Part shown: in pieces, positions 1 to 64,000 of the stretch
Position numbering within the stretch: position 1 is the first letter of the stretch
How the letters are laid out: each line of letters starts with the position of its first letter
Source: Sphingorhabdus sp. EL138
Lineage (GTDB): Bacteria > Pseudomonadota > Alphaproteobacteria > Sphingomonadales > Sphingomonadaceae
Reading direction: 5' to 3'
Length of the DNA stretch: 64,000 nt
Assembly: GCF_945890115.1 (NCBI RefSeq)
Contig: NZ_CAMDCK010000005.1
Coordinates: 1 to 64,000, forward strand
Notes under the pieces: generated by a model
What the model was told of the DNA's origin: nothing
Databases searched by the model: none
What the model saw: only the letters and a program-made list of their open reading frames with translations
Program-made: the position numbers and the translations under genes

Positions 1-101
1 ATCATCCGGACAAAAATGGCGGCAACCGCTCTTATGAAAAGGCTTTGCAAGACGTGATTGCTGCCTATACGCACCTTAAAACTTCGCCCGCTTTCATTTG
101 A
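1..101 (+). CDS. J-domain (DnaJ-like) protein, C-terminal end only
   Basis: The reading frame is open from the left edge and stops at 99-101. It begins with His-Pro-Asp-Lys-Asn-Gly-Gly, the HPD signature that in J-domain proteins contacts DnaK, followed by a helix rich in Ala, Glu and Lys ([10 protein letters not shown]) that fits the end of a J-domain. The rest of the protein lies outside the window. It ends 10 bases before cobS, so the two are probably co-transcribed. The HPD and following helix are seen; the DnaJ assignment rests on about 32 residues only. Confidence 0.6.
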
Positions 102-111
102 CGAGAATAAC

Positions 112-1107
112 ATGACTGACATCCCAAATATCCAACCCGACAGCCGCGACACGACCATCCTTGCTGCCCCTGACAAAATGGTCAGCGTGCGCGAATTGTT
201 CGGCATTGATGTGGATATGGAATGCCCCGCTTTCTCCATTTCCGACGAACGCGTGCCCGACACCGACGACAGCTATGTGTTTGACCCTGACACTACCCTC
301 GCGATCCTCGCTGGCTTTGCCCATAACCGCCGCGTGATGGTGCAAGGCTATCATGGCACCGGAAAATCCACGCATATTGAACAAGTTGCCGCGCGTCTGA
401 AATGGCCTTGCATCCGCATCAACTTGGACGCGCATATCAGCCGTATCGACCTTATCGGCCGCGACGCCATTGTTTTGCGCGACGGGCAGCAAGTGACCGA
501 GTTCCGCGAAGGCCTGTTGCCTTGGGCATTGCAGACGCCGACGGCTTTGGTGTTCGACGAATATGATGCTGGCCGCCCTGATGTGATGTTCGTGATCCAG
601 CGCGTGTTGGAAACCGAAGGTAAGCTGACGCTGCTCGACCAAAACCGCGTCATTCGCCCCAACCCCTATTTCCGTCTGTTCGCCACCGCCAACACCGTTG
701 GACTTGGCGATACCAGCGGCCTCTATCATGGCACGCAAGCGATCAACCAAGGGCAGATGGACCGTTGGAACATCGTTGTCGGCCTGAACTATCTGCCTGC
801 GCAGGTTGAAAGCGACATTGTTTTGGCCAAGGCATCAGGCACGGATGCCGCCACCGTCGCCAATATGGTGAAGGTCGCCGAAATGACACGGCAGGGCTTT
901 ATCAACGGTGATATCTCCACGGTCATGAGCCCGCGCACGGTCATCACTTGGGCGCAGAACACCGCGATTTTCAAAAATGTCGGCTTTGCCTTCCGCCTGT
1001 CATTCCTCAACAAATGCGATGATGCGGAACGCGCCTTGGTCGCCGAATATTATCAGCGCGTTTTTGGCCAAGATCTGCCGGAAAGCGTCGTTGGCAAAAC
1101 AAAGTAA
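112..1107 (+). CDS. cobS: CobS-like AAA+ ATPase (cobaltochelatase subunit)
   Basis: This 331-residue AAA+ ATPase matches CobS, which together with CobT forms the MoxR/von Willebrand-type motor that works with CobN to insert cobalt into hydrogenobyrinate diamide in aerobic B12 synthesis. Walker A is GYHGTGKST at residues 79-87 and Walker B is the ALVFDEYD segment around 145-152. The ATG at 112 is preferred over an upstream TTG because it follows GACGAGAA and gives the usual MTDIPN-type start. cobT lies two genes downstream. No cobN is in view, so a chaperone-like MoxR/vWA role, or cobalamin synthesis elsewhere on the genome, cannot be told apart. Confidence 0.88.
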
Positions 1108-1146
1108 GTACCGGCTATTTCGCCGCCTCAGTTGAAGGAACGCATT

Positions 1147-1683
1147 ATGAAACGCTTCGCACTTGCTCTCGCGCTGATGATTTCCGCATCCCCGGCATTT
1201 GCCGCGCTGAAACCCGGGACACGCGCAACCGATTTCACCACGCAAGCCGTGCTGGCTGGTAAGGCCGACACCTTCAACCTGAACAAGGCTCTGAAAAACG
1301 GGCCAGTGGTGCTGTATTTCTATCCAAAGGCATTCACGTCAGGCTGCACGGTTGAGGCGCATGAATTTTCCGAAGCCGCCGATGACTTTGCCTCTTACGG
1401 CGCGTCCATTGTTGGCATGTCAGCGGACAATCTGGAGACGCTAAAGCGCTTTTCGGTTGAGGCCTGCCGCAACAAATTCATGGTCGGTATTGCGACTAAG
1501 CCCATGATCAAAAATTACGCGGTCGGCATGCCGATGATGGGCGGCACCAACCGCACGACTTATGTCATCGCGCCCGATGGCAAGGTGTTATTTGCTTATG
1601 CGCAGCTTGGCGTGAAGGGTCATGTGTCCGGCGCGCTGAACGCAGTAAAGACATGGCATGCGGCGAACGCCAAGCGGAAATAA
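1147..1683 (+). CDS. Exported peroxiredoxin, BCP/PrxQ type
   Basis: The 178-residue product starts with a clear Sec signal peptide (MKRFALALALMISASPAFA) and continues as an AhpC/TSA thioredoxin-fold peroxidase. The peroxidatic cysteine is C67 in the Thr-Ser-Gly-Cys-Thr context, and C107 is a possible resolving cysteine. It probably reduces peroxides in the periplasm. The ATG at 1147 was chosen because GAAGGA lies just upstream and because it yields the signal peptide. Its stop overlaps the next start (TAATG), so the two are translationally coupled inside the cobS-cobT operon. Confidence 0.85.
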   Translation: MKRFALALALMISASPAFAALKPGTRATDFTTQAVLAGKADTFNLNKALKNGPVVLYFYPKAFTSGCTVEAHEFSEAADDFASYGASIVGMSADNLETLKRFSVEACRNKFMVGIATKPMIKNYAVGMPMMGGTNRTTYVIAPDGKVLFAYAQLGVKGHVSGALNAVKTWHAANAKRK

Positions 1684-2879
1684 TGCGCAAGCTTTCTCTC
1701 CTGCTTTTGCCAATACTCCTGTCTGGTTGCACTGTGGCCGTCGCTTATGGCGATGTGCCGCACAGCAGGCTGGTGGAAAATCCGCGTTGCAATCCAGCGC
1801 AGATTGATAGCGCCGCGATAGCCGGCAAAGACCATTTCATTGTTACAAGCCGCCTACCCGACTGCCGCGGCGACACGGTCATCCTGACCAATCACCGGGC
1901 CGATCGGTTACGTTACGCCCGCTTTGCGCCACCCGAAAAGATAAAGCCTGCAAAGGGCGATACGCAAGTGGTTGTCCCACTTGCATTCCAACCAGAGGAT
2001 GCATGGTGGGATGGCCTGCGTGATGCGGCGAATCTGCGCAAGGGCCGTGTGCTATTATATGTCCATGGCTATCGCGAAACACTGGCAACTACGGCGCGCG
2101 ACGCTGTACAAATTGGCGCGATGAGCAATTTTGACGGGCCAATCGTCCATTATAGCTGGCCCTCACAGGGCAATTTGCTGAGCTACGCCGTTGATGAAAC
2201 CAACATGTATTGGGACGAACGCAATTTCCGCAATTTCCTGACCACATTGGCACGGACGGAGTGGGTTAAGGAAATCGTTGTTGTTTCCCATTCATTGGGT
2301 GCGCGGCTTGTTATTCCGGCGATCGATTATGTGGACCGTACATCGACCAACGCCGATTCTAGCAATATTTCCAATATCATATTGGCCGCACCCGATGTGG
2401 ATCGGGAAGATTTTGAACGCGATATCGCTGAAGAAGTCCTCGCCGCGAGGCGCGTCAACAATGACCGGCGGGTGACTGTCTATGCCTCGCTCAGCGACCG
2501 CGCTTTGGCCTTATCGCGCGCGGTACATGGCTATCCACGCTTAGGCTCGCCTTTTTGCTTCAACCCCTTTGAAGCGAAGGATTTAAAGGCAAAGGGTCTG
2601 CCGCAGCGCTGCTTTGCGACCAAGTCGAAATATCAGACCGAGCCTGCCAAAACCGGCTTCTTTATTATCGACACAACCGATGTGTCCGGCGATAGCGTTG
2701 GCCATAGCGATTATTTGCGCAGCTTTGCCGTATGCAAGGACTTTGCTGCTGTCGTGAATGGCGCGCGCATGACCGAGGACCGCGTGGCGACCAAGGATGC
2801 ACATGTCTTCACCTTACGCGCGCCCGTAAAGCCGACGAAGGAAGACATTGCCGCGATGTGCAAGAGGCTGCCCGATTAA
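1683..2879 (+). CDS. Lipoprotein alpha/beta hydrolase (DUF900-like)
   Basis: This 398-residue protein has a lipoprotein signal ending in Leu-Leu-Ser-Gly-Cys, with lipidation expected at C16. The body looks like the DUF900 branch of alpha/beta hydrolases: a VHGY oxyanion-hole motif, then VVSHSLGAR with the nucleophile near S204. It is probably anchored in the envelope and hydrolyses an unknown ester. Start and stop both overlap neighbours by one base (TAATG), tying it tightly to the peroxiredoxin before it and cobT after it. The substrate cannot be read from sequence. Confidence 0.75.
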
Positions 2880-4693
2880 TGTCCAACGAAACCCCTCTTG
2901 AACTATTCAAACAAGTGCTGACTGGCACTGCTCGTGCGCTCGCGCAGGAGCCAGAGGTGGAATTGGCCTTCACCGCCGATGCGCCAAGCCAAGCGGGCAA
3001 GAATTTCAAGGTCCCCATGCCGGGCCGCCTGCTTCCGCCCGATCAAGTGGCCGAGGCACGTGGCTTTGCAGACAGCTTTGCGTTGAAGTTAAAACATCAT
3101 AATCCCGCCCGCCATGCCGCATTGCGTCCATCCGAAGTCATTGCGGGTGCCGCATTTGACGCGGTGGAGAATGCGCGGGTTGAGGCGCTGGGTTCGCGCA
3201 ATATGGCGGGAATTGCGGCAAACCTTGGCTATGCGCTGGAACTCAAAATGCGCACCGACCCGATTGCCCGCGCACAAGCCCCTGACGAAGTGCCCATTTC
3301 TACGGCCTTATCGTTGATCGTACGCGAACGGCTAACCGGCGCACCCGTACCAGCAGGAGCCGCCGCAGGCGTCGATATGCTGCGCGGCTGGATTGAGGAA
3401 AATGCTGGCAGTGACCTTGATGCGCTGGCGCTCGCGCTGGACGATCAAAGCGCCTTTGCCGCGCTGACTCAGTCCATGCTGGAGCATCTGAACCTCACCG
3501 AAGGTGATGTTGATCCGTCCGATGCCGACGATGGCGGCGACGATGCCGAGGATGCGCAAGACCAAGACGGCGACAGCGACGATGATGGCGAAGGCGAAGC
3601 TGGCCAAGCCGAAGCCCGTGCCGAACCACAACAAGGCGAAGGCGAAGAGACTGAGGCCGATTATGACGGCGAAGACATGGACGACCAAGACGGTGCCGAT
3701 GGCGAAATGGGTGATGACGGGATGCAGCCCGTTACCCCGCAGCGCCGCAATTGGGACCATCTGCCGCAAAGTGATTATAAAATCTGGTCGACCAAATTTG
3801 ACGAAACGATCACCGCGACTGAACTTGCCGACGAAGAAGAGCTGAACCGGCTGCGTGCCTATCTCGACCAACAATTGTCGAACCTGCAATCGGTGGTGAC
3901 AAAACTCGCCAACCGCCTGCAACGCCGCCTAATGGCACAACAAAACCGCAGTTGGGATTTCGATCAGGAAGAAGGCATGATCGACGCCGCGCGGCTTGCG
4001 CGCATCGTGGTATCGCCGGGCAGCTCTTTGTCCTACAAAATCGAACGCGAGACCGATTTCCGCGATACCGTGGTCACCTTGCTGATCGACAATTCAGGCT
4101 CCATGCGCGGGCGGCCGATTAGCATTGCGGCGATCAGCGCCGACATATTGGCGCGCACGCTGGAACGCTGCGGCGTCAAAACCGAAATATTGGGCTTCAC
4201 CACCCGCGCGTGGAAAGGCGGACAGGCACGAGAAGACTGGCTCGCCGCTGGACGCCAGCCCATGCCCGGCCGCCTCAACGATTTGCGCCACATCATCTAT
4301 AAAAAAGCCGATGAGCCATGGCGGCATGCCAAGCGCAATCTGGGCCTGATGATGCGCGAAGGTCTGCTGAAAGAAAATATCGATGGAGAGGCTTTGCTCT
4401 GGGCACATAACCGCCTGATCGCCCGCGCCGAAGACCGCCGCATCTTGATGGTCATTTCGGACGGCGCGCCCGTGGACGACAGCACCTTGTCAGTCAACCA
4501 TGGCGGCTATCTGGAACAGCATTTGCGCAAGGTCATCGAAATGATCGAAACGCGCTCGCCTGTGCAACTGGTCGCCATCGGCATCGGCCATGACGTAACG
4601 CGTTACTATAAACGCGCCGTCACCATCATGGACGTCGAACAGCTTGGCGGGACGATGATTGAACAATTGGCGGGGCTGTTTGACGAGGAATGA
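2879..4693 (+). CDS. cobT: CobT-like vWA protein (cobaltochelatase subunit)
   Basis: The 604-residue protein has the CobT layout: an N-terminal helical domain, a very acidic Asp/Glu/Gly linker at roughly residues 209-281, and a C-terminal von Willebrand factor A domain. The MIDAS metal site begins LLIDNSGSM, with the DxSxS motif at D404, S406 and S408. CobT works with the AAA+ partner CobS, here two genes upstream. The ATG at 2879 overlaps the previous stop (TAATG) and is preferred over an upstream in-frame start inside the hydrolase gene. The linker codons are low complexity, which explains a large spurious open frame on the other strand. Confidence 0.88.
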
Positions 4694-4722
4694 GCTTGCC
4701 TTTCCCGCCCCGCTTAATATGA

Positions 4723-4740
4723 TTTAATCAAACGATTAAA
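4723..4740. promoter_or_regulatory. Inverted repeat TTTAATC-AAAC-GATTAAA, putative operator
   Basis: A perfect inverted repeat with 7-base arms and an AAAC centre lies 17 bases before the nitroreductase start. The same core, TTAATCAAACGATTAA, occurs at 44533-44548 before the metallo-beta-lactamase gene. The size and symmetry fit a TetR-family operator. That two sites share centre and arms is seen; the regulator is not known. Confidence 0.5.
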
Positions 4741-4757
4741 CCTGCGGGGAAATAGAG

Positions 4758-5429
4758 ATGAACGTCACCGAAGCCGTTGCCTCACGGCGCTCTGTCCGGC
4801 AATTTCTGGATAAGCCCGTCGACAAGGATATTCTCGAGCGCGTGCTTGCCAAGGCGCAACGTTCGCCGTCTGGCGGCAATACGCAGCCTTGGAATGCCGT
4901 CATCCTGACAGGCGCGCCGCTGGCTGACCTGACCGCGATGATTAAGGCCAAGGTGGCAACGGCCCCGATGGGCGACGGCCATGAATATGACATCTACCCC
5001 AAGGGCTTGGATGGCCGATATGAAGAGCAACGGCGCGGCGTTGGCAAGGCGATGTTCGATGCGCTTAACCTCGCACGTGAAGATGGTGCTGGCCGCCTCG
5101 CGCAGGTGGGGAAAAACTGGGACAGCTTTGGCGCGCCGGTGCAATTATTCACCTACACGGCCAAATATATGGGTCCACCGCAATGGTCGGACATGGGCAT
5201 GTGGCTGCAAACAATAATGCTGTTGCTGCGCGAAGAGGGCCTCGACAGTTGCGCGCAGGAAATCTGGGCGATGTACGGCACGACAATGCGCGCATTGCTG
5301 AACATTGATGACGAGCATATCTTCTTCTGCGGCATGGCGATCGGCTATCGTGATGCGGACGCAGCCGTGAACAACTTCACGGTCCCTCGCGTGGAGATTG
5401 CGCAAGCGATACGGTGGGACGGGTTTTAA
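4758..5429 (+). CDS. Nitroreductase family FMN oxidoreductase
   Basis: The 223-residue protein is a nitroreductase-fold FMN enzyme. The N-terminal RRSVRQF segment and the following SPSGGNTQPW motif are the conserved FMN phosphate and isoalloxazine contacts of the family, and the C-terminal half carries the LLREEGLDSCAQEIW helix seen in homodimers of this type. It probably reduces nitro or enone groups with NAD(P)H. The start follows a purine-rich ribosome site (GGGGAAATAGAG). The palindromic operator just upstream suggests its own regulated promoter rather than read-through from cobT. Confidence 0.85.
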   Translation: MNVTEAVASRRSVRQFLDKPVDKDILERVLAKAQRSPSGGNTQPWNAVILTGAPLADLTAMIKAKVATAPMGDGHEYDIYPKGLDGRYEEQRRGVGKAMFDALNLAREDGAGRLAQVGKNWDSFGAPVQLFTYTAKYMGPPQWSDMGMWLQTIMLLLREEGLDSCAQEIWAMYGTTMRALLNIDDEHIFFCGMAIGYRDADAAVNNFTVPRVEIAQAIRWDGF

Positions 5430-5455
5430 CGTATTTTGTAAGCGGCAACGTTCCC

Positions 5456-5482
5456 CCTCCCCATCGCAAGTCGATGGGGAGG
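5456..5482. repeat. Family B palindrome, copy 1
   Basis: A perfect hairpin with 11-base arms, CCTCCCCATCG and CGATGGGGAGG, around a CAAGT loop. It lies 26 bases after the nitroreductase stop and before cysS. A related two-hairpin copy is at 7104-7157, and the arms of the nuclease cassette at 30928-31390 share its architecture. It may also act as a transcript end, but there is no T-tract. Confidence 0.75.
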
Positions 5483-5555
5483 AAAGAGTCAACTACCCCG
5501 CATTCGGATGACGAGGTTCTTGACCTCCGCATCCATTTCCAGCATCGCCATTCCC

Positions 5556-7097
5556 ATGTCCGAGCTTAAACTCTTCAACAGCCTGACCCGGCAACTCGAA
5601 ACCTTTACCCCTGTCCACGCGGGCGAGGCGCGGGTCTACACCTGTGGGCCGACGGTGTATAATTACCCGCATATCGGCAATATGCGCGCGTATGTCTTTG
5701 CCGACACGCTGGGCCGCGTGCTCTCCTACAAGGGCTATAAGCTTACCCATGTCATCAACATCACCGATGTTGGCCATCTGACCGACGACGCCGATGCGGG
5801 CGAAGACAAGATGGAGAAAATGGCGGCGGAGAAAGCCCAATCGATTTGGGATATCGCCCGCCATTATACCGAAGCCTATTGGGAAGACATTAAGGCGCTG
5901 AACATTCGGCAGCCCGCGCATTGGTCCATCGCCACGGATTATGTGCCTGCGATGATTGATTATGCCAAAAGCATCGTTGAAAAGCATTGCTACGAACTGG
6001 AAAGCGGCCTGTATTTCGACACATCCACCGTCGCCCATTATGGCGCATTGGCCCGCGCCAAAACCGAAGAGGGTGAAGGTCGGATCGAAGAAGTCGATGG
6101 TAAACGCCATGCCGCGGACTTTGCCATTTGGCGCAAAACGCCAGTGGGCGAAACGCGGCAAATGGAGTGGAATAGCCCATGGGGCAAAGGCGCGCCGGGC
6201 TGGCATCTGGAATGTTCGGTCATGTCAGAGGCGTTGCTTGGCTTGCCCTTTGACATTCACACCGGCGGCATCGACCATCGCGAAATCCACCATCCCAATG
6301 AAATCGCACAAAACCAAGCGCGTTGCGGCAGCGACCATAGCGGCGCGCAATTTTGGATGCACAATAACTTCCTGATCGAACGGTCGGGCAAGATGAGCAA
6401 ATCATCGGGCGAATTCCTGCGCATGCAATTGCTGATCGACAAAGGCTTCCACCCCCTCGCCTACCGCCTGATGTGCCTACAAGCGCATTATCGGAGTGAG
6501 TTGGAGTTTTCATGGGAGGGGTTGCAGGCGGCGTTGGTGCGGTTGAAGCGGATGGTGATGGGAGTCGCCAACCTCAAGGCCCGTCATGCTGAGGCCAACC
6601 CTCGTCATGCTGAACTTGTTTCAGCATCCATTGTGCCCAACGACCCGATGGTTGAGGCTGATAAATGGACCCTGAAACACGTTCAGGGTGACGTGCTGGG
6701 GGCGCAGGGTGACGTTGCTCCAGCTATTTCCGCGATGCTACGTGACTTTGCGGCGGCAATAGCGGACGACCTCAACACCGCCATTGCGATCACCGCGCTG
6801 GAAAACATCATCAGCCTCAAAAAGGTCGATGTCGCACAACAGCTTACGGCCATCGCCGATATGGACAACGTCCTCGGCCTAAACCTCCTCTCGCTCAGCC
6901 GCGAAGACCTTCGCATCCGCCCTAAAGCCGCAATCATCACCGAAGAAGACATCGAAGACGCCCTCGCCGCTCGCAAGGAAGCCCGCGCTGCAAAAGACTT
7001 CGCCAAGTCCGATGCCATCCGTGACGACCTCATCGCCAAGGGCGTCGAAGTCATGGACGGCGACCCGCTTGGCTGGGATTGGAAATTGGATGTTTGA
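5556..7097 (+). CDS. cysS: Cysteinyl-tRNA synthetase with a repeat-derived internal insert
   Basis: The 513-residue class I synthetase charges tRNA-Cys. The HIGH-type motif (PHIGN) is near residue 38, zinc ligands are expected at the YTCGPTVYN cysteine and the LECSVM segment, and KMSKS is at residues 279-283. The C-terminal DALR and anticodon-binding regions follow. Between the catalytic core and the DALR helix, roughly residues 343-386, the frame reads straight through a dispersed palindrome (6581-6714), making the protein some 40 residues longer than most homologues. The ATG at 5556 gives the standard MSELKLFNSLT start; an ATG at 5508 is also in frame but lacks homologous character. Confidence 0.92.
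   Translation: MSELKLFNSLTRQLETFTPVHAGEARVYTCGPTVYNYPHIGNMRAYVFADTLGRVLSYKGYKLTHVINITDVGHLTDDADAGEDKMEKMAAEKAQSIWDIARHYTEAYWEDIKALNIRQPAHWSIATDYVPAMIDYAKSIVEKHCYELESGLYFDTSTVAHYGALARAKTEEGEGRIEEVDGKRHAADFAIWRKTPVGETRQMEWNSPWGKGAPGWHLECSVMSEALLGLPFDIHTGGIDHREIHHPNEIAQNQARCGSDHSGAQFWMHNNFLIERSGKMSKSSGEFLRMQLLIDKGFHPLAYRLMCLQAHYRSELEFSWEGLQAALVRLKRMVMGVANLKARHAEANPRHAELVSASIVPNDPMVEADKWTLKHVQGDVLGAQGDVAPAISAMLRDFAAAIADDLNTAIAITALENIISLKKVDVAQQLTAIADMDNVLGLNLLSLSREDLRIRPKAAIITEEDIEDALAARKEARAAKDFAKSDAIRDDLIAKGVEVMDGDPLGWDWKLDV
6581..6714. repeat. Family A palindromic element inside cysS
   Basis: A complete bipartite family A element (core 6602-6692) with left arm CGTCATGCTGAAC...CAGCATC and right arm GACCCTGAAAC...CAGGGTGACG. 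It is bordered on both sides by a second partial copy of the arm end (6581-6593 and 6703-6714), as if one element had inserted within another. The 40-base spacer is clearly related to that of the copy at 28950-29040. The whole element has a length compatible with the cysS frame and contains no stop in that frame. Confidence 0.88.
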
Positions 7098-7103
7098 ATT
7101 GGC

Positions 7104-7157
7104 CCCTCCGTCATCGCTTCGCGATGCCACCTCCCCATCGCAAGTCGATGGAGAGGA
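7104..7157. repeat. Family B two-hairpin element, copy 2
   Basis: Two adjacent hairpins, CATCGC/GCGATG followed by CCTCCCCATCG/CGATGGAGAGG, sit in the 67-base gap between cysS and the dehydrogenase gene. The second hairpin matches copy 1 at 5456-5482 with a small change in its right arm. The order C-rich flank, small hairpin, C-rich block, small hairpin, G-rich flank is the same as in the arms of the DUF559 cassette at 30928-31390. Confidence 0.7.
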
Positions 7158-7164
7158 ATAACCA

Positions 7165-8109
7165 ATGACCAAAACGAAACTCGTAATGTCGGGCCTTGTG
7201 CGCCCCCTCATTGAACCGCGCTTGCCGGATTGGATTGAGCCGCATTTCTTCATGTCCAAAGAGGAGGCGCTCGCGCTCGCGCCGCAGGCCGAAATTGGCT
7301 GGTTCGATATGTATGACAAAGGCGACATGGCCACGGTCATCGGTGCCGCCACCTATATGAAATGGCTGAACAGCATTTATGCCGGCGTTGACGGCATGCC
7401 GCTAAAGCAGTTGAAAGCACAAGGCTGCGTTGTCACTAATGGAGCGGGCATCAACGCCATCACCATTGCCGAATATGTCGTGATGGGCATGCTGACCGTC
7501 GCCAAAAACTATCGCGAAGTCGTCCGCGCGCAAGAACGGCGTGAATGGTTGCAGGATTCGCCGGGCAAGGTTGAATTGTGCGGGTCAAAGGCATTGCTGC
7601 TGGGCTATGGCGCGATTGGCAAGTTGATCGAAGAGCGGTTGAAACCCTTTGGCGTTGATGTGACCGTGGTGCGCCGCTCGGCGGGGCCAAATACCCTGAC
7701 GCCCGACCAATGGCGGGCGCAGTTGGGTGATTTTGACTGGGTCATCCTCGCCGTCCCCGCGACGCCGGAAACCGACAATATGATTGGCGCAGATGAGCTT
7801 GCCGCGATGAAACCAAGCGCAACGTTGATCAATATCGCGCGCGGGTCGGTTGTCGATCAGGACGCTTTGGTCACCGCATTGCAAGCCAAGCATATCGCCA
7901 ATGCGTTTCTTGACGTCACAACGCCAGAACCGCTGCCCGCAGACCATATCCTTTGGACACTGGATAATGCCCATGTCACCATGCATTTGTCGGGCCGCGC
8001 GCAGGACAAGATGTTCGTCCGGTCGGCCACGCGTTTCTTCGAAAATCTCGAACGCTATCACAAGGGCGAGGCGCTCACGCCGATGGTGAATTTGGATCTG
8101 GGATATTGA
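7165..8109 (+). CDS. D-2-hydroxyacid dehydrogenase family protein
   Basis: The 314-residue protein is an NAD(P)-dependent D-2-hydroxyacid dehydrogenase. The Rossmann motif GYGAIG lies near residue 148. The family's catalytic triad is visible: Arg in NIARGSVVD, Glu in TPEPLP, and His in HVTMHLSG. The AGINAITIAEYVV helix before the cofactor domain is typical. The substrate is not predictable; homologues are often annotated as phosphoglycerate or glyoxylate reductase-like. The start follows GAGAGGAAT, which is itself the end of the family B repeat. Confidence 0.85.
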   Translation: MTKTKLVMSGLVRPLIEPRLPDWIEPHFFMSKEEALALAPQAEIGWFDMYDKGDMATVIGAATYMKWLNSIYAGVDGMPLKQLKAQGCVVTNGAGINAITIAEYVVMGMLTVAKNYREVVRAQERREWLQDSPGKVELCGSKALLLGYGAIGKLIEERLKPFGVDVTVVRRSAGPNTLTPDQWRAQLGDFDWVILAVPATPETDNMIGADELAAMKPSATLINIARGSVVDQDALVTALQAKHIANAFLDVTTPEPLPADHILWTLDNAHVTMHLSGRAQDKMFVRSATRFFENLERYHKGEALTPMVNLDLGY

Positions 8110-8111
8110 AC

Positions 8112-8501
8112 ATGCCAAACCCCGCCGAAATCTGGCATAGCGTCGCCTTGTCACGCGATGTAGATGCCATCGCCGCGATCCTGCACGATGACTGTATTTT
8201 CGAAAGCCCCGTTGTCCACACGCCGCAATTGGGCAAAGCCATCACCGCCAAATATCTCGCGGCGGCGGGGCATACATTGGGCAATGCGGAATTCAAATAT
8301 GTCGGCGAATGGCACCGGAAAAACAGCGCAATTTTGGAATTTCAAACCGTCATAGACGGCGTTGCCATTAACGGCATTGATATGATCACCTGCGATAATG
8401 ACGGCCTGATCACCCATTTCAAAGTCATGGTCCGCCCGTTAAAGGGCATGAACATGCTGCACCAGAAAATGGGCGAAATGCTGCAGCAGATGACGCGCTG
8501 A
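8112..8501 (+). CDS. NTF2-like (SnoaL-type) small protein
   Basis: This 129-residue protein resembles the cone-shaped NTF2/SnoaL fold: an N-terminal WHSVALSRDVDAIAAILHDDCIFESP helix-turn, a middle strand pair, and a C-terminal DGLITHFKVMVRPLKG strand typical of the fold. Members are small enzymes or ligand binders, and the function here is unknown. Only two bases separate it from the dehydrogenase, so they are likely co-transcribed. The ATG at 8112 is preferred to a TTG six bases earlier. Confidence 0.75.
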   Translation: MPNPAEIWHSVALSRDVDAIAAILHDDCIFESPVVHTPQLGKAITAKYLAAAGHTLGNAEFKYVGEWHRKNSAILEFQTVIDGVAINGIDMITCDNDGLITHFKVMVRPLKGMNMLHQKMGEMLQQMTR

Positions 8502-8529
8502 TCTTGTAATTGCCTGCCAAACAAAAAAA

Positions 8530-8553
8530 GGCCGGAAGGTTTCCCCTCCGGCC
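8530..8553 (-). terminator. Intrinsic terminator of groESL (possibly bidirectional)
   Basis: On the minus strand GGCCGGAGG pairs with CCTTCCGGCC (one bulge) and is followed directly by a run of seven T. It lies 34 bases after the groEL stop. On the plus strand the same hairpin is followed by CGTTTTGTTT, so it may also end transcripts from the dehydrogenase side. Confidence 0.85.
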
Positions 8554-8586
8554 CGTTTTGTTTCAGCATGTGCCGAGCGTTTGGAC

Positions 8587-10254
<1,668 letters not shown>

Positions 10255-10280
10255 TTAGTTTGAACTCTACTTTTCAAAGC

Positions 10281-10360
10281 CGTCATGCTGAACTTGTTTC
10301 AGCATCTTAATTAAGACCCTGGAATGAAATGACCGGCGGTCAAACAAGTTCAGGGTGACG
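10281..10360. repeat. Family A element between groES and groEL
   Basis: Left arm CGTCATGCTGAAC...CAGCATC at 10281-10306 and a diverged right arm ending CAAACAAGTTCAGGGTGACG at 10341-10360. It fills most of the intercistronic space of the chaperonin operon, so both hairpins would be present in the groESL mRNA. Confidence 0.85.
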
Positions 10361-10375
10361 GAATTTGCGGTGCGC

Positions 10376-10663
10376 TTAGGAAACGATTCCCAGTATGTCC
10401 GATTCCTTCATGATCAACAGGTCTTCACCGTCGATCTTGACTTCGGTGCCCGACCATTTGCCGAACAGGATCTTGTCGCCAGCCTTGACGTCGAGCGCGG
10501 TCACCGTGCCATCGTCGGCGCGTGTGCCCGTACCCACGGAGACGACTTCGCCTTCCTGTGGCTTTTCCTGAGCTGTATCAGGGATGATGATCCCGCCAGC
10601 GGTTTTTGCTTCGGCCTCGACCCGACGGACGAGAACGCGATCATGCAATGGACGAAATGCCAT
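10376..10663 (-). CDS. groES: Co-chaperonin GroES
   Basis: The 95-residue GroES starts [16 protein letters not shown], has the mobile loop region [19 protein letters not shown], and ends with the usual [13 protein letters not shown]. It caps the GroEL ring as a heptamer. AAGGA lies upstream of the ATG at a normal distance. It is the first gene of the operon, preceded by a CIRCE operator and a plausible promoter. Confidence 0.97.
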
Positions 10664-10735
10664 GTTGAACTATCCTTTTTCTGTTTCGCCATCCCGCCAC
10701 GCCTACAACAAGCAGGGGACGGCAATGAATGTGTG

Positions 10736-10762
10736 TTGGCACTCATACAGGACGAGTGCTAA
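10736..10762. promoter_or_regulatory. CIRCE operator (HrcA binding site) of groESL
   Basis: TTGGCACTC-N9-GAGTGCTAA matches the CIRCE consensus TTAGCACTC-N9-GAGTGCTAA at 17 of 18 arm positions. It lies 73 bases before the groES start and just downstream of the proposed promoter. CIRCE is the established HrcA repressor site, so this operon is probably heat-controlled through HrcA. Confidence 0.93.
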
Positions 10763-10770
10763 CGGAACCC

Positions 10771-10798
10771 AGATAGGGTGTTTTTATGACAGGTCAAG
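10771..10798 (-). promoter_or_regulatory. Predicted sigma-70 type promoter of groESL
   Basis: Reading the minus strand, CTTGAC (complement of 10793-10798) and CTATCT (complement of 10771-10776) are separated by 16 bases. This resembles the alphaproteobacterial housekeeping form CTTGAC/CTATAT. The CIRCE operator follows immediately, where a transcription start would be expected. Confidence 0.5.
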
Positions 10799-10865
10799 GA
10801 CTCGGGGTGCGAATTTTTTGATGCGCTTTTGCTGTTTTTTGATCGTTTTTGATATTTTCAATATT

Positions 10866-10936
10866 GTCACACCCGACTTGATCGGGGGTCCATGGTCTAA
10901 CGGTCAGTCCATGGATCCCCGCTTTCGCGGGGATGA
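10866..10936. repeat. Family D palindromic repeat
   Basis: GTCACACCCGACTTGATCGG, a GGTCCATGG block, a short centre, then CCATGGATCCCC, a CTTTCG turn and GGGGATGAC. It is an intergenic palindrome of a kind I recognise from many alphaproteobacteria. Together with the family C copy that follows, it explains most of the 386-base gene-free stretch between groES and hisF; the rest shows nothing more than the CIRCE/promoter region. Confidence 0.6.
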
Positions 10937-10983
10937 CAAGCAGGGAATAGACCGGGTCACGCAACCGGCTAAACATCTTTTAT

Positions 10984-11045
10984 GTCTTCGTGCCTTTGTG
11001 CGAACCAAAAAGCGCGAAGATTCGCATAAAGACGCAAAGAATTAA
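10984..11045. repeat. Family C repeat, copy 1 (3' of hisF)
   Basis: A left arm reading TCTTCGTGCCTTTGTGCGAA is followed after a short loop by TTCGCATAAAGACGCAAAGA, which is its imperfect inverse. It lies directly after the hisF stop on the minus strand. Related copies are at 12561-12622 and 19271-19333. Confidence 0.65.
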
Positions 11046-11049
11046 GGCG

Positions 11050-11823
11050 CTAACTAACGCTATTAGTCATCCGCGCAGGCAGTCCCGCCGCCCGCAGCGC
11101 CGCATGGGCATCGGCGATGCTATATTGGCCGAAATGGAATATCGATGCCGCCAGAACTGCGCTGGCATGGCCTTCGCGCACGCCAGCGACCAGATGGTCG
11201 AGATTACCAACACCGCCGCTGGCCACCACGGGGATGTTGACCACATCGGCAATCGCGCGGGTGAGTGCAAGGTCATAACCGTCGCGCGTGCCGTCGCGGT
11301 CCATGCTCGTTACCAGCAATTCGCCCGCACCGAGTTCAGCGAGCTTCACCGCATGTTCCAATGCATCGATGCCCGTCGGATTGCGGCCGCCATGGGTGAA
11401 GATTTCCCATCTATCGCCCGTCCGCCGCGCATCCACCGACGCCACCACGCATTGGCTGCCAAAACGTGCGGCGATATCCGCGACTACCTCTGGCCGCGCG
11501 ACGGCGGCGCTGTTGACCGCGACCTTGTCTGCGCCTGCCAACAATAACGCCCGCGCATCGTCTGCACTACGCACGCCGCCGCCGACGGTCAGCGGCATGA
11601 AGCATACTTCCGCCGTGCGCCGGACCACATCAATGATCGTGCCGCGCCCTTCATGGCTTGCGCCGATGTCCAAGAAACATAGCTCATCCGCGCCCGCTGC
11701 ATCATAAGCTTGTGCTTGCTCCACCGGATCGCCGGCATCGCGCAGGTCAACAAAATTGACGCCCTTGACCACGCGGCCATTGGATACGTCGAGACAGGGG
11801 ATGACGCGAACGCGAACGGTCAC
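11050..11823 (-). CDS. hisF: Imidazole glycerol phosphate synthase, cyclase subunit HisF
   Basis: The 257-residue (beta-alpha)8 barrel makes imidazole glycerol phosphate and AICAR from PRFAR with ammonia from HisH. The catalytic aspartates are in [16 protein letters not shown] (residue 11) and VASVDARR (about residue 130). The phosphate loops GGGVRS and ASGGVGN are intact. It overlaps hisA by 4 bases and is the last gene of hisB-hisH-hisA-hisF in this window; a family C palindrome follows its stop. Confidence 0.96.
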
Positions 11824-12548
11824 GCGCGCTCCGCCACTTTAATCGCCGTCGCCAGATCCAACCGCCCGTCATAAATCGCACGGCCCGTAATCACGCCTTC
11901 AATGCCGTCCTTGGCATGCAGCGCGAGCATGTGGATATCATCAATACCCTTCACCCCGCCGCTAGCGATCACCGGAATGTTCACCCGCCGCGCCAGATCA
12001 ACCGTCGCGTCGATATTGCAACCGGTCAGCATCCCGTCGCGGCCAACATCAGTGAATAGGATCGACGCAACACCCGCATCCTCAAACCGGCGCGCCAGAT
12101 CAATCACGGGCATGTCGGATTTTTCGGCCCAGCCCTCAGTCGCGACAAAGCCATCACGCGCGTCAACGGCAACGACAATGCCGTCTGTAAATTCGCGCGC
12201 CATGTCCTTCACAAATGCCGGGTTTTTGAGCGCCGCCGTGCCAATAACCAGCCGCGCCACGCCCATGTCGAACCAGCGCTCCACCGTCTGCGCATTGCGA
12301 ATACCGCCGCCCAATTGGATATAACCGGGGAAATTTTCGATAATGCCCTCTACCGCTTCAGCATTTTCAGGCCGTCCGGCAAATGCACCATCGAGATCGA
12401 CCACATGCAGAAATTGCGCGCCTTGTTCGGCAAACAGCATCGCCTGCGCCGCCGGATCATCGGCATAGACCGTCGCGCGGTTCATATCGCCCTCGGCCAA
12501 GCGCACAACTTCGCCACCCTTCAGATCAATCGCGGGGAAGACTATCAT
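11820..12548 (-). CDS. hisA: Phosphoribosylformimino-AICAR isomerase HisA
   Basis: The 242-residue barrel isomerises ProFAR to PRFAR, the substrate of HisHF. The first catalytic aspartate is in [14 protein letters not shown] and the second in [10 protein letters not shown]. Both family phosphate motifs (LGGGIRN and ASGGVKG) are present. Its end overlaps hisF, so the two should be translated together. A 94-base gap with a family C repeat separates it from hisH. Confidence 0.96.
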
Positions 12549-12560
12549 GCAAAATACTCT

Positions 12561-12622
12561 CTTCTTTGTGTCTTTGCGTCTTTACGTGATAAAATTTGTT
12601 CGCACAAAGGCACAAAGACAGG
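12561..12622. repeat. Family C repeat, copy 2 (between hisH and hisA)
   Basis: CTTTGTGTCTTTGCGTCTTT on the left and TTCGCACAAAGGCACAAAGA on the right form an imperfect inverted repeat. It sits 20 bases after the hisH stop on the minus strand, inside the his operon, so it would be transcribed in the his mRNA. Confidence 0.65.
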
Positions 12623-12642
12623 AAGATGTTTGCGCGTTTTGA

Positions 12643-13254
12643 TCATGGCATCCATTCCAGAAAATGTTTCAGGAAATTGATGCCATAAGCCTGGCTTTTC
12701 TCAGGGTGAAACTGAACGCCCATGATATTGTCACGGCCCACAGCAGCAACCAATGCGCCACCATGATCGGTTGTCGCCAACACATCGGCGGTGTCCGCTG
12801 CGTCAAAGTGATAGCCATGCAGGAAATAAGCTTCGCCACGCTCTATCAAAGGCGCGCCGTCCGCCGGCACGACATCATTCCAGCCCATATGCGGGATTTT
12901 CAAGTCCGCCGCTGGCGCAATCGCGCGCACCGTTCCAGCAATCCAACCCAGCCCACGCGTGCTTCCATGCTCAACGCCTTCATCGGCAAGCAATTGCATA
13001 CCGACGCAAATGCCAAGAAAAGGCGCGGCTTCCACCCGAACGCGCTGCTCCATCGCGGCGGTCATGCCATCAATGGCGGACAAGGCCTCCATACAATGCG
13101 CAAAGGCGCCTACGCCGGGCAGAACGATACGGTCAGCCTTGGCAACGATAGCGGGATCAGCGGTCACGCGAATGTCGCCTGCGCCCGCCGCCATCAACGC
13201 ATTATGCACCGAATGCAGATTGCCCGCGCCATAATCAATCAGCGCAAGTGACAC
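12643..13254 (-). CDS. hisH: Imidazole glycerol phosphate synthase, glutaminase subunit HisH
   Basis: The 203-residue class I glutamine amidotransferase supplies ammonia to HisF. The nucleophile is the cysteine in LGICVGMQLL, and the His-Glu pair is in GVQFHPEKS. The N-terminal IDYGAGNLHSV is typical. It starts 3 bases after hisB ends, with CACTTG-type coding immediately following the ATG. Both HisH and HisF are intact, so ammonia channelling should be functional. Confidence 0.96.
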   Translation of the reverse strand: MSLALIDYGAGNLHSVHNALMAAGAGDIRVTADPAIVAKADRIVLPGVGAFAHCMEALSAIDGMTAAMEQRVRVEAAPFLGICVGMQLLADEGVEHGSTRGLGWIAGTVRAIAPAADLKIPHMGWNDVVPADGAPLIERGEAYFLHGYHFDAADTADVLATTDHGGALVAAVGRDNIMGVQFHPEKSQAYGINFLKHFLEWMP

Positions 13255-13257
13255 GGC

Positions 13258-13845
13258 CTACAACGTCCCCTTAGTAGACGGAATCGCATCCGCTTTGCGC
13301 GGGTCGATCTCAACCGCTTGCCGCAAAGCGCGGGCCAAAGCCTTATAACAGCTTTCCACAATATGATGGTTGTTCGAACCATATAGATTTTCGACATGCA
13401 ACGTTATGCCTGCGCTGGTCGCGAAGCTGTGGAACCAATGTTCGATCAGCTCCGTATCCCATTCACCCAAGCGCGGCATACCCAGCGACACTTTCCACAC
13501 AAAATAAGGCCGTCCCGAAATGTCGAGCGCGCACCGCGTCAACGTCTCGTCCATCGGCGCATAAGCTGTGCCATAACGGGTAATGCCGCGCTTATCGCTT
13601 AATGCCTGCAACACTGCCTCGCCAATGGCGATGCCGGTATCTTCGGTCGTATGATGCTGGTCGATATGCAGGTCGCCTATCGCCTTGACCTTCAAATCGA
13701 TAAGCGAATGGCGCGACAATTGCTCCAGCATATGGTCCAGAAAGCCAATGCCTGTGGACACGTCATACACACCACTGCCGTCGAGGTTGACCTCAACATC
13801 AATGGACGTTTCGTTCGTCTTGCGACTGATAGAGCCTGTACGCAT
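13258..13845 (-). CDS. hisB: Imidazoleglycerol-phosphate dehydratase HisB
   Basis: The 195-residue monofunctional dehydratase carries the two manganese-binding repeats: [12 protein letters not shown] with [15 protein letters not shown], and the matching EHWFHSF with [10 protein letters not shown]. It removes water from imidazole glycerol phosphate. It is the first of four his genes on this strand and is divergent from sspB, leaving 93 bases for both promoters. Confidence 0.96.
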
Positions 13846-13938
13846 GGCCGCCGATATAGCCGCCTACGCGCATTTGGCAAGTTGGCTTACGGCAATAAGC
13901 GTCTTGATTTCGGGCTCTCGGCGGTCCACCTAGCGGTG

Positions 13939-14411
13939 ATGACCGAAGAGCATGTTGATAGCCTGATTCCTTATGATGATGTTGTGCAAGAAGCATTGCG
14001 CGCCGTGGTGGGCCGCGTGCTCGGCAATGTCGCCCGCGATGGCCTACCTGGCGACCATCATTTTTACATCACTTTCAAGACTCAAGCCCCTGGCGTTTCC
14101 ATCCCGCAACATCTGCATGAACGCTTCCCTGACGAGATGACCATTGTGCTCCAGCACAAATATTGGGACCTGAAGGTGGAGGCCGAGCATTTCGAAGTTG
14201 GCCTGTCTTTCAGCCAGATCCCGTCGCATCTGTTCATCCCTTATTCCGCGATCACCGCCTTTGTCGACCCAGCGGTGGACTTCGCGCTGCAATTCCATGT
14301 AGACGCAGGCGACGGCGCACCCGAACCGCATGAAGAAGCCGGCAATGACGGCCCCTCCGCCGTCGTCGAAGACGGCTCCAACGTCGTCAGCGTGGACTTC
14401 GGCCGGAAAAA

Positions 14412-14415
<4 letters not shown>
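13939..14415 (+). CDS. sspB: SspB-type ClpXP adaptor
   Basis: The 158-residue protein belongs to the SspB family that delivers ssrA-tagged proteins to ClpXP. The folded domain covers about residues 10-115 (YDDVVQEALRAVVGRVL at the start and FSQIPSHLFIPYSAI later). It ends with an acidic, flexible linker and a conserved NVVSVDFGRKK tail, which is where ClpX binds in this family. The ATG at 13939 is chosen because it gives the standard N-terminus. Its stop overlaps the fumC start (GTGA). Confidence 0.9.
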
Positions 14416-15803
<1,388 letters not shown>

Positions 15804-15813
15804 GGCATTGCAG

Positions 15814-15894
15814 CGTCATGCTGAACTTGTTTCAGCATCTTAGTTTTTTGACGGTGGCGATTTAAGTAAGATCCTGAAACAAGTTCAGGATGAC
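15814..15894. repeat. Family A element 3' of fumC
   Basis: Left arm CGTCATGCTGAAC...CAGCATC, an AT-rich spacer, then right arm GATCCTGAAAC...CAGGATGAC. Both arms fold into hairpins. It fills the fumC-to-15922 gap. Confidence 0.88.
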
Positions 15895-15921
15895 AACATT
15901 TAAGGGATATGGACACAGAAT

Positions 15922-16116
15922 ATGCTGAAATCCATTGCAGGGGCCGTTATCGGCGAAATCATCGGGCGCAAGCAAGGTCATGGTTTGCTGGGCGCGGGCA
16001 TTGGTCTGGTCGCCACACGGCTAGCCACCCGCTCTATTCCCGGCCTTTTGCTGGTCGGTGGCGCGATTGTGGCCAAAACCATCTATGACAAAAGCAAAGA
16101 GCGTAAGGACGGCTAA
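15922..16116 (+). CDS. Small Gly/Ala-rich membrane-type protein, unknown function
   Basis: The 64-residue product has two hydrophobic glycine-rich stretches (AGAVIGEIIGR and SIPGLLLVGGAIVAKTI) joined by a short loop, and ends in a charged YDKSKERKDG tail. It could be a double-pass or peripheral membrane protein. AAGGG lies upstream at a usable distance. I do not recognise a named family. It is close to gmk but has no clear functional link. Confidence 0.6.
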   Translation: MLKSIAGAVIGEIIGRKQGHGLLGAGIGLVATRLATRSIPGLLLVGGAIVAKTIYDKSKERKDG

Positions 16117-16184
16117 CCCGCTTTCGCCGTCCACGCTTGCGCTTCCCTCTTGACGCCGCCCTGCCCTTTCGCGCAGTAGCGGCT

Positions 16185-16838
16185 ATGGCCCATAATGAAA
16201 TCCATAAGCCCTATGAATTGGAGCGCCGAGGCCTCCTGTTCGTCCTTTCGTCGCCCTCTGGCGCTGGCAAATCCACGCTTTCGCGCATGTTGCTGGATGC
16301 GGATGAGAAGATCGCATTGTCGGTATCCTACACAACCCGTCCCCCCCGACCCGGCGAGATTGAAGGTGTGCATTATCATTTCACCGATGTCGCCACATTC
16401 AAGCAAATGGCCGCTGACGGTGAATTTCTGGAATGGGCGCATGTCTTTGGCAACCGGTACGGCACGCCCAAAGGCCCCGTTGAGGAAAAGCTTGCGGCCG
16501 GTTGCGATGTCCTGTTCGACATTGACTGGCAAGGGGCGCAACAATTATATCAAGAGGCTGGACCGGATGTCGTCCGTGTATTCATCTTGCCGCCATCGAT
16601 TGACGAGCTGGAGCGCCGGTTATTTAGCCGCGCGCAGGACAGTGAAGCCGTAATTTCCGACCGAATGAGCCGCGCAAAGGCGGAAATCGGGCATTGGGAT
16701 GGCTATGACTATGTCCTCATCAATGATGATGTGCAGGCCTGTTTTGAAAAAGTGCGGCAGATACTCGCCGCCGAACGCATGAAACGACGGCGGCAAAAGG
16801 GCCTGATCGGCTTCGTGCGCGATCTTGCGGCGTCTTAA
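16185..16838 (+). CDS. gmk: Guanylate kinase
   Basis: The 217-residue enzyme phosphorylates GMP to GDP. The P-loop SSPSGAGKST is near residues 19-28, the GMP-binding SVSYTTRPPRPGE and GVHYHF motifs follow, and FDIDWQGA and the RMSRAKAEI lid are intact. The start at 16185 gives the usual short N-terminus; no strong ribosome site is visible, and an upstream in-frame ATG at 16137 has no family character. Confidence 0.95.
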   Translation: MAHNEIHKPYELERRGLLFVLSSPSGAGKSTLSRMLLDADEKIALSVSYTTRPPRPGEIEGVHYHFTDVATFKQMAADGEFLEWAHVFGNRYGTPKGPVEEKLAAGCDVLFDIDWQGAQQLYQEAGPDVVRVFILPPSIDELERRLFSRAQDSEAVISDRMSRAKAEIGHWDGYDYVLINDDVQACFEKVRQILAAERMKRRRQKGLIGFVRDLAAS

Positions 16839-16847
16839 AGCGGCGTC

Positions 16848-17324
16848 TTAAGCAAAGCCCGCCAACAACACAGTCAATCCGCCCAGCCCAATCGACAAAT
16901 GCCAGCGCAGCTTCATCCAGCCAGCGGGCAAGGCGCAACGCACCGCCAGCCAGCGGTCCCCCAAGGGCGATAGCAGCAAGAAAAAGCCAAGCCACGCCAA
17001 GGACGGGCCGGGCCAAGACAGCCCCCATATCCAAGGCACATAAGTGGCGAGCGCCAGCAAGCTGGGTGCAACGGCAAGCGCGAATATGGCATTGGCTGAC
17101 GCATCATCTTTGCGCGTGGTCGCGCCAAGCGCCCACCACATGCCGCCGATGAAGCTGAAGATAAATGCGGCATAGCCATACGCCAAGGCAAGGCCAGTCC
17201 ATTGATATTCGGAACCCGATAGCACCATGATGGCGGCAATGACCTGCGGCAATAATCCGGCATAGCCCGCGACAAAGGCGGCCTTTGGAATAGGGTGGAG
17301 TGTAAATGTCGCGCTGTCTGCCAT
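16848..17324 (-). CDS. DUF3429 family membrane protein
   Basis: The 158-residue protein has about five hydrophobic segments and the family pattern GGMWWALGA, with conserved WxW-type aromatic residues near membrane edges. It is an inner-membrane protein of unknown function. It ends 9 bases from the gmk stop in convergent orientation. A gap of 73 bases separates it from atp12 on the same strand. Confidence 0.75.
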   Translation of the reverse strand: MADSATFTLHPIPKAAFVAGYAGLLPQVIAAIMVLSGSEYQWTGLALAYGYAAFIFSFIGGMWWALGATTRKDDASANAIFALAVAPSLLALATYVPWIWGLSWPGPSLAWLGFFLLLSPLGDRWLAVRCALPAGWMKLRWHLSIGLGGLTVLLAGFA

Positions 17325-17397
17325 GACTATAATCCTTGTCTGCGCCGGCTCACTGCCCGCTCTTTTCGTTCCCGACGAGATGGGTTTTCACCTATGT

Positions 17398-18093
17398 TCA
17401 GGGCGCCAGCAGGTCGAGAAAGCGCGCAGCCGCCATAAATTCGCCTGCGCGGTCGCTGCGGTTTTTTTGCGCCCAATGGTCAGCGCCCCATAAGTCTTCC
17501 TGCCACAGTTCATCAAGGCAGGCGGCGTTCCATATGTCTTCGGGTGTGCCGGCGCGTTCGATCACCGCCAAGCTTGCAACGAGTGACCCCGACAAATGCG
17601 CAAGCTTCGCCATGGCGGCCAGTTCAAATGCCCCGCGTGCGGCGACCACCCCGCGCAATGTTTCCAGCGTTGCGGCGGGTTGCGGCTGGTGCATGATGCC
17701 TTCGACAATTACGAAGCTGATGTCATAGCGCGCTTTCGCCCAATCCAGCCAAGGGTCCCAAACTTGGGCCTGCCGTTCGGCCAAAGCTTCGCCAGCCGCC
17801 GCGCGATAGCAGAAAAGGTCGGTCTCTCCATAAGCGGCGATGGCGGCGGCAAAGCCCGCATGATCCGGCGCAATTCGGTCAATGGCGGCATTGGCAAAGC
17901 CCGTCACCGGCATCACTATCGGGTTGAGCGTTTTTTCCACGGCTTCCCATTCCGCCACCACCGCATCCGCCATTTTCTGCGTCGGCAGCGCGAGTGCATT
18001 GCCCGTTGGTGTCTTTACCGGACGCCCGTCGAGGCGGACAGCCTGACCCATTGGCGTGGATTCAAGTGTAACCTCTTTCCAAAACCGCCTCAT
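17398..18093 (-). CDS. ATP12 family F1-ATPase assembly chaperone
   Basis: The 231-residue protein matches the ATP12 family, which in mitochondria escorts the F1 alpha subunit and is kept in many alphaproteobacteria. Family hallmarks visible are RRFWKEVTLE at the start, GRPVKTPTGNALALPT, and the ETDLFCYRA segment. Its ATG overlaps the stop of the small membrane protein upstream by 4 bases. The role in this organism is inferred from the family. Confidence 0.88.
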   Translation of the reverse strand: MRRFWKEVTLESTPMGQAVRLDGRPVKTPTGNALALPTQKMADAVVAEWEAVEKTLNPIVMPVTGFANAAIDRIAPDHAGFAAAIAAYGETDLFCYRAAAGEALAERQAQVWDPWLDWAKARYDISFVIVEGIMHQPQPAATLETLRGVVAARGAFELAAMAKLAHLSGSLVASLAVIERAGTPEDIWNAACLDELWQEDLWGADHWAQKNRSDRAGEFMAAARFLDLLAP

Positions 18094-18329
18094 GAATCAG
18101 GCTTACTTTTCCATCTTTTGGACAGGAATACAGGCACGAGGAGAAAGTTGAGCATGCCGACCAGAAACAGCAGATATCCACCCGCCTTGGGGATTCCAAA
18201 CCCGCCACGTGCAATGACGGCAAGGCCCAGCACCAACATGATGGCGCCTATAATCCTACACAGGTTGATGACCAAAAAGCGATATTGCGCCTGCATTTCT
18301 GCGCGGGCCTTGTCATCGATTGGCGTCAT
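18090..18329 (-). CDS. Small two-helix membrane protein
   Basis: The 79-residue product has two strong membrane segments (LCRIIGAIMLVLGLAVIA and GYLLFLVGMLNFLLVPVFL) and a basic C-terminus. It overlaps the HAD gene before it and atp12 after it by 4 bases each (ATGA), so all three are translated as a unit. The ATG at 18329 is preferred over earlier in-frame starts because of this overlap. Function unknown. Confidence 0.75.
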   Translation of the reverse strand: MTPIDDKARAEMQAQYRFLVINLCRIIGAIMLVLGLAVIARGGFGIPKAGGYLLFLVGMLNFLLVPVFLSKRWKSKPDS

Positions 18330-18997
18330 GCAAAATCCTTTAGATAGGCGTTCAGATCGTCCATGCTTTCGGCGATATAGTCTGCCCCTGCTTCGCGCAA
18401 CTCCGCAACGCTGTGATAGCCCCAATTGACGCCCACGGTCCGTGTTCCGGCCGCGCGGCCCATATGAATATCATATACCGTATCGCCGATAACGACCGCA
18501 TCGCCTGCATCCGCGCCCGCATCGGCCAGTGCCTGATACACCATCGACGGATGCGGTTTGGATGGGTGACGGTCCGCGGTTTGCAATGTGACAAACAGAC
18601 CCTTGATCGCATGATGGTCCAAACACCGGATCAGCCCGCGGTCGGACTTGCCCGTCGCCACACCCAACAGCCATCCATTTTCGTCCAGTTCGGACAATAA
18701 TGCGTCCATGCCGTCATATAAGGGTTCGTCCACCAAGCCATTATTGCGCAAGGTCAGGAACGCGGCCCTGTAATGCTCGGCCAGATCATGATGGGTTTTG
18801 TCATCGGCATCCGGCAACAATATCCGCATCGATTCCACTAAAGACAGCCCAACTACGCGGCGTATATCATGCCGCAGCGGTGGCCGCAGCCCCGCGCCTT
18901 CAAACGCATGCTCCATCGCCATACAGATATTGGCTTGGCTATCGACAAGCGTCCCGTCGCAATCAAATATGGCAAGGCGTGTGCGCGATTTGATCAC
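18326..18997 (-). CDS. HAD-family phosphatase (phosphoglycolate phosphatase-like)
   Basis: The 223-residue protein is a class IA HAD hydrolase. Motif I is IFDCDGTLVDS with the nucleophilic Asp, motif II is GVATGKS, and motif IV is VVIGDTVYDIHMGRAAG. Homologues include phosphoglycolate phosphatase and pyrophosphatase PpaX-like enzymes; the substrate is not defined. It is the first gene of a three-gene set ending in atp12. Confidence 0.85.
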   Translation of the reverse strand: MIKSRTRLAIFDCDGTLVDSQANICMAMEHAFEGAGLRPPLRHDIRRVVGLSLVESMRILLPDADDKTHHDLAEHYRAAFLTLRNNGLVDEPLYDGMDALLSELDENGWLLGVATGKSDRGLIRCLDHHAIKGLFVTLQTADRHPSKPHPSMVYQALADAGADAGDAVVIGDTVYDIHMGRAAGTRTVGVNWGYHSVAELREAGADYIAESMDDLNAYLKDFA

Positions 18998-19080
18998 TAA
19001 CTGGGCTCCCCGTCATACTAAACTCTTACCCGACCTTCCGAACAATTACCATCGGCACGTCAACAATTACCATCGTTACC

Positions 19081-19140
19081 CTAAAGCCTTACCCGTCACC
19101 CTGAAACCCCAACCGTCACCCTGAAACCCCAACCGTCACC
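19081..19140. repeat. 20-base tandem repeat made of family A half-arms
   Basis: The unit CTGAAACCCCAACCGTCACC occurs twice in a row at 19101-19140, preceded by ACCCGTCACC and followed by the next family A arm. The gene-free stretch 18998-19337 is made of this decayed array, the family A element at 19134-19223 and the family C element at 19271-19333; nothing else is visible there. Confidence 0.8.
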
Positions 19141-19223
19141 CTGAACTTGTTTCAGGGTCCATTTCTCCACCACAACTGCCAGTCGTATGGCGCGATAGAC
19201 CCTGAACCAAGTTCAGGGTGACG
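19134..19223. repeat. Family A element between rluC-like gene and HAD gene
   Basis: Left arm CGTCACCCTGAAC...CAGGGTC and right arm GACCCTGAACC...CAGGGTGACG, with a 40-base spacer starting CATTTCTCC. It is a complete bipartite copy with few arm changes. Confidence 0.88.
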
Positions 19224-19270
19224 AAAAGGAGGAAGTCATCAGCATAACGATAGGAGGCGGTATAAAGCGA

Positions 19271-19333
19271 CATCTTCGTGTCTTCGTGCGAACCAAAAAA
19301 GCAAGAGGGTTCGCACAAAGACATAAAGACGTA
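19271..19333. repeat. Family C repeat, copy 3 (3' of the pseudouridine synthase)
   Basis: ATCTTCGTGTCTTCGTGCGA on the left and TTCGCACAAAGACATAAAGA on the right make an inverted repeat ending 5 bases after the rluC-like stop on the minus strand. The position just 3' of a gene is the same as for the other two copies. Confidence 0.65.
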
Positions 19334-19337
19334 AAAC

Positions 19338-20582
19338 CTATTTCTTCCCAGCAGGCTTCTTCACAGGTGCCCTTTTCGCAGGCGCTTTCCCCGTTACCGC
19401 CTTCTTAATCACCGGCTTCTTCGCCGCGATTTTTTTGCCAGCGGCCATTTGGCTGCGCTTATTATCCTTGGGCTTGTCGGACACCGATCCACGCGAGCGG
19501 CGTTCGCCCTTGCGTTCTTTGCGCGCTGACTTGGCGATATTGGCGGCAACGCGCTTTTTGCCCTCGGCAGTTTCGCTGAACTTCGGCGCATCCAAAACCA
19601 AAGCATCGCCCATTTCAATATCAAAGCCCAAATCGTCAAAGCTGGCCTTCATATGCGGGGGCAAATCGGCGCGGACGTCGATTTGATGGCCGGCAGGATG
19701 GTCAATCCGGATGCGGCGGGCGTGGAGATGCATTTTACGGCTAATCGTACCGGTCAGAAACGCCTCCTTGCCGCCATATTTGCCGTCGCCAACAATCGGG
19801 TGGCCAATGGCGGCCATATGCACGCGCAACTGGTGCGTGCGGCCGGTATAAGGCTGCAATTCGACCCAGGCTGTTGCGTTGCCTGCCCGTTCAACAATGC
19901 GATAGCGGGTGCGCGCCGATTGCCCGTCTTTTTCATCGACATGCATTTTTTCGCCGCCGCTACCGGGTTGCTTGCCTATCGGCAGGTCAATGAAACCATC
20001 GGCAATGTCGGGCACGCCGACGACCAAAGCCCAATATACCTTGCGCGCGGTGCGCGATGAAAATGCCTTGGCAAAATGCCCCGCCGACCGCGATGTCCGC
20101 GCCAGCAATAACGCGCCCGATGTGTCCTTGTCCAAACGGTGGACAAGCTTTGGCCGGTTATCGAGCTCAAAACCCAAGGCATCGAGCAAGCCGTCGACAT
20201 GGTTCTCGGTCTTGGTTCCGCCCTGCGTCGCAAGGCCGGCTGGCTTGTTAATCACCAACGCTGCATCATCCTTGTGGATGACCATGCTCAGCGCGAATTC
20301 CATTTCGTCTTCGGTCAACTCACTGCGCTTACGCACGGGCCGCGCGCTTGAGGATGCAGACGTATCCGCAGGCGGCACGCGCAATGTCTGCCCAGCCAGC
20401 AACCGGTCTCCGGGCGTTGCCCGCTTACTATCGACGCGCAATTGCCCCGTACGCGCCCAGCGCGACACGATGTTGAACGATGCATCGGGCAAGTGCCGCT
20501 TGAACCATCGGTCCAATCTTATGCCATCATCATCGGGGGCGACGACAAATTGCCGTATGCCCTTATCGTCATTTTTGCTCAT
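19338..20582 (-). CDS. RluA-family 23S rRNA pseudouridine synthase with a basic tail
   Basis: The 414-residue enzyme has an N-terminal S4 RNA-binding domain (IRLDRWFKRHLPD) and the RluA catalytic domain with the active-site Asp in HRLDKDTSG. GRTHQLRVHMAAIGHPIVGD is also intact. It resembles RluC, but RluD or another target cannot be excluded. The last 90 or so residues are Lys/Ala/Arg-rich with repeated AKK, KKP and KAP units, like a histone H1 tail, and may add RNA affinity. The start at 20582 overlaps the crcB stop by 4 bases. Confidence 0.88.
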   Translation of the reverse strand: MSKNDDKGIRQFVVAPDDDGIRLDRWFKRHLPDASFNIVSRWARTGQLRVDSKRATPGDRLLAGQTLRVPPADTSASSSARPVRKRSELTEDEMEFALSMVIHKDDAALVINKPAGLATQGGTKTENHVDGLLDALGFELDNRPKLVHRLDKDTSGALLLARTSRSAGHFAKAFSSRTARKVYWALVVGVPDIADGFIDLPIGKQPGSGGEKMHVDEKDGQSARTRYRIVERAGNATAWVELQPYTGRTHQLRVHMAAIGHPIVGDGKYGGKEAFLTGTISRKMHLHARRIRIDHPAGHQIDVRADLPPHMKASFDDLGFDIEMGDALVLDAPKFSETAEGKKRVAANIAKSARKERKGERRSRGSVSDKPKDNKRSQMAAGKKIAAKKPVIKKAVTGKAPAKRAPVKKPAGKK

Positions 20583-20956
20583 GCCCAAATTGCCTTTGCT
20601 ATCACCATACCGGCGAAAATTGCGCCAAGCGCCAATGTTACCGACACCAGCGCATATATTGCCGCCATGCCCATTTGCCCGCGTTGCACCATCTGCGCCA
20701 TTTCAAGGCTGAAGGCGCTAAATGTCGTAAACCCGCCCAACACGCCAACGCCCAGAAACAGCCGCAATGGTTCCGCCGCATTGTCCCCGCGCAGTAACCA
20801 GTTTGCCAATATACCCATGCACAGCCCGCCCACGACATTGGCCGCAAAGGTTGGCCATGGCCAGCCAGCAGCGCCGACGGGCAAGGCGCGGGACAGGCCA
20901 TAACGCATGGCTGCGCCTATGGCTCCGCCCGACATGACAAGGATGATGGGGTTCAT
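20579..20956 (-). CDS. crcB: Fluoride channel CrcB (Fluc)
   Basis: The 125-residue, four-helix membrane protein matches Fluc channels, which work as antiparallel dimers to expel fluoride. GGAIGAAMRYGLS at the start and GGFTTFSAFSLE in helix 3 are the family signatures. The ATG at 20956 is preferred to a longer form because it begins directly at the first helix. I looked upstream for a fluoride riboswitch and did not find a convincing one. Confidence 0.92.
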   Translation of the reverse strand: MNPIILVMSGGAIGAAMRYGLSRALPVGAAGWPWPTFAANVVGGLCMGILANWLLRGDNAAEPLRLFLGVGVLGGFTTFSAFSLEMAQMVQRGQMGMAAIYALVSVTLALGAIFAGMVIAKAIWA

Positions 20957-21620
20957 GCCCGCGCTGTAGCGGGACAAAGCCTGCTTTAGCAAGCCTTGCC
21001 GCCGCGCAGGGTCATGCGGCAGGATTATGCTTTGCCCAAAATGCCTCCATCGACAACAGTCCTGCCATCGATAACAGCGATGTGATCCGGTCTACCTCAC
21101 GCGTGATTAATGGCCGCCATGCGACATGACAATGAACGGCAGGTTAAAAAGGTTAAGGCCGCGGGGGGTGCGCGGCAAGTTTTTATAACGCCGAACGCAT
21201 CAACTTCCTGTCACCGGTTTGCGACCCGATGGACTGTTCGGCGTAACCCCCGCCACGAGCTGCGATTGACGCTTGGATCGTGGCAGAAATCGAGCTTAGG
21301 ACAACACATGCCATCTGAGGGGAGCTGGCAATTTCACCCTCCCGATAAGGACCAAAATGACCGGGAGAATTATGCGTTATCGCTGAACTCGCGTTCATGT
21401 CCTTCGATATATACCTCGTTACAGCGCACGGAAGTATCCTCTAAGCAACACCTGCGCCTGCGGCATTATCGCTTTTTTATCTGGAACTTGTTGGTCCGTT
21501 ATTGGTTTGTCACATGAGGCAAAAAGCACATCGAACCGCCGTTACATATACCATGTAACGGTCCCAGCAGTGCGCACGCACTTAACCTGCTGTATAAAAT
21601 TGTGACGCAGGAGACATCCG
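20957..21620. other. Gene-free 664-base region
   Basis: No reading frame here has recognisable protein character on either strand; the longest (21110-21517, plus) has no family features. The only structured signal I see is the hairpin at 21539-21561 and an AT-rich TATAAA at 21593-21598 that could be a -10 box for the gene that follows. It may hold a decayed gene or a non-coding RNA, but I cannot support either. Confidence 0.45.
21539..21561. promoter_or_regulatory. Perfect inverted repeat, putative operator
   Basis: CCGTTACAT and ATGTAACGG form perfect 9-base arms around an ATACC centre. It lies about 80 bases before the proposed start of the winged-helix membrane protein and about 30 bases before a TATAAA. 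It could be an operator bound by a dimeric regulator, possibly the downstream protein itself. Confidence 0.45.
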
Positions 21621-23345
21621 ATTACAATTGCAGCCAATTATACCAACCCAAATTTTGCAATTAGGGTTAATGAAGAGCGTGACATCGTTTTATCCAGCGC
21701 CGTGTTTCAACGTTCGCCCGCTTTATCGGGTTTGCTGCGCTATTTGATCGACGAAACGATTGCCGGTCGTGCGCGAACGTTAAAATCATTTATTGTCGCG
21801 GTCGATGCGTTGGGTCGTAAGCAAGATTTTGATTCCGCATCGGACAGTTCGGCCCGCGTTCAAATGGGACGGCTGCGCAAAACGCTGGAGAGCTATTATG
21901 CGCAAAATGCGTCAAGAGCCGTTGGCTGCATTTACCTGTCGCCGGGTTCTTATGTCGTCCAATTGGGTTCGCGCGCGCTTGCCTATCCAAAACTGCCACC
22001 CTTACAGAATGTAAAAGAATCTCCGATTGCGGAAGACGCCGCGATTGCATCGCAGCCGGCAGGTTCGGTCCAGACCTCCATTCCCTTTTATCGCCGTTCT
22101 TTTCTATTGCCCTTCCTTGTCCTCCTCGTCATTTCCCTCGTTGCAGCAGCAACGTACTTTGCGCAAAAAAAGCCCGAAGTCGTCTCTGTCTATCGCAGCC
22201 CGATCCTAGAAATAATTCCCGTCAACACCGGGAAAGACCCACAGGCCGGGGAAACCTCGCGCCGCATTGCCAGCTTGCTGGCCGATGATCTCAGCCGCTT
22301 CAAAATATCGCGCGTCCGGCTCGGCACCGGACCTTCTTCAACTGAAGAACGCAATTATAGTCCCCATGTCTATCGGCTCTACTCACGGCTCGTAACAGAC
22401 GAAAAAAATGTCACCTTATATCTGAATATTGACGATGCGCAGGCTGATATCCTGATTTGGTCACGTATAGTGGTCATGCCGCCCGAGGCCGAAAAAATGC
22501 ATGCTGCACTTATTCCTATCTTAGGAGAAATTAATGGTAAGCAAGGTGTCATAGCGTCTTACGAGGCGGTGCAGACGCGGAACAGGGATGATGGCGGCTA
22601 TCCATGCCTCCTGAAATATTTCGAATTTGTGCGATACCATGGCGACAAATTAGAGGACAAAGTCGCCGCCTGTATGGAAAAGCCAGTGCTTGAACCACAT
22701 CTGCGTGGCACAATGCTGGGCCTGCGCGCTTTATTCGAAATGGAACGCAAAGGCGCGGCGGCAGATGTTGATGCGGCTTATGCCCGCGGCATATTGTTTG
22801 CGCGCGCTGCGGTCATCGTCGACCCCAATGATAGCTGGGCCAATTTTGCTGTTGCCAACCTGTCCTATTTGAAGCGGGATTGCCCCATGGCACGCCTATA
22901 CACACAGCGTACCATCGCAGCGAACCCGAACAGCTCGGCATTTTCGGCCGTCCTCGCCGGCTTCGCGCCCATATGTGATTATCCTGACGCGGAAAAACTG
23001 CTCGATCAGGCTATCCAAACACAAAGTCCCTATGTTGCAAGGGCACGGCTTCAGTTAGTTTTAGCAGCGATATCACAGAACCGACCAGAAAAAATTGCCG
23101 AGATTCAAGACGCGGAATTACCCTTATCGGCGTATAACCGTTCCAATTTTTACCTTACAGAGGCCATGATTGCGGCAAGCAAGGGACAACGTCCGAAAGC
23201 CGCGCGCTATTGGGCACTGTTTGAAGCCGCCGCGCCCCGACAAAGCAAGACGGCGGATGACAAGCTGCGCAATTTCGTCCTCGTCCCTGCGGTGCGCCAA
23301 CGAATGATGCAGTATCTGCGGGAGGAAGGTGTTACGATTTCCTAA
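21621..23345 (+). CDS. Winged-helix-like, single-pass membrane protein (CadC/adenylate-cyclase-associated type), AUU start proposed
   Basis: The open frame encodes an N-terminal domain seen before many bacterial adenylate-cyclase-like and TPR regulators: SSAVFQRSPALSGLLRYLIDETIAG, a LKSFIVAVDALGR stretch, then ARVQMGRLRKTLESYY. A membrane helix follows near residues 155-180 (FLLPFLVLLVISLVAAATYF) and then a large extracytoplasmic part with helical, TPR-like repeats near the end. The first ATG/GTG/TTG in frame is the GTG at 21702, which cuts into the conserved domain. Upstream in the same frame an ATT at 21621 follows AGGAG with a 7-base spacer. With it the protein is 574 residues. Confidence 0.7.
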   Translation: MTIAANYTNPNFAIRVNEERDIVLSSAVFQRSPALSGLLRYLIDETIAGRARTLKSFIVAVDALGRKQDFDSASDSSARVQMGRLRKTLESYYAQNASRAVGCIYLSPGSYVVQLGSRALAYPKLPPLQNVKESPIAEDAAIASQPAGSVQTSIPFYRRSFLLPFLVLLVISLVAAATYFAQKKPEVVSVYRSPILEIIPVNTGKDPQAGETSRRIASLLADDLSRFKISRVRLGTGPSSTEERNYSPHVYRLYSRLVTDEKNVTLYLNIDDAQADILIWSRIVVMPPEAEKMHAALIPILGEINGKQGVIASYEAVQTRNRDDGGYPCLLKYFEFVRYHGDKLEDKVAACMEKPVLEPHLRGTMLGLRALFEMERKGAAADVDAAYARGILFARAAVIVDPNDSWANFAVANLSYLKRDCPMARLYTQRTIAANPNSSAFSAVLAGFAPICDYPDAEKLLDQAIQTQSPYVARARLQLVLAAISQNRPEKIAEIQDAELPLSAYNRSNFYLTEAMIAASKGQRPKAARYWALFEAAAPRQSKTADDKLRNFVLVPAVRQRMMQYLREEGVTIS

Positions 23346-23479
23346 CTGGACTGCGCGTATCCATCACCCCAGCGCAGGCTGAGGCCCATCACGCCTCGCG
23401 GGCGTGCAACAAACATGGTAGGCAATATCTCCGCGCACGCGACCGTACGCCGCGCCGCAGCTTATGTTAAGGAAAATGC

Positions 23480-23665
23480 ATGATCCCCTTTGTCACCATG
23501 ACCGACGTTCGCGGGCAAAAAATCTCGGTCAATCCCGAAATTGTGCAGTTCGTCCGCGTCGCCGACAATGCACATGATGAATGCTTGATCGTCTTTGGAA
23601 AGGATCAATTGTTGCGCGTGCGCGGCAGCCTAGATGAGGTGACGGACAAGCTACGGCACGGCTAA
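23480..23665 (+). CDS. Small FlbD-like protein
   Basis: The 61-residue product reads as a small beta-rich domain: a T-x-x-x-G-x-K-I-x-V-N-P start, then QFVRVADN, then LIVFGKDQLLRVRGSLDEVTDKL. This layout is like FlbD-family proteins near flagellar genes, but no flagellar gene is near. AAGG lies before the ATG. It is a free-standing small gene bounded downstream by a field of repeats. Confidence 0.6.
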   Translation: MIPFVTMTDVRGQKISVNPEIVQFVRVADNAHDECLIVFGKDQLLRVRGSLDEVTDKLRHG

Positions 23666-23703
23666 TCGCCGGATGAATACCGAAACGGACCTCAAACCAA
23701 CTC

Positions 23704-23806
23704 AACCTGAACTTGTTTTGGCTATGCCAGCCTTCGGCTCCAGGGTCTTACTTTTTTACATCGAGGACAGGGAAAACTATGATCCTGAAACAAGTTCAGG
23801 ATGACG
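23704..23806. repeat. Family A element with the A2 hairpin insert
   Basis: The left arm reads CCTGAACTTGTTTTGGCTAT and continues GCCAGCCTTCGGCTCCAGGG, so about 22 bases replace the usual loop end. The right arm GATCCTGAAAC...CAGGATGACG is normal. The same insert occurs inverted at 24359-24406. This copy and the half-copies below account for the 345-base gap 23666-24010. Confidence 0.8.
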
Positions 23807-23837
23807 GTCCTGTGTATGATGAACGTTACTAAAACCC

Positions 23838-23862
23838 ATCACCCTAACTTGTTTCAGTATCT
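23838..23862. repeat. Family A half-element, decayed
   Basis: CATCACCCTAACTTGTTTCA then GTATC, a left arm with two changes and no partner right arm nearby. The surrounding sequence has no other structure. Confidence 0.65.
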
Positions 23863-23937
23863 CAAACTCTTTACATTGAATGTGTTATACGATCCTATCT
23901 TCCGGAATGCCTATGACTAGCCGCCTCATCTCTCACC

Positions 23938-23963
23938 CGTCATGCTGAACTTGTTTCAGCATC
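23938..23963. repeat. Family A left arm, 5' of the GIY-YIG gene
   Basis: An unchanged left arm CGTCATGCTGAAC...CAGCATC without a right arm in the next 60 bases. The first inverted arm to its right is at 24359-24406, beyond the GIY-YIG gene. Confidence 0.85.
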
Positions 23964-24010
23964 TTAGTTTCTTACGTTAAAGTCTTAAAATCACAGATCG
24001 CAGGACATTG

Positions 24011-24334
24011 ATGTCACACCGCCTCGACTTCCAACCCTGCGTCTACATCATGGCCAGCTTCAATGGTCAGGCCTTGTATGTTGGCGTAACATCGGACCTG
24101 ATGAAACGGATCGGCCAGCATCGCGACGGATATTTTGACGGGCATAGCAAGAAATACAAAACTCAGCGGCTCGTGTGGTTTGAGGTCTTTGGGAACATGG
24201 AAGCTGCAATCGCGCGCGAGAAGCAGTTGAAGAACTGGCACCGGCAATGGAAGATCAACCATGTGACCGCCAGCAACCCAACCTGGCGCGACCTGGCGGA
24301 GGATTTGGGTTTTCCTGCGTTGGCGGTTTATTGA
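24011..24334 (+). CDS. GIY-YIG superfamily nuclease (short, stand-alone)
   Basis: The 107-residue protein is a minimal GIY-YIG domain. The signature is present as CVYIMASFNGQALYVGVTSD, the conserved Arg is in LMKRIGQHRDG, and the catalytic Glu is probably in EAAIAREKQLKNW. The product resembles the UPF0213/URI-type small nucleases, whose biological role is mostly unknown. AGGA precedes the ATG at 24011. The gene is placed between an unpaired left family A arm (23938-23963) and an inverted right arm (24359-24406), with further copies on both sides. Confidence 0.85.
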   Translation: MSHRLDFQPCVYIMASFNGQALYVGVTSDLMKRIGQHRDGYFDGHSKKYKTQRLVWFEVFGNMEAAIAREKQLKNWHRQWKINHVTASNPTWRDLAEDLGFPALAVY

Positions 24335-24358
24335 TTGGGCGATCACTTTAAAAAGTAA

Positions 24359-24406
24359 GATGCTGGAGCCGAAGGCTGGCATAGCCAAAACAAGTTCAGC
24401 ATGACG
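24359..24406. repeat. Family A right arm with A2 insert, 3' of the GIY-YIG gene
   Basis: GATGCTGGAGCCGAAGGCTG then GCATAGCCAAAACAAGTTCA and GCATGACG: the inverse of the A2 form of the arm at 23704. It begins 25 bases after the GIY-YIG stop and has no left arm between it and the gene. Confidence 0.8.
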
Positions 24407-24608
24407 TTTAGTATCATTACTGCCGTCCGCCCAACACCGTCACCCCGAACATGGCGAAAACCCGTCACCCTGAACATCGCGAACACGTCACCCTGAACTT
24501 GTTTCAGGGTCTTACTTCTTAGGTCGAGGGTAGGGAAAACTAAGATGCTGAAACAAGTTCAGCATGACGTTTAGTATCATTACTGCCGTCCGCCCAACAC
24601 CGTCACCC
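24388..24608. repeat. 58-base direct duplication with a family A element between
   Basis: The 58 bases at 24388-24445 and 24551-24608 are identical, 163 bases apart, and both begin within a right arm of family A and run through TTTAGTATCATTACTGCCGT. A complete family A element (24486-24569) overlaps the second copy. Another left arm follows at 24601-24626. Decayed starts of further arms are at 24437 and 24464. These repeats fill 24335-24626; 24627-24859 is C-rich leader sequence before acnA, with TTGACG at 24771-24776 as a possible -35 box. Confidence 0.85.
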
Positions 24609-24859
24609 TGAACTTGTTTCAGGGTCTTGCTTTTTCGTTTTTTCGTTCACCCCGTCACCTTGCAAAATTACCCCCCGCGCACGCGCAATTTTCGCCCACC
24701 CCACCTTGCACCCCATCCCCAACCGCGCTAAGGCGCGGCCAGCAAACGACTCTCCCGCTCTTGTGCTGGTTTGACGCGCGTTTATTGGCCGTAGATAGCG
24801 GCAACCGTGTTGTCTTCCCCATCCGGCCAAAAGCCCAAATTTTAAGGGACACTATCACC

Positions 24860-27535
24860 ATGACCGCAATCGGATTAGACAGCCTCCAAACCCGCTCCAC
24901 CTTGACCGCTGGCGGCAAGACGGTGGATTATTTCTCGATCAAGAAAGTGTCGGAGAAATTGGGCGATGTGTCGCGGCTGCCTTTTTCGATGAAGGTGTTG
25001 CTCGAAAACCTGCTCCGTTTTGAAGATGGCGGCTTTACCGTGTCGGTGCAGGATGTGCAGGCGCTGATCGATTGGCAGAAAGACGCAAAGTCGGACCGCG
25101 AAATCCAATATCGCCCTGCCCGCGTCTTGTTGCAGGATTTTACCGGTGTGCCGTGCGTGGTTGATCTGGCCGCGATGCGCGATGCGATGACCGCGTTGAA
25201 GGCGGACCCGTCAAAGATTAACCCGCTCGTCCCTGTGCATCTGGTCATTGACCATAGCGTCATGGTCGACGAATTCGGCCACCCCAAGGCGGCGGAACAG
25301 AATGTCGAGATCGAATATCAACGCAATGCCGAACGTTATGACTTTTTGAAATGGGGTTCAAAGTCGCTCAATAACTTTAAAGCTGTCCCCCCCGGCACGG
25401 GCATTTGCCATCAGGTCAATCTGGAGCATATCGCGCAAGCCGTTTGGACCAGCACTAGCGAAGATGGCGCGACCATCGCCTATCCCGACACTTGCGTGGG
25501 CACAGACAGCCATACGACGATGATCAACGGCCTTGGCGTCCTTGGTTGGGGCGTAGGCGGGATTGAGGCCGAGGCCGCGATGCTTGGCCAGCCGGTATCG
25601 ATGTTAATCCCTGAAGTTGTCGGCTTCAAGCTGACTGGCGCATTGGCCGAGGGCGTGACCGCCACCGACCTTGTGCTGACCGCAACGCAAATGCTGCGCG
25701 CCAAGGGTGTGGTTGGCCGCTTTGTCGAATATTATGGCCCCGGCCTTGCATCGCTTAGCCTTGCCGACCGGGCGACATTGGCCAATATGGCGCCCGAATA
25801 TGGCGCGACCTGTGGTTTCTTTGGCATTGATGAAAAGACCATCGAATATCTGCGCCTGACCGGCCGTGATGAGGACCAGATTGCGCTCGTCGAAGCTTAT
25901 GCCAAGGAACAGGGCCTTTGGGCTTATGCCGACATGGCCGACCCGATTTTCACCGATACGCTGGAATTGGATATGGCAACGGTGGTGCCCTCGCTGGCTG
26001 GCCCCAAGCGTCCGCAGGACAAGGTCATACTCACCCAAGTCGACAATGTGTTCAACGATGACCTCATCAACGTCTACAAGCATGACAGCGCAAAGCGCGT
26101 CGCGGTTGAGGGCAAGACGCATGATATTGGCGATGGCGATGTCGTGATTGCGGCGATTACCAGCTGCACCAACACTTCGAACCCAAGCGTATTGGTTGCC
26201 GCCGGATTGGTGGCGCGTAAGGCCAATGCCTTTGGCTTGCGTCCCAAGCCATGGGTGAAGACCTCGCTTGCGCCAGGGTCACAGGTTGTGACCGATTATC
26301 TGGATCGGGCGGGATTGACGGCGGATCTGGATGCGGTTGGCTTTAACTTGGTTGGCTATGGCTGCACGACCTGCATCGGTAACTCCGGTCCATTGGCAGA
26401 GCCGATTTCGGCGGCGATTAACGGCCATGACATTGTGGCCGCCTCGGTCATTTCGGGCAATCGCAACTTTGAAGGCCGCGTGTCCCCCGATGTGCGGGCG
26501 AATTTCTTGGCCTCACCGCCATTGGTAGTGGCTTATGCGCTCAAGGGCACAGTGACCGAAGATTTCACCACCACGCCCATTGGGCAAGCAACCGACGGTA
26601 GCGACGTGTTCCTGCGCGATATCTGGCCCACCAATCAAGAGGTGCATGACGTCATGACCGCAAACATCGACCGTTCGATGTTCACCGCGCGTTATGCCAC
26701 GGTCTATGAAGGCGATACGCATTGGCAGAAAATTCAGGTCGAAGGTTCGGACACCTATCAATGGCGTGCTGGGTCGACTTATGTCGCCAATCCGCCTTAT
26801 TTTGAAGGGATGAGCATGACGCCTGCGCCGGTGATGGACATCATCGAGGCAAAGCCGCTGGCGATCTTGGGTGATTCTATTACCACCGACCATATCTCGC
26901 CTGCCGGAAGCATCAAGGCGGACAGCCCTGCTGGAAAATTCCTGATGGAGCATCAGGTGAGCAAGGCAGACTTTAACAGCTACGGCGCGCGGCGTGGCCA
27001 TCATGAAGTCATGATGCGCGGCACCTTTGCCAATATCCGCATCAAAAACGAAATGGTCCCCGGCATTGAAGGCGGCATGAGCAGCTACCAAGGCGAAGTC
27101 ATGCCCATCTACGACGCCGCCATGAAGCATAAAGCCGACGGCACGCCCTTAGTGGTCATCGCTGGCAAGGAATATGGCACCGGTTCTTCGCGCGATTGGG
27201 CCGCTAAGGGCACAAACCTGCTCGGCGTCCGCGCCGTCATCGTCGAAAGCTTCGAACGTATCCACCGTTCGAACTTGGTCGGCATGGGCGTATTGCCGCT
27301 CCAGTTTATGGAGGGCGAAAGCCGGACAACGCTGGGCCTGACAGCCGACGACAGCTTCACAATCACCAGCGTCGGAAAGCTTCAGCCACGCCAGACCGTG
27401 AATGTGATGGTCACGCGCAAGGACGGATCAACGTTCAATTTCGACACTTTGTGCCGCATCGACACCGCGAACGAAGTCGAATATTTCATGAACGGCGGCA
27501 TCCTGCATTATGTGTTGCGGAAACTAGCGGCCTAA
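24860..27535 (+). CDS. acnA: Aconitate hydratase AcnA
   Basis: The 891-residue enzyme interconverts citrate and isocitrate. The iron-sulfur ligands are C436 (SCTNTS), C502 and C505 ([11 protein letters not shown]). The C-terminal swivel domain with [13 protein letters not shown] and [15 protein letters not shown] is intact. AAGGGA before the ATG at 24860 fixes the start; longer open-frame starts run into repeat-like leader. Its stop overlaps the convergent lyase gene by 4 bases, so no terminator can sit between them. Confidence 0.96.
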
Positions 27536-28383
27536 ACGCGTTTTAAGATCGACAGCGCCGCTTTCAAATGCGGCGCGTCGATCATTTTACCGTCGATTTG
27601 TAGCACCCCTGCTCCGGGGTTGGCGGCGAAGGCATCGACGATGGATTGGGCGTGCGCCATCTGCGCAGGCGAAGGCGTAAAGCCAGCGTTGATGGTGGCA
27701 ACCTGCGATGGGTGAATGGCGAGCATACCCGTAAAGCCGTCCCGCGCCGCGCGCGCGACATAGGCCGATAGCGCAGCCTCGTCGCTGATATTCGGAAAGA
27801 CCGTATCAATCGCCGATACCCCCGCCGCATGCGCCGCAAAGAGGGTCAGGCTGCGCGCCAGCTCGTACGGCGCCGTATAGCTGCCGTCCGCCTCACGCGC
27901 GGTCGCTGCGCCAACTGAGGCAGGCAAATCCTCTGCACCCCAGCTAACACCAGCCAGATAAGGTGCGACCTCACGCAAGCTGCCGAGATCAAACACCGCA
28001 CCTGGCGTTTCGGTCGCGATCGGCAAGATCGGCGGTGCCTCGCCATCCTGACTGTCGGCCACTGCCGCAGCTTCGGCGCGCAACCAATGGACCGAGCGCG
28101 CGCCCTCTGCCTTGGGCAACATAAGGCCATCGGGCATATAAGGCAAAATCGAGGCCAAATCGTCATGCGTCAAATGGCTATCCTGCGGGTTGACGCGGAC
28201 GAACACCGGCACTGGTCGGTCGCCAGAAAGATACTCCGCTGCCGCCTCGCGTGCGACAATTTTGCGCTCTAACCCGACGGAGTCTTCAAGATCGATGATA
28301 ATCGCATCAGCGCCGCTGGCGGCGGCCTTGGCAAAGCGGTCAGGCCGGTCACCGGGGACGAAAAGGAGCGATCTTAGTTTCAT
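27532..28383 (-). CDS. HpcH/HpaI family CoA-ester lyase (CitE-like)
   Basis: The 283-residue barrel protein starts [20 protein letters not shown], typical of CitE-like, malyl-CoA or methylmalyl-CoA lyases. Mg-binding Glu and Asp lie in [10 protein letters not shown] and [10 protein letters not shown]. It probably cleaves a (methyl)malyl- or citramalyl-CoA. It is the last gene of an operon with maoC and the carboxylase genes, consistent with acyl-CoA catabolism; the exact substrate is open. Confidence 0.85.
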
Positions 28384-28446
28384 ATTTCTACCTCAGCAAA
28401 ATTCACCATATTGCTGAGCCAGTCGAAGCACACCTAGCCGATAAGC

Positions 28447-28468
28447 GCCCTTCGACAGGCTCAGGGCT
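28447..28468. repeat. Short palindrome CCCTTCGACAGGCTCAGGG
   Basis: A single copy of a small repeat found widely in proteobacteria, between maoC and the lyase gene. The CCCT/AGGG arms flank TCGACAGGCTC. Confidence 0.5.
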
Positions 28469-28474
28469 ACGGTA

Positions 28475-28927
28475 CTAACTTTCACTCCGCTTTAACAGCG
28501 CCGCACGCTCGCAACTGCACACCACCTCGTCGCGTTGATTGAGGCATCGGTGCAGGAACGTCACAACACCGGCATCGGGCCGTGATTTGCTCTCCTTCAA
28601 CCCAATAACCTCAGTCTCGGCGCGCAATGTATCGCCGATAAACACCGGTTTTGGCATTATCAATTTATCATAGCCCAGATTGGCGACCAGCGTGCCAAGC
28701 GTCGTATCACCCACCGACAGCCCGACCATCAGCGCAAAAGTGAAGGTGCCGTTGACGAGTATTTGACCAAACTCACTAGCCTTGGCCGCCTCCGCATCAA
28801 TGTGCAGCGGCTGCGGATTGTGGGTCATGACCGAGAACAAAAGATTGTCTGTTTCGGTCACCGTGCGACGGATGTCATGCACGATGCTATCGCCAATTTG
28901 CCATTGGTTGAAATATTTGCCTGCCAT
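28475..28927 (-). CDS. MaoC-family (R)-enoyl-CoA hydratase-like protein
   Basis: The 150-residue hot-dog fold protein has the hydratase signature region FSVMTHNPQPLHIDAEAAKA, where the Asp/His pair around NPQPLHID activates water, and GTFTFALMVGLSV downstream. It may hydrate mesaconyl-, enoyl- or methylglutaconyl-like CoA esters. It sits between mccA and the CoA-ester lyase, which together would hydrate and then cleave a branched acyl-CoA. Confidence 0.85.
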   Translation of the reverse strand: MAGKYFNQWQIGDSIVHDIRRTVTETDNLLFSVMTHNPQPLHIDAEAAKASEFGQILVNGTFTFALMVGLSVGDTTLGTLVANLGYDKLIMPKPVFIGDTLRAETEVIGLKESKSRPDAGVVTFLHRCLNQRDEVVCSCERAALLKRSES

Positions 28928-28949
28928 TATGCTAAACCTCGCACAAAAC

Positions 28950-29040
28950 CGTCACCCTGAACTTGTTTCAGGGTCCATCGTGCCCCACAAACCACCGGTC
29001 GAGGCTGATGAATAGACCCTGAAACAAGTTCAGGGTGACG
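28950..29040. repeat. Family A element between mccA and maoC
   Basis: Left arm CGTCACCCTGAAC...CAGGGTC, spacer CATCGTGCCCCACAAACCAC and on, right arm GACCCTGAAAC...CAGGGTGACG. Its spacer is the closest relative of the spacer translated inside cysS. Confidence 0.9.
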
Positions 29041-29057
29041 CGTAAATATGGTCATAA

Positions 29058-30914
29058 CTACGCCACCACCTCAATCCGCACCAACAAAGCCTCAACCTGC
29101 ACCTGCGCGCCAACCTCGGCATTCAACTCTTTTACTACCCCGTCGAACGGCGCGGTGAGGCTGTGTTCCATCTTCATCGCTTCGAGCGTCACGAGTTTCT
29201 GGCCCTTGGTCACTATATCCCCCGCAGCGACCTCGACCGCGATGATCCGGCCCGGCATGGGCGACAATATTGCGCCATTGCTTACTGCACTATGCCCCGA
29301 CCCGCGCGGTTCATCCAAGACATAGCGGCGGGCAAAGCCATCGGCAAAGGCGAGCACATCTGCGGTAGGTGCGTCGGCCTCAATCGCATCAAACGCGACG
29401 ACATAAAGGTTGCCCGCGTCGTCCAAGAGGCGTGCTTCCGCACGTGGTGGTGCATTCAAACGGAAGCCAAGAATTGCGCTGATGGGACCGTCGCCGGGGC
29501 TGGCGCACAACAACGCCGCCGCCTCGGCAAGTTCTTCTGGCTCTGGCTCGGATGGATGCACAAGATTATCAACCTCGCGCGCAATCAGACCCGTATCAAC
29601 ATCGCCAAGTCCGAAGTCGTCCAAATCAAGCAACCGGCCCAAGAAACCGGCGTTCGTTTTCACTGGCCAAACTTCCGTGCCGTCAATGCCGTCGCGCAAT
29701 CGGTCCATCGCCGCGTCCCGCGTTTCGCCCCATGCGATCAACTTGGCGACCATCGGGTCGTAAAAGGGCGAAACTTCGCCGCCTTGCCCTACGCCTGTGT
29801 CGATGCGCAATTCTTCGGGAAACTCCAAATGGTCGAGCGGACCAGTCGACGGTAAAAAGCCAGTCGCCGGATTTTCGGCATATAACCGCGCTTCCATCGC
29901 CCAACCGTTAATGCCCAGTTCGTCCTGCCGAAGCGGCAACGCCTCCCCGCTCGCCACGCGCAATTGCCATTCGACAAGGTCCACGCCCGTAATCTCTTCG
30001 GTCACCGGATGTTCAACCTGCAACCGCGTGTTCATCTCCATGAACCAGATGCGGTCGGCGCGAAGACCCTCTGATGCGTCGGCAATGAACTCAATCGTGC
30101 CTGCGCCGACATAGTCGACGGCTTTTGCCGCTTTCACCGCGACCGCGCAAAGCTGTGCACGGGTCGCTTCGTCCATGCCCGGTGCGGGGGCTTCTTCGAT
30201 GACCTTCTGGTGACGACGTTGCAGCGAACAATCACGTTCGAACAAATGCACAATGTTGCCGTGGGTGTCGCCAAACACCTGCACCTCAATATGGCGGGGG
30301 CGTTGGATATATTTCTCGATCAGGACATGGGCATTGCCGAACGACGCGCTGGCCTCACGCTGGCATGACGCGAGCGCATCGGCAAAGTCGGCGGCATCCT
30401 CGACCTTGCGCATCCCCTTACCTCCGCCGCCCGCGACGGCCTTGATAAGAACAGGATAGCCGATTTCGGCAGCGCGTTCCTTAAGGAACGCTGGGTCTTG
30501 ATTATCGCCCATATAGCCCGGCGTCACGGGCACGCCTGCTTGGGCCATCAGTGTCTTGGCCGCATCCTTCAGGCCCATTGCGGTGATGCTCGCAGGTGCT
30601 GGCCCGACCCAGATGAGGCCAGCGTCCATCACCGCCTGCGCGAATTCGGCGTTTTCGGAGAGGAAACCATAGCCGGGATGGATTGCTTCTGCTTTGGTGG
30701 CAAGCGCGGCGGCAATAATCTTATCACCCACCAAATAGCTCTCCCGCGCCGCAGACGGCCCAATATGCACCGCCTCGTCGGCTTCGCGCACATGCAGCGC
30801 CTTGGCATCGGCATCGGAATAAACCGCAATTGTGCGCATACCCATGGCCCGCGCTGTGCGGATAATCCGGCAAGCAATCTCGCCCCGATTGGCGATGAGG
30901 AGAGATTGGATCAT
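29058..30914 (-). CDS. mccA: Biotin carboxylase/biotin carrier subunit of methylcrotonyl-CoA-type carboxylase
   Basis: The 618-residue alpha subunit starts [20 protein letters not shown], carries the ATP-grasp loop VAGGGGKGMR and the HVLIEKYIQRPRHIEVQ stretch, and ends in a biotinyl domain whose lysine is in EAMKMEH near residue 583. It carboxylates biotin and passes it to the beta subunit. The length and partner fit 3-methylcrotonyl-CoA carboxylase of leucine breakdown, though related acyl-CoA carboxylases are hard to separate. Its ATG overlaps the DUF559 stop (ATGA). Confidence 0.88.
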   Translation of the reverse strand: MIQSLLIANRGEIACRIIRTARAMGMRTIAVYSDADAKALHVREADEAVHIGPSAARESYLVGDKIIAAALATKAEAIHPGYGFLSENAEFAQAVMDAGLIWVGPAPASITAMGLKDAAKTLMAQAGVPVTPGYMGDNQDPAFLKERAAEIGYPVLIKAVAGGGGKGMRKVEDAADFADALASCQREASASFGNAHVLIEKYIQRPRHIEVQVFGDTHGNIVHLFERDCSLQRRHQKVIEEAPAPGMDEATRAQLCAVAVKAAKAVDYVGAGTIEFIADASEGLRADRIWFMEMNTRLQVEHPVTEEITGVDLVEWQLRVASGEALPLRQDELGINGWAMEARLYAENPATGFLPSTGPLDHLEFPEELRIDTGVGQGGEVSPFYDPMVAKLIAWGETRDAAMDRLRDGIDGTEVWPVKTNAGFLGRLLDLDDFGLGDVDTGLIAREVDNLVHPSEPEPEELAEAAALLCASPGDGPISAILGFRLNAPPRAEARLLDDAGNLYVVAFDAIEADAPTADVLAFADGFARRYVLDEPRGSGHSAVSNGAILSPMPGRIIAVEVAAGDIVTKGQKLVTLEAMKMEHSLTAPFDGVVKELNAEVGAQVQVEALLVRIEVVA

Positions 30915-31402
30915 GGGCTCGAACTTTCAAACACCTCCCCGGACCGGGGAGGGGGACCGCCAGCCAACGGCTGGTGGTGGAGGGGTTGGTGTTCGGCGCA
31001 AGCGGCAACAATAGTCGCAAGGGCATCTTCAAGGCTTTGCAGAACATACACCGCAGGCAAGCGTAAGATATGAAACCCACGGGACCGAAGATAAATGTCA
31101 CGCTGTGCGTCTCGCTCTGGTCTGTCGCCTGCTCCATGCGCTTCGCCATCGATTTCAATGGCGAGCCGACATTCAAGGCAAACAAAATCGATTACGACAT
31201 CACTCAGCGGATGCTGACGACGAAATTTATACCCGCCGGGACGCTTGCGCAGTTCGCGCCAAATCAGAACCTCAGGCAGATTACCGGAGCGACGCTCGCG
31301 CTTTGCAACAGCATACGCGTTCGATAAGGCGGATAGCACCCCTCCACCATCCTTCGGATGGTCCCCCTCCCCGGTTCGGGGAGGTGTTTGGTGCTCACTC
31401 AC
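30911..31402 (-). CDS. DUF559 (Vsr-like) endonuclease-fold protein
   Basis: The 163-residue protein has a DUF559 domain at about residues 30-130. It shows [20 protein letters not shown], then [18 protein letters not shown], then RGFHILRLP, which fits the PD-(D/E)XK/Vsr nuclease fold with the acidic residues in DF and EID. Residues 4-22 and about 139-163 are encoded by the inverted repeat arms that border it. It starts with GTG overlapping the mccB stop and ends overlapping the mccA start, both by 4 bases. Biological role unknown. Confidence 0.82.
30928..31390. mobile_element. Putative nuclease cassette with terminal inverted repeats in the mcc operon
   Basis: The left end begins CAAACACCTCCCCGGACCGG and continues GGAGGGGGACC; the right end, inverted, reads CAAACACCTCCCCGAACCGG and the same continuation, so about 31 bases agree with one change. 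Inside each lies a small hairpin of different sequence and then GGTGGAGGGGT. Only the DUF559 gene lies between. The cassette splits mccB from mccA. Family membership with the short elements at 5456 and 7104 is judged from shared architecture. No clear target duplication could be seen. Confidence 0.65.
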
Positions 31403-33000
31403 ATCCTAAACACCCCAAAGCGGGGTGCCTCCTCTACGGGGGCGTTTAGGGCGGCGGCGAAGGCTAGCCCCAACACATCGCGGGTTTGCGCTGGGTCGAT
31501 GATGCCATCATCCCACAGCCGCGAGGTCGCGTAATAAGGATTGCCTTCATCCTCATATTTCTGGCGGATTGGGGCTTTGAAGGCTTCGGCTTCCTCCGCC
31601 GTCCATTTTTCCGCATCACGGTGAACCGTCGCCAGCACCGAAGCGGCTTGTTCGCCGCCCATCACCGAAATCCGCGCATTGGGCCAAGTGAACAGGAATC
31701 GTGGCGAATAAGCGCGCCCACACATGCCATAATTGCCCGCGCCAAAGCTTCCGCCGATTAGCACGGTAATCTTAGGCACGCTCGCGGTGGCAACGGCGGT
31801 GACGAGTTTGGCACCATGCTTGGCGATGCCCTCCGCCTCATATTTGCCGCCAACCATGAAGCCGCTGATATTCTGCAGGAACAGCAACGGTATCCGCCGT
31901 TGGCAGGCTAGCTCAATGAAATGCGCGCCTTTGACCGCGCTTTCCGAAAACAGCACGCCATTGTTGGCAAGGATCGCGACTGGCATGCCCCAGATATGTG
32001 CAAAGCCGCAGACCAAGGTCGTGCCATACAGCGCCTTGAATTCATGAAATTCGCTGCCGTCGACAAGGCGCGCGATAACTTCATGGACATCATAAGGCGC
32101 ACGGACATCATCGGGGATGACACCGTAAAGTTCGTCGGTGTTGAACTTTGGCGGACGGGGTTCTTTTACATCAATGTCGGGTTTGTGGGTTGCCCCTAAA
32201 TGGCTGATAATATCGCGCACGATGGTCAACGCATGTTCGTCATTTTCGGCGACATGATCCACCACCCCCGACTTGCGACCATGCAAGTCGCCGCCGCCTA
32301 AATCCTCGGCGCTGATTTCCTCGCCTGTCGCAGCCTTCACCAATGGCGGGCCAGCCAAGAAGATTGTGCCTTGATTGCGGACAATGATGCTTTCGTCCGA
32401 CATCGCAGGGACATAAGCGCCGCCCGCGGTACAACTGCCCATGACACAGGCGATTTGCGGGATGCCCTTGGCGCTCATATTGGCTTGATTGAAAAATATG
32501 CGGCCAAAATGGTCGCGGTCGGGGAAGACTTCATCCTGATGCGGCAAGTTCGCGCCGCCGCTGTCGACCAGATAGATGCACGGCAAATGGTTCGCCTCGG
32601 CAATTTCCTGCGCGCGCAAATGCTTTTTGACGGTCATCGGGTAATAAGTGCCACCCTTTACGGTCGCGTCGTTGCAGACGATCATGCACTGACGACCCGA
32701 AACGCGGCCTATTCCCGTGATCAGGCCTGCGCCGGGGATTTCGCTATCATACAGGTCGCAGGCTGCAAGCTGGCCGATTTCTAGGAAAGGCGAACCGCTA
32801 TCCAGCAGGCGCTCGACGCGCTCACGGGGGAGCAATTTGCCACGCGAAGTGTGCCGCTCACGCGACTTCTCGTTACCACCCAGCGCGGCTTCGGCAACCT
32901 TGGCCCAAAGCGCATCACGCAACGCTCGGTTGTGTGCGGTGCGCGCCTTAAACTCCTCGGAGTCAGGGTTGATCGACGTTGGCAAGACGGGAGCGCTCAT
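31399..33000 (-). CDS. mccB: Carboxyltransferase (beta) subunit of methylcrotonyl-CoA-type carboxylase
   Basis: The 533-residue crotonase-fold carboxyltransferase has the [20 protein letters not shown] start and the acyl-CoA pocket segments [14 protein letters not shown] and [14 protein letters not shown]. The C-terminal biotin-binding half shows [20 protein letters not shown] and [20 protein letters not shown]. This pattern fits 3-methylcrotonyl-CoA carboxylase beta. A family A palindrome is only 11 bases before its start, and its end supplies the GGAG ribosome site. Confidence 0.9.
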
Positions 33001-33010
33001 GCTGACACTC

Positions 33011-33099
33011 CGTCATGCTGAACCTGTTTCAGCATCCATTTTTCCTCTCAAGCCCGGCCTTTAGAGGCGCGATGGACCCTAAACCAAGTTCAGGGCGAC
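33011..33099. repeat. Family A element 5' of mccB
   Basis: Left arm CGTCATGCTGAACCTGTTTC then AGCATC, right arm GACCCTAAACC...CAGGGCGAC, with a spacer related to that of 19134-19223. It lies within the expected leader of mccB. Confidence 0.85.
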
Positions 33100-33180
33100 A
33101 AAATTGCTATACGTAAGAAGCATATAACGCGCAAAGCAGGAAAAGGAATGCGCAACCTCATTACGCAAACCAATTTTTAG

Positions 33181-33600
33181 TCACCCGAATTTACTTTGTA
33201 ACGCCAACAAGGCCATTGCCGCAATGGCCGCCTCCCCGCCCTTGTCCTTTTGCTTGGGGTCAGCGCGGACTATGGCTTGGTCTTCGTTTTCAACGGTCAA
33301 TATCCCGTTGCCAATGGCGATGCCGTCCATCGTCAACGCCATGATACCGCGCGCGCTTTCGCCAGCGACGATTTCAAAATGATAGGTTTCCCCGCGAATG
33401 ACGACCCCAATGGCGACAAAGCCGTCATATATCTGCGCCTCTGCGGCCATGGCAATGGTGCCGGGAATTTCGAGCGCGCCGGGCACGGTGATCACCTCAA
33501 CCTCATGCCCCTTGGCCTTTAAAGCCGCCTTCGCGCCCGCGACAAGCATGTCGTTTAGATGGTCATAAAACCGTGCTTCAACTATTAAAAATTTCGCCAT
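33181..33600 (-). CDS. ribH: 6,7-dimethyl-8-ribityllumazine synthase RibH
   Basis: The 139-residue enzyme joins the DHBP-derived four-carbon unit to the ribitylaminopyrimidine to give lumazine. The signature strands [13 protein letters not shown] and [18 protein letters not shown], with the catalytic His, are intact, as is [10 protein letters not shown]. Its start overlaps the ribBA stop (TAATG), giving the product of one step directly to the next. Confidence 0.95.
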
Positions 33601-34901
33601 TACTCGCCTCCGGTGCCGGGAATAGGCCGTTCGCCTACAATGGAAAGGCCATAGCCTTCAAGGCCAACCAGCGTGTGGTGGGTATTGGTCAGCAATATCA
33701 TGTCCTGTACGCCCAATTCCGTCAGGATTTGCGCACCCCCGCCATAATCGCGCAGTTCTTCGATCTCGGGTGCGCCAGCTTGCTTGCCCTCGGCGCGCAA
33801 CTGCATGAAGCGGGAGACGACGTTTTTCATCGGCTTGTTAATGACCACAATAACGCCAGCGCCTTCGTCCGCAATGGCCTCCATCGAGCGCGAAAGCAGG
33901 CCAGACCGCTCACTTTCTTCGCCAAACACGTCCACGAACATCGACATGGTGTGCATGCGTACCAGTGTCGGTTTTTCGGGATCAATACGTCCCTTGACCA
34001 AAGCAATGGTCTCATCGCCCGTCGCTTTGTTGTAAAAGGTCATGGCGGTCCAATCGCCGCCCCAGCGGCTGTTGAACTTCATCTCTGCGCGCTTTTCGAT
34101 CAAATGATCATGCTTGCGGCGATAGGCGATCAAATCACGGATCGTGCCCATTTTCAAATTATGCATATGGGCAAAGGCAACAAGGTCGTCCATCCGCGCC
34201 ATTGTGCCATCGTCTTTCATGATTTCGCAAATCACGCCCGACGGGTTGAGGCCAGCAAGCCGGCTGATGTCGACAGCGGCTTCTGTGTGTCCGGCGCGCA
34301 CCAGCACGCCGCCATCGCGAGCCGTCAGCGGAAAGACATGGCCCGGCGAAACAATGTCGTCAGGGCCCATAGAGGCGTCCACAGCGACAGAAATGGTGCG
34401 CGCGCGGTCTGCGGCGCTGATGCCTGTTGTGACGCCCTCACGGGCTTCTATGGACACCGTAAAGGCAGTCTGCATGCTTTCGCGGTTTTCCCGCGCCATC
34501 GGCGTCAGGCCAAGCTGTTCGCAGCGCATTTTGGTCATGGAAAGACAGATAAGGCCACGGCCATGCGTGGCCATGAAATTGATCGCATCTGGCGTTGCCA
34601 TTTGCGCAGGAATGATCAGGTCGCCCTCATTTTCACGATCCTCATCATCGACAAGAATATACATGCGGCCATTGCGCGCCTCTTCAATGATTTCCTCGAT
34701 CGGCACGAGCGCAGGCGCGTCATCGTTGGAGAATAAATAGCTTTCCAACTTGCGCAATGTTTCGGCAGTTGGGTTCCAGCCCGGCTCATCCAAGTCGCGC
34801 AAGGTGTTGGCATGCAGGCCAGCAGCGCGGGCCAAGCCGGACCGTGACAAGCCACCGTCATTGACGAGGCTACGAAGTTTAGTGATCAATTGTGTGCTCA
34901 T
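33600..34901 (-). CDS. ribBA: HTH-fused DHBP synthase with degenerate GTP cyclohydrolase II domain
   Basis: The 433-residue protein has three parts. Residues about 1-60 form an XRE-like helix-turn-helix ([20 protein letters not shown]). The middle is 3,4-dihydroxy-2-butanone 4-phosphate synthase, with [25 protein letters not shown] and [16 protein letters not shown]. The C-terminal third follows the GTP cyclohydrolase II fold but lacks the zinc cysteines: where HSECLTGDVFGSLRCDC is expected it has [20 protein letters not shown], and the GTP-binding RQEGR motif is absent. It should therefore act only in the DHBP step. Palindromes upstream may bind the HTH domain. Confidence 0.9.
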
Positions 34902-34944
34902 GATTCGTCTTTTTCACACTGCGATGTGATTGTCAAAGCGCATA

Positions 34945-34960
34945 TTCACATCAATGTGAA
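34945..34960. promoter_or_regulatory. Palindrome TTCACATCAATGTGAA between ribBA and the DUF2855 gene
   Basis: A perfect palindrome with 7-base arms and a CA centre, 44 bases before the ribBA start and 63 bases before the divergent gene. A weaker related site, TCACA-N6-TGTGA, is at 34914-34929. It could be the operator for the HTH domain of RibBA or another regulator, acting on either gene. Confidence 0.5.
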
Positions 34961-35022
34961 CAACTGACGCTATTGAATGCATAACTTCAGCCCGTTATGC
35001 CCACCGTAGGAGAACCAAAAAT

Positions 35023-36111
35023 ATGGCATCGACAATCTGGGTAAACAAACAAGCGCTTACACAAACGCAGTTGCATGAGACTGCATTACCGCCGCTCGGC
35101 GAAGGCGCGGTTCGTTTGCGTATCGAAAGCTTCTCCGTGACTGCGAACAACATCACCTACGCCGTTATCGGTGACATGTTTGGCTATTGGAACTTCTTTC
35201 CAGCGGAAGGCGATTTTGGCGTCGTGCCAATGTGGGGCCATGCCATGGTTGAAGAATCGCATTGCCCCGATATCGCGGTCGGTGAGCGCGCATACGGATA
35301 TTTACCGATGGGAACGCATCTTGATGTCCTGCCCGGCAAGATAAGCGCGGGAGGCTTCACCGACATGGCTGCACATCGCCAACCCATGAGCCCCATCTAT
35401 AACCAGTATAGCCGCCTTGCCGCTGACCCCGAACATGACCCGGCAAAAGAAGCAGAGCGGATGTTATTCGGGCCTTTGTTCAAAACCGGGTTCCTTATTG
35501 AAGCCATGCTCCGCCGCGAAGGCTGGTTTGGCGCAGAAAACCTGCTCATCACCAGCGCTTCATCCAAAACAGCTATGGGCCTTGCAAGCGTCGCGAAAGA
35601 TCTATCACCCAGCGTAAAACGTATTGGCCTGACCTCTAAAGGCAATGTGGACTTTGTCGTTGGGACGGGCCTTTATGATGAAGTCATGGCCTATGATGAT
35701 GTCGACGTCCTGCCCGAGACCGCTTCGGTATGCGTCGATTTTGCCGGCAACTCGCGGCTGCTCCGTAGCGTTCACGAAAGGCTGGCCAGCCATCTAAAAT
35801 ATAGCTGCTTGGTCGGCGCCACCCATGTTGACGCGCGCGGCCCAAACAGTGCTGGTGCAAGTGGCGGCGAGATGCCGGGGCCGAAGCCCATCCTGTTCTT
35901 CGCCCCCGATCACGCCGTTGCAACGATTCAGGAACTGGGACCAAAGGGCTTTGGCGAAGCCGTCGGCCGCAGTTGGAAAAGCTTCCTAACCGCAGCCGAT
36001 GGCGTCGTGGACATTGAAACCCATGCGGGATTGCAGGCCGCCGCAAGCGCCTTTGTGGAAACGCTTCAAGGCCGGACAGACCCGCAAAAGGGCATCATTA
36101 TTCAGCCTTAA
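35023..36111 (+). CDS. DUF2855 family protein
   Basis: The 362-residue protein matches DUF2855, a family distantly like medium-chain reductases but without clear zinc or NAD motifs. Visible family parts are SVTANNITYAVIGDMFGYW near the start and LITSASSKTAMGLA in the middle, which looks like a degenerate nucleotide-binding region. AGGAG precedes the ATG. It overlaps the convergent amidohydrolase gene by 14 bases. Function unknown. Confidence 0.75.
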   Translation: MASTIWVNKQALTQTQLHETALPPLGEGAVRLRIESFSVTANNITYAVIGDMFGYWNFFPAEGDFGVVPMWGHAMVEESHCPDIAVGERAYGYLPMGTHLDVLPGKISAGGFTDMAAHRQPMSPIYNQYSRLAADPEHDPAKEAERMLFGPLFKTGFLIEAMLRREGWFGAENLLITSASSKTAMGLASVAKDLSPSVKRIGLTSKGNVDFVVGTGLYDEVMAYDDVDVLPETASVCVDFAGNSRLLRSVHERLASHLKYSCLVGATHVDARGPNSAGASGGEMPGPKPILFFAPDHAVATIQELGPKGFGEAVGRSWKSFLTAADGVVDIETHAGLQAAASAFVETLQGRTDPQKGIIIQP

Positions 36112-37402
36112 AAACCCGCCCATCCTTCATAACGAAACGCACGGATTTCAATATAGTGATGTCCGCAATGGGGTCACCTGCGACTGCGATGAAATCTGCC
36201 GCTTTACCGGGTTCAAGCGAGCCAACCTCTTTTTCAACGCCCAATAAGGTCGCGGCATTCATCGTCGCGGCCTGAATGGCGGCGCTGGCGGGCATGCCAT
36301 GCTTGACCATTAATTCAAATTCGTCTGCGTTCCTGCCATGTTTGGAAACACCGGCATCTGTGCCAAACGCAATTTTAACGCCTGCGGGATAAGCCTTGGC
36401 AAGACTCTTGCCGGTCACACCAATCCGCCATTGCACTTTCGCCAGCACGTCGGGCGGATAGGCATTGGGGTTTGCGGCAAGCCGCTCAAGATAGCCATTT
36501 ACCGTAGACAAAGTCGGCACATAATAAGCGCCCGCCGCCTTGAACAATTTAATGCTCTCGTCGGTCAACATAGTGCCATGCTCAATCGAGTCCGCACCCG
36601 CGGCTAAGGCGATATTGACGCCGTCGTCGCCATGGGCATGCACGGCAACTTTCTTGCCGTAAAGATGCGCGGTATCAATTAACGCCTTCACCTCGTCGTC
36701 GAATAACTGCCGACCAAGTCCAGCGCCAATGCGACTGTTCACGCCGCCTGTCGTTGCGATCTTGATGACGTCCACGCCACGCCGGACCTGTTTGCGTATC
36801 GCCTGACGGCAGCTTTCAACCCCATCACACAGATTTTCCTGACCGATGCTATCATGCAGGTCTTCGGAGACAGATAACGTTGCGTCCATATGTCCGCTGG
36901 TCGTTGAGATAGAGCGGCCAGCATCAATGATCCGGGGGCCGGGAAGTTCGCCAGCCGCAACCGCATCGCGCAGCGCCAAGGTTGCGCCAGTGCCATCGCC
37001 CATATTACGCACCGTAGTGAACCCAGCCATCAACGTTTTCTTTGCATTGCCCGCAGCACGATACGCGGCGCGCGCCGGACTGTCGGTAACGGCCTCGATC
37101 AAGGCTGCATTACCGCCGGCATCGCTATCCAAATGCACATGGCTGTCGATTAAGCCCGGGAGGACAAATTTGTCTTTCAGATCGATGAGCGTCGCACCTG
37201 CTGGCCCCTGCTGATGCCCCGCCAAAACTTCGGCGATTTTGCCGTTGCGGATAATGACGGTAGATGGACCACGTGGCGGGTTTCCTGGCTTATCCAATAA
37301 CTTGCCGACATGGATCACCGTAACCATGTCGGCCGATTGCGCGGCCAATGGCGTGCTCGCTAGCAAGACTGCGCCTAATGAGACAAAAATGACTTTCTTC
37401 AT
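36098..37402 (-). CDS. Exported amidohydrolase-family metal-dependent hydrolase
   Basis: The 434-residue protein has a signal peptide (MKKVIFVSLGAVLLASTPLAA) and an amidohydrolase barrel with the HVHLD metal site after VLPGLIDS. Later metal ligands are in KVAVHAHGDDG, SIEHGTML and the GTDAGVS Asp. It resembles imidazolonepropionase-like or prolidase-type enzymes that act in the periplasm; the substrate is unknown. The ATG at 37402 is chosen because it begins the signal peptide. The 3' end overlaps the DUF2855 gene by 14 bases. Confidence 0.82.
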   Translation of the reverse strand: MKKVIFVSLGAVLLASTPLAAQSADMVTVIHVGKLLDKPGNPPRGPSTVIIRNGKIAEVLAGHQQGPAGATLIDLKDKFVLPGLIDSHVHLDSDAGGNAALIEAVTDSPARAAYRAAGNAKKTLMAGFTTVRNMGDGTGATLALRDAVAAGELPGPRIIDAGRSISTTSGHMDATLSVSEDLHDSIGQENLCDGVESCRQAIRKQVRRGVDVIKIATTGGVNSRIGAGLGRQLFDDEVKALIDTAHLYGKKVAVHAHGDDGVNIALAAGADSIEHGTMLTDESIKLFKAAGAYYVPTLSTVNGYLERLAANPNAYPPDVLAKVQWRIGVTGKSLAKAYPAGVKIAFGTDAGVSKHGRNADEFELMVKHGMPASAAIQAATMNAATLLGVEKEVGSLEPGKAADFIAVAGDPIADITILKSVRFVMKDGRVFKAE

Positions 37403-37407
37403 GCTAT

Positions 37408-38211
37408 TCAAACTCCCCTGTCGGCGCGATGTCGCGTACCTTTTGCTGGTGGGTCCTGTGGCGGCCCTGCAAAACATTGCGCAATACGCATCCATTGATG
37501 CGCGACTTCGCCTGTGACTTCAAGCGCAGTGTCCGCAATATTGCGACATTGGGTGACGACTTGACAAAATTCTGTCGCATTGCCGGATATCATACCACTT
37601 TCGGAAAGCTCGCCATATTCCCAGACCGCACCCGATGGGGCGGACAGGCGCAATTTCGGCATCTGCCCCGGTGGCTCAATGCAGCGATTTTTCCATGTGA
37701 AGCCCCAAGTATTCACGCCAAGACGTGCGATATTTCCAATCCGGTCAGTGTCCTGCCGATCCACGCCAAGCACATCGTAAACGGCCTGCCCATGTGCCCA
37801 AGTTTCCATTAACCGCGCTGTAATTGAACTTAGCGCACTCATATCGGGCCCAACCCATTTGAGACGAAGCTTCGGATCCAACGCAGAAAATGCAACGGCA
37901 GTAGCTTCGGCGCGCTCTATCCATGCGTTTCGCAATGCATGGCCCGAAAGACCATCCAGATAGCGCGCCTCAAACTCAGGCAGCTTACCACCGCGAACGC
38001 CAGCCATCATCGCGGCGATAAACGCGCCAAACGCGGCCTCGTCACGCAATGATAAATCCACGGCTATGTTCCAAACATGCAAATGGCGGATGATGTTGTT
38101 TACGGTCCAGCCCTTGAAAAGGGTCTGTGCGTCAAAATCCACCTCGGAAAGCGGCGTCAGTTGTGCGCATAACGCCTTGCTTTCATCAAAAAAATCATTT
38201 GCCTGTTGCAT
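37408..38211 (-). CDS. TIGR03084-type DinB-fold protein
   Basis: The 267-residue protein belongs with TIGR03084/mycothiol-dependent maleylpyruvate isomerase-type four-helix metal proteins. Metal-binding His residues are expected in TVNNIIRHLHVWN and in the later METWAHGQAVYD, which is the family pattern. Its stop is 5 bases before the amidohydrolase start. Likely a small-molecule isomerase or transferase; substrate unknown. Confidence 0.7.
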   Translation of the reverse strand: MQQANDFFDESKALCAQLTPLSEVDFDAQTLFKGWTVNNIIRHLHVWNIAVDLSLRDEAAFGAFIAAMMAGVRGGKLPEFEARYLDGLSGHALRNAWIERAEATAVAFSALDPKLRLKWVGPDMSALSSITARLMETWAHGQAVYDVLGVDRQDTDRIGNIARLGVNTWGFTWKNRCIEPPGQMPKLRLSAPSGAVWEYGELSESGMISGNATEFCQVVTQCRNIADTALEVTGEVAHQWMRIAQCFAGPPQDPPAKGTRHRADRGV

Positions 38212-38241
38212 TAGTCTCGTTGTCCCAGATCAGTTTCAAAT

Positions 38242-38637
38242 TCAAAGTGGTCGGTCTTGCCAATATGCGAACACATCATCCTGAAGCTTTCGGATATGGG
38301 CATGCGCTTGCGGCCCTGTCCATGCACCTTGATAATCGCGCCGCCCTGTCCACCAGCCTTGGCCGGGCAAGCCGTCCCCTTCACGCACCACAAGCACCGC
38401 GAGCGCAGGTGCGCCTTCCTCGGCGGTAATCTGGTCTATTTTATCCAGCGTCTTGCATACCGCCCGCATTTTGGGCCGCGTGAAACGAAAGCCAATGTTC
38501 AACAAAAGCTCGGAATAGCTGATCGCACGGCTATCACGCCCACATTGCTCTAATATGGCCTTGATCCGCGCAACATCGTGCAGCGCAGAAACGTCCGCCG
38601 CAGGATCGCTCAGAAACTCTTCAAGGACTGGGTCCAA
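38242..38637 (-). CDS. Conserved hypothetical protein with TTG start
   Basis: The 131-residue product has no domain I can name. It has an N-terminal helical part (LHDVARIKAILEQCGRDS), a middle with SYSELLLNIGFRFTRPKMRA, and a Trp-rich C-terminal GQGWWTGRRDYQGAWTGP. The end (AHIRKLQDDVFAYW) is helical. The start is taken as the TTG at 38637, 8 bases after the nitronate monooxygenase stop, because that stop region provides TAGGA as a ribosome site and no in-frame ATG exists near the beginning. Co-transcription with its neighbours is likely. Confidence 0.65.
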   Translation of the reverse strand: MDPVLEEFLSDPAADVSALHDVARIKAILEQCGRDSRAISYSELLLNIGFRFTRPKMRAVCKTLDKIDQITAEEGAPALAVLVVREGDGLPGQGWWTGRRDYQGAWTGPQAHAHIRKLQDDVFAYWQDRPL

Positions 38638-38645
38638 ATCACATC

Positions 38646-39587
38646 CTACAGATAGTCACGGCGCAAATCATTCATGACAGTATAAAACTCGTCTATCACC
38701 TCGTTGATGATCTGCTTGGCGGGTTTCACCGCATCAATGCGCCCGGCCACTTGCCCAGAAAGGGCGATCGCAGCCTCCATGTCACCGCCAAAATACAAAT
38801 CAAGCACACCGCGCATTTCAGCCATGATATTGTCCGTTGGTTCAACATCCAGTTGTGTTGTTCGTTCAGTGCGCAAGGCGCGCAATGCCGGTCCCGGCCC
38901 ATGGCGGTTAAGGAAAAGCGTATCGGTTTCCTTCGCGTTGATGATCGCGTCTTTCCAGTTATGGTGCACAGGTGATTCCGCAGCGCTGACCATCCGTGTG
39001 CCCATTTGCACTGCCTCAGCGCCAAGCGCAAATGCGGCTGCCATTGTCCGTCCGCAGACGATACCGCCAGCGGCCACAATAGGCACGTCAACTTTGCTCC
39101 GGATGAGCGGTAGTAGGACCATCAGGGCGACGTCCTTCGGATTTTTGAAACCACCGCCTTCGCCGCCTTCGACTACAAGGCCGTCAACACCGGCATCAAT
39201 GGCTTTCAATGCACCGGCCAGTGTTGGTACGACGTGAAACACCGTAAGGCCCGCTGCCTTTAATGCCCCGCAATATTTATTAGGGTCGCCCGCAGATGTG
39301 GTTACAAATTTGATACCTTGGTCGACGACAAAATCGACGATACCGGGATCACGCACAAAGGCTTGCGCGATGTTCACGCCAAAGGGTTTATCGGTAAGTT
39401 CGCGCATCTTGATGATTTCGGCGCGCACTTCATCCAACTGTCCAGATGATGTTTCGATTATGCCAAGCCCCCCTGCGTTCGACACCGCCGATGCCAGTTG
39501 CGCCCGCGCAATCCATCCCATTGGCGCTTGAATGATGGGATATTCGACACCGAGCAGGTCGATCATGCGGTTTTTCATGGGCTTCAT
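38646..39587 (-). CDS. Nitronate monooxygenase/NAD(P)H-dependent flavin oxidoreductase
   Basis: The 313-residue FMN barrel protein starts with the family pattern YPIIQAPMGWIA and carries VVEGGEGGGF and VPIVAAGGIVCGRT, which hold the FMN phosphate. The general-base His seen in classic nitronate monooxygenases (GGHRG) is replaced by a Glu-rich EGGEGGG, which puts it in the enoyl-reductase or flavin oxidoreductase side of the family. The ATG at 39587 is used, though an ATG at 39578 is also possible. A truncated DUF1330-like frame lies just upstream in the same phase. Confidence 0.82.
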   Translation of the reverse strand: MKPMKNRMIDLLGVEYPIIQAPMGWIARAQLASAVSNAGGLGIIETSSGQLDEVRAEIIKMRELTDKPFGVNIAQAFVRDPGIVDFVVDQGIKFVTTSAGDPNKYCGALKAAGLTVFHVVPTLAGALKAIDAGVDGLVVEGGEGGGFKNPKDVALMVLLPLIRSKVDVPIVAAGGIVCGRTMAAAFALGAEAVQMGTRMVSAAESPVHHNWKDAIINAKETDTLFLNRHGPGPALRALRTERTTQLDVEPTDNIMAEMRGVLDLYFGGDMEAAIALSGQVAGRIDAVKPAKQIINEVIDEFYTVMNDLRRDYL

Positions 39588-39656
39588 ATCAACGTCCAAT
39601 CTGGCTAGTGCGTATGTTGCGTTGTCCGGCGAATCCGGCTTTGCGATGTACTTAAA

Positions 39657-39791
39657 TCATATGATATTCGGGGGGGTCTCTTTGAACTTCAGGAGATTGA
39701 GCATCACAAAGGGGCCATTTTCAGCGCCTCGGAAAAAGGACGTGATTTGCTCCATGGCAGGAAACACGGCGTTCTCGACGCGCATATTCAT
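39657..39791 (-). pseudogene. DUF1330-like remnant (N-terminal 44 codons)
   Basis: On the minus strand a 44-codon frame reads like the start of DUF1330 proteins: RVENAVFPAMEQITSFF, then GPFVMLNLLKFKE, the family hallmark. It then stops at TGA, while normal members run to about 95-140 residues. GGGAGAGA precedes it. The remainder of the 39600-39906 gap holds no other gene. The truncated frame is in phase with the nitronate monooxygenase gene 70 bases further on, suggesting a deletion that joined the two. Confidence 0.6.
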
Positions 39792-39906
39792 TCTCTCCCA
39801 TAATTTAATCGCCTGCTTAAATCAGAGGGGGCGTGTTGTAAAAGCGAATATGCATTGGTCGCCCCGTCGCCCATAAGATGATGAACTTATGCGCAAATAA
39901 ACGCGC

Positions 39907-40551
39907 CTAAGACACGATTTTGATATGCGACCCGGCGGCCGAATGGGCCGCCATTTTTTTACCCAGCCCTAAAAAAACAGCATCCACAATCATGGCCAGC
40001 TTAGCAACGCTCAACTTCGTTGTCCCGACGCGGAAAAGAATATCGGGGCTCGTATAACATTGCACCATTTGATTAATCAGCGACACGGCCTCATCGATAG
40101 ACAGGCCTTCGAAATAGCCCTGCTCCATCGCCTCAGCCACAATGATCGACAGATAATGATCCCCCAAATCAACGTAGCCGCGCACGACCTCGAAATATTG
40201 ATGACCAATTTCCAGATAGCTTTTCAACAGGTCAGGCTCCGCCTCATACTGTTCAACGATAGCCAAGTAACGCCGCGCAAAAAATTGGTACATTTTGTCG
40301 CGAACTGGCAAGTCAGACTCAGCCACCTCAACCATTATCCCTACTTTTTCGGCAAAGAAACGATCGGCAACGGCCTCAAGCAACGCTTCTTTGTTATCGA
40401 AAAAGCGATACAGATTGGATGGAGACATGCCCGCTGCGGCGGCCAGATCGGTCATTGAAATATCGGCCGACCCGCGCTTGCGAACAAGGTCATCGACCAC
40501 TTCAAGCAACGCGATTCTGCCGGCTTCTATATCAGTGTGTGGCCGTGCCAT
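39907..40551 (-). CDS. TetR/AcrR family regulator
   Basis: The 214-residue protein has an N-terminal TetR helix-turn-helix (ISMTDLAAAAGMSPSNLYRFFDNKEALLEAV) at about residues 32-65, and a helical ligand-binding C-terminal domain. It is upstream, on the same strand, of the oxidoreductase group, and downstream of the acyl-CoA ligase group, both plausible targets. Whether it binds the shared TTAATC-AAAC-GATTAA sites at 4723 and 44530 is unknown. Confidence 0.9.
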   Translation of the reverse strand: MARPHTDIEAGRIALLEVVDDLVRKRGSADISMTDLAAAAGMSPSNLYRFFDNKEALLEAVADRFFAEKVGIMVEVAESDLPVRDKMYQFFARRYLAIVEQYEAEPDLLKSYLEIGHQYFEVVRGYVDLGDHYLSIIVAEAMEQGYFEGLSIDEAVSLINQMVQCYTSPDILFRVGTTKLSVAKLAMIVDAVFLGLGKKMAAHSAAGSHIKIVS

Positions 40552-40605
40552 AACGCTTCCTGTATTATATCTGCATCACAGTTTTGTGACATAACGCGGA
40601 TTGTT

Positions 40606-41715
40606 TCATTTTTCAATGTGGTCAAATGTGAATTGTCCCTGCGTCGTCGCTTTTGCAGGAATATCACTTTGGTCGACAAGTCCCGACAACGTCAGCCCAA
40701 GGAGCCGAACGCCCATTTCGACCGGTAAAATCTGATCAAGCAACGCATGCCCAACTTGCGCAATAGTCGCACGATCCGACAAGGCTTGTCCCACGGTGCG
40801 AGAGCGCGTGATCGTCCGGAAATCCGAATAACGCGCCTTCAATACTAATGTCCTGCCCTCTGCCTGATACCGGTCAATGCGGCCCCAAAGGATATCGACC
40901 ATTTCTTCTAATGCGTCGCGCAGTTCTGGCTCACTGCTTTTGTCGCTGAAATAGGTACTTTCCGCCCCGATAGATTTGCGCACAGCATTGGCGTTGACCG
41001 GACGGTGATCAATCCCGCGCGCGGCCCAGAAAAGATAGCCGCCCCAACTGCCAAAATGCTGCGCCAGCCACGCCTCATCTTTTAGCGCAAGGTCCGCGCC
41101 CGTATGTACGCCCAGCTTTGCCATTTTCTCAGCGGTGCGCGGCCCGACACCGTGAAAACGGCGGACCGCCAAGCTAGCTACAAATTCCGGACCTTGATCT
41201 GGCAAAATGACGCACATTCCATCGGGCTTATTCTGGTCGCTGGCCAGCTTTGCAATGAACTTGTTATAGCTTACACCGGCGCTTGCAGTAAGGCCCGTCT
41301 CGTCGCGGATAGCCGCGCGGATCGCCTTGGCAATCTTCACCGCCGACCCGATGCCTTGCTTGTCATGGGTCACATCAAGATAGGCCTCATCCAAAGAGAG
41401 TGGTTGAATAAGATCGGTGTGCCGCGCGAATATCTCGCGAATCTGTCCGGACACCACTTTATAGGCCTCAAACCTTGGTTTGACGAAAATCAGGTCGGGG
41501 CATTGCCTTTGCGCCGTGACAGAAGGCATGGCCGAGCGCACACCGAACGCCCGCGCTTCATAACTCGCCGCCGCCACAACACCGCGTTTGGACGACCCGC
41601 CGACAGCGACAGGCTTGCCGCGCAGATCAGGATTATCCCGCTGCTCCACGCTGGCGTAAAATGCATCCATGTCGACATGGATTATCTTGCGGATAAGAGC
41701 GGAATCTCCTTCCAT
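40606..41715 (-). CDS. dinB: Y-family DNA polymerase IV
   Basis: The 369-residue translesion polymerase has the catalytic aspartates in IIHVDMDAFYASVEQ and the acidic pair in PLSLDEAYLDVT. The helix-hairpin-helix (RRFHGVGPRTAEKMAKLG) and little-finger domain follow. It starts 13 bases after the acyl-CoA ligase stop, leaving no room for its own LexA-controlled promoter directly upstream, so it may be read from the ligase operon or from a promoter within it. Confidence 0.93.
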   Translation of the reverse strand: MEGDSALIRKIIHVDMDAFYASVEQRDNPDLRGKPVAVGGSSKRGVVAAASYEARAFGVRSAMPSVTAQRQCPDLIFVKPRFEAYKVVSGQIREIFARHTDLIQPLSLDEAYLDVTHDKQGIGSAVKIAKAIRAAIRDETGLTASAGVSYNKFIAKLASDQNKPDGMCVILPDQGPEFVASLAVRRFHGVGPRTAEKMAKLGVHTGADLALKDEAWLAQHFGSWGGYLFWAARGIDHRPVNANAVRKSIGAESTYFSDKSSEPELRDALEEMVDILWGRIDRYQAEGRTLVLKARYSDFRTITRSRTVGQALSDRATIAQVGHALLDQILPVEMGVRLLGLTLSGLVDQSDIPAKATTQGQFTFDHIEK

Positions 41716-41728
41716 CGCAGACTAAGGC

Positions 41729-43411
41729 CTAGGAACCCAGCGCCACCCGCAACGCTTTGCGGTCAAGCTTGCCGATCATTGTTTTTGGCAAGACGTCCAT
41801 GATCGTGACACCTTGGACGCGTTCATGTTTACCCAATTTCGGGTTGAGCCACGCTGCAAGCGCTGCGCCATCTTCGGTCGCACCATTTTGCAATGTCACA
41901 AAGGCGCGCGGAATTTCGCCGAGATATGCATCAGAAACGCCAATAACGAGCGCTTCCTTAACCGCTGGATGTTGGTAGAGGACGTCTTCAACTTGGCTTG
42001 GGAACACCTTGAACCCGCCAACGGCGATCATATCCTTCAACCGGTCAACGATGTAGATAAAACCATCTTCGTCAATCGTCGCGACGTCACCTGTTCGAAG
42101 ATACTTGCCGAGAAATACTTCTGCATCCGCCTCTGGCCGGTTCCAATATCCGCACATAACCTGTGGACCAGAGAAAGTAAGCTCGCCGGGTTCGCCGGGT
42201 GGAGCGGGCTTAGTCGGGTCCTCCTTGTCAACAAGCCGGACGTCGGTTCCAGGGACAGGTTGCCCGATGCTGCCAATCTTGTTCAGGCCCTCATAAGGGT
42301 TGCACGAAACCACGCCTGAGCTTTCGGTTAAGCCATAGCCTTCTATAACAACAGCTCCGGTAGCTGTCTCAAACCGCTTTTTCAGTTCACCGGCCAAGGG
42401 CGCGCCGCCCGAAATACAGGCGCGAAGGCTTCTAAAATCGGTCTTTGCAAGGTCCGGGCAATCCAGCAATGCTTGATACATTGTCGGCACGCCAGGAAGC
42501 GAAGTTATCTTTGCGCGGGTAATCGCCGCCAAAGCCGCCTTTGCCTCAAATCGGGGCAGCATGACAATTTCACCGCCATTGGCGACTGTGCGATTAAGGA
42601 CAGTTGCATTTGCGAAGACATGGAAAAACGGCAGGACGCCAAGGATACGATCGTCCAATGGTCCATCCGGCTGATTCATTCTGCTATGCGGATCAAGCAT
42701 GTTAATCTGCCGCGCATTGGCTGTGATATTCTGATGACTTAACATTGCGCCTTTGGGGGTGCCAGTAGTCCCGCCCGTATATTGCAACTGCGCAATATCT
42801 TTTTCGGGTGCGCATGGCTGAATCGTATAATCGCCTGCATTTGCGACCAGATGGGCAAAAGTAGACACGCGACTATCAGAGGGTATCGCCGCAATCTCGC
42901 TGCGTTTGAACACACGATATGCCCAGCTTTTCGCTTTGGGCAACGCTTCGGACACGCTTCCGACGATCAATTCTTTCAGGCTGCTATTATCGAGTACCTT
43001 CATCGCCGTGGGCAATAGCGCCGCCGCAGAGACCGTGAACAAAATGGAAGTACCACTATCGGCGACCTGATGCGCCAGTTCATCAACGGTGTAGAGCGGC
43101 GAAAAATTCACGACCGTCGCCCCCGCTGCCAAGGCGCCATAATAAGCCGCGATATATTGCGGCACATTGGGCAGGAACAGGCCAATATGGTCGCCCTTGC
43201 CTATACCCTTATTTTGCAACCCGCGGGCGACACGCCGCACAGTCTGCGCCATCTCTGCATAGCTGTATTTGCGGCCCATGAAGTCAGCCATGGCTGCGCG
43301 GCCCATGCGCTCGGCCGATTGGAAAAACATGTCATGTAGCGCCAATGCGGGAAATTGCTGATCCCATTTGATAGGATGAAAATAGCGATCGTTCCAAATG
43401 CTCTGTGTCAT
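41729..43411 (-). CDS. Long-chain fatty acid-CoA ligase (FadD-like)
   Basis: The 560-residue ANL-superfamily ligase has the P-loop YTGGTTGTPKGAMLSH, VIEGYGLTESSG, and the hinge/motif LRTGDVATIDEDGFIYIVDR. It activates fatty acids with ATP and CoA. The MTQSIW start at 43411 is used because it lies 7 bases after the metallo-beta-lactamase stop. It is in an operon with that hydrolase behind the 44530-44551 operator. Confidence 0.9.
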   Translation of the reverse strand: MTQSIWNDRYFHPIKWDQQFPALALHDMFFQSAERMGRAAMADFMGRKYSYAEMAQTVRRVARGLQNKGIGKGDHIGLFLPNVPQYIAAYYGALAAGATVVNFSPLYTVDELAHQVADSGTSILFTVSAAALLPTAMKVLDNSSLKELIVGSVSEALPKAKSWAYRVFKRSEIAAIPSDSRVSTFAHLVANAGDYTIQPCAPEKDIAQLQYTGGTTGTPKGAMLSHQNITANARQINMLDPHSRMNQPDGPLDDRILGVLPFFHVFANATVLNRTVANGGEIVMLPRFEAKAALAAITRAKITSLPGVPTMYQALLDCPDLAKTDFRSLRACISGGAPLAGELKKRFETATGAVVIEGYGLTESSGVVSCNPYEGLNKIGSIGQPVPGTDVRLVDKEDPTKPAPPGEPGELTFSGPQVMCGYWNRPEADAEVFLGKYLRTGDVATIDEDGFIYIVDRLKDMIAVGGFKVFPSQVEDVLYQHPAVKEALVIGVSDAYLGEIPRAFVTLQNGATEDGAALAAWLNPKLGKHERVQGVTIMDVLPKTMIGKLDRKALRVALGS

Positions 43412-43418
43412 GCAGACA

Positions 43419-44519
43419 TTATGCCGCGTGATACCAGCCAACGCCATCGCGGATTTCACATTTTATCCGCCCCGCAAAATGCAAATGTCGCAGATGCGCC
43501 TGCGCCTCGCCCGCAGCTAAGCCATAGACGCTATCGTCAATCTCGCGGTCAAACAGTAAGGAGAATGTATCAACGGCGCGCATTTCGGTGGTGCGCAGTT
43601 GCAATTCAAGCTTATCAAGCCGTTCATGATGTCCCGAGGCAAGCTTGTCCAGACGGACATGCACCCCAGTAAATGGTTCCCCATGTGCGGGCAGCACCAA
43701 CATATCAGCTGGCAAAGCCGCACGGAATTTCGCAATGGACGCCAGCCATTCACCGAGCGGATCGGCCTCTGGCTCGCTGTCCATGACCGATACGTTTGAT
43801 GTGATGCGCGGCAAAATTTGATCCCCGGCAATAATCATTCCATTGCCGAAATCTACCAAGCAAGCATGTTCAGGTGTGTGTCCACCGCCAGTCATCACCG
43901 TCCAGTCGCGTCGCCCAACCCGAATGACTTGTCCGTCATCCATGCGCACATGCCCCGTCGGAAGTTTGGATACGGCTCTCGCAAAACCGCCCCAATCGCC
44001 TTTTCGCAATATATCGATGCGTTCTTCGTCAAAGCCCGCAAATTTTCGATTGCTCAAGACGTCTTCTGGCGGGTGATCTAACTGCTCGCCGGTCAGCATG
44101 CGTGCCATCAGCCATTCGGTGCGGTTCATCCAGATCGGGACTTTGAACTTGTTGGCCAACCAACCCGCGCAGCCCACATGGTCTGGATGGAAATGCGTTA
44201 CGAAAATCCGTGTTAGGTCGCGGTGCGCCAACGCACCCTTGAAAAGCAACTGCCATTGGTCAATCGTTGGCTGCATGAACAGGCCCGTATCGGCAATCGC
44301 ATATCCGCCGTTCGCCTCATCCAGCAGCCATAAATTGATATGCGCCAAATTGCCGGGCACGGGCATCCGCGTCCAACCCATATCGGGCGCTATTGGATAA
44401 ATTTCACCATATTGCGGAGCGTGTTCACCCAAGGGGTAAGTTAGCCCCTTAAGCTCTCTTGCTTCAAATCCATGGTCGGCAAGCGATGCGTCATATGCGG
44501 GGGGTTTGGAAATTGCCAT
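43419..44519 (-). CDS. Metallo-beta-lactamase fold hydrolase
   Basis: The 366-residue protein carries the MBL zinc motif HFHPDHVG, then the further His in GGGHTPEHACL and the bridging Asp in IIAGDQILPR. A C-terminal helical region follows, as in hydrolases related to RNase Z/lactonase or thioesterases paired with acyl-CoA ligases. With the ligase 7 bases downstream a thioester or ester substrate is plausible. The ATG at 44519 avoids starting inside the operator, where an alternative TTG lies. Confidence 0.83.
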   Translation of the reverse strand: MAISKPPAYDASLADHGFEARELKGLTYPLGEHAPQYGEIYPIAPDMGWTRMPVPGNLAHINLWLLDEANGGYAIADTGLFMQPTIDQWQLLFKGALAHRDLTRIFVTHFHPDHVGCAGWLANKFKVPIWMNRTEWLMARMLTGEQLDHPPEDVLSNRKFAGFDEERIDILRKGDWGGFARAVSKLPTGHVRMDDGQVIRVGRRDWTVMTGGGHTPEHACLVDFGNGMIIAGDQILPRITSNVSVMDSEPEADPLGEWLASIAKFRAALPADMLVLPAHGEPFTGVHVRLDKLASGHHERLDKLELQLRTTEMRAVDTFSLLFDREIDDSVYGLAAGEAQAHLRHLHFAGRIKCEIRDGVGWYHAA

Positions 44520-44529
44520 ACCCCGTCGT

Positions 44530-44551
44530 GCCTTAATCAAACGATTAAGGC
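44530..44551. promoter_or_regulatory. Inverted repeat GCCTTAATC-AAAC-GATTAAGGC, putative operator
   Basis: A perfect inverted repeat with 9-base arms and the same AAAC centre as the site at 4723-4740. It sits 10 bases before the metallo-beta-lactamase start and after the trcR stop, where a repressor could block transcription of the hydrolase-ligase pair. It could also serve as a trcR transcript end. Confidence 0.55.
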
Positions 44552-44567
44552 AATCATCACGTTTGGA

Positions 44568-45269
44568 TTATTCGCCAGCTTTTTTGAATAAGGTGTCGGC
44601 GGTCAATTCTGCCTTGCCCACATTTTCGTCTTCGCCATTCAACGCAGCTTCGGCGCGGCGTGCAGCTTCCGCACGTTCTGCCCGCAATTCTTCGATCAAC
44701 GCGTCGCGATCGGTTCCAAGGCGCGCATCATTGGCAGCGGTGTTGTCGATACCCGCTTTCTTTGCTGCGCGGTTCACGATCGCATCCAGTTCGCGCTGCG
44801 ATGTCAAACCAAGCGTGACGGGGTCCTTCGCCTGAATTTCAGCAATGTTCCAGTGGCTACGCTCACGAATGGCCGCAATTGTATTGCGCGTCGTACCGAT
44901 CAACTTGCAGATCGCGCCATCCGAAATTTCAGGATGATTGCGCAGCAACCAAGCAATGCCATCCGGCTTGTCCTGACGCTTCGACACTGGTGTATAACGC
45001 GGCCCTTTTGTGCGACGAACCTGATCCGGTCCCTTGGACATTTTAAGGACATAATCCTCATCCGCCTGACCCTTTTCAATTTCTTCCATCGCCAGTTCCC
45101 CGGCGTGCACAGGATCACGCCCGGTATATTTCGATCCAGTCATGTCATCAGCCATGGCTTGCACTTCAAGGATATGAATACCGCAGAACTCGGCGATTTG
45201 CGAGAAGCTCAAACCCGTGTTGTCGACCAACCAAGCGGCAGTCGCATGTGGCATCAAAGGGGTAGCCAT
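44568..45269 (-). CDS. trcR: DUF1013 cell-cycle transcription regulator TrcR
   Basis: The 233-residue protein belongs to DUF1013, the TrcR family of alphaproteobacteria, reported to travel with RNA polymerase in cell-cycle control. It starts PLMPHATAAWLVDNTGLSF, with an HTH-like LSFSQIAEFCGIHILEVQAMAD and a second repeat-like SDGAICKLIGTTRNTIAAIRERSHW. The C-terminus is charged and helical. The assignment rests on the family's characteristic sequence. Confidence 0.88.
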   Translation of the reverse strand: MATPLMPHATAAWLVDNTGLSFSQIAEFCGIHILEVQAMADDMTGSKYTGRDPVHAGELAMEEIEKGQADEDYVLKMSKGPDQVRRTKGPRYTPVSKRQDKPDGIAWLLRNHPEISDGAICKLIGTTRNTIAAIRERSHWNIAEIQAKDPVTLGLTSQRELDAIVNRAAKKAGIDNTAANDARLGTDRDALIEELRAERAEAARRAEAALNGEDENVGKAELTADTLFKKAGE

Positions 45270-45428
45270 GTCATTTGCTCCAATAATAAGGGACGCCCCT
45301 TACGGAGCGGCCTGAATGTCGTGGATCAGCATTAGGCGAAGTTTGCCATATCGGCAAGCGACAATGCGCGTTTGGACTTGCACGCGCCGCACCAGCCGTG
45401 CATTCCGGAGCAATCATTGGGGGAAGAA

Positions 45429-46400
45429 ATGCTACGTTTGATCAAATGGCTCTTCATTTTGTTGCTTGCCGCCTTGGCCGCGCTGTTCCTCTGGGGCTAT
45501 GCGCCTGACACGGATGCCGCCCAGATGGAGCGCAAATATGGCAGCGCCGCTTCGCGCTTTGCCAAATTGGAGTCTGGTCTGCGCGTGCATTATCGCGACG
45601 AAGGAAAACAGGACGGGCCCGTGCTCGTTCTCATTCACGGCTCAAACGCATCGCTCCATACATGGGAGCAGTGGGTTGGCATTTTGGGCAAAGACTATCG
45701 CATTATTTCGCTCGATCTTCCCGGACATGGCCTGACTGGAAATAACCCCGCAGGCGTCTACGACAGTGCATCTTATGTGCGCGTCGTTGACCGTTTATTG
45801 ACCCAGTTGAATGTTGATAAGGCCGTGATCGGCGGCAATTCGATGGGCGGCGGCGTATCGTGGGCATATGCATTGGAGCATCCGGAGAAAATCGAAGCTT
45901 TGTTGTTGGTTGATGCCAGTGGACAACCAAATGCAAGGTCCGGAGAAATGCCACTTGGATTCCGGCTGATGCGCATGCCCGTGATAAAAGAAGCCGCACG
46001 CTTCATCGCACCCCGCAGCATTTTTGAATCGAGCGTCAAAACGTCGATGAGCGTTCAATCCGGAATCGACGACAAGCTCATTGATAGATATTGGGAGTTA
46101 AACCGCTATCCCGGCAACCGCACCGCAACCATGCAACGCTTTTCAAGTTCCAAGAGCATGGCGTCCGGCACAAAAGAACGGCTTTCGACTATAAAGGTGC
46201 CCGTTTTAATCTTATGGGGCGCGGAAGATAATTTAATCCCCGTCACAGCGGCCAAATGGTTCGCGGAAGCCATGCCGCAGGCCAAGCTGATTATTTACCC
46301 CAATGTTGGCCATATCCCGATGGAGGAGATTCCGCAGAAGAGCGCCAATGATGTCAAAATCTGGCTGGATGGATTGGGAACGCAAGCGCCGAAGGCATAA
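45429..46400 (+). CDS. Membrane-anchored alpha/beta hydrolase
   Basis: The 323-residue protein starts with a membrane helix (IKWLFILLLAALAALFLWGY) and then an alpha/beta hydrolase. The oxyanion region is LIHGSNAS, the nucleophile is in GGNSMGGG (near S138), the acid is in WGAEDNLIP, and the His in VGHIPMEE. GGGAAG precedes the ATG at 45429. It probably acts as an envelope esterase or lipase. It has no same-strand neighbours. Confidence 0.85.
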   Translation: MLRLIKWLFILLLAALAALFLWGYAPDTDAAQMERKYGSAASRFAKLESGLRVHYRDEGKQDGPVLVLIHGSNASLHTWEQWVGILGKDYRIISLDLPGHGLTGNNPAGVYDSASYVRVVDRLLTQLNVDKAVIGGNSMGGGVSWAYALEHPEKIEALLLVDASGQPNARSGEMPLGFRLMRMPVIKEAARFIAPRSIFESSVKTSMSVQSGIDDKLIDRYWELNRYPGNRTATMQRFSSSKSMASGTKERLSTIKVPVLILWGAEDNLIPVTAAKWFAEAMPQAKLIIYPNVGHIPMEEIPQKSANDVKIWLDGLGTQAPKA

Positions 46401-46415
46401 AGCTGTATTTCGTGC

Positions 46416-47414
46416 TTAAACCGCCAGCGTGATTTTCCCGACATGCGCGCCAGATTCCATATAAGCATGCGCGGCGGCGGCTTCGGCTAGAGGAAAAACC
46501 TTGTCCATTTCCGGACGCAGCGTACCATCACAAACCAGCGGCCAAACATTGGCCGATATTTCCTGCGTAAGCATCGCCTTAAACGTGGCGGTTCGAGGGC
46601 GCAGCGTTGACCCAGTCAGCGTCAGGCGGCGTGACATGACATAAGCCATGTTGATTTCTGCTGTCATCCCGCCCTGCACCGCAATGGTCACATGCCGCCC
46701 GTCTTCGCGCAAACACTGCAGGTTGCGCGACACGTAACTCCCTGCGACCATATCAAGCACGAGGTGAACGCCCTCGCCATTTGTGAGCGCCTTGACACGT
46801 TCGACGAAGTCGGAATCATTATAGTTGATGGCGTGGTCAGCGCCAATTTTTTCGGCGACTGCGCATTTGTCGTCAGAACCACAGGTCACAATCACCGTCA
46901 GGCCGAAAAGCTTGCCCAGCTTGATTGCCATGGTACCAATTCCGCTGGTCCCGCCGTGAATCAATATGGTCTCGCCGGCGGTAGCATAGCCCCGCTCAAA
47001 CACGTTATGCCAGACGGTGAACAATGTTTCAGGCAAGGCCGCAGCCGCAGCCATCTCCATGCCCGCAGGAACTGGCAAGCACACATCCAACCGCGCGAGG
47101 CAATATTCGGCATATCCACCGCCAGATACCAACGCGCAATAACGGGCACCGATTATGGTCGGGTCGACATCATCCCCCACGGCGACGACTATGCCCGACA
47201 CTTCAAGCCCCGGCAGATCACTCGCGCCCGGAGGCGCAGGATAAAGTCCTTTGCGCTGGATAACGTCAGGCCGGTTGACGCCCGCATAAGCGACTTTCAA
47301 CAACACTTCGCCCACATCTGGAACAGGCAGCGGTCGACGCGACGCGACAAGCACTTCGGGCCCGCCCGGCGTCGAAATTTCGATTGCGGTCATGTGATCC
47401 GGTAACTGTGCCAT
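46416..47414 (-). CDS. NAD(P)H-quinone oxidoreductase, PIG3 family
   Basis: The 332-residue medium-chain reductase matches the TP53I3/PIG3 quinone oxidoreductase group, which is zinc-free. Signatures are AGVNRPDVIQRKGLYPAPPGASD near the start and HGGTSGIGTMAIKLGK as the NADPH loop. It reduces quinones by one electron. It is divergent from the DUF1192 gene with 81 bases between. Confidence 0.9.
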   Translation of the reverse strand: MAQLPDHMTAIEISTPGGPEVLVASRRPLPVPDVGEVLLKVAYAGVNRPDVIQRKGLYPAPPGASDLPGLEVSGIVVAVGDDVDPTIIGARYCALVSGGGYAEYCLARLDVCLPVPAGMEMAAAAALPETLFTVWHNVFERGYATAGETILIHGGTSGIGTMAIKLGKLFGLTVIVTCGSDDKCAVAEKIGADHAINYNDSDFVERVKALTNGEGVHLVLDMVAGSYVSRNLQCLREDGRHVTIAVQGGMTAEINMAYVMSRRLTLTGSTLRPRTATFKAMLTQEISANVWPLVCDGTLRPEMDKVFPLAEAAAAHAYMESGAHVGKITLAV

Positions 47415-47495
47415 TACTAAGTTATCCCTTGTGAATGGTCAGTCTTTAAGCAAGCTTCATATTGACAGCAACCGTCCATCGGTAAAATATGCGTT

Positions 47496-47693
47496 ATGGA
47501 TATTGACGAAAATCTACCGCGCCGACGCGACGATCCTGTGGCAAATCTTGTTAAGCAGGATATTGACGCCTTGTCTGTCGCGGAACTTGAATTGCGGATC
47601 GCGGCGCTAAAGGCCGAAATTACGCGCTGCGAAACCAAAATTACGTTTGCAAGCAAGCACAGAAGCGTTGCCGACGCGTTGTTCAAGAAGTGA
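47496..47693 (+). CDS. DUF1192 family small protein
   Basis: The 65-residue protein matches DUF1192, a small coiled-coil-like alphaproteobacterial family. The helical part SVAELELRIAALKAEITRCE is the hallmark and the tail KHRSVADALFKK is typical. No biochemical role is known. Confidence 0.88.
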   Translation: MDIDENLPRRRDDPVANLVKQDIDALSVAELELRIAALKAEITRCETKITFASKHRSVADALFKK

Positions 47694-47823
47694 CTCATAG
47701 CGGGCCAATGCGCAGAAAGCGGGAAGCCAAACCGTTATATCTGTCATCATGCTTGAAAGCACCGAAGCCCGCGCCGATATAGTGTAGAGAACGCGCAGCG
47801 ACTCATTTTAGGGAGACGGAATT

Positions 47824-50166
47824 ATGCCATCATTTGCAGAGTCGTTGGAAACCACACTTCATAACGCCTTGAAGCATGCTGGCGACCGTGCGCATGAATA
47901 CGCAACGCTGGAGCATCTCCTGCTGGCGCTCATTGAAGATGCGGACGCAGCAAAAGTCATGCAGGCTTGCGGTGTCGAGCTTGGCGAACTTTCGGACATC
48001 ATCATTACATATTTGGATACCGAGTTGGAAAGCCTACGCGTGGAGGGCAAGGTTGACCCGTCGCCGACAAGCGGCTTTCAGCGCGTCGTTCAACGGGCGA
48101 TTCTGCATGTCCAAAGTTCCGGTAAAGACGTCGTAACTGGCGCAAATGTGCTGGTCGCTTTGTTTTCAGAACGCGAGAGCTATGCCGTATATTTCTTGCA
48201 ACAGCAGGATATGAGTAGGCTCGATGCCGTATCTTATATCAGCCATGGCATCGGCAAGGACGGCAAGCTAGCCGAACCTCGGTCAGTCACCGGCGCTGAG
48301 CAGAAAAGCGAAGAGCCCGAAGACGCCAAGACGAAAAAAGACAAGAAAGAAGGTGCGCTGGACCAGTTCACCGTTAACCTGAATGAAAAAGCCAAGCAGG
48401 GCCGCATTGACCCGCTGATCGGGCGGGCTGCCGAAGTTGACCGCACTGTCCAAATATTATGCCGCCGGTCGAAGAATAACCCGCTATATGTGGGTGAACC
48501 GGGCGTTGGAAAAACAGCGATTGCAGAGGGTCTGGCCCGCCGTATCGTTGAGAATCAGGTGCCTGAGGTTCTTTTACCAGCAGTGATCTACTCGCTCGAC
48601 ATGGGCGCATTGCTGGCTGGAACGCGATATCGCGGTGACTTTGAAGAGCGGTTAAAGGCGGTCGTGTCCGAGTTGGAGAAGCTGCCGGACGCGATCCTGT
48701 TCATCGACGAAATCCACACAGTGATTGGCGCTGGCGCAACCAGCGGCGGTGCAATGGACGCGTCAAACTTGCTGAAGCCCGCTTTGTCCGGCGGAACCAT
48801 CCGCTGCATCGGGTCGACCACCTACAAGGAATTCCGCAACCATTTTGAAAAAGACCGCGCATTGCTGCGCAGATTCCAGAAAATTGATGTCAACGAGCCA
48901 AGCGTTGAAGATACGATCAAGATCCTTGCCGGCTTGCGCAGCGCGTTTGAAGAGCATCACAAGGTGAAATACACCCCCGACGCCATCAAGGCTGCGGTAG
49001 AGCTGTCCTCACGCTACATCAACGACCGTAAGCAGCCTGACAAGGCGATAGACGTGATTGACGAAGTTGGCGCCATGCAGATGCTGGTGGCCCCGTCAAA
49101 GCGTCGCAAGATCATCACAGCCCGGGAAATTGAGGCCGTTATTGCCACGATCGCCCGCATCCCGCCAAAGCAAGTTTCGACCGATGACAAGACTGCGCTT
49201 GGCACGCTTGAGGCCGATCTCAAGCGCGTCGTGTTTGGACAGGACAAGGCGATTGCAGTGTTGGCGAGCGCCATCAAGCTCAGCCGTGCTGGTCTGCGCG
49301 ATACCGAAAAGCCAATCGGCAGCTATTTGTTCAGCGGCCCGACTGGCGTCGGTAAAACCGAAGTCGCGCGGCAATTGGCTTCTATCCTTGGCATTCCGCT
49401 CAAGCGATTTGACATGTCTGAGTATATGGAACGTCACAGCGTCAGCCGTCTGATTGGCGCCCCTCCCGGATATGTCGGCTTTGACCAAGGCGGATTGCTG
49501 ACAGATGCCGTCGACCAAAGCCCGCATAGCGTGCTGTTACTCGACGAAATCGAAAAGGCGCATCCGGACCTGTTTAACATCCTTTTGCAGGTGATGGACA
49601 ATGGTCGCCTGACCGATCATCACGGCAAGACCGTTGATTTCCGTAATGTCATTTTGATCATGACGACCAATGCGGGTGCCAGCGACATGGCGAAGGAAGG
49701 CATTGGTTTCGGCAACAACATCAGCAAGGAAGATGCAGGTGATGAGGCCGTTAAGAAAACGTTTGCACCGGAATTCCGCAATCGCCTCGATGCAACGGTA
49801 CCATTTGGCTATCTGCCGACCGAAGTTGTAGCGCGCGTCGTCGACAAGTTCATCCTGCAGTTAGAGTTGCAGCTTGCCGACCAAAATGTGCATATCAAGC
49901 TTGATGATGAAGCACGGGCTTGGTTGACTGAGCGTGGCTATGACAAGCTATATGGCGCGCGCCCGATGGGTCGTCTTATCCAGGAAAAGATCAAACAGCC
50001 GCTTGCGGAAGAGCTGTTGTTTGGCAAACTCATTCATGGTGGTGAAGTTGCTGTGCGTATCAAGGACGACCAGCCCGCATTTGAAGTAACACCCGCACCG
50101 CCTAAGTCTGCCAAGCCTAAGTCGCCAAAGAAGAGTGCTGCGAAAAAGTCCAGTAAAGCCCGCTAA
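47824..50166 (+). CDS. clpA: ATP-dependent Clp protease ATPase subunit ClpA
   Basis: The 780-residue Clp/Hsp100 unfoldase has the N-domain (residues about 1-150, HEYATLEHLLLALIED), two AAA+ modules with Walker A at GEPGVGKTA and GPTGVGKTE, and the ClpP-contacting IGF loop KEGIGFGNN. The C-terminus ends in a Lys/Pro/Ser tail longer than usual. AGGGAGA precedes the start. The adaptor ClpS, often found next to clpA, is not in the window. Confidence 0.95.
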   Translation: MPSFAESLETTLHNALKHAGDRAHEYATLEHLLLALIEDADAAKVMQACGVELGELSDIIITYLDTELESLRVEGKVDPSPTSGFQRVVQRAILHVQSSGKDVVTGANVLVALFSERESYAVYFLQQQDMSRLDAVSYISHGIGKDGKLAEPRSVTGAEQKSEEPEDAKTKKDKKEGALDQFTVNLNEKAKQGRIDPLIGRAAEVDRTVQILCRRSKNNPLYVGEPGVGKTAIAEGLARRIVENQVPEVLLPAVIYSLDMGALLAGTRYRGDFEERLKAVVSELEKLPDAILFIDEIHTVIGAGATSGGAMDASNLLKPALSGGTIRCIGSTTYKEFRNHFEKDRALLRRFQKIDVNEPSVEDTIKILAGLRSAFEEHHKVKYTPDAIKAAVELSSRYINDRKQPDKAIDVIDEVGAMQMLVAPSKRRKIITAREIEAVIATIARIPPKQVSTDDKTALGTLEADLKRVVFGQDKAIAVLASAIKLSRAGLRDTEKPIGSYLFSGPTGVGKTEVARQLASILGIPLKRFDMSEYMERHSVSRLIGAPPGYVGFDQGGLLTDAVDQSPHSVLLLDEIEKAHPDLFNILLQVMDNGRLTDHHGKTVDFRNVILIMTTNAGASDMAKEGIGFGNNISKEDAGDEAVKKTFAPEFRNRLDATVPFGYLPTEVVARVVDKFILQLELQLADQNVHIKLDDEARAWLTERGYDKLYGARPMGRLIQEKIKQPLAEELLFGKLIHGGEVAVRIKDDQPAFEVTPAPPKSAKPKSPKKSAAKKSSKAR

Positions 50167-50170
50167 ATAC

Positions 50171-50196
50171 ATGCTCCCCTGCGATCAGGGGAGCAT
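50171..50196. terminator. Hairpin between clpA and recF
   Basis: ATGCTCCCCT and AGGGGAGCAT form perfect 10-base arms around GCGATC, in the 31-base gap between the convergent clpA and recF stops. Only a weak T-rich stretch follows on either strand, so it may be a bidirectional terminator of modest strength. Confidence 0.7.
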
Positions 50197-50197
50197 T

Positions 50198-51256
50198 CTA
50201 AATCTGGCCGATTGGCAACAACTGGGCAGACGGCCCAATATCCTTAAACAATTCGGGTTCAGTTCCGGTCATCCAGACTTGCGCCCCGGTATCTGCCAAC
50301 AACGCAAATAACGCAGCACGTCTTGACGGATCGAGATGCGCCGCGACCTCATCCAACAGCAAGATCGGCGGGGCATCACGTTGCGCCGATACAAGCGCCG
50401 CGTGCGCAAGGATGAGAGAGAGCAATAATGCCTTCTGCTCCCCTGTAGAACACTGCTCCGCGACCTGTCCTGAGGCGCTGTGTAATACTTCGAGGTCGGC
50501 ACGATGCGGGCCAAGCAAAGTGCGCCCGGCAGCGGCGTCACGGCTTCGTCCCTTGCGCCATGCAGACGCAAGATCGCCATCGGCAGTTGCAACCTTATCA
50601 ACCAATTTAATCTGCGGCGTGGCAAATGGCCCGGATATGTTTGTCAGCAATTGAGCACTCAACGCCTCAACAACCCAAATGCGGGCCGCCTGAATATAAT
50701 TTCCGCTCTCCGCCATCTGCGCCTCAAGCGCATCTAACCATAATGGGTCGGCACCAACACCGCCCGCCAAAAGCCGGTTGCGTTGTTGCATGGCCTTTTC
50801 ATATCGGCTGCTGTGCCGCGCGTGGCCCGGGTTTATCGCCAATACCAAGCGATCCAGAAACCGCCGACGCGCGGCTGCGCCGTCTGCAAACAAGCGGTCC
50901 ATCGCTGGGGTTAGCCAGATAACCGACAGCCATTCGGCAAGGCTGTTTATCGCCGCATTACTCTCGTTCACCCGCACCTTGCGCCGTTCAGGCTGCTCTG
51001 CGCTGACCCCAGTTCCAATCACATTGCCGCCAGCATGCGCAACGATAGCAAAGCCGCCACTGCCCTCGTTGCGCACCATGTCAGACATGGCCGCCCGGCG
51101 AAGACCTCTGCCCGGTACCAAAAGCGACACTGCCTCCAGGATATTCGTCTTACCGGCCCCGTTTGACCCGTGAAGTGCAATGAACTGCGCCTCTGGCTGG
51201 ATCTCCAGCGCAGCATGATTTCGAAAATCATTCAGGGTTAGTCGCGACAGCGTCAT
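50198..51256 (-). CDS. recF: DNA replication and repair protein RecF
   Basis: The 352-residue SMC-like ATPase loads RecA at gaps with RecOR. Walker A is HGSNGAGKTN near the start, the signature TGEQKALLLSL and Walker B PPILLLDEVAAHLD lie near the end. It begins with the standard RLTLNDFRNH. It is isolated from dnaA/dnaN, which is common outside the origin region in this order. Confidence 0.95.
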   Translation of the reverse strand: MTLSRLTLNDFRNHAALEIQPEAQFIALHGSNGAGKTNILEAVSLLVPGRGLRRAAMSDMVRNEGSGGFAIVAHAGGNVIGTGVSAEQPERRKVRVNESNAAINSLAEWLSVIWLTPAMDRLFADGAAARRRFLDRLVLAINPGHARHSSRYEKAMQQRNRLLAGGVGADPLWLDALEAQMAESGNYIQAARIWVVEALSAQLLTNISGPFATPQIKLVDKVATADGDLASAWRKGRSRDAAAGRTLLGPHRADLEVLHSASGQVAEQCSTGEQKALLLSLILAHAALVSAQRDAPPILLLDEVAAHLDPSRRAALFALLADTGAQVWMTGTEPELFKDIGPSAQLLPIGQI

Positions 51257-51415
51257 ATCATGCGTCTGCTATAGTATGACCATTTTTGGTCAAGCGGCTA
51301 TTGCCACTCCACCACTCCCAAATATTGGCATGATTTCCCAATATATGAATTTATTCCAATCATGCAGCAATCCCAGATATGTCACAATTCATTGTTTTTA
51401 ATAGAAAAATCAATT

Positions 51416-51433
51416 TTGGCATAAGCTATGCAC
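51416..51433 (+). promoter_or_regulatory. Sigma-54-type promoter upstream of the psp genes
   Basis: TTGGCATAAGCTATGCAC has the invariant GG and GC dinucleotides separated by exactly 10 bases, as in the sigma-54 -24/-12 consensus TTGGCACG-N4-TTGC. It lies about 50 bases before the micro-ORF and about 205 before pspC. Phage-shock genes are classic sigma-54/PspF targets, so the position makes sense. Confidence 0.55.
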
Positions 51434-51482
51434 AGTAGTTCACATAGCCGGCATGGTCCGGGACATCGAAAAGGAAATCAAC

Positions 51483-51602
51483 ATGACACAATATGCACAC
51501 ACACAAATTCTATCGGCTTTCGCAGCAGTTATCTGCGCATTCATCACTATCGGCATCAGCGTGGCACCTGCCATTGCACCTGCCGTTGCGATCATAGCAT
51601 AA
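51483..51602 (+). CDS. 39-residue hydrophobic small protein upstream of pspC
   Basis: ATG with AAAGGAAA upstream starts a 39-codon frame (MTQYAHTQILSAFAAVICAF and on) that is almost wholly one hydrophobic Ala/Ile/Val helix and ends APAVAIIA. It lies between the sigma-54-like promoter and pspC, 35 bases before the latter. It could be a small membrane peptide or a signal-like leader. Evidence is the ribosome site, the hydrophobic character and the location. Confidence 0.6.
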   Translation: MTQYAHTQILSAFAAVICAFITIGISVAPAIAPAVAIIA

Positions 51603-51637
51603 CAAAATCCCATATTTTGAGTTTAGGGAGCAATTTA

Positions 51638-51814
51638 ATGACACGTTTGACACTTGATAAAGCCAATAAGAAAATTCTCGGCGTTTGCTCTGGCCTTGCC
51701 AACTGGACTGGCATGGATGCCATGATCATTCGCTTGGTCTTCGCCGTTGCAACGGTTGTCGGCTTTGGTTCGCCAGTTTTGATTTACATTTTGCTGGCGT
51801 TGATACTCGACTAA
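51638..51814 (+). CDS. pspC: PspC-domain protein
   Basis: The 58-residue protein is a minimal PspC domain: LDKANKKILGVCSGLANWTG followed by one membrane helix (IIRLVFAVATVVGFGSPVLIYILLALIL). It senses or anchors the phage-shock response at the inner membrane. AGGGAG precedes the ATG. No pspA or pspB is in the window, so the main operon may be elsewhere. Confidence 0.88.
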   Translation: MTRLTLDKANKKILGVCSGLANWTGMDAMIIRLVFAVATVVGFGSPVLIYILLALILD

Positions 51815-51955
51815 CGCGCACAAAGTTGTCGCAAGCGGGCTGGCAGGGGATGTAAAACAGACTTGCATCCCCCGCAGGGACCGAATGGCGCAAAGAACCT
51901 TTAGCTGACGTCAACTGGCAACGGGGCTTACCGCCTAAATCCGCTGCCTCATATA

Positions 51956-53095
51956 TTAAGCGACTTTCCGCACAAATACCGAGCCAGCCGAATACCCCGC
52001 GCCGAACGAGCAAATCAAACCAATATCCCCTGCGGCCAGGTCTTCATTATGCTTGTGAAAGGCGATGATGGAACCAGCGCTTGAGGTGTTGGCATAGGTA
52101 TCAAGCACTGTAGGACTTTCATCCTCACTCGCTTCATGCCCTAAAACCTTTTGTGCAATCAGTCTGTTCATGCCCGTATTGGCTTGATGCAGCCACATAC
52201 GGCGCAGATTTGTGCCAGATAAGCCCAGGCTTTCGGCATGTTCAATGATCATTTGCCCAACCATCGGGACAACCTCTTTAAACACCTTCCTGCCCTCTTG
52301 AACGAATAGCTTATCATTGCGCGGTCCGCTTTGGTCGACCGGACCCTGCCCGTGCGCGCGGTTGAGAAAACCAAAATTGTTGCGGATATTGTTCGAGAAT
52401 TGCGTTTTTAACCGCGTGCCTAGAATTTCCCAATGCTGCGCGGGCGCCATATCCTTTGCCTCAACTAATATGGCTGTCGCTACATCCCCAAAGATGAAGT
52501 GACTGTCGCGGTCGCGCCAGTTAAGATGCCCTGAGGTTATTTCAGGATTTACGACCAATACCGAACGTGCATTTCCGCTGCGGATATAGTCAGCTGCGGT
52601 TTGAATGCCGAACGTCGCTGAAGAACAAGCAACATTCATGTCGAAGCCAAAGCCGCGCTGCATACCAAGCTCATGTTGGATCTCAACCGCCATGGCGGGA
52701 TAAGCGCGCTGCATATTCGACGCAGCGCATAAAACGGCATCTACATCTTGAATGTTGCGACCAGCGCGTTCCAGCGCATCACGGCATGCCGCGACACCAA
52801 TTTCGGCCATTAACGAAATCTGGTCATCTGGCCGCTCGGGGTAACGTGGCTCCATGATGTCGGGATCGACGATGGCGCGTTTATCGATCACATGCCGGGA
52901 TTTAATCCCGCTAGCCTTCTCGACAAATTCAACTGAGCTATACGTCAGCGGCTCTGCTTGCGGGTTGGCGGCGTTGTAGCGGTCGGCATAGGCATTGAAG
53001 CTCGCGACCAGTTCCGCGTTGCTGATGATATGAGATGGGGTAAACAATCCGGTTGAAGAAATGACTGGAGTGTCACCGTGTGCATGTTGCGACAT
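51956..53095 (-). CDS. 3-oxoacyl-ACP synthase III-like protein (beta-ketodecanoyl type)
   Basis: The 379-residue thiolase-fold enzyme has the KAS III triad: Cys in MNVACSSATF, His in WLHQANTGMN and Asn in YANTSSAGS. It is longer than FabH and starts TPVISSTGLFTPSHIISNAELV, which is the pattern of the Pseudomonas PA3286 beta-ketodecanoyl-ACP synthase group, able to use octanoyl-CoA as primer. It may feed degraded fatty acids into synthesis. The ATG at 53095 is favoured over an earlier one by the family N-terminus. Confidence 0.85.
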   Translation of the reverse strand: MSQHAHGDTPVISSTGLFTPSHIISNAELVASFNAYADRYNAANPQAEPLTYSSVEFVEKASGIKSRHVIDKRAIVDPDIMEPRYPERPDDQISLMAEIGVAACRDALERAGRNIQDVDAVLCAASNMQRAYPAMAVEIQHELGMQRGFGFDMNVACSSATFGIQTAADYIRSGNARSVLVVNPEITSGHLNWRDRDSHFIFGDVATAILVEAKDMAPAQHWEILGTRLKTQFSNNIRNNFGFLNRAHGQGPVDQSGPRNDKLFVQEGRKVFKEVVPMVGQMIIEHAESLGLSGTNLRRMWLHQANTGMNRLIAQKVLGHEASEDESPTVLDTYANTSSAGSIIAFHKHNEDLAAGDIGLICSFGAGYSAGSVFVRKVA

Positions 53096-53214
53096 GTAAA
53101 TTCCCGCGTTGATTTTTATTGCGTCCGGATGCCTAGCCTTTGCGTATTTACGAAACAAGCCGTTTGAAATGCATTGCAACGGCGTTATGTGAGGATTGTG
53201 GGAGGAGTACGATA

Positions 53215-53820
53215 ATGTTCTTGAATGAACGCCAGCCCAGCTGGCTATCCCAAATGTTTAGGCGGGTGTTGGTTGGTATATATAAACGCGGCGGATGGCG
53301 GGCGCATGGCGTCGTTCCGGAGCCACGCAAATTCGTGCTCATTGCCGCACCACACACCAGCAACTGGGACTTTTTCTATTTTTTGGGACTGACCGAAGAC
53401 TTGGGAATTAAGCCACATTTCATGGCTAAAACTTCGCTTTTCCGCTGGCCGTTTACCAACTTCATGCTCGATATGGGCGGCGTTCCTGTCGACCGTAGTT
53501 CAAACCGCAATTATGTGCAGCAGATGATCGATGAATTCGGCCGTCGCGACGAATTTATGCTCACCATCGCGCCAGAAGGGACGCGAGGCACGGTTAAGGC
53601 TTGGAAAACTGGCTTCTACCATATTGCCATGGGTGCAGGCGTACCGTTGGTATTGGGCATGATGGATTATGGTTCCAAAACCGGCGGGCTTGGGCCTGCC
53701 ATATGGCCAACCGGTGATTACAAAGCCGATATGGCGAAGGTTGCAGAAGTCTATGCGAAGGTTAAACCAAAGCACCCGGCCAAAGGAATGACCGAGATAT
53801 TTGCGAAGGACGAGGCATGA
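53215..53820 (+). CDS. PlsC-like acyltransferase
   Basis: The 201-residue protein has the acyltransferase HX4D-type motif APHTSNWD and the PEGTRG block that contacts the phosphate of the acceptor. A predicted membrane helix is lacking, so it is probably peripheral. It is close in type to 1-acylglycerol-3-phosphate acyltransferases. GGAGGAG precedes the ATG at 53215. It overlaps the next gene by 4 bases (ATGA) and is divergent from the KAS III gene. Confidence 0.88.
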   Translation: MFLNERQPSWLSQMFRRVLVGIYKRGGWRAHGVVPEPRKFVLIAAPHTSNWDFFYFLGLTEDLGIKPHFMAKTSLFRWPFTNFMLDMGGVPVDRSSNRNYVQQMIDEFGRRDEFMLTIAPEGTRGTVKAWKTGFYHIAMGAGVPLVLGMMDYGSKTGGLGPAIWPTGDYKADMAKVAEVYAKVKPKHPAKGMTEIFAKDEA

Positions 53821-54626
53821 CTGATTTTGGATCGACGATGCTTATCAATGCTGCGGCGTTGCTAACCGTGATTCTTGCCTTATGGGCTTATTCGGTCAGA
53901 ATTCGCGATGTGTCATTCATTGATGCCTTTTGGGCATTCGGGATGGTATTGTTGGCTTGGGCGACTTGGGCGCAATCAAGCGCGCCGGACGCGCGGTCCC
54001 ATTTGCTGATTGGTTTGACTAGCCTTTGGGGCCTACGCCTGACCTTTCATCTGTGGACACGCTGGCGCGCGCATGGCGAAGACCCGCGCTACGCCAAAAT
54101 CATGGGCAGCGTGATGGACAAAAAAGGCTGGAGCTGGAGCAAGACATCCTTGCTTTCGGTGTTCCTCACCCAAGCGCCACTGCTTTTCATTACCTCCCTC
54201 CCCGCGCAGCTTGGTATTTGGGCAAGCGAAGGTGGGTACATAGCATTGGGCCCGTTGGCATTATGCGGCACAATCATTGCGATGATCGGCATATTGTTTG
54301 AAACCATCGGTGATTCGCAGCTTAACGCATTCCGCGCCAATCCGGCTAATAAGGGTAAGGTTCTGGATACTGGCCTTTGGCGTTATACCCGCCACCCCAA
54401 TTATTTTGGTGACGCCTGCACATGGTGGGGCATTTGGCTGATCGCCTGCGAAACAGGGCTGGCAGGATGGGTTAGCGTCATTGGTCCGATATTTTTGACA
54501 TTCACCCTGACGCGATGGTCGGGTAAGCCCTTGTTGGAACGGGGTATGAAGAAGACGCGGCCCGAATATGCCGATTACGTCGCGCGAACTTCAGGCTTCT
54601 TTCCCTTACCGCCTAAGCGCAGATAA
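53817..54626 (+). CDS. DUF1295 membrane protein (steroid 5-alpha-reductase-like)
   Basis: The 269-residue protein has about six membrane helices and the C-terminal LWRYTRHPNYFGDACTWWGIW signature shared with steroid reductases and isoprenylcysteine methyltransferases, which bind NADPH or SAM. DUF1295 members are enzymes of lipid or isoprenoid reduction of unknown substrate. It follows the acyltransferase by overlap. Confidence 0.88.
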   Translation: MTDFGSTMLINAAALLTVILALWAYSVRIRDVSFIDAFWAFGMVLLAWATWAQSSAPDARSHLLIGLTSLWGLRLTFHLWTRWRAHGEDPRYAKIMGSVMDKKGWSWSKTSLLSVFLTQAPLLFITSLPAQLGIWASEGGYIALGPLALCGTIIAMIGILFETIGDSQLNAFRANPANKGKVLDTGLWRYTRHPNYFGDACTWWGIWLIACETGLAGWVSVIGPIFLTFTLTRWSGKPLLERGMKKTRPEYADYVARTSGFFPLPPKRR

Positions 54627-55991
54627 TCAGGCAACCACCCCAAACAGATCGTGTTCGTCCGCGTCCTCAATGTTGACGATCACGACATCACCGGCCTTTA
54701 AAGTGGGTGCGACGTCGCGCAAATAGACATGTCCGTCAATCTCAGGCGCATCGGCCTGCGACCGTCCAGTTGCACCGATGCTATTGTCTGCGTCCACGTC
54801 GCCGATTTCGTCGATGATTACGGGAATATTGCGTCCGACCTTTGCCGCAAGCTTGGCAGCGCTGATCGCGGCGGTTTTTGCCATGATACGCTGGAACCGC
54901 TCTTCCTTGACCGCTTCGGGCACGGGGTTGGGCAGATTGTTCGCCTGCGCGCCGTCCACCGGTTCAAAGCGGAATGCGCCAACACGGTCTAGCTGCGCTT
55001 CTTCTAGCCAATTGAGCAGATATTCGAAATCGGCTTCGGTTTCGCCAGGGAAGCCGACGACAAAGCTCGAACGTATTGCGATGTCTGGGGCAATATCGCG
55101 CCATTTACGGATGCGATCAAGCACCTTTGCCTCATTAGCTGGCCGCTTCATCGCCTTGAGCACATTGGGTGCCGCATGCTGGAACGGGATGTCGAGATAC
55201 GGCGTCAAATATCCTTCAGCCATTAACGGAATGACATCATCCACATGGGGATAAGGGTAAACATAATGCAGCCGAACCCATGGCGCGATGCCATCGCTGG
55301 TGCGCAAGCCGCCCAATTCGCGCGCAAGGTCGGTCATATGTGCACGCACCTGACGCCCCTTCCATGCGCGCGGTTCATGCCGCGTATCCACCCCATAAGC
55401 CGAAGTGTCTTGCGAAATGACCAGCAGCTCTTTGGTACCAGCGGAAACAAGCTTCTCCGCCTCACGCAGCACAGCATCAATCCGGCGGCTTGCAAGCTTT
55501 CCGCGCAGGGTCGGGATAATACAGAACGCGCAGCTGTGGTTGCAGCCTTCGGAAATTTTCAAATAGCTGTAATGGCGCGGCGTAAGCTTTAATCCGCCTT
55601 CAGGCACAAGATCAACGAATGCACCGCGCGTCGGCGGCGCTGCTTCGTGGACTGCCGCTACCACAGCCTCATATTGATGCGCACCCGTAATCGCCAAAAC
55701 ATCGGGAAAGCGCGCGCGAATAACATCGGCTTCATTACCCATGCAGCCCGTCACAATAACACGGCCATTTTCCGCGATAGCCTCGCCAATGGCGTCAAGG
55801 CTCTCTTCCTTTGCAGAGTCGAGAAAACCGCACGTATTGACGAGCACCACATCGGCACCCGCATAATCAGGCGACAGGCCATAGCCGTCTGCACGCAGCT
55901 TAGTGAGAATCCGTTCGCTATCGACCAGCGCCTTGGGGCAGCCAAGCGATACCATGCCGACTTTCGGCGCTGCTTTAATGATTGTTGCCAT
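54627..55991 (-). CDS. rimO: Ribosomal protein S12 methylthiotransferase RimO
   Basis: The 454-residue radical SAM enzyme methylthiolates Asp of ribosomal protein S12. The N-terminal UPF0004 domain begins [17 protein letters not shown], the radical SAM cysteines are in CNHSCAFC, and the C-terminus is a TRAM domain ending in [11 protein letters not shown]. The ATG at 55991 is used because the start just upstream of KVGMV is the typical one. It ends immediately next to the DUF1295 stop in convergent orientation. Confidence 0.95.
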
Positions 55992-56080
55992 GATGGTCGG
56001 CGCATAGCGCGTTTCGGCAGGCTTGTCACGGCTGGCGAACAAGCGCATGCTTGCTGCTTGTAGCTATGCGAAGGATCATG

Positions 56081-56482
56081 ATGGCTAATGCGAATTTACT
56101 GGCAATTTTGGTGGCTGCGGCGACCGGATTTCTGATTGGAGGCTTGTGGTACGGACCTCTGTTCGGCAAAGCATGGATGGCGGAACATGGATTTACCGAT
56201 GCGCAATTGCGGAACGGCAACATGCTTAAAATCTACGGCCTGACCTTTGCCTTTTCGGTGCTATCGGCAGTTTTTCTTGGCCATTTACTGGCATTTTTTG
56301 ATACCAATGCGCGTTCGACGCTGATGATATCTGTCGGCATTTCGCTTGGCTATATCATCCCCGCCATTGGTACCAATTATCTGTTTTCGCGCAAGTCGGG
56401 CCGGTTGTTCGCGATTGATGCGGGATATTGGCTGGTCTTCTATGTCGCGATGGGTTTGGTCTTCCTGCTGGTCGGGCATTAG
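56081..56482 (+). CDS. DUF1761 membrane protein
   Basis: The 133-residue protein has four membrane helices and the family start FLIGGLWYGPLFGKAWMAE. It is an inner-membrane protein of unknown function. Two adjacent ATG codons (56078 and 56081) are possible; the second keeps a better distance from AAGGA. Confidence 0.8.
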   Translation: MANANLLAILVAAATGFLIGGLWYGPLFGKAWMAEHGFTDAQLRNGNMLKIYGLTFAFSVLSAVFLGHLLAFFDTNARSTLMISVGISLGYIIPAIGTNYLFSRKSGRLFAIDAGYWLVFYVAMGLVFLLVGH

Positions 56483-56491
56483 GGTGAGTAT

Positions 56492-57259
56492 CTAGCCGCC
56501 ATATCTTTGCTTCAATGTTCCCAAAGATTCATGGTGCGTCAGGTCAAGTTGCAGGGGGGTCACGGCAATATAACCGTCTTCAATGACTTCAAGGTCGGTG
56601 TCATGGCCCGGCGTGTGCAACATGCCATGCAAACCAAACCAATAATAATCATATCCGCGCGGGTCCGTGCCTTTGACAATTGACCCACGACTATAGTCGT
56701 GGAAACCCTGACGCGCGACTATGATCCCCTTCACGTCTTGGGGCAGCAGCGGCGGAAAGTTGATGTTGGTCAATGTGCGTGGCGTGTTTTGCATATCGAG
56801 CAACGGACGAAGGACGCGCTCACCCCAAGCTTCCGCTGCCGAGAATGGCACAGCATCGGCCATGCCTTCTTTGCTGTAGACTTGGCTCAGTGCAATGGAG
56901 CGAATGCCTGCCAGTGCCCCTTCCATCGCGGCGGAGACTGTGCCTGAATAGGTAACATCATCGCCCAAATTCGCACCACGGTTGACGCCGGATAGGATCA
57001 GGTCAGGCTTTGCCTCCTTCATGATCACACCAATGCCAAGCATAACAGAATCTGTGGGCGTGCCTGAAACCGAATAATGCTTATCCCCATGCTGGTAAAT
57101 GCGCACAGGCTTCGTCAGGGTAAGTGAATGGCCAGCGCCCGAGTTTTCCTCCGCAGGCGCAACGATCCAGATATCATCACTGATCGTGCGGGCGATTGCC
57201 TCCAATACCTTAAGACCTGGGGCGTTTACGCCGTCATCATTGGTCAATAATATACGCAT
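56492..57259 (-). CDS. surE: 5'-nucleotidase SurE
   Basis: The 255-residue phosphatase hydrolyses nucleoside monophosphates and short polyphosphates. The metal site is RILLTNDDGVNAPGLKVLE with the Asp pair, then SGVNRGANLGDDVTYSGTV. It overlaps the serS stop (TAATG). The serS-surE order is common in alphaproteobacteria. Confidence 0.95.
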   Translation of the reverse strand: MRILLTNDDGVNAPGLKVLEAIARTISDDIWIVAPAEENSGAGHSLTLTKPVRIYQHGDKHYSVSGTPTDSVMLGIGVIMKEAKPDLILSGVNRGANLGDDVTYSGTVSAAMEGALAGIRSIALSQVYSKEGMADAVPFSAAEAWGERVLRPLLDMQNTPRTLTNINFPPLLPQDVKGIIVARQGFHDYSRGSIVKGTDPRGYDYYWFGLHGMLHTPGHDTDLEVIEDGYIAVTPLQLDLTHHESLGTLKQRYGG

Positions 57260-58539
57260 TAGGTTGCAAGCTCCAATTTTGTGAGGCCGCCCATATAGCC
57301 CAATAAAGCAGCGGGAATAATGACACTGCCATCGGCTTGCTGATGATTTTCGAGGACAGCGACAAGTGTGCGGCCAACCGCGAGGCCGGAGCCATTCAGC
57401 GTATGGACGAATATATTGCCTTTGCCTTCGGCGGGGCGGTAGCGGGTGTTCATGCGCCGTGCCTGCCAGTCGCCGCAGTTCGAACAGCTTGAAATTTCAC
57501 GATATAGCCCTTGGCCTGGCAACCAGACCTCAAGATCATAAGTACGTTGCGCGCTGGCACTCATATCGCCTGTGCATAGCAACATCTTGCGATACGGTAA
57601 TTCAAGCGCTTGCAATATACCTTCGGCGCTTTCCACCATGCGTTCATGCTCTGCCGCGCTGTCTTCGGGCCGGACGATGGATACCAACTCCACCTTTTCA
57701 AACTGGTGTTGGCGAATAAGGCCCTTGGTATCGCGCCCTGCTGCGCCAGCTTCGGAACGGAAGCATGGGGTCAACGCGGTCAACCGGATCGGCAGTGCGC
57801 TTTCGTCTAAAATTTGTTCCCGTACGCTGTTGGTCAATGACACTTCCGCAGTGGGAATAAGCCAGCGGCCATCGGTTGTCTGAAAATTGTCTTCGGCAAA
57901 TTTGGGAAGCTGCCCTGTTCCAAACAGAGATTCCTGTCGCACCAAATAAGGCGTAGCGCACTCGGTATAGCCGCGCTGTGCCGTTTGATGGTCGAGCATG
58001 AATTGACCAAGCGCGCGGTTCAAGCGCGCCATCTGTCCGCGCATGAAGGTAAACCGCGCACCCGAAATGGCAACACCGGTTTCAAAGTCGAGGCCAAGGG
58101 CGGGACCGATATCCGCATGGTCGCGGGGTTCGAAATCAAAATCGCGTGGTTTGCCCCAGCGGGCAATTTCGACATTCTCGGTCTCATCTGCGCCATCGGG
58201 TGTATCAGCCGCTGGCAAATTCGGTAAGCCCGCAAGCAAGGCGTCGAGCTCCGTCCCCGCCGCACGTTCGCGTTCTTCCAACTGCGGTAAAATGTCTTTC
58301 AACTGCGCAACTTCGGCCTTTAAGACCTCGGCCGTTGCGGTATCGCCCTTGCCCATGGCTGCGCCAATAGATTTTGACGCTTCGTTGCGGCGGGCCTGCG
58401 CATTTTGCATCTCAGTCAAGATAGCGCGCCGGTTTTCGTCTAAAGCAAGGATGGTCGCGGCAACGGGTTCAGAGCCCCGGCGCGTTAATGCAGCATCAAA
58501 GTCGTTGGGATTTTCACGGATATATTTTAGGTCATGCAT
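57259..58539 (-). CDS. serS: Seryl-tRNA synthetase
   Basis: The 426-residue class II synthetase starts [18 protein letters not shown] with the long coiled-coil arm (residues about 30-100). Motif 2 is [25 protein letters not shown] and motif 3 is [17 protein letters not shown]. It charges tRNA-Ser and selenocysteine tRNA if present. It overlaps surE by one base and is divergent from dksA. Confidence 0.96.
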
Positions 58540-58900
58540 GACGGCAGGCTATGCCCCGCGAGTGGCGGTTTCGCAATGAAAAAGGGTGACGAAAAGTTGG
58601 CGGCGTTTGCACGGCACTTACACAATGTGGCTTGCCATAGCTTTCTTGGCGGGACGACTGCCAGCATGTGGAAACAACGCTATTTTCCCTAGCTAACTCC
58701 GCCAGTGAGCGCAAAATTGTCCATGCCTAAAACGCGAACTGCCCCGCGCTTGAACCTCTTCCACAGCCTTTGCGCAATTGAAGACACCACGTAACATTTG
58801 GCTTGTGCCGCATTTGGCCCGAGTCTATAGCGCCGCCAAGAGTGGATTGGACGCAGACTACTTCGTTCTGGAGGGCCTGCCCCGGGGGTGGAGAATTACG
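58540..58900. other. 361-base spacer between serS and dksA
   Basis: Divergent promoter region with no supported gene. CTTGAA at 58751-58756 could be part of a dksA promoter, but no matching -10 is convincing. No palindromic repeat of families A to D is present. Open frames that continue into dksA from 58778 lack homologous character. Confidence 0.5.
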
Positions 58901-59365
58901 ATGGGCGTAAGCGCCAAGCCTCAAGATACGACCAGCGAAACAAGCGCCGCTGACTTCGGCCTCGACGATTCATACGTACCTGGCGACGACGAGCCATTTA
59001 TGAACGATCGGCAGTTACGATATTTTGAAAAGCAGCTCGTTGACTGGAAAAATAGCATCTTGGTGGAGGCCCAAGGAACGCTGAACCAGCTTCAAGACGG
59101 TCCCATGCGTGAGCCAGATCTGAACGACCGCGCTTCAAGCGAGACCGATTGGGGTATCGAACTTCGTACCCGCGACCGCCAACGTAAGCTTATCGGCAAA
59201 ATCGAGTCCGCATTGCGTCGCATCACCGAGGGCGAATATGGTTACTGCCAAGTGACCGGCGAGCCCATTTCGCTCGCACGCCTCCGCGCCCGACCGATTG
59301 CAACAATGACACTCGAAGCGCAAGAACGCCACGAACGTCAGGAACGGGTGTCGCGCGACGACTGA
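58901..59365 (+). CDS. dksA: DksA, RNA polymerase-binding transcription factor (one-cysteine form)
   Basis: The 154-residue protein binds the polymerase secondary channel and works with ppGpp. The coiled coil spans about residues 30-105 with the tip Asp-x-x-Asp/Ala region expected in the middle (NDRASSETDWG). The zinc-finger region reads YGYCQVTGEPISLARLRARP, with one Cys where the E. coli protein has four, as is usual in alphaproteobacteria. GGAG precedes the ATG at 58901. Confidence 0.92.
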   Translation: MGVSAKPQDTTSETSAADFGLDDSYVPGDDEPFMNDRQLRYFEKQLVDWKNSILVEAQGTLNQLQDGPMREPDLNDRASSETDWGIELRTRDRQRKLIGKIESALRRITEGEYGYCQVTGEPISLARLRARPIATMTLEAQERHERQERVSRDD

Positions 59366-59418
59366 TGCTTCTGCTGAGAGACGTAAGAGCAAATCCCCAG
59401 CAAAATGCGCGCGCCTAA

Positions 59419-60126
59419 TCAGTCATCAAGGCAGTAAATGTCGACAGGCACAACAATCTTGTCAAGCACGCGGCCAATCGGATAGGTTGATTTTCCGCCC
59501 TGTTCGATGGCTGCTGCAAGTACCTTGCGCTTTTCTGCACCATTGATCACCAAAATCGCCGTCCGCGCCGCGCCGATGGCGACACCTGTTAAGGTCACCC
59601 GATTAAAGGGCGCTTCGGGCGGTAACGGATCGGGCGCAACGCCCACGGCCCGCACATCTTTGCCGCTGTCCATCGCCGAATCAAAATCAGGGCCGGGGAA
59701 GATCGATGCTGTATGGCCATCTGTGCCCATGCCGAGCCAAACCAAATCCGGCGGCCAATGAAGGTCCGCCAACCGGGCATTTGCCGCGCCACCCGCCAGC
59801 TTATAGTCGGCGGCATCGCTTGCGATTGGCAGCACCCGCGCACCCTTTGGAATGAAGATTTTGGCAATCATCGCCACATTGGACAAGGGGTTGTCGACGG
59901 GTACCAATCGGTCATCGGTTGGAATAATCGTAACATTTTTCCAACGAATATTGGCTTGCGCAAGCTTTTCCAAAATCGGTTTGGGCGTTGCGCCACCAGG
60001 AAATGCTACCAGCGCCTGACCACGCGCATCCAACGCGCTTTCGATGATGAAGCTGACATCGCCTACGACTGCGTCGATTAAATCTTCCGCAGCATCAAAA
60101 TCCCACCATTCGATTTCTTCGGCCAT
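59419..60126 (-). CDS. pgl: 6-phosphogluconolactonase
   Basis: The 235-residue enzyme hydrolyses 6-phosphogluconolactone, the product of Zwf. The NagB/RpiA-like fold shows ALVAFPGGATPKPILEKLA and TDDRLVPVDNPLSN near the active site and VWLGMGTDGHTASIFPG later. The ATG at 60126 follows GGAGAC and lies 16 bases after the eda stop. It is the last gene of the Entner-Doudoroff operon. Confidence 0.93.
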   Translation of the reverse strand: MAEEIEWWDFDAAEDLIDAVVGDVSFIIESALDARGQALVAFPGGATPKPILEKLAQANIRWKNVTIIPTDDRLVPVDNPLSNVAMIAKIFIPKGARVLPIASDAADYKLAGGAANARLADLHWPPDLVWLGMGTDGHTASIFPGPDFDSAMDSGKDVRAVGVAPDPLPPEAPFNRVTLTGVAIGAARTAILVINGAEKRKVLAAAIEQGGKSTYPIGRVLDKIVVPVDIYCLDD

Positions 60127-60142
60127 ACGCCTTGTGTCTCCA

Positions 60143-60757
60143 TTATTTCCGTAATGCCGATGCGGCACGCGCTGCCGATTCAATCGCGGCAACATCGGGA
60201 ACGCCTTTACCAACAAGCCAGCTACCGCCAACACATAAAATTTCCGGTGCGGCCAACCAATCTGCTGCTGTATCCTGTTTTATGCCACCCGTTGGGCAAA
60301 ATTGGCACTGGCCGAATGGGCCAATGAGGGCCTTGAGCGCAGGAAGGCCACCATTAGCCTCCGCCGGGAAAAATTTGAAATGCCTCAGTCCCAAATCCAG
60401 CCCGCGCATGATGTCGCTTGCGCTGGCGATGCCGGGCAAGAATGCTATGCCTTTGGCGATGGCTGCCTTACCCAAATTGTCGGTAAGGCCGGGCGAGACA
60501 ATAAACTCAGCGCCAGCGGCGATCGCGCATTCGAGACCCGGAATGTCGACGATAGTACCAGCGCCAACAATCGCGCCGGGGACCTTTCTCATCTCGGCAA
60601 TCGCGTCCAAGGCCGCTGCTGTGCGCAACGTGACCTCAAGCACGGGAAGTCCGCCCGCAACTAATGCCTCCGCTATACCACGCGCATGGGTGGCATCTTC
60701 GATAACCAGCACCGGAATAACGGGCGCGGTGCGCATGATTTTTTCGATTGCTACCAT
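60143..60757 (-). CDS. eda: KDPG aldolase
   Basis: The 204-residue barrel aldolase splits 2-keto-3-deoxy-6-phosphogluconate to pyruvate and glyceraldehyde 3-phosphate. The catalytic Glu is in LPVLEVTLRT and the Schiff-base Lys in HFKFFPAEANGG. The phosphate loop is FCPTGGIKQDT. It is between glk and pgl in the same operon. Confidence 0.95.
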   Translation of the reverse strand: MVAIEKIMRTAPVIPVLVIEDATHARGIAEALVAGGLPVLEVTLRTAAALDAIAEMRKVPGAIVGAGTIVDIPGLECAIAAGAEFIVSPGLTDNLGKAAIAKGIAFLPGIASASDIMRGLDLGLRHFKFFPAEANGGLPALKALIGPFGQCQFCPTGGIKQDTAADWLAAPEILCVGGSWLVGKGVPDVAAIESAARAASALRK

Positions 60758-60770
60758 ATACTATGCATCC

Positions 60771-61742
60771 TCAAATATGTTGCTGAGCATACGCTGCCGC
60801 CGCGCCAAAAAGGCCTGGCTGCGGATGCGTAATCAGTTTTACGGGGATGGCAGACATCAGCCCTTCAAAGCGGCCCTTTGCGCGAAACCGTTCGGCAAAT
60901 CCCGAACGAATGAGGCTATCTTTGATCCGTAAACCAAGCCCACCGGCAATCACTACGCCGGCAAACCCTCCCTGCGCCAGCGTAATGTCGCCCGCCACAC
61001 TGCCAAGCGATAGACAGAAGCGGTCCACCGCTGCCGCGGCAAGACTGTCCTCGCCTGACATGCCCATTTGCCACAAAGTCTTGTCGTCATATTGCGGGGC
61101 CGCACGCCCCTCAATCGCGGCAAGCGTTTCGTAGAGGTCGATAAGGCCTGGCCCAGACACGACCCGTTCCACAGACACCCGACGGTAACGTTTACGCAAC
61201 CGCGCCAACACGGCGTCCTCAATCGCGTCGAGCGGCGCAAAATCCATATGCCCGCCTTCGGTCGATTGCACATGATAGGCAGCGCCCTTGCGCCACACAT
61301 GCGCCACGCCAAGGCCTGTTCCCGGCCCGATAATGCTCAACGTGCCATCCGTAGCAAAGTCCTGATCCGGCCCTGTCAGATGCTGAAAATACTCTGGCCC
61401 CGCTTGCGCTACGGCATGCCCAACGGCGCCAAAGTCATTCACGATGACAAAATCATCCACCTGCAATGCATGGCACATCATGGAACGACGGATGATCCAA
61501 GGATTGTTGGTTAGCTGGATGATATCGGCGCCCACGGGTCCCGCAATGGCAATCGCCGCCGCGCGCGGGAGGGGCGCACCATTGAGCCGTTCAAATTCCT
61601 GCCACGCCGTCTGGAAACTTGCATGCTCAGCCGTCTTGAGCGTTATCGCCTCGCCAAGCGCCAGCACGCGACCGTCCTGAACCTCGGCTATGGCAAAGCG
61701 GGCATGGGTTCCGCCAATATCGACAGCGACAATAGCCGTCAT
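60771..61742 (-). CDS. glk: Glucokinase
   Basis: The 323-residue enzyme phosphorylates glucose. The ATP motif is [16 protein letters not shown] and the sugar-binding catalytic Asp is in [24 protein letters not shown] and the EGGHMDFAP motif are intact. It overlaps edd by 4 bases. Confidence 0.94.
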
Positions 61743-63562
61743 AGTCCCGCAACCGCCAACATCGCCGACCCGCCTTTCTCCGCCTCATCCGCGCCTGCCT
61801 GCATCAATGCAAACAACTCGCGCCCCGTGCCTATATGCCGTGCGGGCGTCGGCGCTGGCACGCGCGCCGCCCAGATATCTGCATCGACCAACACCGACAA
61901 TGTTCCAGTGTTCGCGCAGAGCCGGACGATGTCACCATCCTGAAGCTTGGCGATAGCCCCGCCACGTGCCCCTTCCGGACTTAAGTGGATAGCAGCAGGC
62001 ACTTTGCCCGACGCACCGGACATGCGGCCATCGGTCACGAGCGCTACATGAAAGCCCTTATCCTGCAACACACCCAAAGGCGGGGTCAGCTTGTGCAATT
62101 CGGGCATGCCATTGGCTACCGGCCCTTGGAAACGGATAACGACGATGACATCGCGGTCCAATTCGCCCGCTTTGAATGCCGCCAATGCGTCATTCTGGTC
62201 ATGAAACACGCGGACGGGCGCTTCTATGGTCCAGCGGGCAGGATCGACGGCGCTGGTCTTAAATGTTGCACGACCCAAATTGCCCGTCACCAGACGCATT
62301 CCGCCATCGGGGCTGAACGGCGCAGATGGGGGACGCAGCATAGTATCGTCGGCAGTGACGGCTGGTGCATCCCGCCAGACAAGCTGGTCATCCTGCAAAA
62401 TTGGTTCACGCCCATAATCGGCCAAGTCATCGCCCGCGACCGTCAGGATATCGCAGTGCAGCAGGCCCGCATGGATCAGTTCGCGAATAACATAACCCAT
62501 GCCGCCCGCCGCGTGGAAATGGTTCACATCGCCCGACCCATTTGGATAGACCCGCGCAATGAGCGGTACAGCCGAGGACAGTTGGTCCAAATCTTCCCAA
62601 TCGATTATGATCCCCGCTGCCCGCGCAATGGCCGGAATATGCAGCGCATGGTTGGTTGAACCACCCGTTGCGAGCAAGCCAACACAGGCGTTCACAATCG
62701 CCTTTTCATCAACACAAAGGCCCAAGGGCCGATAATCATGGCCATCCCAGCCAATTTTGCTCAGGCGGTGGACGGCGGCACGGGTCAATTCGGTCCGCAA
62801 TTTCGTGCCGGGGTTAATGAAGGCGGAACCGGGTATATGCAGCCCCATGACCTCCATCATCATCTGGTTTGAATTTGCGGTGCCATAAAAGGTGCAGGTG
62901 CCCGCGCTATGATAAGACGCGGCCTCCGCCTCTAACAATTCGGCACGGCCCACTTTACCCTCAGCATACAGTTGCCGAACGCGTTGTTTTTCTGTGTTGG
63001 CAAGACCAGATGGCATGGGCCCGGCGGGCACAAATATGGTCGGCAAATGGCCGAAGCGCAAAGCGCCGATCAACAGGCCGGGAACAATCTTGTCGCAAAT
63101 GCCAAGCATCGCAACACTTTCGAACATACCATGGCTCAGCCCCACCGCCGTTGCCATCGCGATCACGTCGCGGCTGAACAAGGACAGTTCCATCGAATCC
63201 TGCCCCTGTGTCACGCCATCGCACATGGCAGGTGTGGAACCGGCCACTTGCGCGGTTGCGCCAACCTCCCGTGCAAAAATCTTCATCTGCTCTGGGTAAC
63301 GGCCATAAGGCTGATGCGCGGACAGCATGTCGTTATAGGCGCTGACGATGCCAATATTCATAGCCTTGCCATCCCGGATCGCCGCCTTGTCCGAACCACT
63401 GGCGGCAAAGCCATGCGCCAAGTTACCGCAGCTTAAAGTCGGGCGGTTAACGCCGGCGTCGCGTTGCTTGGCAATCAGGTCGAGATAGGCCTGACGCTGC
63501 GGCTTGGAACGTTCAATAATCCGTGCGGTGACGGCTTCGATTGTCACGTGCAATTTACGCAT
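61739..63562 (-). CDS. edd: Phosphogluconate dehydratase
   Basis: The 607-residue IlvD/Edd-family iron-sulfur dehydratase makes KDPG from 6-phosphogluconate. Cluster-binding and conserved stretches are [36 protein letters not shown] and [41 protein letters not shown] near the end is the family signature. It overlaps both glk (4 bases) and zwf (8 bases). Confidence 0.96.
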
Positions 63563-64000
63563 GCCAGCTCACTCCATCGCGTTCCGTCAGGGCAATCGCC
63601 ACATTCGGCCCCCAGCTTCCCGCGCCATAGGTTTTTGGCTTTAGCGCCATGACTTTCCACAAGGCCCGTATGGCATCAATCCATACCCACTGCGCCTCAA
63701 CCTCATCCCGGCGGACGAATAGCGTCTGGTCGCCTTCTATGAGGTCAAGAAGCAGTCTTTCATAGGCAATCCTGCGGCGCGACCCCGCGAACGCGGCAGT
63801 GAGCGACAAATCCAGCGGTACTTCACGCAAGATAACTCCGCCCCGGTCCAGCCCCGGCTCCTTTGCCATCACCAGCAACCGCACATATTCCTCAGGTTGC
63901 AAACGGATGATTAGCGTGTTTGCCTCAAGTTTACCGCCACGGTCGCGGAACACATTGTGCGGGACTGGTTTGAATTGAATGACAATTTCGCTGCGCCGTT
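63555..64000 (-). CDS. zwf: Glucose-6-phosphate 1-dehydrogenase, C-terminal part
   Basis: The frame is open from the right edge and ends with TAA at 63555-63557. The visible part ([15 protein letters not shown], then LIIRLQPEE, then [24 protein letters not shown] and [11 protein letters not shown]) is the C-terminal domain of Zwf. The N-terminal coenzyme domain lies outside the window. It is the first visible gene of the Entner-Doudoroff operon, upstream of edd with an 8-base overlap. Confidence 0.95.

Follow-up and report, generated by a model that had tools for sequence, protein, structure and literature searches.

DUF559 nucleases and triplex-capable palindromic repeats form, we conclude from sequence comparisons, one co-evolving system that resembles the RAYT-REPIN partnership but is built from unrelated parts. 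Repeats that match the gene accompany DUF559 across very diverse bacteria and suggest a so far unnoticed enzyme-repeat partnership behind a common bacterial repeat type. The evidence consists of the association itself, the type-by-type co-evolution of gene and repeat, a class-wide link between the gene and repeat copy number, a mirror purine tract lying mostly on the gene side, insertion of a gene-bearing unit at a site that is empty in relatives and purifying selection on the nuclease.

The window (the whole 64,000-nucleotide stretch of Sphingorhabdus sp. EL138 DNA analyzed here) contains a unit of 463 bases at 30928-31390, placed between the genes for the carboxyltransferase (named mccB here) and the biotin carboxylase (mccA). 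Its outer inverted arms (30928-30958 and 31360-31390) are 31 nt each and 97% complementary, and a second, inner pair has arms of 12 nt (30975-30986 and 31338-31349). An ORF on the minus strand (31402-30911, 163 aa, GTG start) was assigned to DUF559 by a Pfam profile search (PF04480; E = 2.3e-22, 79.3 bits compared to a curated cut-off of 20.6), and its reading frame runs through the repeats at both gene ends. The GTG start overlaps the carboxyltransferase stop codon (GTGA, 31402-31399), and the frame terminates in an overlap with the biotin carboxylase ATG (ATGA, 30914-30911). A preliminary description of this DNA had proposed a 463-base unit bounded by inverted repeats of about 31 bases, a Vsr-like DUF559 gene within it, repeats translated at both ends of the protein and stop/start overlaps with both neighbors, and on each of these points the locus is as described. 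Its features, with the evidence for each in parentheses, are:

30911..31402, minus strand: DUF559 (PF04480) PD-(D/E)XK-type nuclease gene (ORF, Pfam, dN/dS of 0.07-0.10 among the three copies at this site)
31366..31384, minus strand: outer hairpin at the 5' end of the gene, CCTCCCC-gaacc-GGGGAGG (inverted-repeat search, folding)
31346..31362, minus strand: second hairpin at the 5' end of the gene, between the purine arm and the third-strand tract (folding)
31339..31345, minus strand: purine tract GGAGGGG that mirrors the purine arm and faces the gene, a candidate third strand for an intrastrand triplex (sequence reading)
30934..30952, plus strand: outer hairpin at the 3' end of the gene, CCTCCCC-ggacc-GGGGAGG (inverted-repeat search, folding)
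30956..30978, plus strand: second hairpin at the 3' end of the gene (folding)
30979..30985, plus strand: mirror purine tract GGAGGGG on the gene side (sequence reading)
30928..31390, no strand: entire insert, bounded by inverted repeats (same junction empty in 14 relatives)
31399..33000, minus strand: upstream neighbor, carboxyltransferase subunit, mccB-type (PF01039)
29058..30914, minus strand: downstream neighbor, biotin carboxylase subunit, mccA-type (PF02786, PF00289, PF02785, PF00364)

A point that the preliminary description missed is that both arms combine two hairpins with a mirror purine tract. Reading towards the gene, each end consists of CCTCCCC-loop-GGGGAGG, a second hairpin and finally GGAGGGG. 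This GGAGGGG gives the purine arm in reversed order without complementing it, as does the purine third strand in the layout of an intrastrand triplex. At the level of sequence, both ends therefore follow the published PIT/TM arrangement, in which a pyrimidine arm, a purine arm and a mirror purine tract succeed one another, and they could fold into a triplex. When folded as single-stranded DNA, the two ends each gave the two hairpins, with energies of -15.8 and -20.0 kcal/mol (z = -3.8 and -3.6). The palindrome core occurs four times in the window (two sites on both strands, with at most two mismatches) compared to 0.08 expected.

Comparison with relatives shows the 463-base unit, with its defined arms, to be an insertion. 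The biotin carboxylase protein was searched in 61 genomes and 30 loci were read, of which 26 were readable at the junction (L126, L131, L133 and L134 were not). The junction was empty in 14 of the 26, where the carboxyltransferase match is followed by a gap of 7-8 nt, a length that counts the stop codon. Three held the same DUF559 unit (the window genome, G003 and G006), three held different DUF559 units (G021, G015 and G026, with those of G021 and G026 related at 86% identity) and six held 448-1389 nt of other sequence, with no DUF559 among the profile matches listed there. At L126 (G020), where the upstream gene lies off the contig, DUF559 matches flank the biotin carboxylase gene on both sides. 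A second insertion locus, occupied by a unit of palindrome type T2 (see below), was filled in L047, L051, L053 and L066 and empty in L069. Together, the empty junctions and the empty T2 site bear out the insertion proposed in the preliminary description. Comparison of empty and filled sites by eye revealed no clear target-site duplication between flanks that have diverged, and no other transposition signature or movement was found at these sites.

Both overlaps and the frame through both repeats were retained in the G003 and G006 copies, and dN/dS over the core of the three copies was 0.07-0.10. The idea that the insert leaves the operon coupled holds for its downstream side, where the ATGA overlap on the biotin carboxylase start was present in all six DUF559 inserts, including those of G021, G015 and G026, but not in general for its upstream side, where the GTGA overlap was found only in the window genome, G003 and G006. 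Nothing shows selection for landing in a frame-neutral manner, as had also been suggested: the ATGA endings may be due to chance (~1 in 27) because there were perhaps three separate insertions and because a TGA always lies within the biotin carboxylase start.

The same junction shows several further peculiarities. It is an insertion hot spot (L117, L118, L119, L122, L124, L128, L130, L132 and L135), six relatives holding other sequence there, and in L117, L124, L128 and L130 the beginning of the biotin carboxylase gene is partly duplicated between the two genes. Beside the DUF559 unit of L122 (G015) is a small ORF that looks, by eye, like a GIY-YIG nuclease. In L121, L123, L127, L129 and others, the carboxyltransferase is ~97% identical to that of the window and the biotin carboxylase ~70-74% identical in one group and ~92% in another, a drop at the junction that looks as if the biotin carboxylase gene had been exchanged exactly there.

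Inverted arms around other DUF559 genes, which the preliminary description had proposed comparing with chance, were far more common than in the controls. PF04480 matched five genes in the window genome, three of them carrying other palindrome types, and 72 in total across 34 of 61 genomes (the window genome and 60 relatives). We analyzed 63 of the 72, leaving out six that scored below 50 bits as well as G048:C600, G038:C156 and G045:C50, and counted as arms any inverted repeat scoring at least 15 between the 300 bases on either side of the gene. With three loci at contig ends set aside (L092, L094 and L104), arms were present at 47 of 60 testable DUF559 genes, including 45 of 52 from the same genus, compared to 5 of 180 neighboring ORFs and 6 of 1200 random placements. 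Across the class, probably the Alphaproteobacteria to judge from matching named contigs, 29 new loci (one per genome, taken from 43 genomes with a match) gave 19 genes with arms and 0 of 290 controls. Named loci representing the best 80 of 564 confirmed relatives, a set that spans the Alpha-, Beta- and Gammaproteobacteria, Chloroflexi, Nitrospirae, Rokubacteria and Desulfobacterales, had arms at 56 of 80 genes versus 2 of 800 random placements. Sampling the best relatives of Escherichia coli YcjD within the phylum gave 15 of 29 versus 4 of 288; this sample shares a few genomes with the class sample and leaves out L267, which is from the window genome. Arms fell below the threshold at 7 of 52 same-genus genes, 10 of 29 class genes and 24 of the 80 named genes (best 80 of 564).

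Palindrome sequence follows nuclease ancestry. Seven types were distinguished by eye from the stems, namely T1 (CCTCCCC.., the type in the window), T2 (CCCCTCCCG..), T3 (CCCTCTCCC..) and further variants T4 to T7; they were assigned before the DUF559 tree was built, and 13 of the 63 rows that had no clear type were left unlabeled. On the tree of the 50 labeled rows, the seven types required six changes, which is the minimum, compared to 24 or more in 300 label shuffles that ignore relatedness among the genes. Stem similarity was also correlated with protein identity over 1496 pairs below 60% identity from 56 of the 63 genes (Mantel r = 0.30, reached in 0 of 2000 permutations). None of the 50 pairs of DUF559 genes that are at least 65% identical lie within one genome, and 39 have homologous flanks and thus occupy matching loci. 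The 11 with non-homologous flanks comprise 9 of the 10 pairs in the T5 clade, L054/L097 and L085/L086. These counts lend no support to the freely mobile gene-carrying unit envisaged in the preliminary description; it is the repeats, rather than the gene-carrying unit, that are dispersed.

In the window genome, the exact core CCTCCCC-N-GGGGAGG was found at 11 sites, some of which are inverted pairs without a gene. Reading loci by eye, we identified such gene-less pairs at L008, L011, L014 and L015 and pairs enclosing a gene in the window and at L004, an organization that matches REPINs, in which inverted pairs are scattered through the genome and a pair of the same kind encloses the partner gene. 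Among 37 genomes of the genus, T2 palindromes beyond the gene arms numbered 6-28 in the six genomes with a T2 gene and had a median of 0 in the 31 without (P = 8e-4). Four genomes lacking a T2 gene nonetheless carried 61 (G015), 27 (G025), 12 (G029) and 10 (G034), and the repeats therefore persist or arise without the gene. In G015, which has no T2 DUF559 among its matches, they have possibly outlived it. For T1, the type in the window, copy number was not significantly linked to the presence of a T1 gene in the genus (P = 0.13). At class level, we compared 80 genomes, each from another family: 29 with a full-length DUF559 match and 51 of the 72 without (20 listed plus the first 31 by handle), with 13 genomes that had only weak matches left out. 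The motif CCCTCYCC-N-GGRGAGGG was present in 26 of the 29 genomes with the gene (median 9, up to 164) compared to 9 of the 51 without it (maximum 6). After subtracting two copies per gene, the difference in copy number had P = 1.7e-8, or P = 2.6e-4 for genomes of at least 3 Mb.

The hairpin architecture of the window was recovered in all three larger sets. Pyrimidine/purine hairpins were found on 95 of 123 flank sides of DUF559 genes in the genus and order set, 46 of 58 in the class set and 136 of 160 in the named set; random 200-nt stretches drawn from these loci had them in 2 of 123, 2 of 58 and 3 of 160 cases. The pyrimidine arm came first in 275 of 277 hairpins, which is a property of the hairpin and not a polarity because a hairpin reads alike on both strands. 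A mirror purine tract adjoined the purine arm in the direction of the gene in 70 of 95, 32 of 46 and 85 of 136 cases, compared to 11.5%, 9.7% and 5.5% in same-base shuffles. For the 271 of 277 sides with sufficient sequence in both directions, the tract was on the gene side only in 166, on the outer side only in 43, on both in 19 and on neither in 43. The gene side is therefore favored about four to one, and the polarity is a bias rather than a strict rule.

The nuclease is under purifying selection and its motif residues are conserved: median dN/dS over DUF559 pairs was 0.10 (16 of 18 pairs gave a value), and E16, D45, E56, D58 and H62 did not vary among the 20 aligned sequences, of which the window protein is one. 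A predicted model of one family member (L098; pLDDT 89.8) retrieved NGO0050 (E = 1.8e-9), I-Bth0305I (E = 2.2e-4) and Vsr (E = 0.014) with Foldseek, and this predicted fold, together with the conserved acidic and histidine motif, points to a PD-(D/E)XK, Vsr-like nuclease. NGO0050, I-Bth0305I and Vsr, which we take to group as EDxHD nucleases, would thus have a fold in common with DUF559; they differ in that no repeat partner was found for them in the literature searched, whereas DUF559 genes are associated with one, which gives the family a concrete candidate DNA substrate. A RAYT or TnpA-REP identity of the unit was ruled out, its protein being PF04480 and the window genome having 0 matches to PF01797 (the HUH Y1 transposase domain of RAYT), and a RAYT as mobilizer of the repeats in this genome was rejected for lack of a PF01797 match.

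The repeats are related to a motif that has already been described. PIT/TM repeats (Hoyne et al. 2000, 2002; Holder et al. 2015, PMC4666352) have the same architecture, and type T3 matches the published PIT/TM intrastrand-triplex motif, being nearly identical in sequence; type T1 differs by an extra hairpin between the purine arm and the third strand. As presented in the portions of those papers drawn on here, PIT/TM repeats have no partner gene, whereas a DUF559 gene accompanies the repeats in our data. ycjD has 0 occurrences in PMC4666352, and open-licence literature in PMC yielded no link of DUF559 or ycjD to triplex repeats. According to the same portions of Holder et al. (PMC4666352), the E. 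coli motif formed a triplex in vitro but not stably in vivo, TM loci in E. coli are unstable, earlier work gave no promoter or terminator activity for TM motifs and no activities for genetic mobility were ever found around TM sites.

E. coli offers a genome in which gene and repeat can be considered together. ycjD of K-12 MG1655 (1351407-1351760) is annotated as DUF559 and scored 167 bits against the profile, and Table 1 of PMC4666352 gives 23 TM copies in the same strain. TM no. 9 (1351204-1351239) lies 167 bases from ycjD, a closeness for which we estimate, roughly and for one gene, a chance of 0.3% (18 TM regions, 762 bases each, 4.64 Mb). TM no. 9 is not ycjD's own inverted end because its third strand points away from the gene; a decayed hairpin lies directly at the ycjD stop codon in K-12. 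The stretch between ycjD and TM no. 9 also contains part of the ycjD 3' end a second time (L245, ~5310-5370), a trace of an earlier duplication. In the two closest YcjD relatives of our sample (L246 and L247), the final codons overlap a T3 repeat whose third strand faces the gene, and further repeats follow downstream, with no partner repeat 5' of the gene. Behind the DUF559 gene of L246, about six repeat units of the triplex type, counted by eye, follow one another in tandem with similar spacers. ycjD was well covered in 3362 of 5426 E. coli genomes, and one E. coli control genome had no PF04480 match, from which it follows that E. coli can lack a DUF559 gene. One ycjD-less strain, SMS-3-5, was considered as an empty site and set aside: efflux and TetR-type genes adjoin fabI there (the text consulted of PMC12817139 places eefRABCD in the gap next to fabI), and the site is not a clean one because other genes fill this gap.

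The explanation we favor, and hold to be probable, is a two-part system of DUF559 nuclease and triplex repeat in which the window unit is one element and the repeats would be spread by means of the nuclease. Such a widespread system would consist of a DUF559 nuclease gene, each close type occurring once per genome, and cognate triplex-capable palindromes that bound the gene as inverted ends and are dispersed as short gene-less inverted pairs. The repeat may fold when single-stranded, for example on the lagging strand; the nuclease would recognize the hairpin or triplex and nick at or beside the repeat; and a new copy could then arise elsewhere, often in a short intergenic gap, when the repeat pair is copied from the primed break or joined. 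The DUF559 gene would be kept as the source of the enzyme, as RAYT genes are for REPINs. A bolder version, which we put forward as a tentative possibility, is that DUF559 is the missing partner of PIT/TM repeats, including those of E. coli through ycjD, and that it recognizes the folded strand and drives its copying, such that a restriction-type nuclease and not a transposase spreads an element of non-B DNA. A type-matched gene family makes the origin of these repeats testable at once, K-12 MG1655 having both ycjD and 23 listed TM copies.

The closest parallel is REPIN-RAYT. Much as for DUF559 here, RAYT genes are described in the part of PMC3116915 used here as occurring once per type and being mostly vertically kept, with palindromes of their own type beside the gene, dispersed gene-less inverted pairs and co-evolution of gene and repeat types. 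The enzyme there is of the HUH/Y1 kind, whereas here it is a PD-(D/E)XK nuclease, and the repeats here are pyrimidine/purine hairpins capable of forming triplexes. Should the repeats indeed be spread by the nuclease, this would amount to a second solution, unrelated to the first, for the task presumed for RAYT and REPIN. MITEs mobilized by IS transposases are similar in having short non-autonomous inverted pairs alongside a longer gene-bearing version, but the protein encoded here has no transposase domain and no target-site duplication was seen.

Among other explanations, the one that survives best is a host repair or quality-control function, with DUF559 resolving triplex or hairpin obstacles and the repeats spreading otherwise or by replication slippage. 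The fold kinship with Vsr, the purifying selection on DUF559 and the instability of TM loci in E. coli (PMC4666352) would all fit, as would the Caulobacter DUF559 protein VsrA, tied to the DNA damage response and proposed to be a mismatch repair enzyme in the text consulted of PMC12907096. By itself, such a role leaves unexplained the frequent enclosure of the gene between two inverted copies of its own type and the near-absence, not excess, of repeats in genomes without the gene, and we consider it unlikely, although worth keeping in mind.

A homing-type cassette, in which the enzyme cuts the empty junction, the cassette is copied by gene conversion and the repeats are merely its ends, seems less likely still. 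The second-best structural neighbor is the catalytic domain of the homing endonuclease I-Bth0305I, the junction holds varied inserts and, in several relatives, partial biotin carboxylase starts, in all six DUF559 inserts the end of the nuclease frame overlaps the biotin carboxylase start, and the same insert is shared by the window genome (G000), G006 and G003 even with a G003 biotin carboxylase that is merely ~70-73% identical. Homing to a single site does not explain the arms because they recur at many unrelated loci, also where there is no gene.

A host function for the repeats, as transcription terminators or other signals that came to lie beside DUF559 by chance or owing to an unrelated transposase, is very improbable. 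Palindromes were taken as presumed terminators in Enterobacter sp. 638 (in the part of PMC2869309 used here), but neighboring genes rarely have arms (5 of 180), palindrome type matches DUF559 clade, TM motifs were without promoter or terminator activity in the earlier work related by Holder et al. (PMC4666352, as excerpted) and the Y1 transposase PF01797 had 0 matches in the window genome. Plain vertical descent of the gene with coincidental C-rich flanks would account for the 39 of 50 close pairs at orthologous loci but is contradicted by the arm and copy-number controls and by the empty sites, and we give it almost no credence.

The window contains one other repeat structure close to the operon. 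A search with Rfam returned only sub-threshold matches, two of them to plant microRNA families at 28948-29041, which we took to be chance. At 28950-29040, right behind the biotin carboxylase gene, there is an inverted pair (CGTCACCCTGAACTTGTTTCAGGGTC...) with 29-nt arms spaced 33 nt apart. It resembles a CGTC-tagged REP dimer as in PMC3733652, the portion of which used here describes this REP class as apparently without a dedicated transposase.
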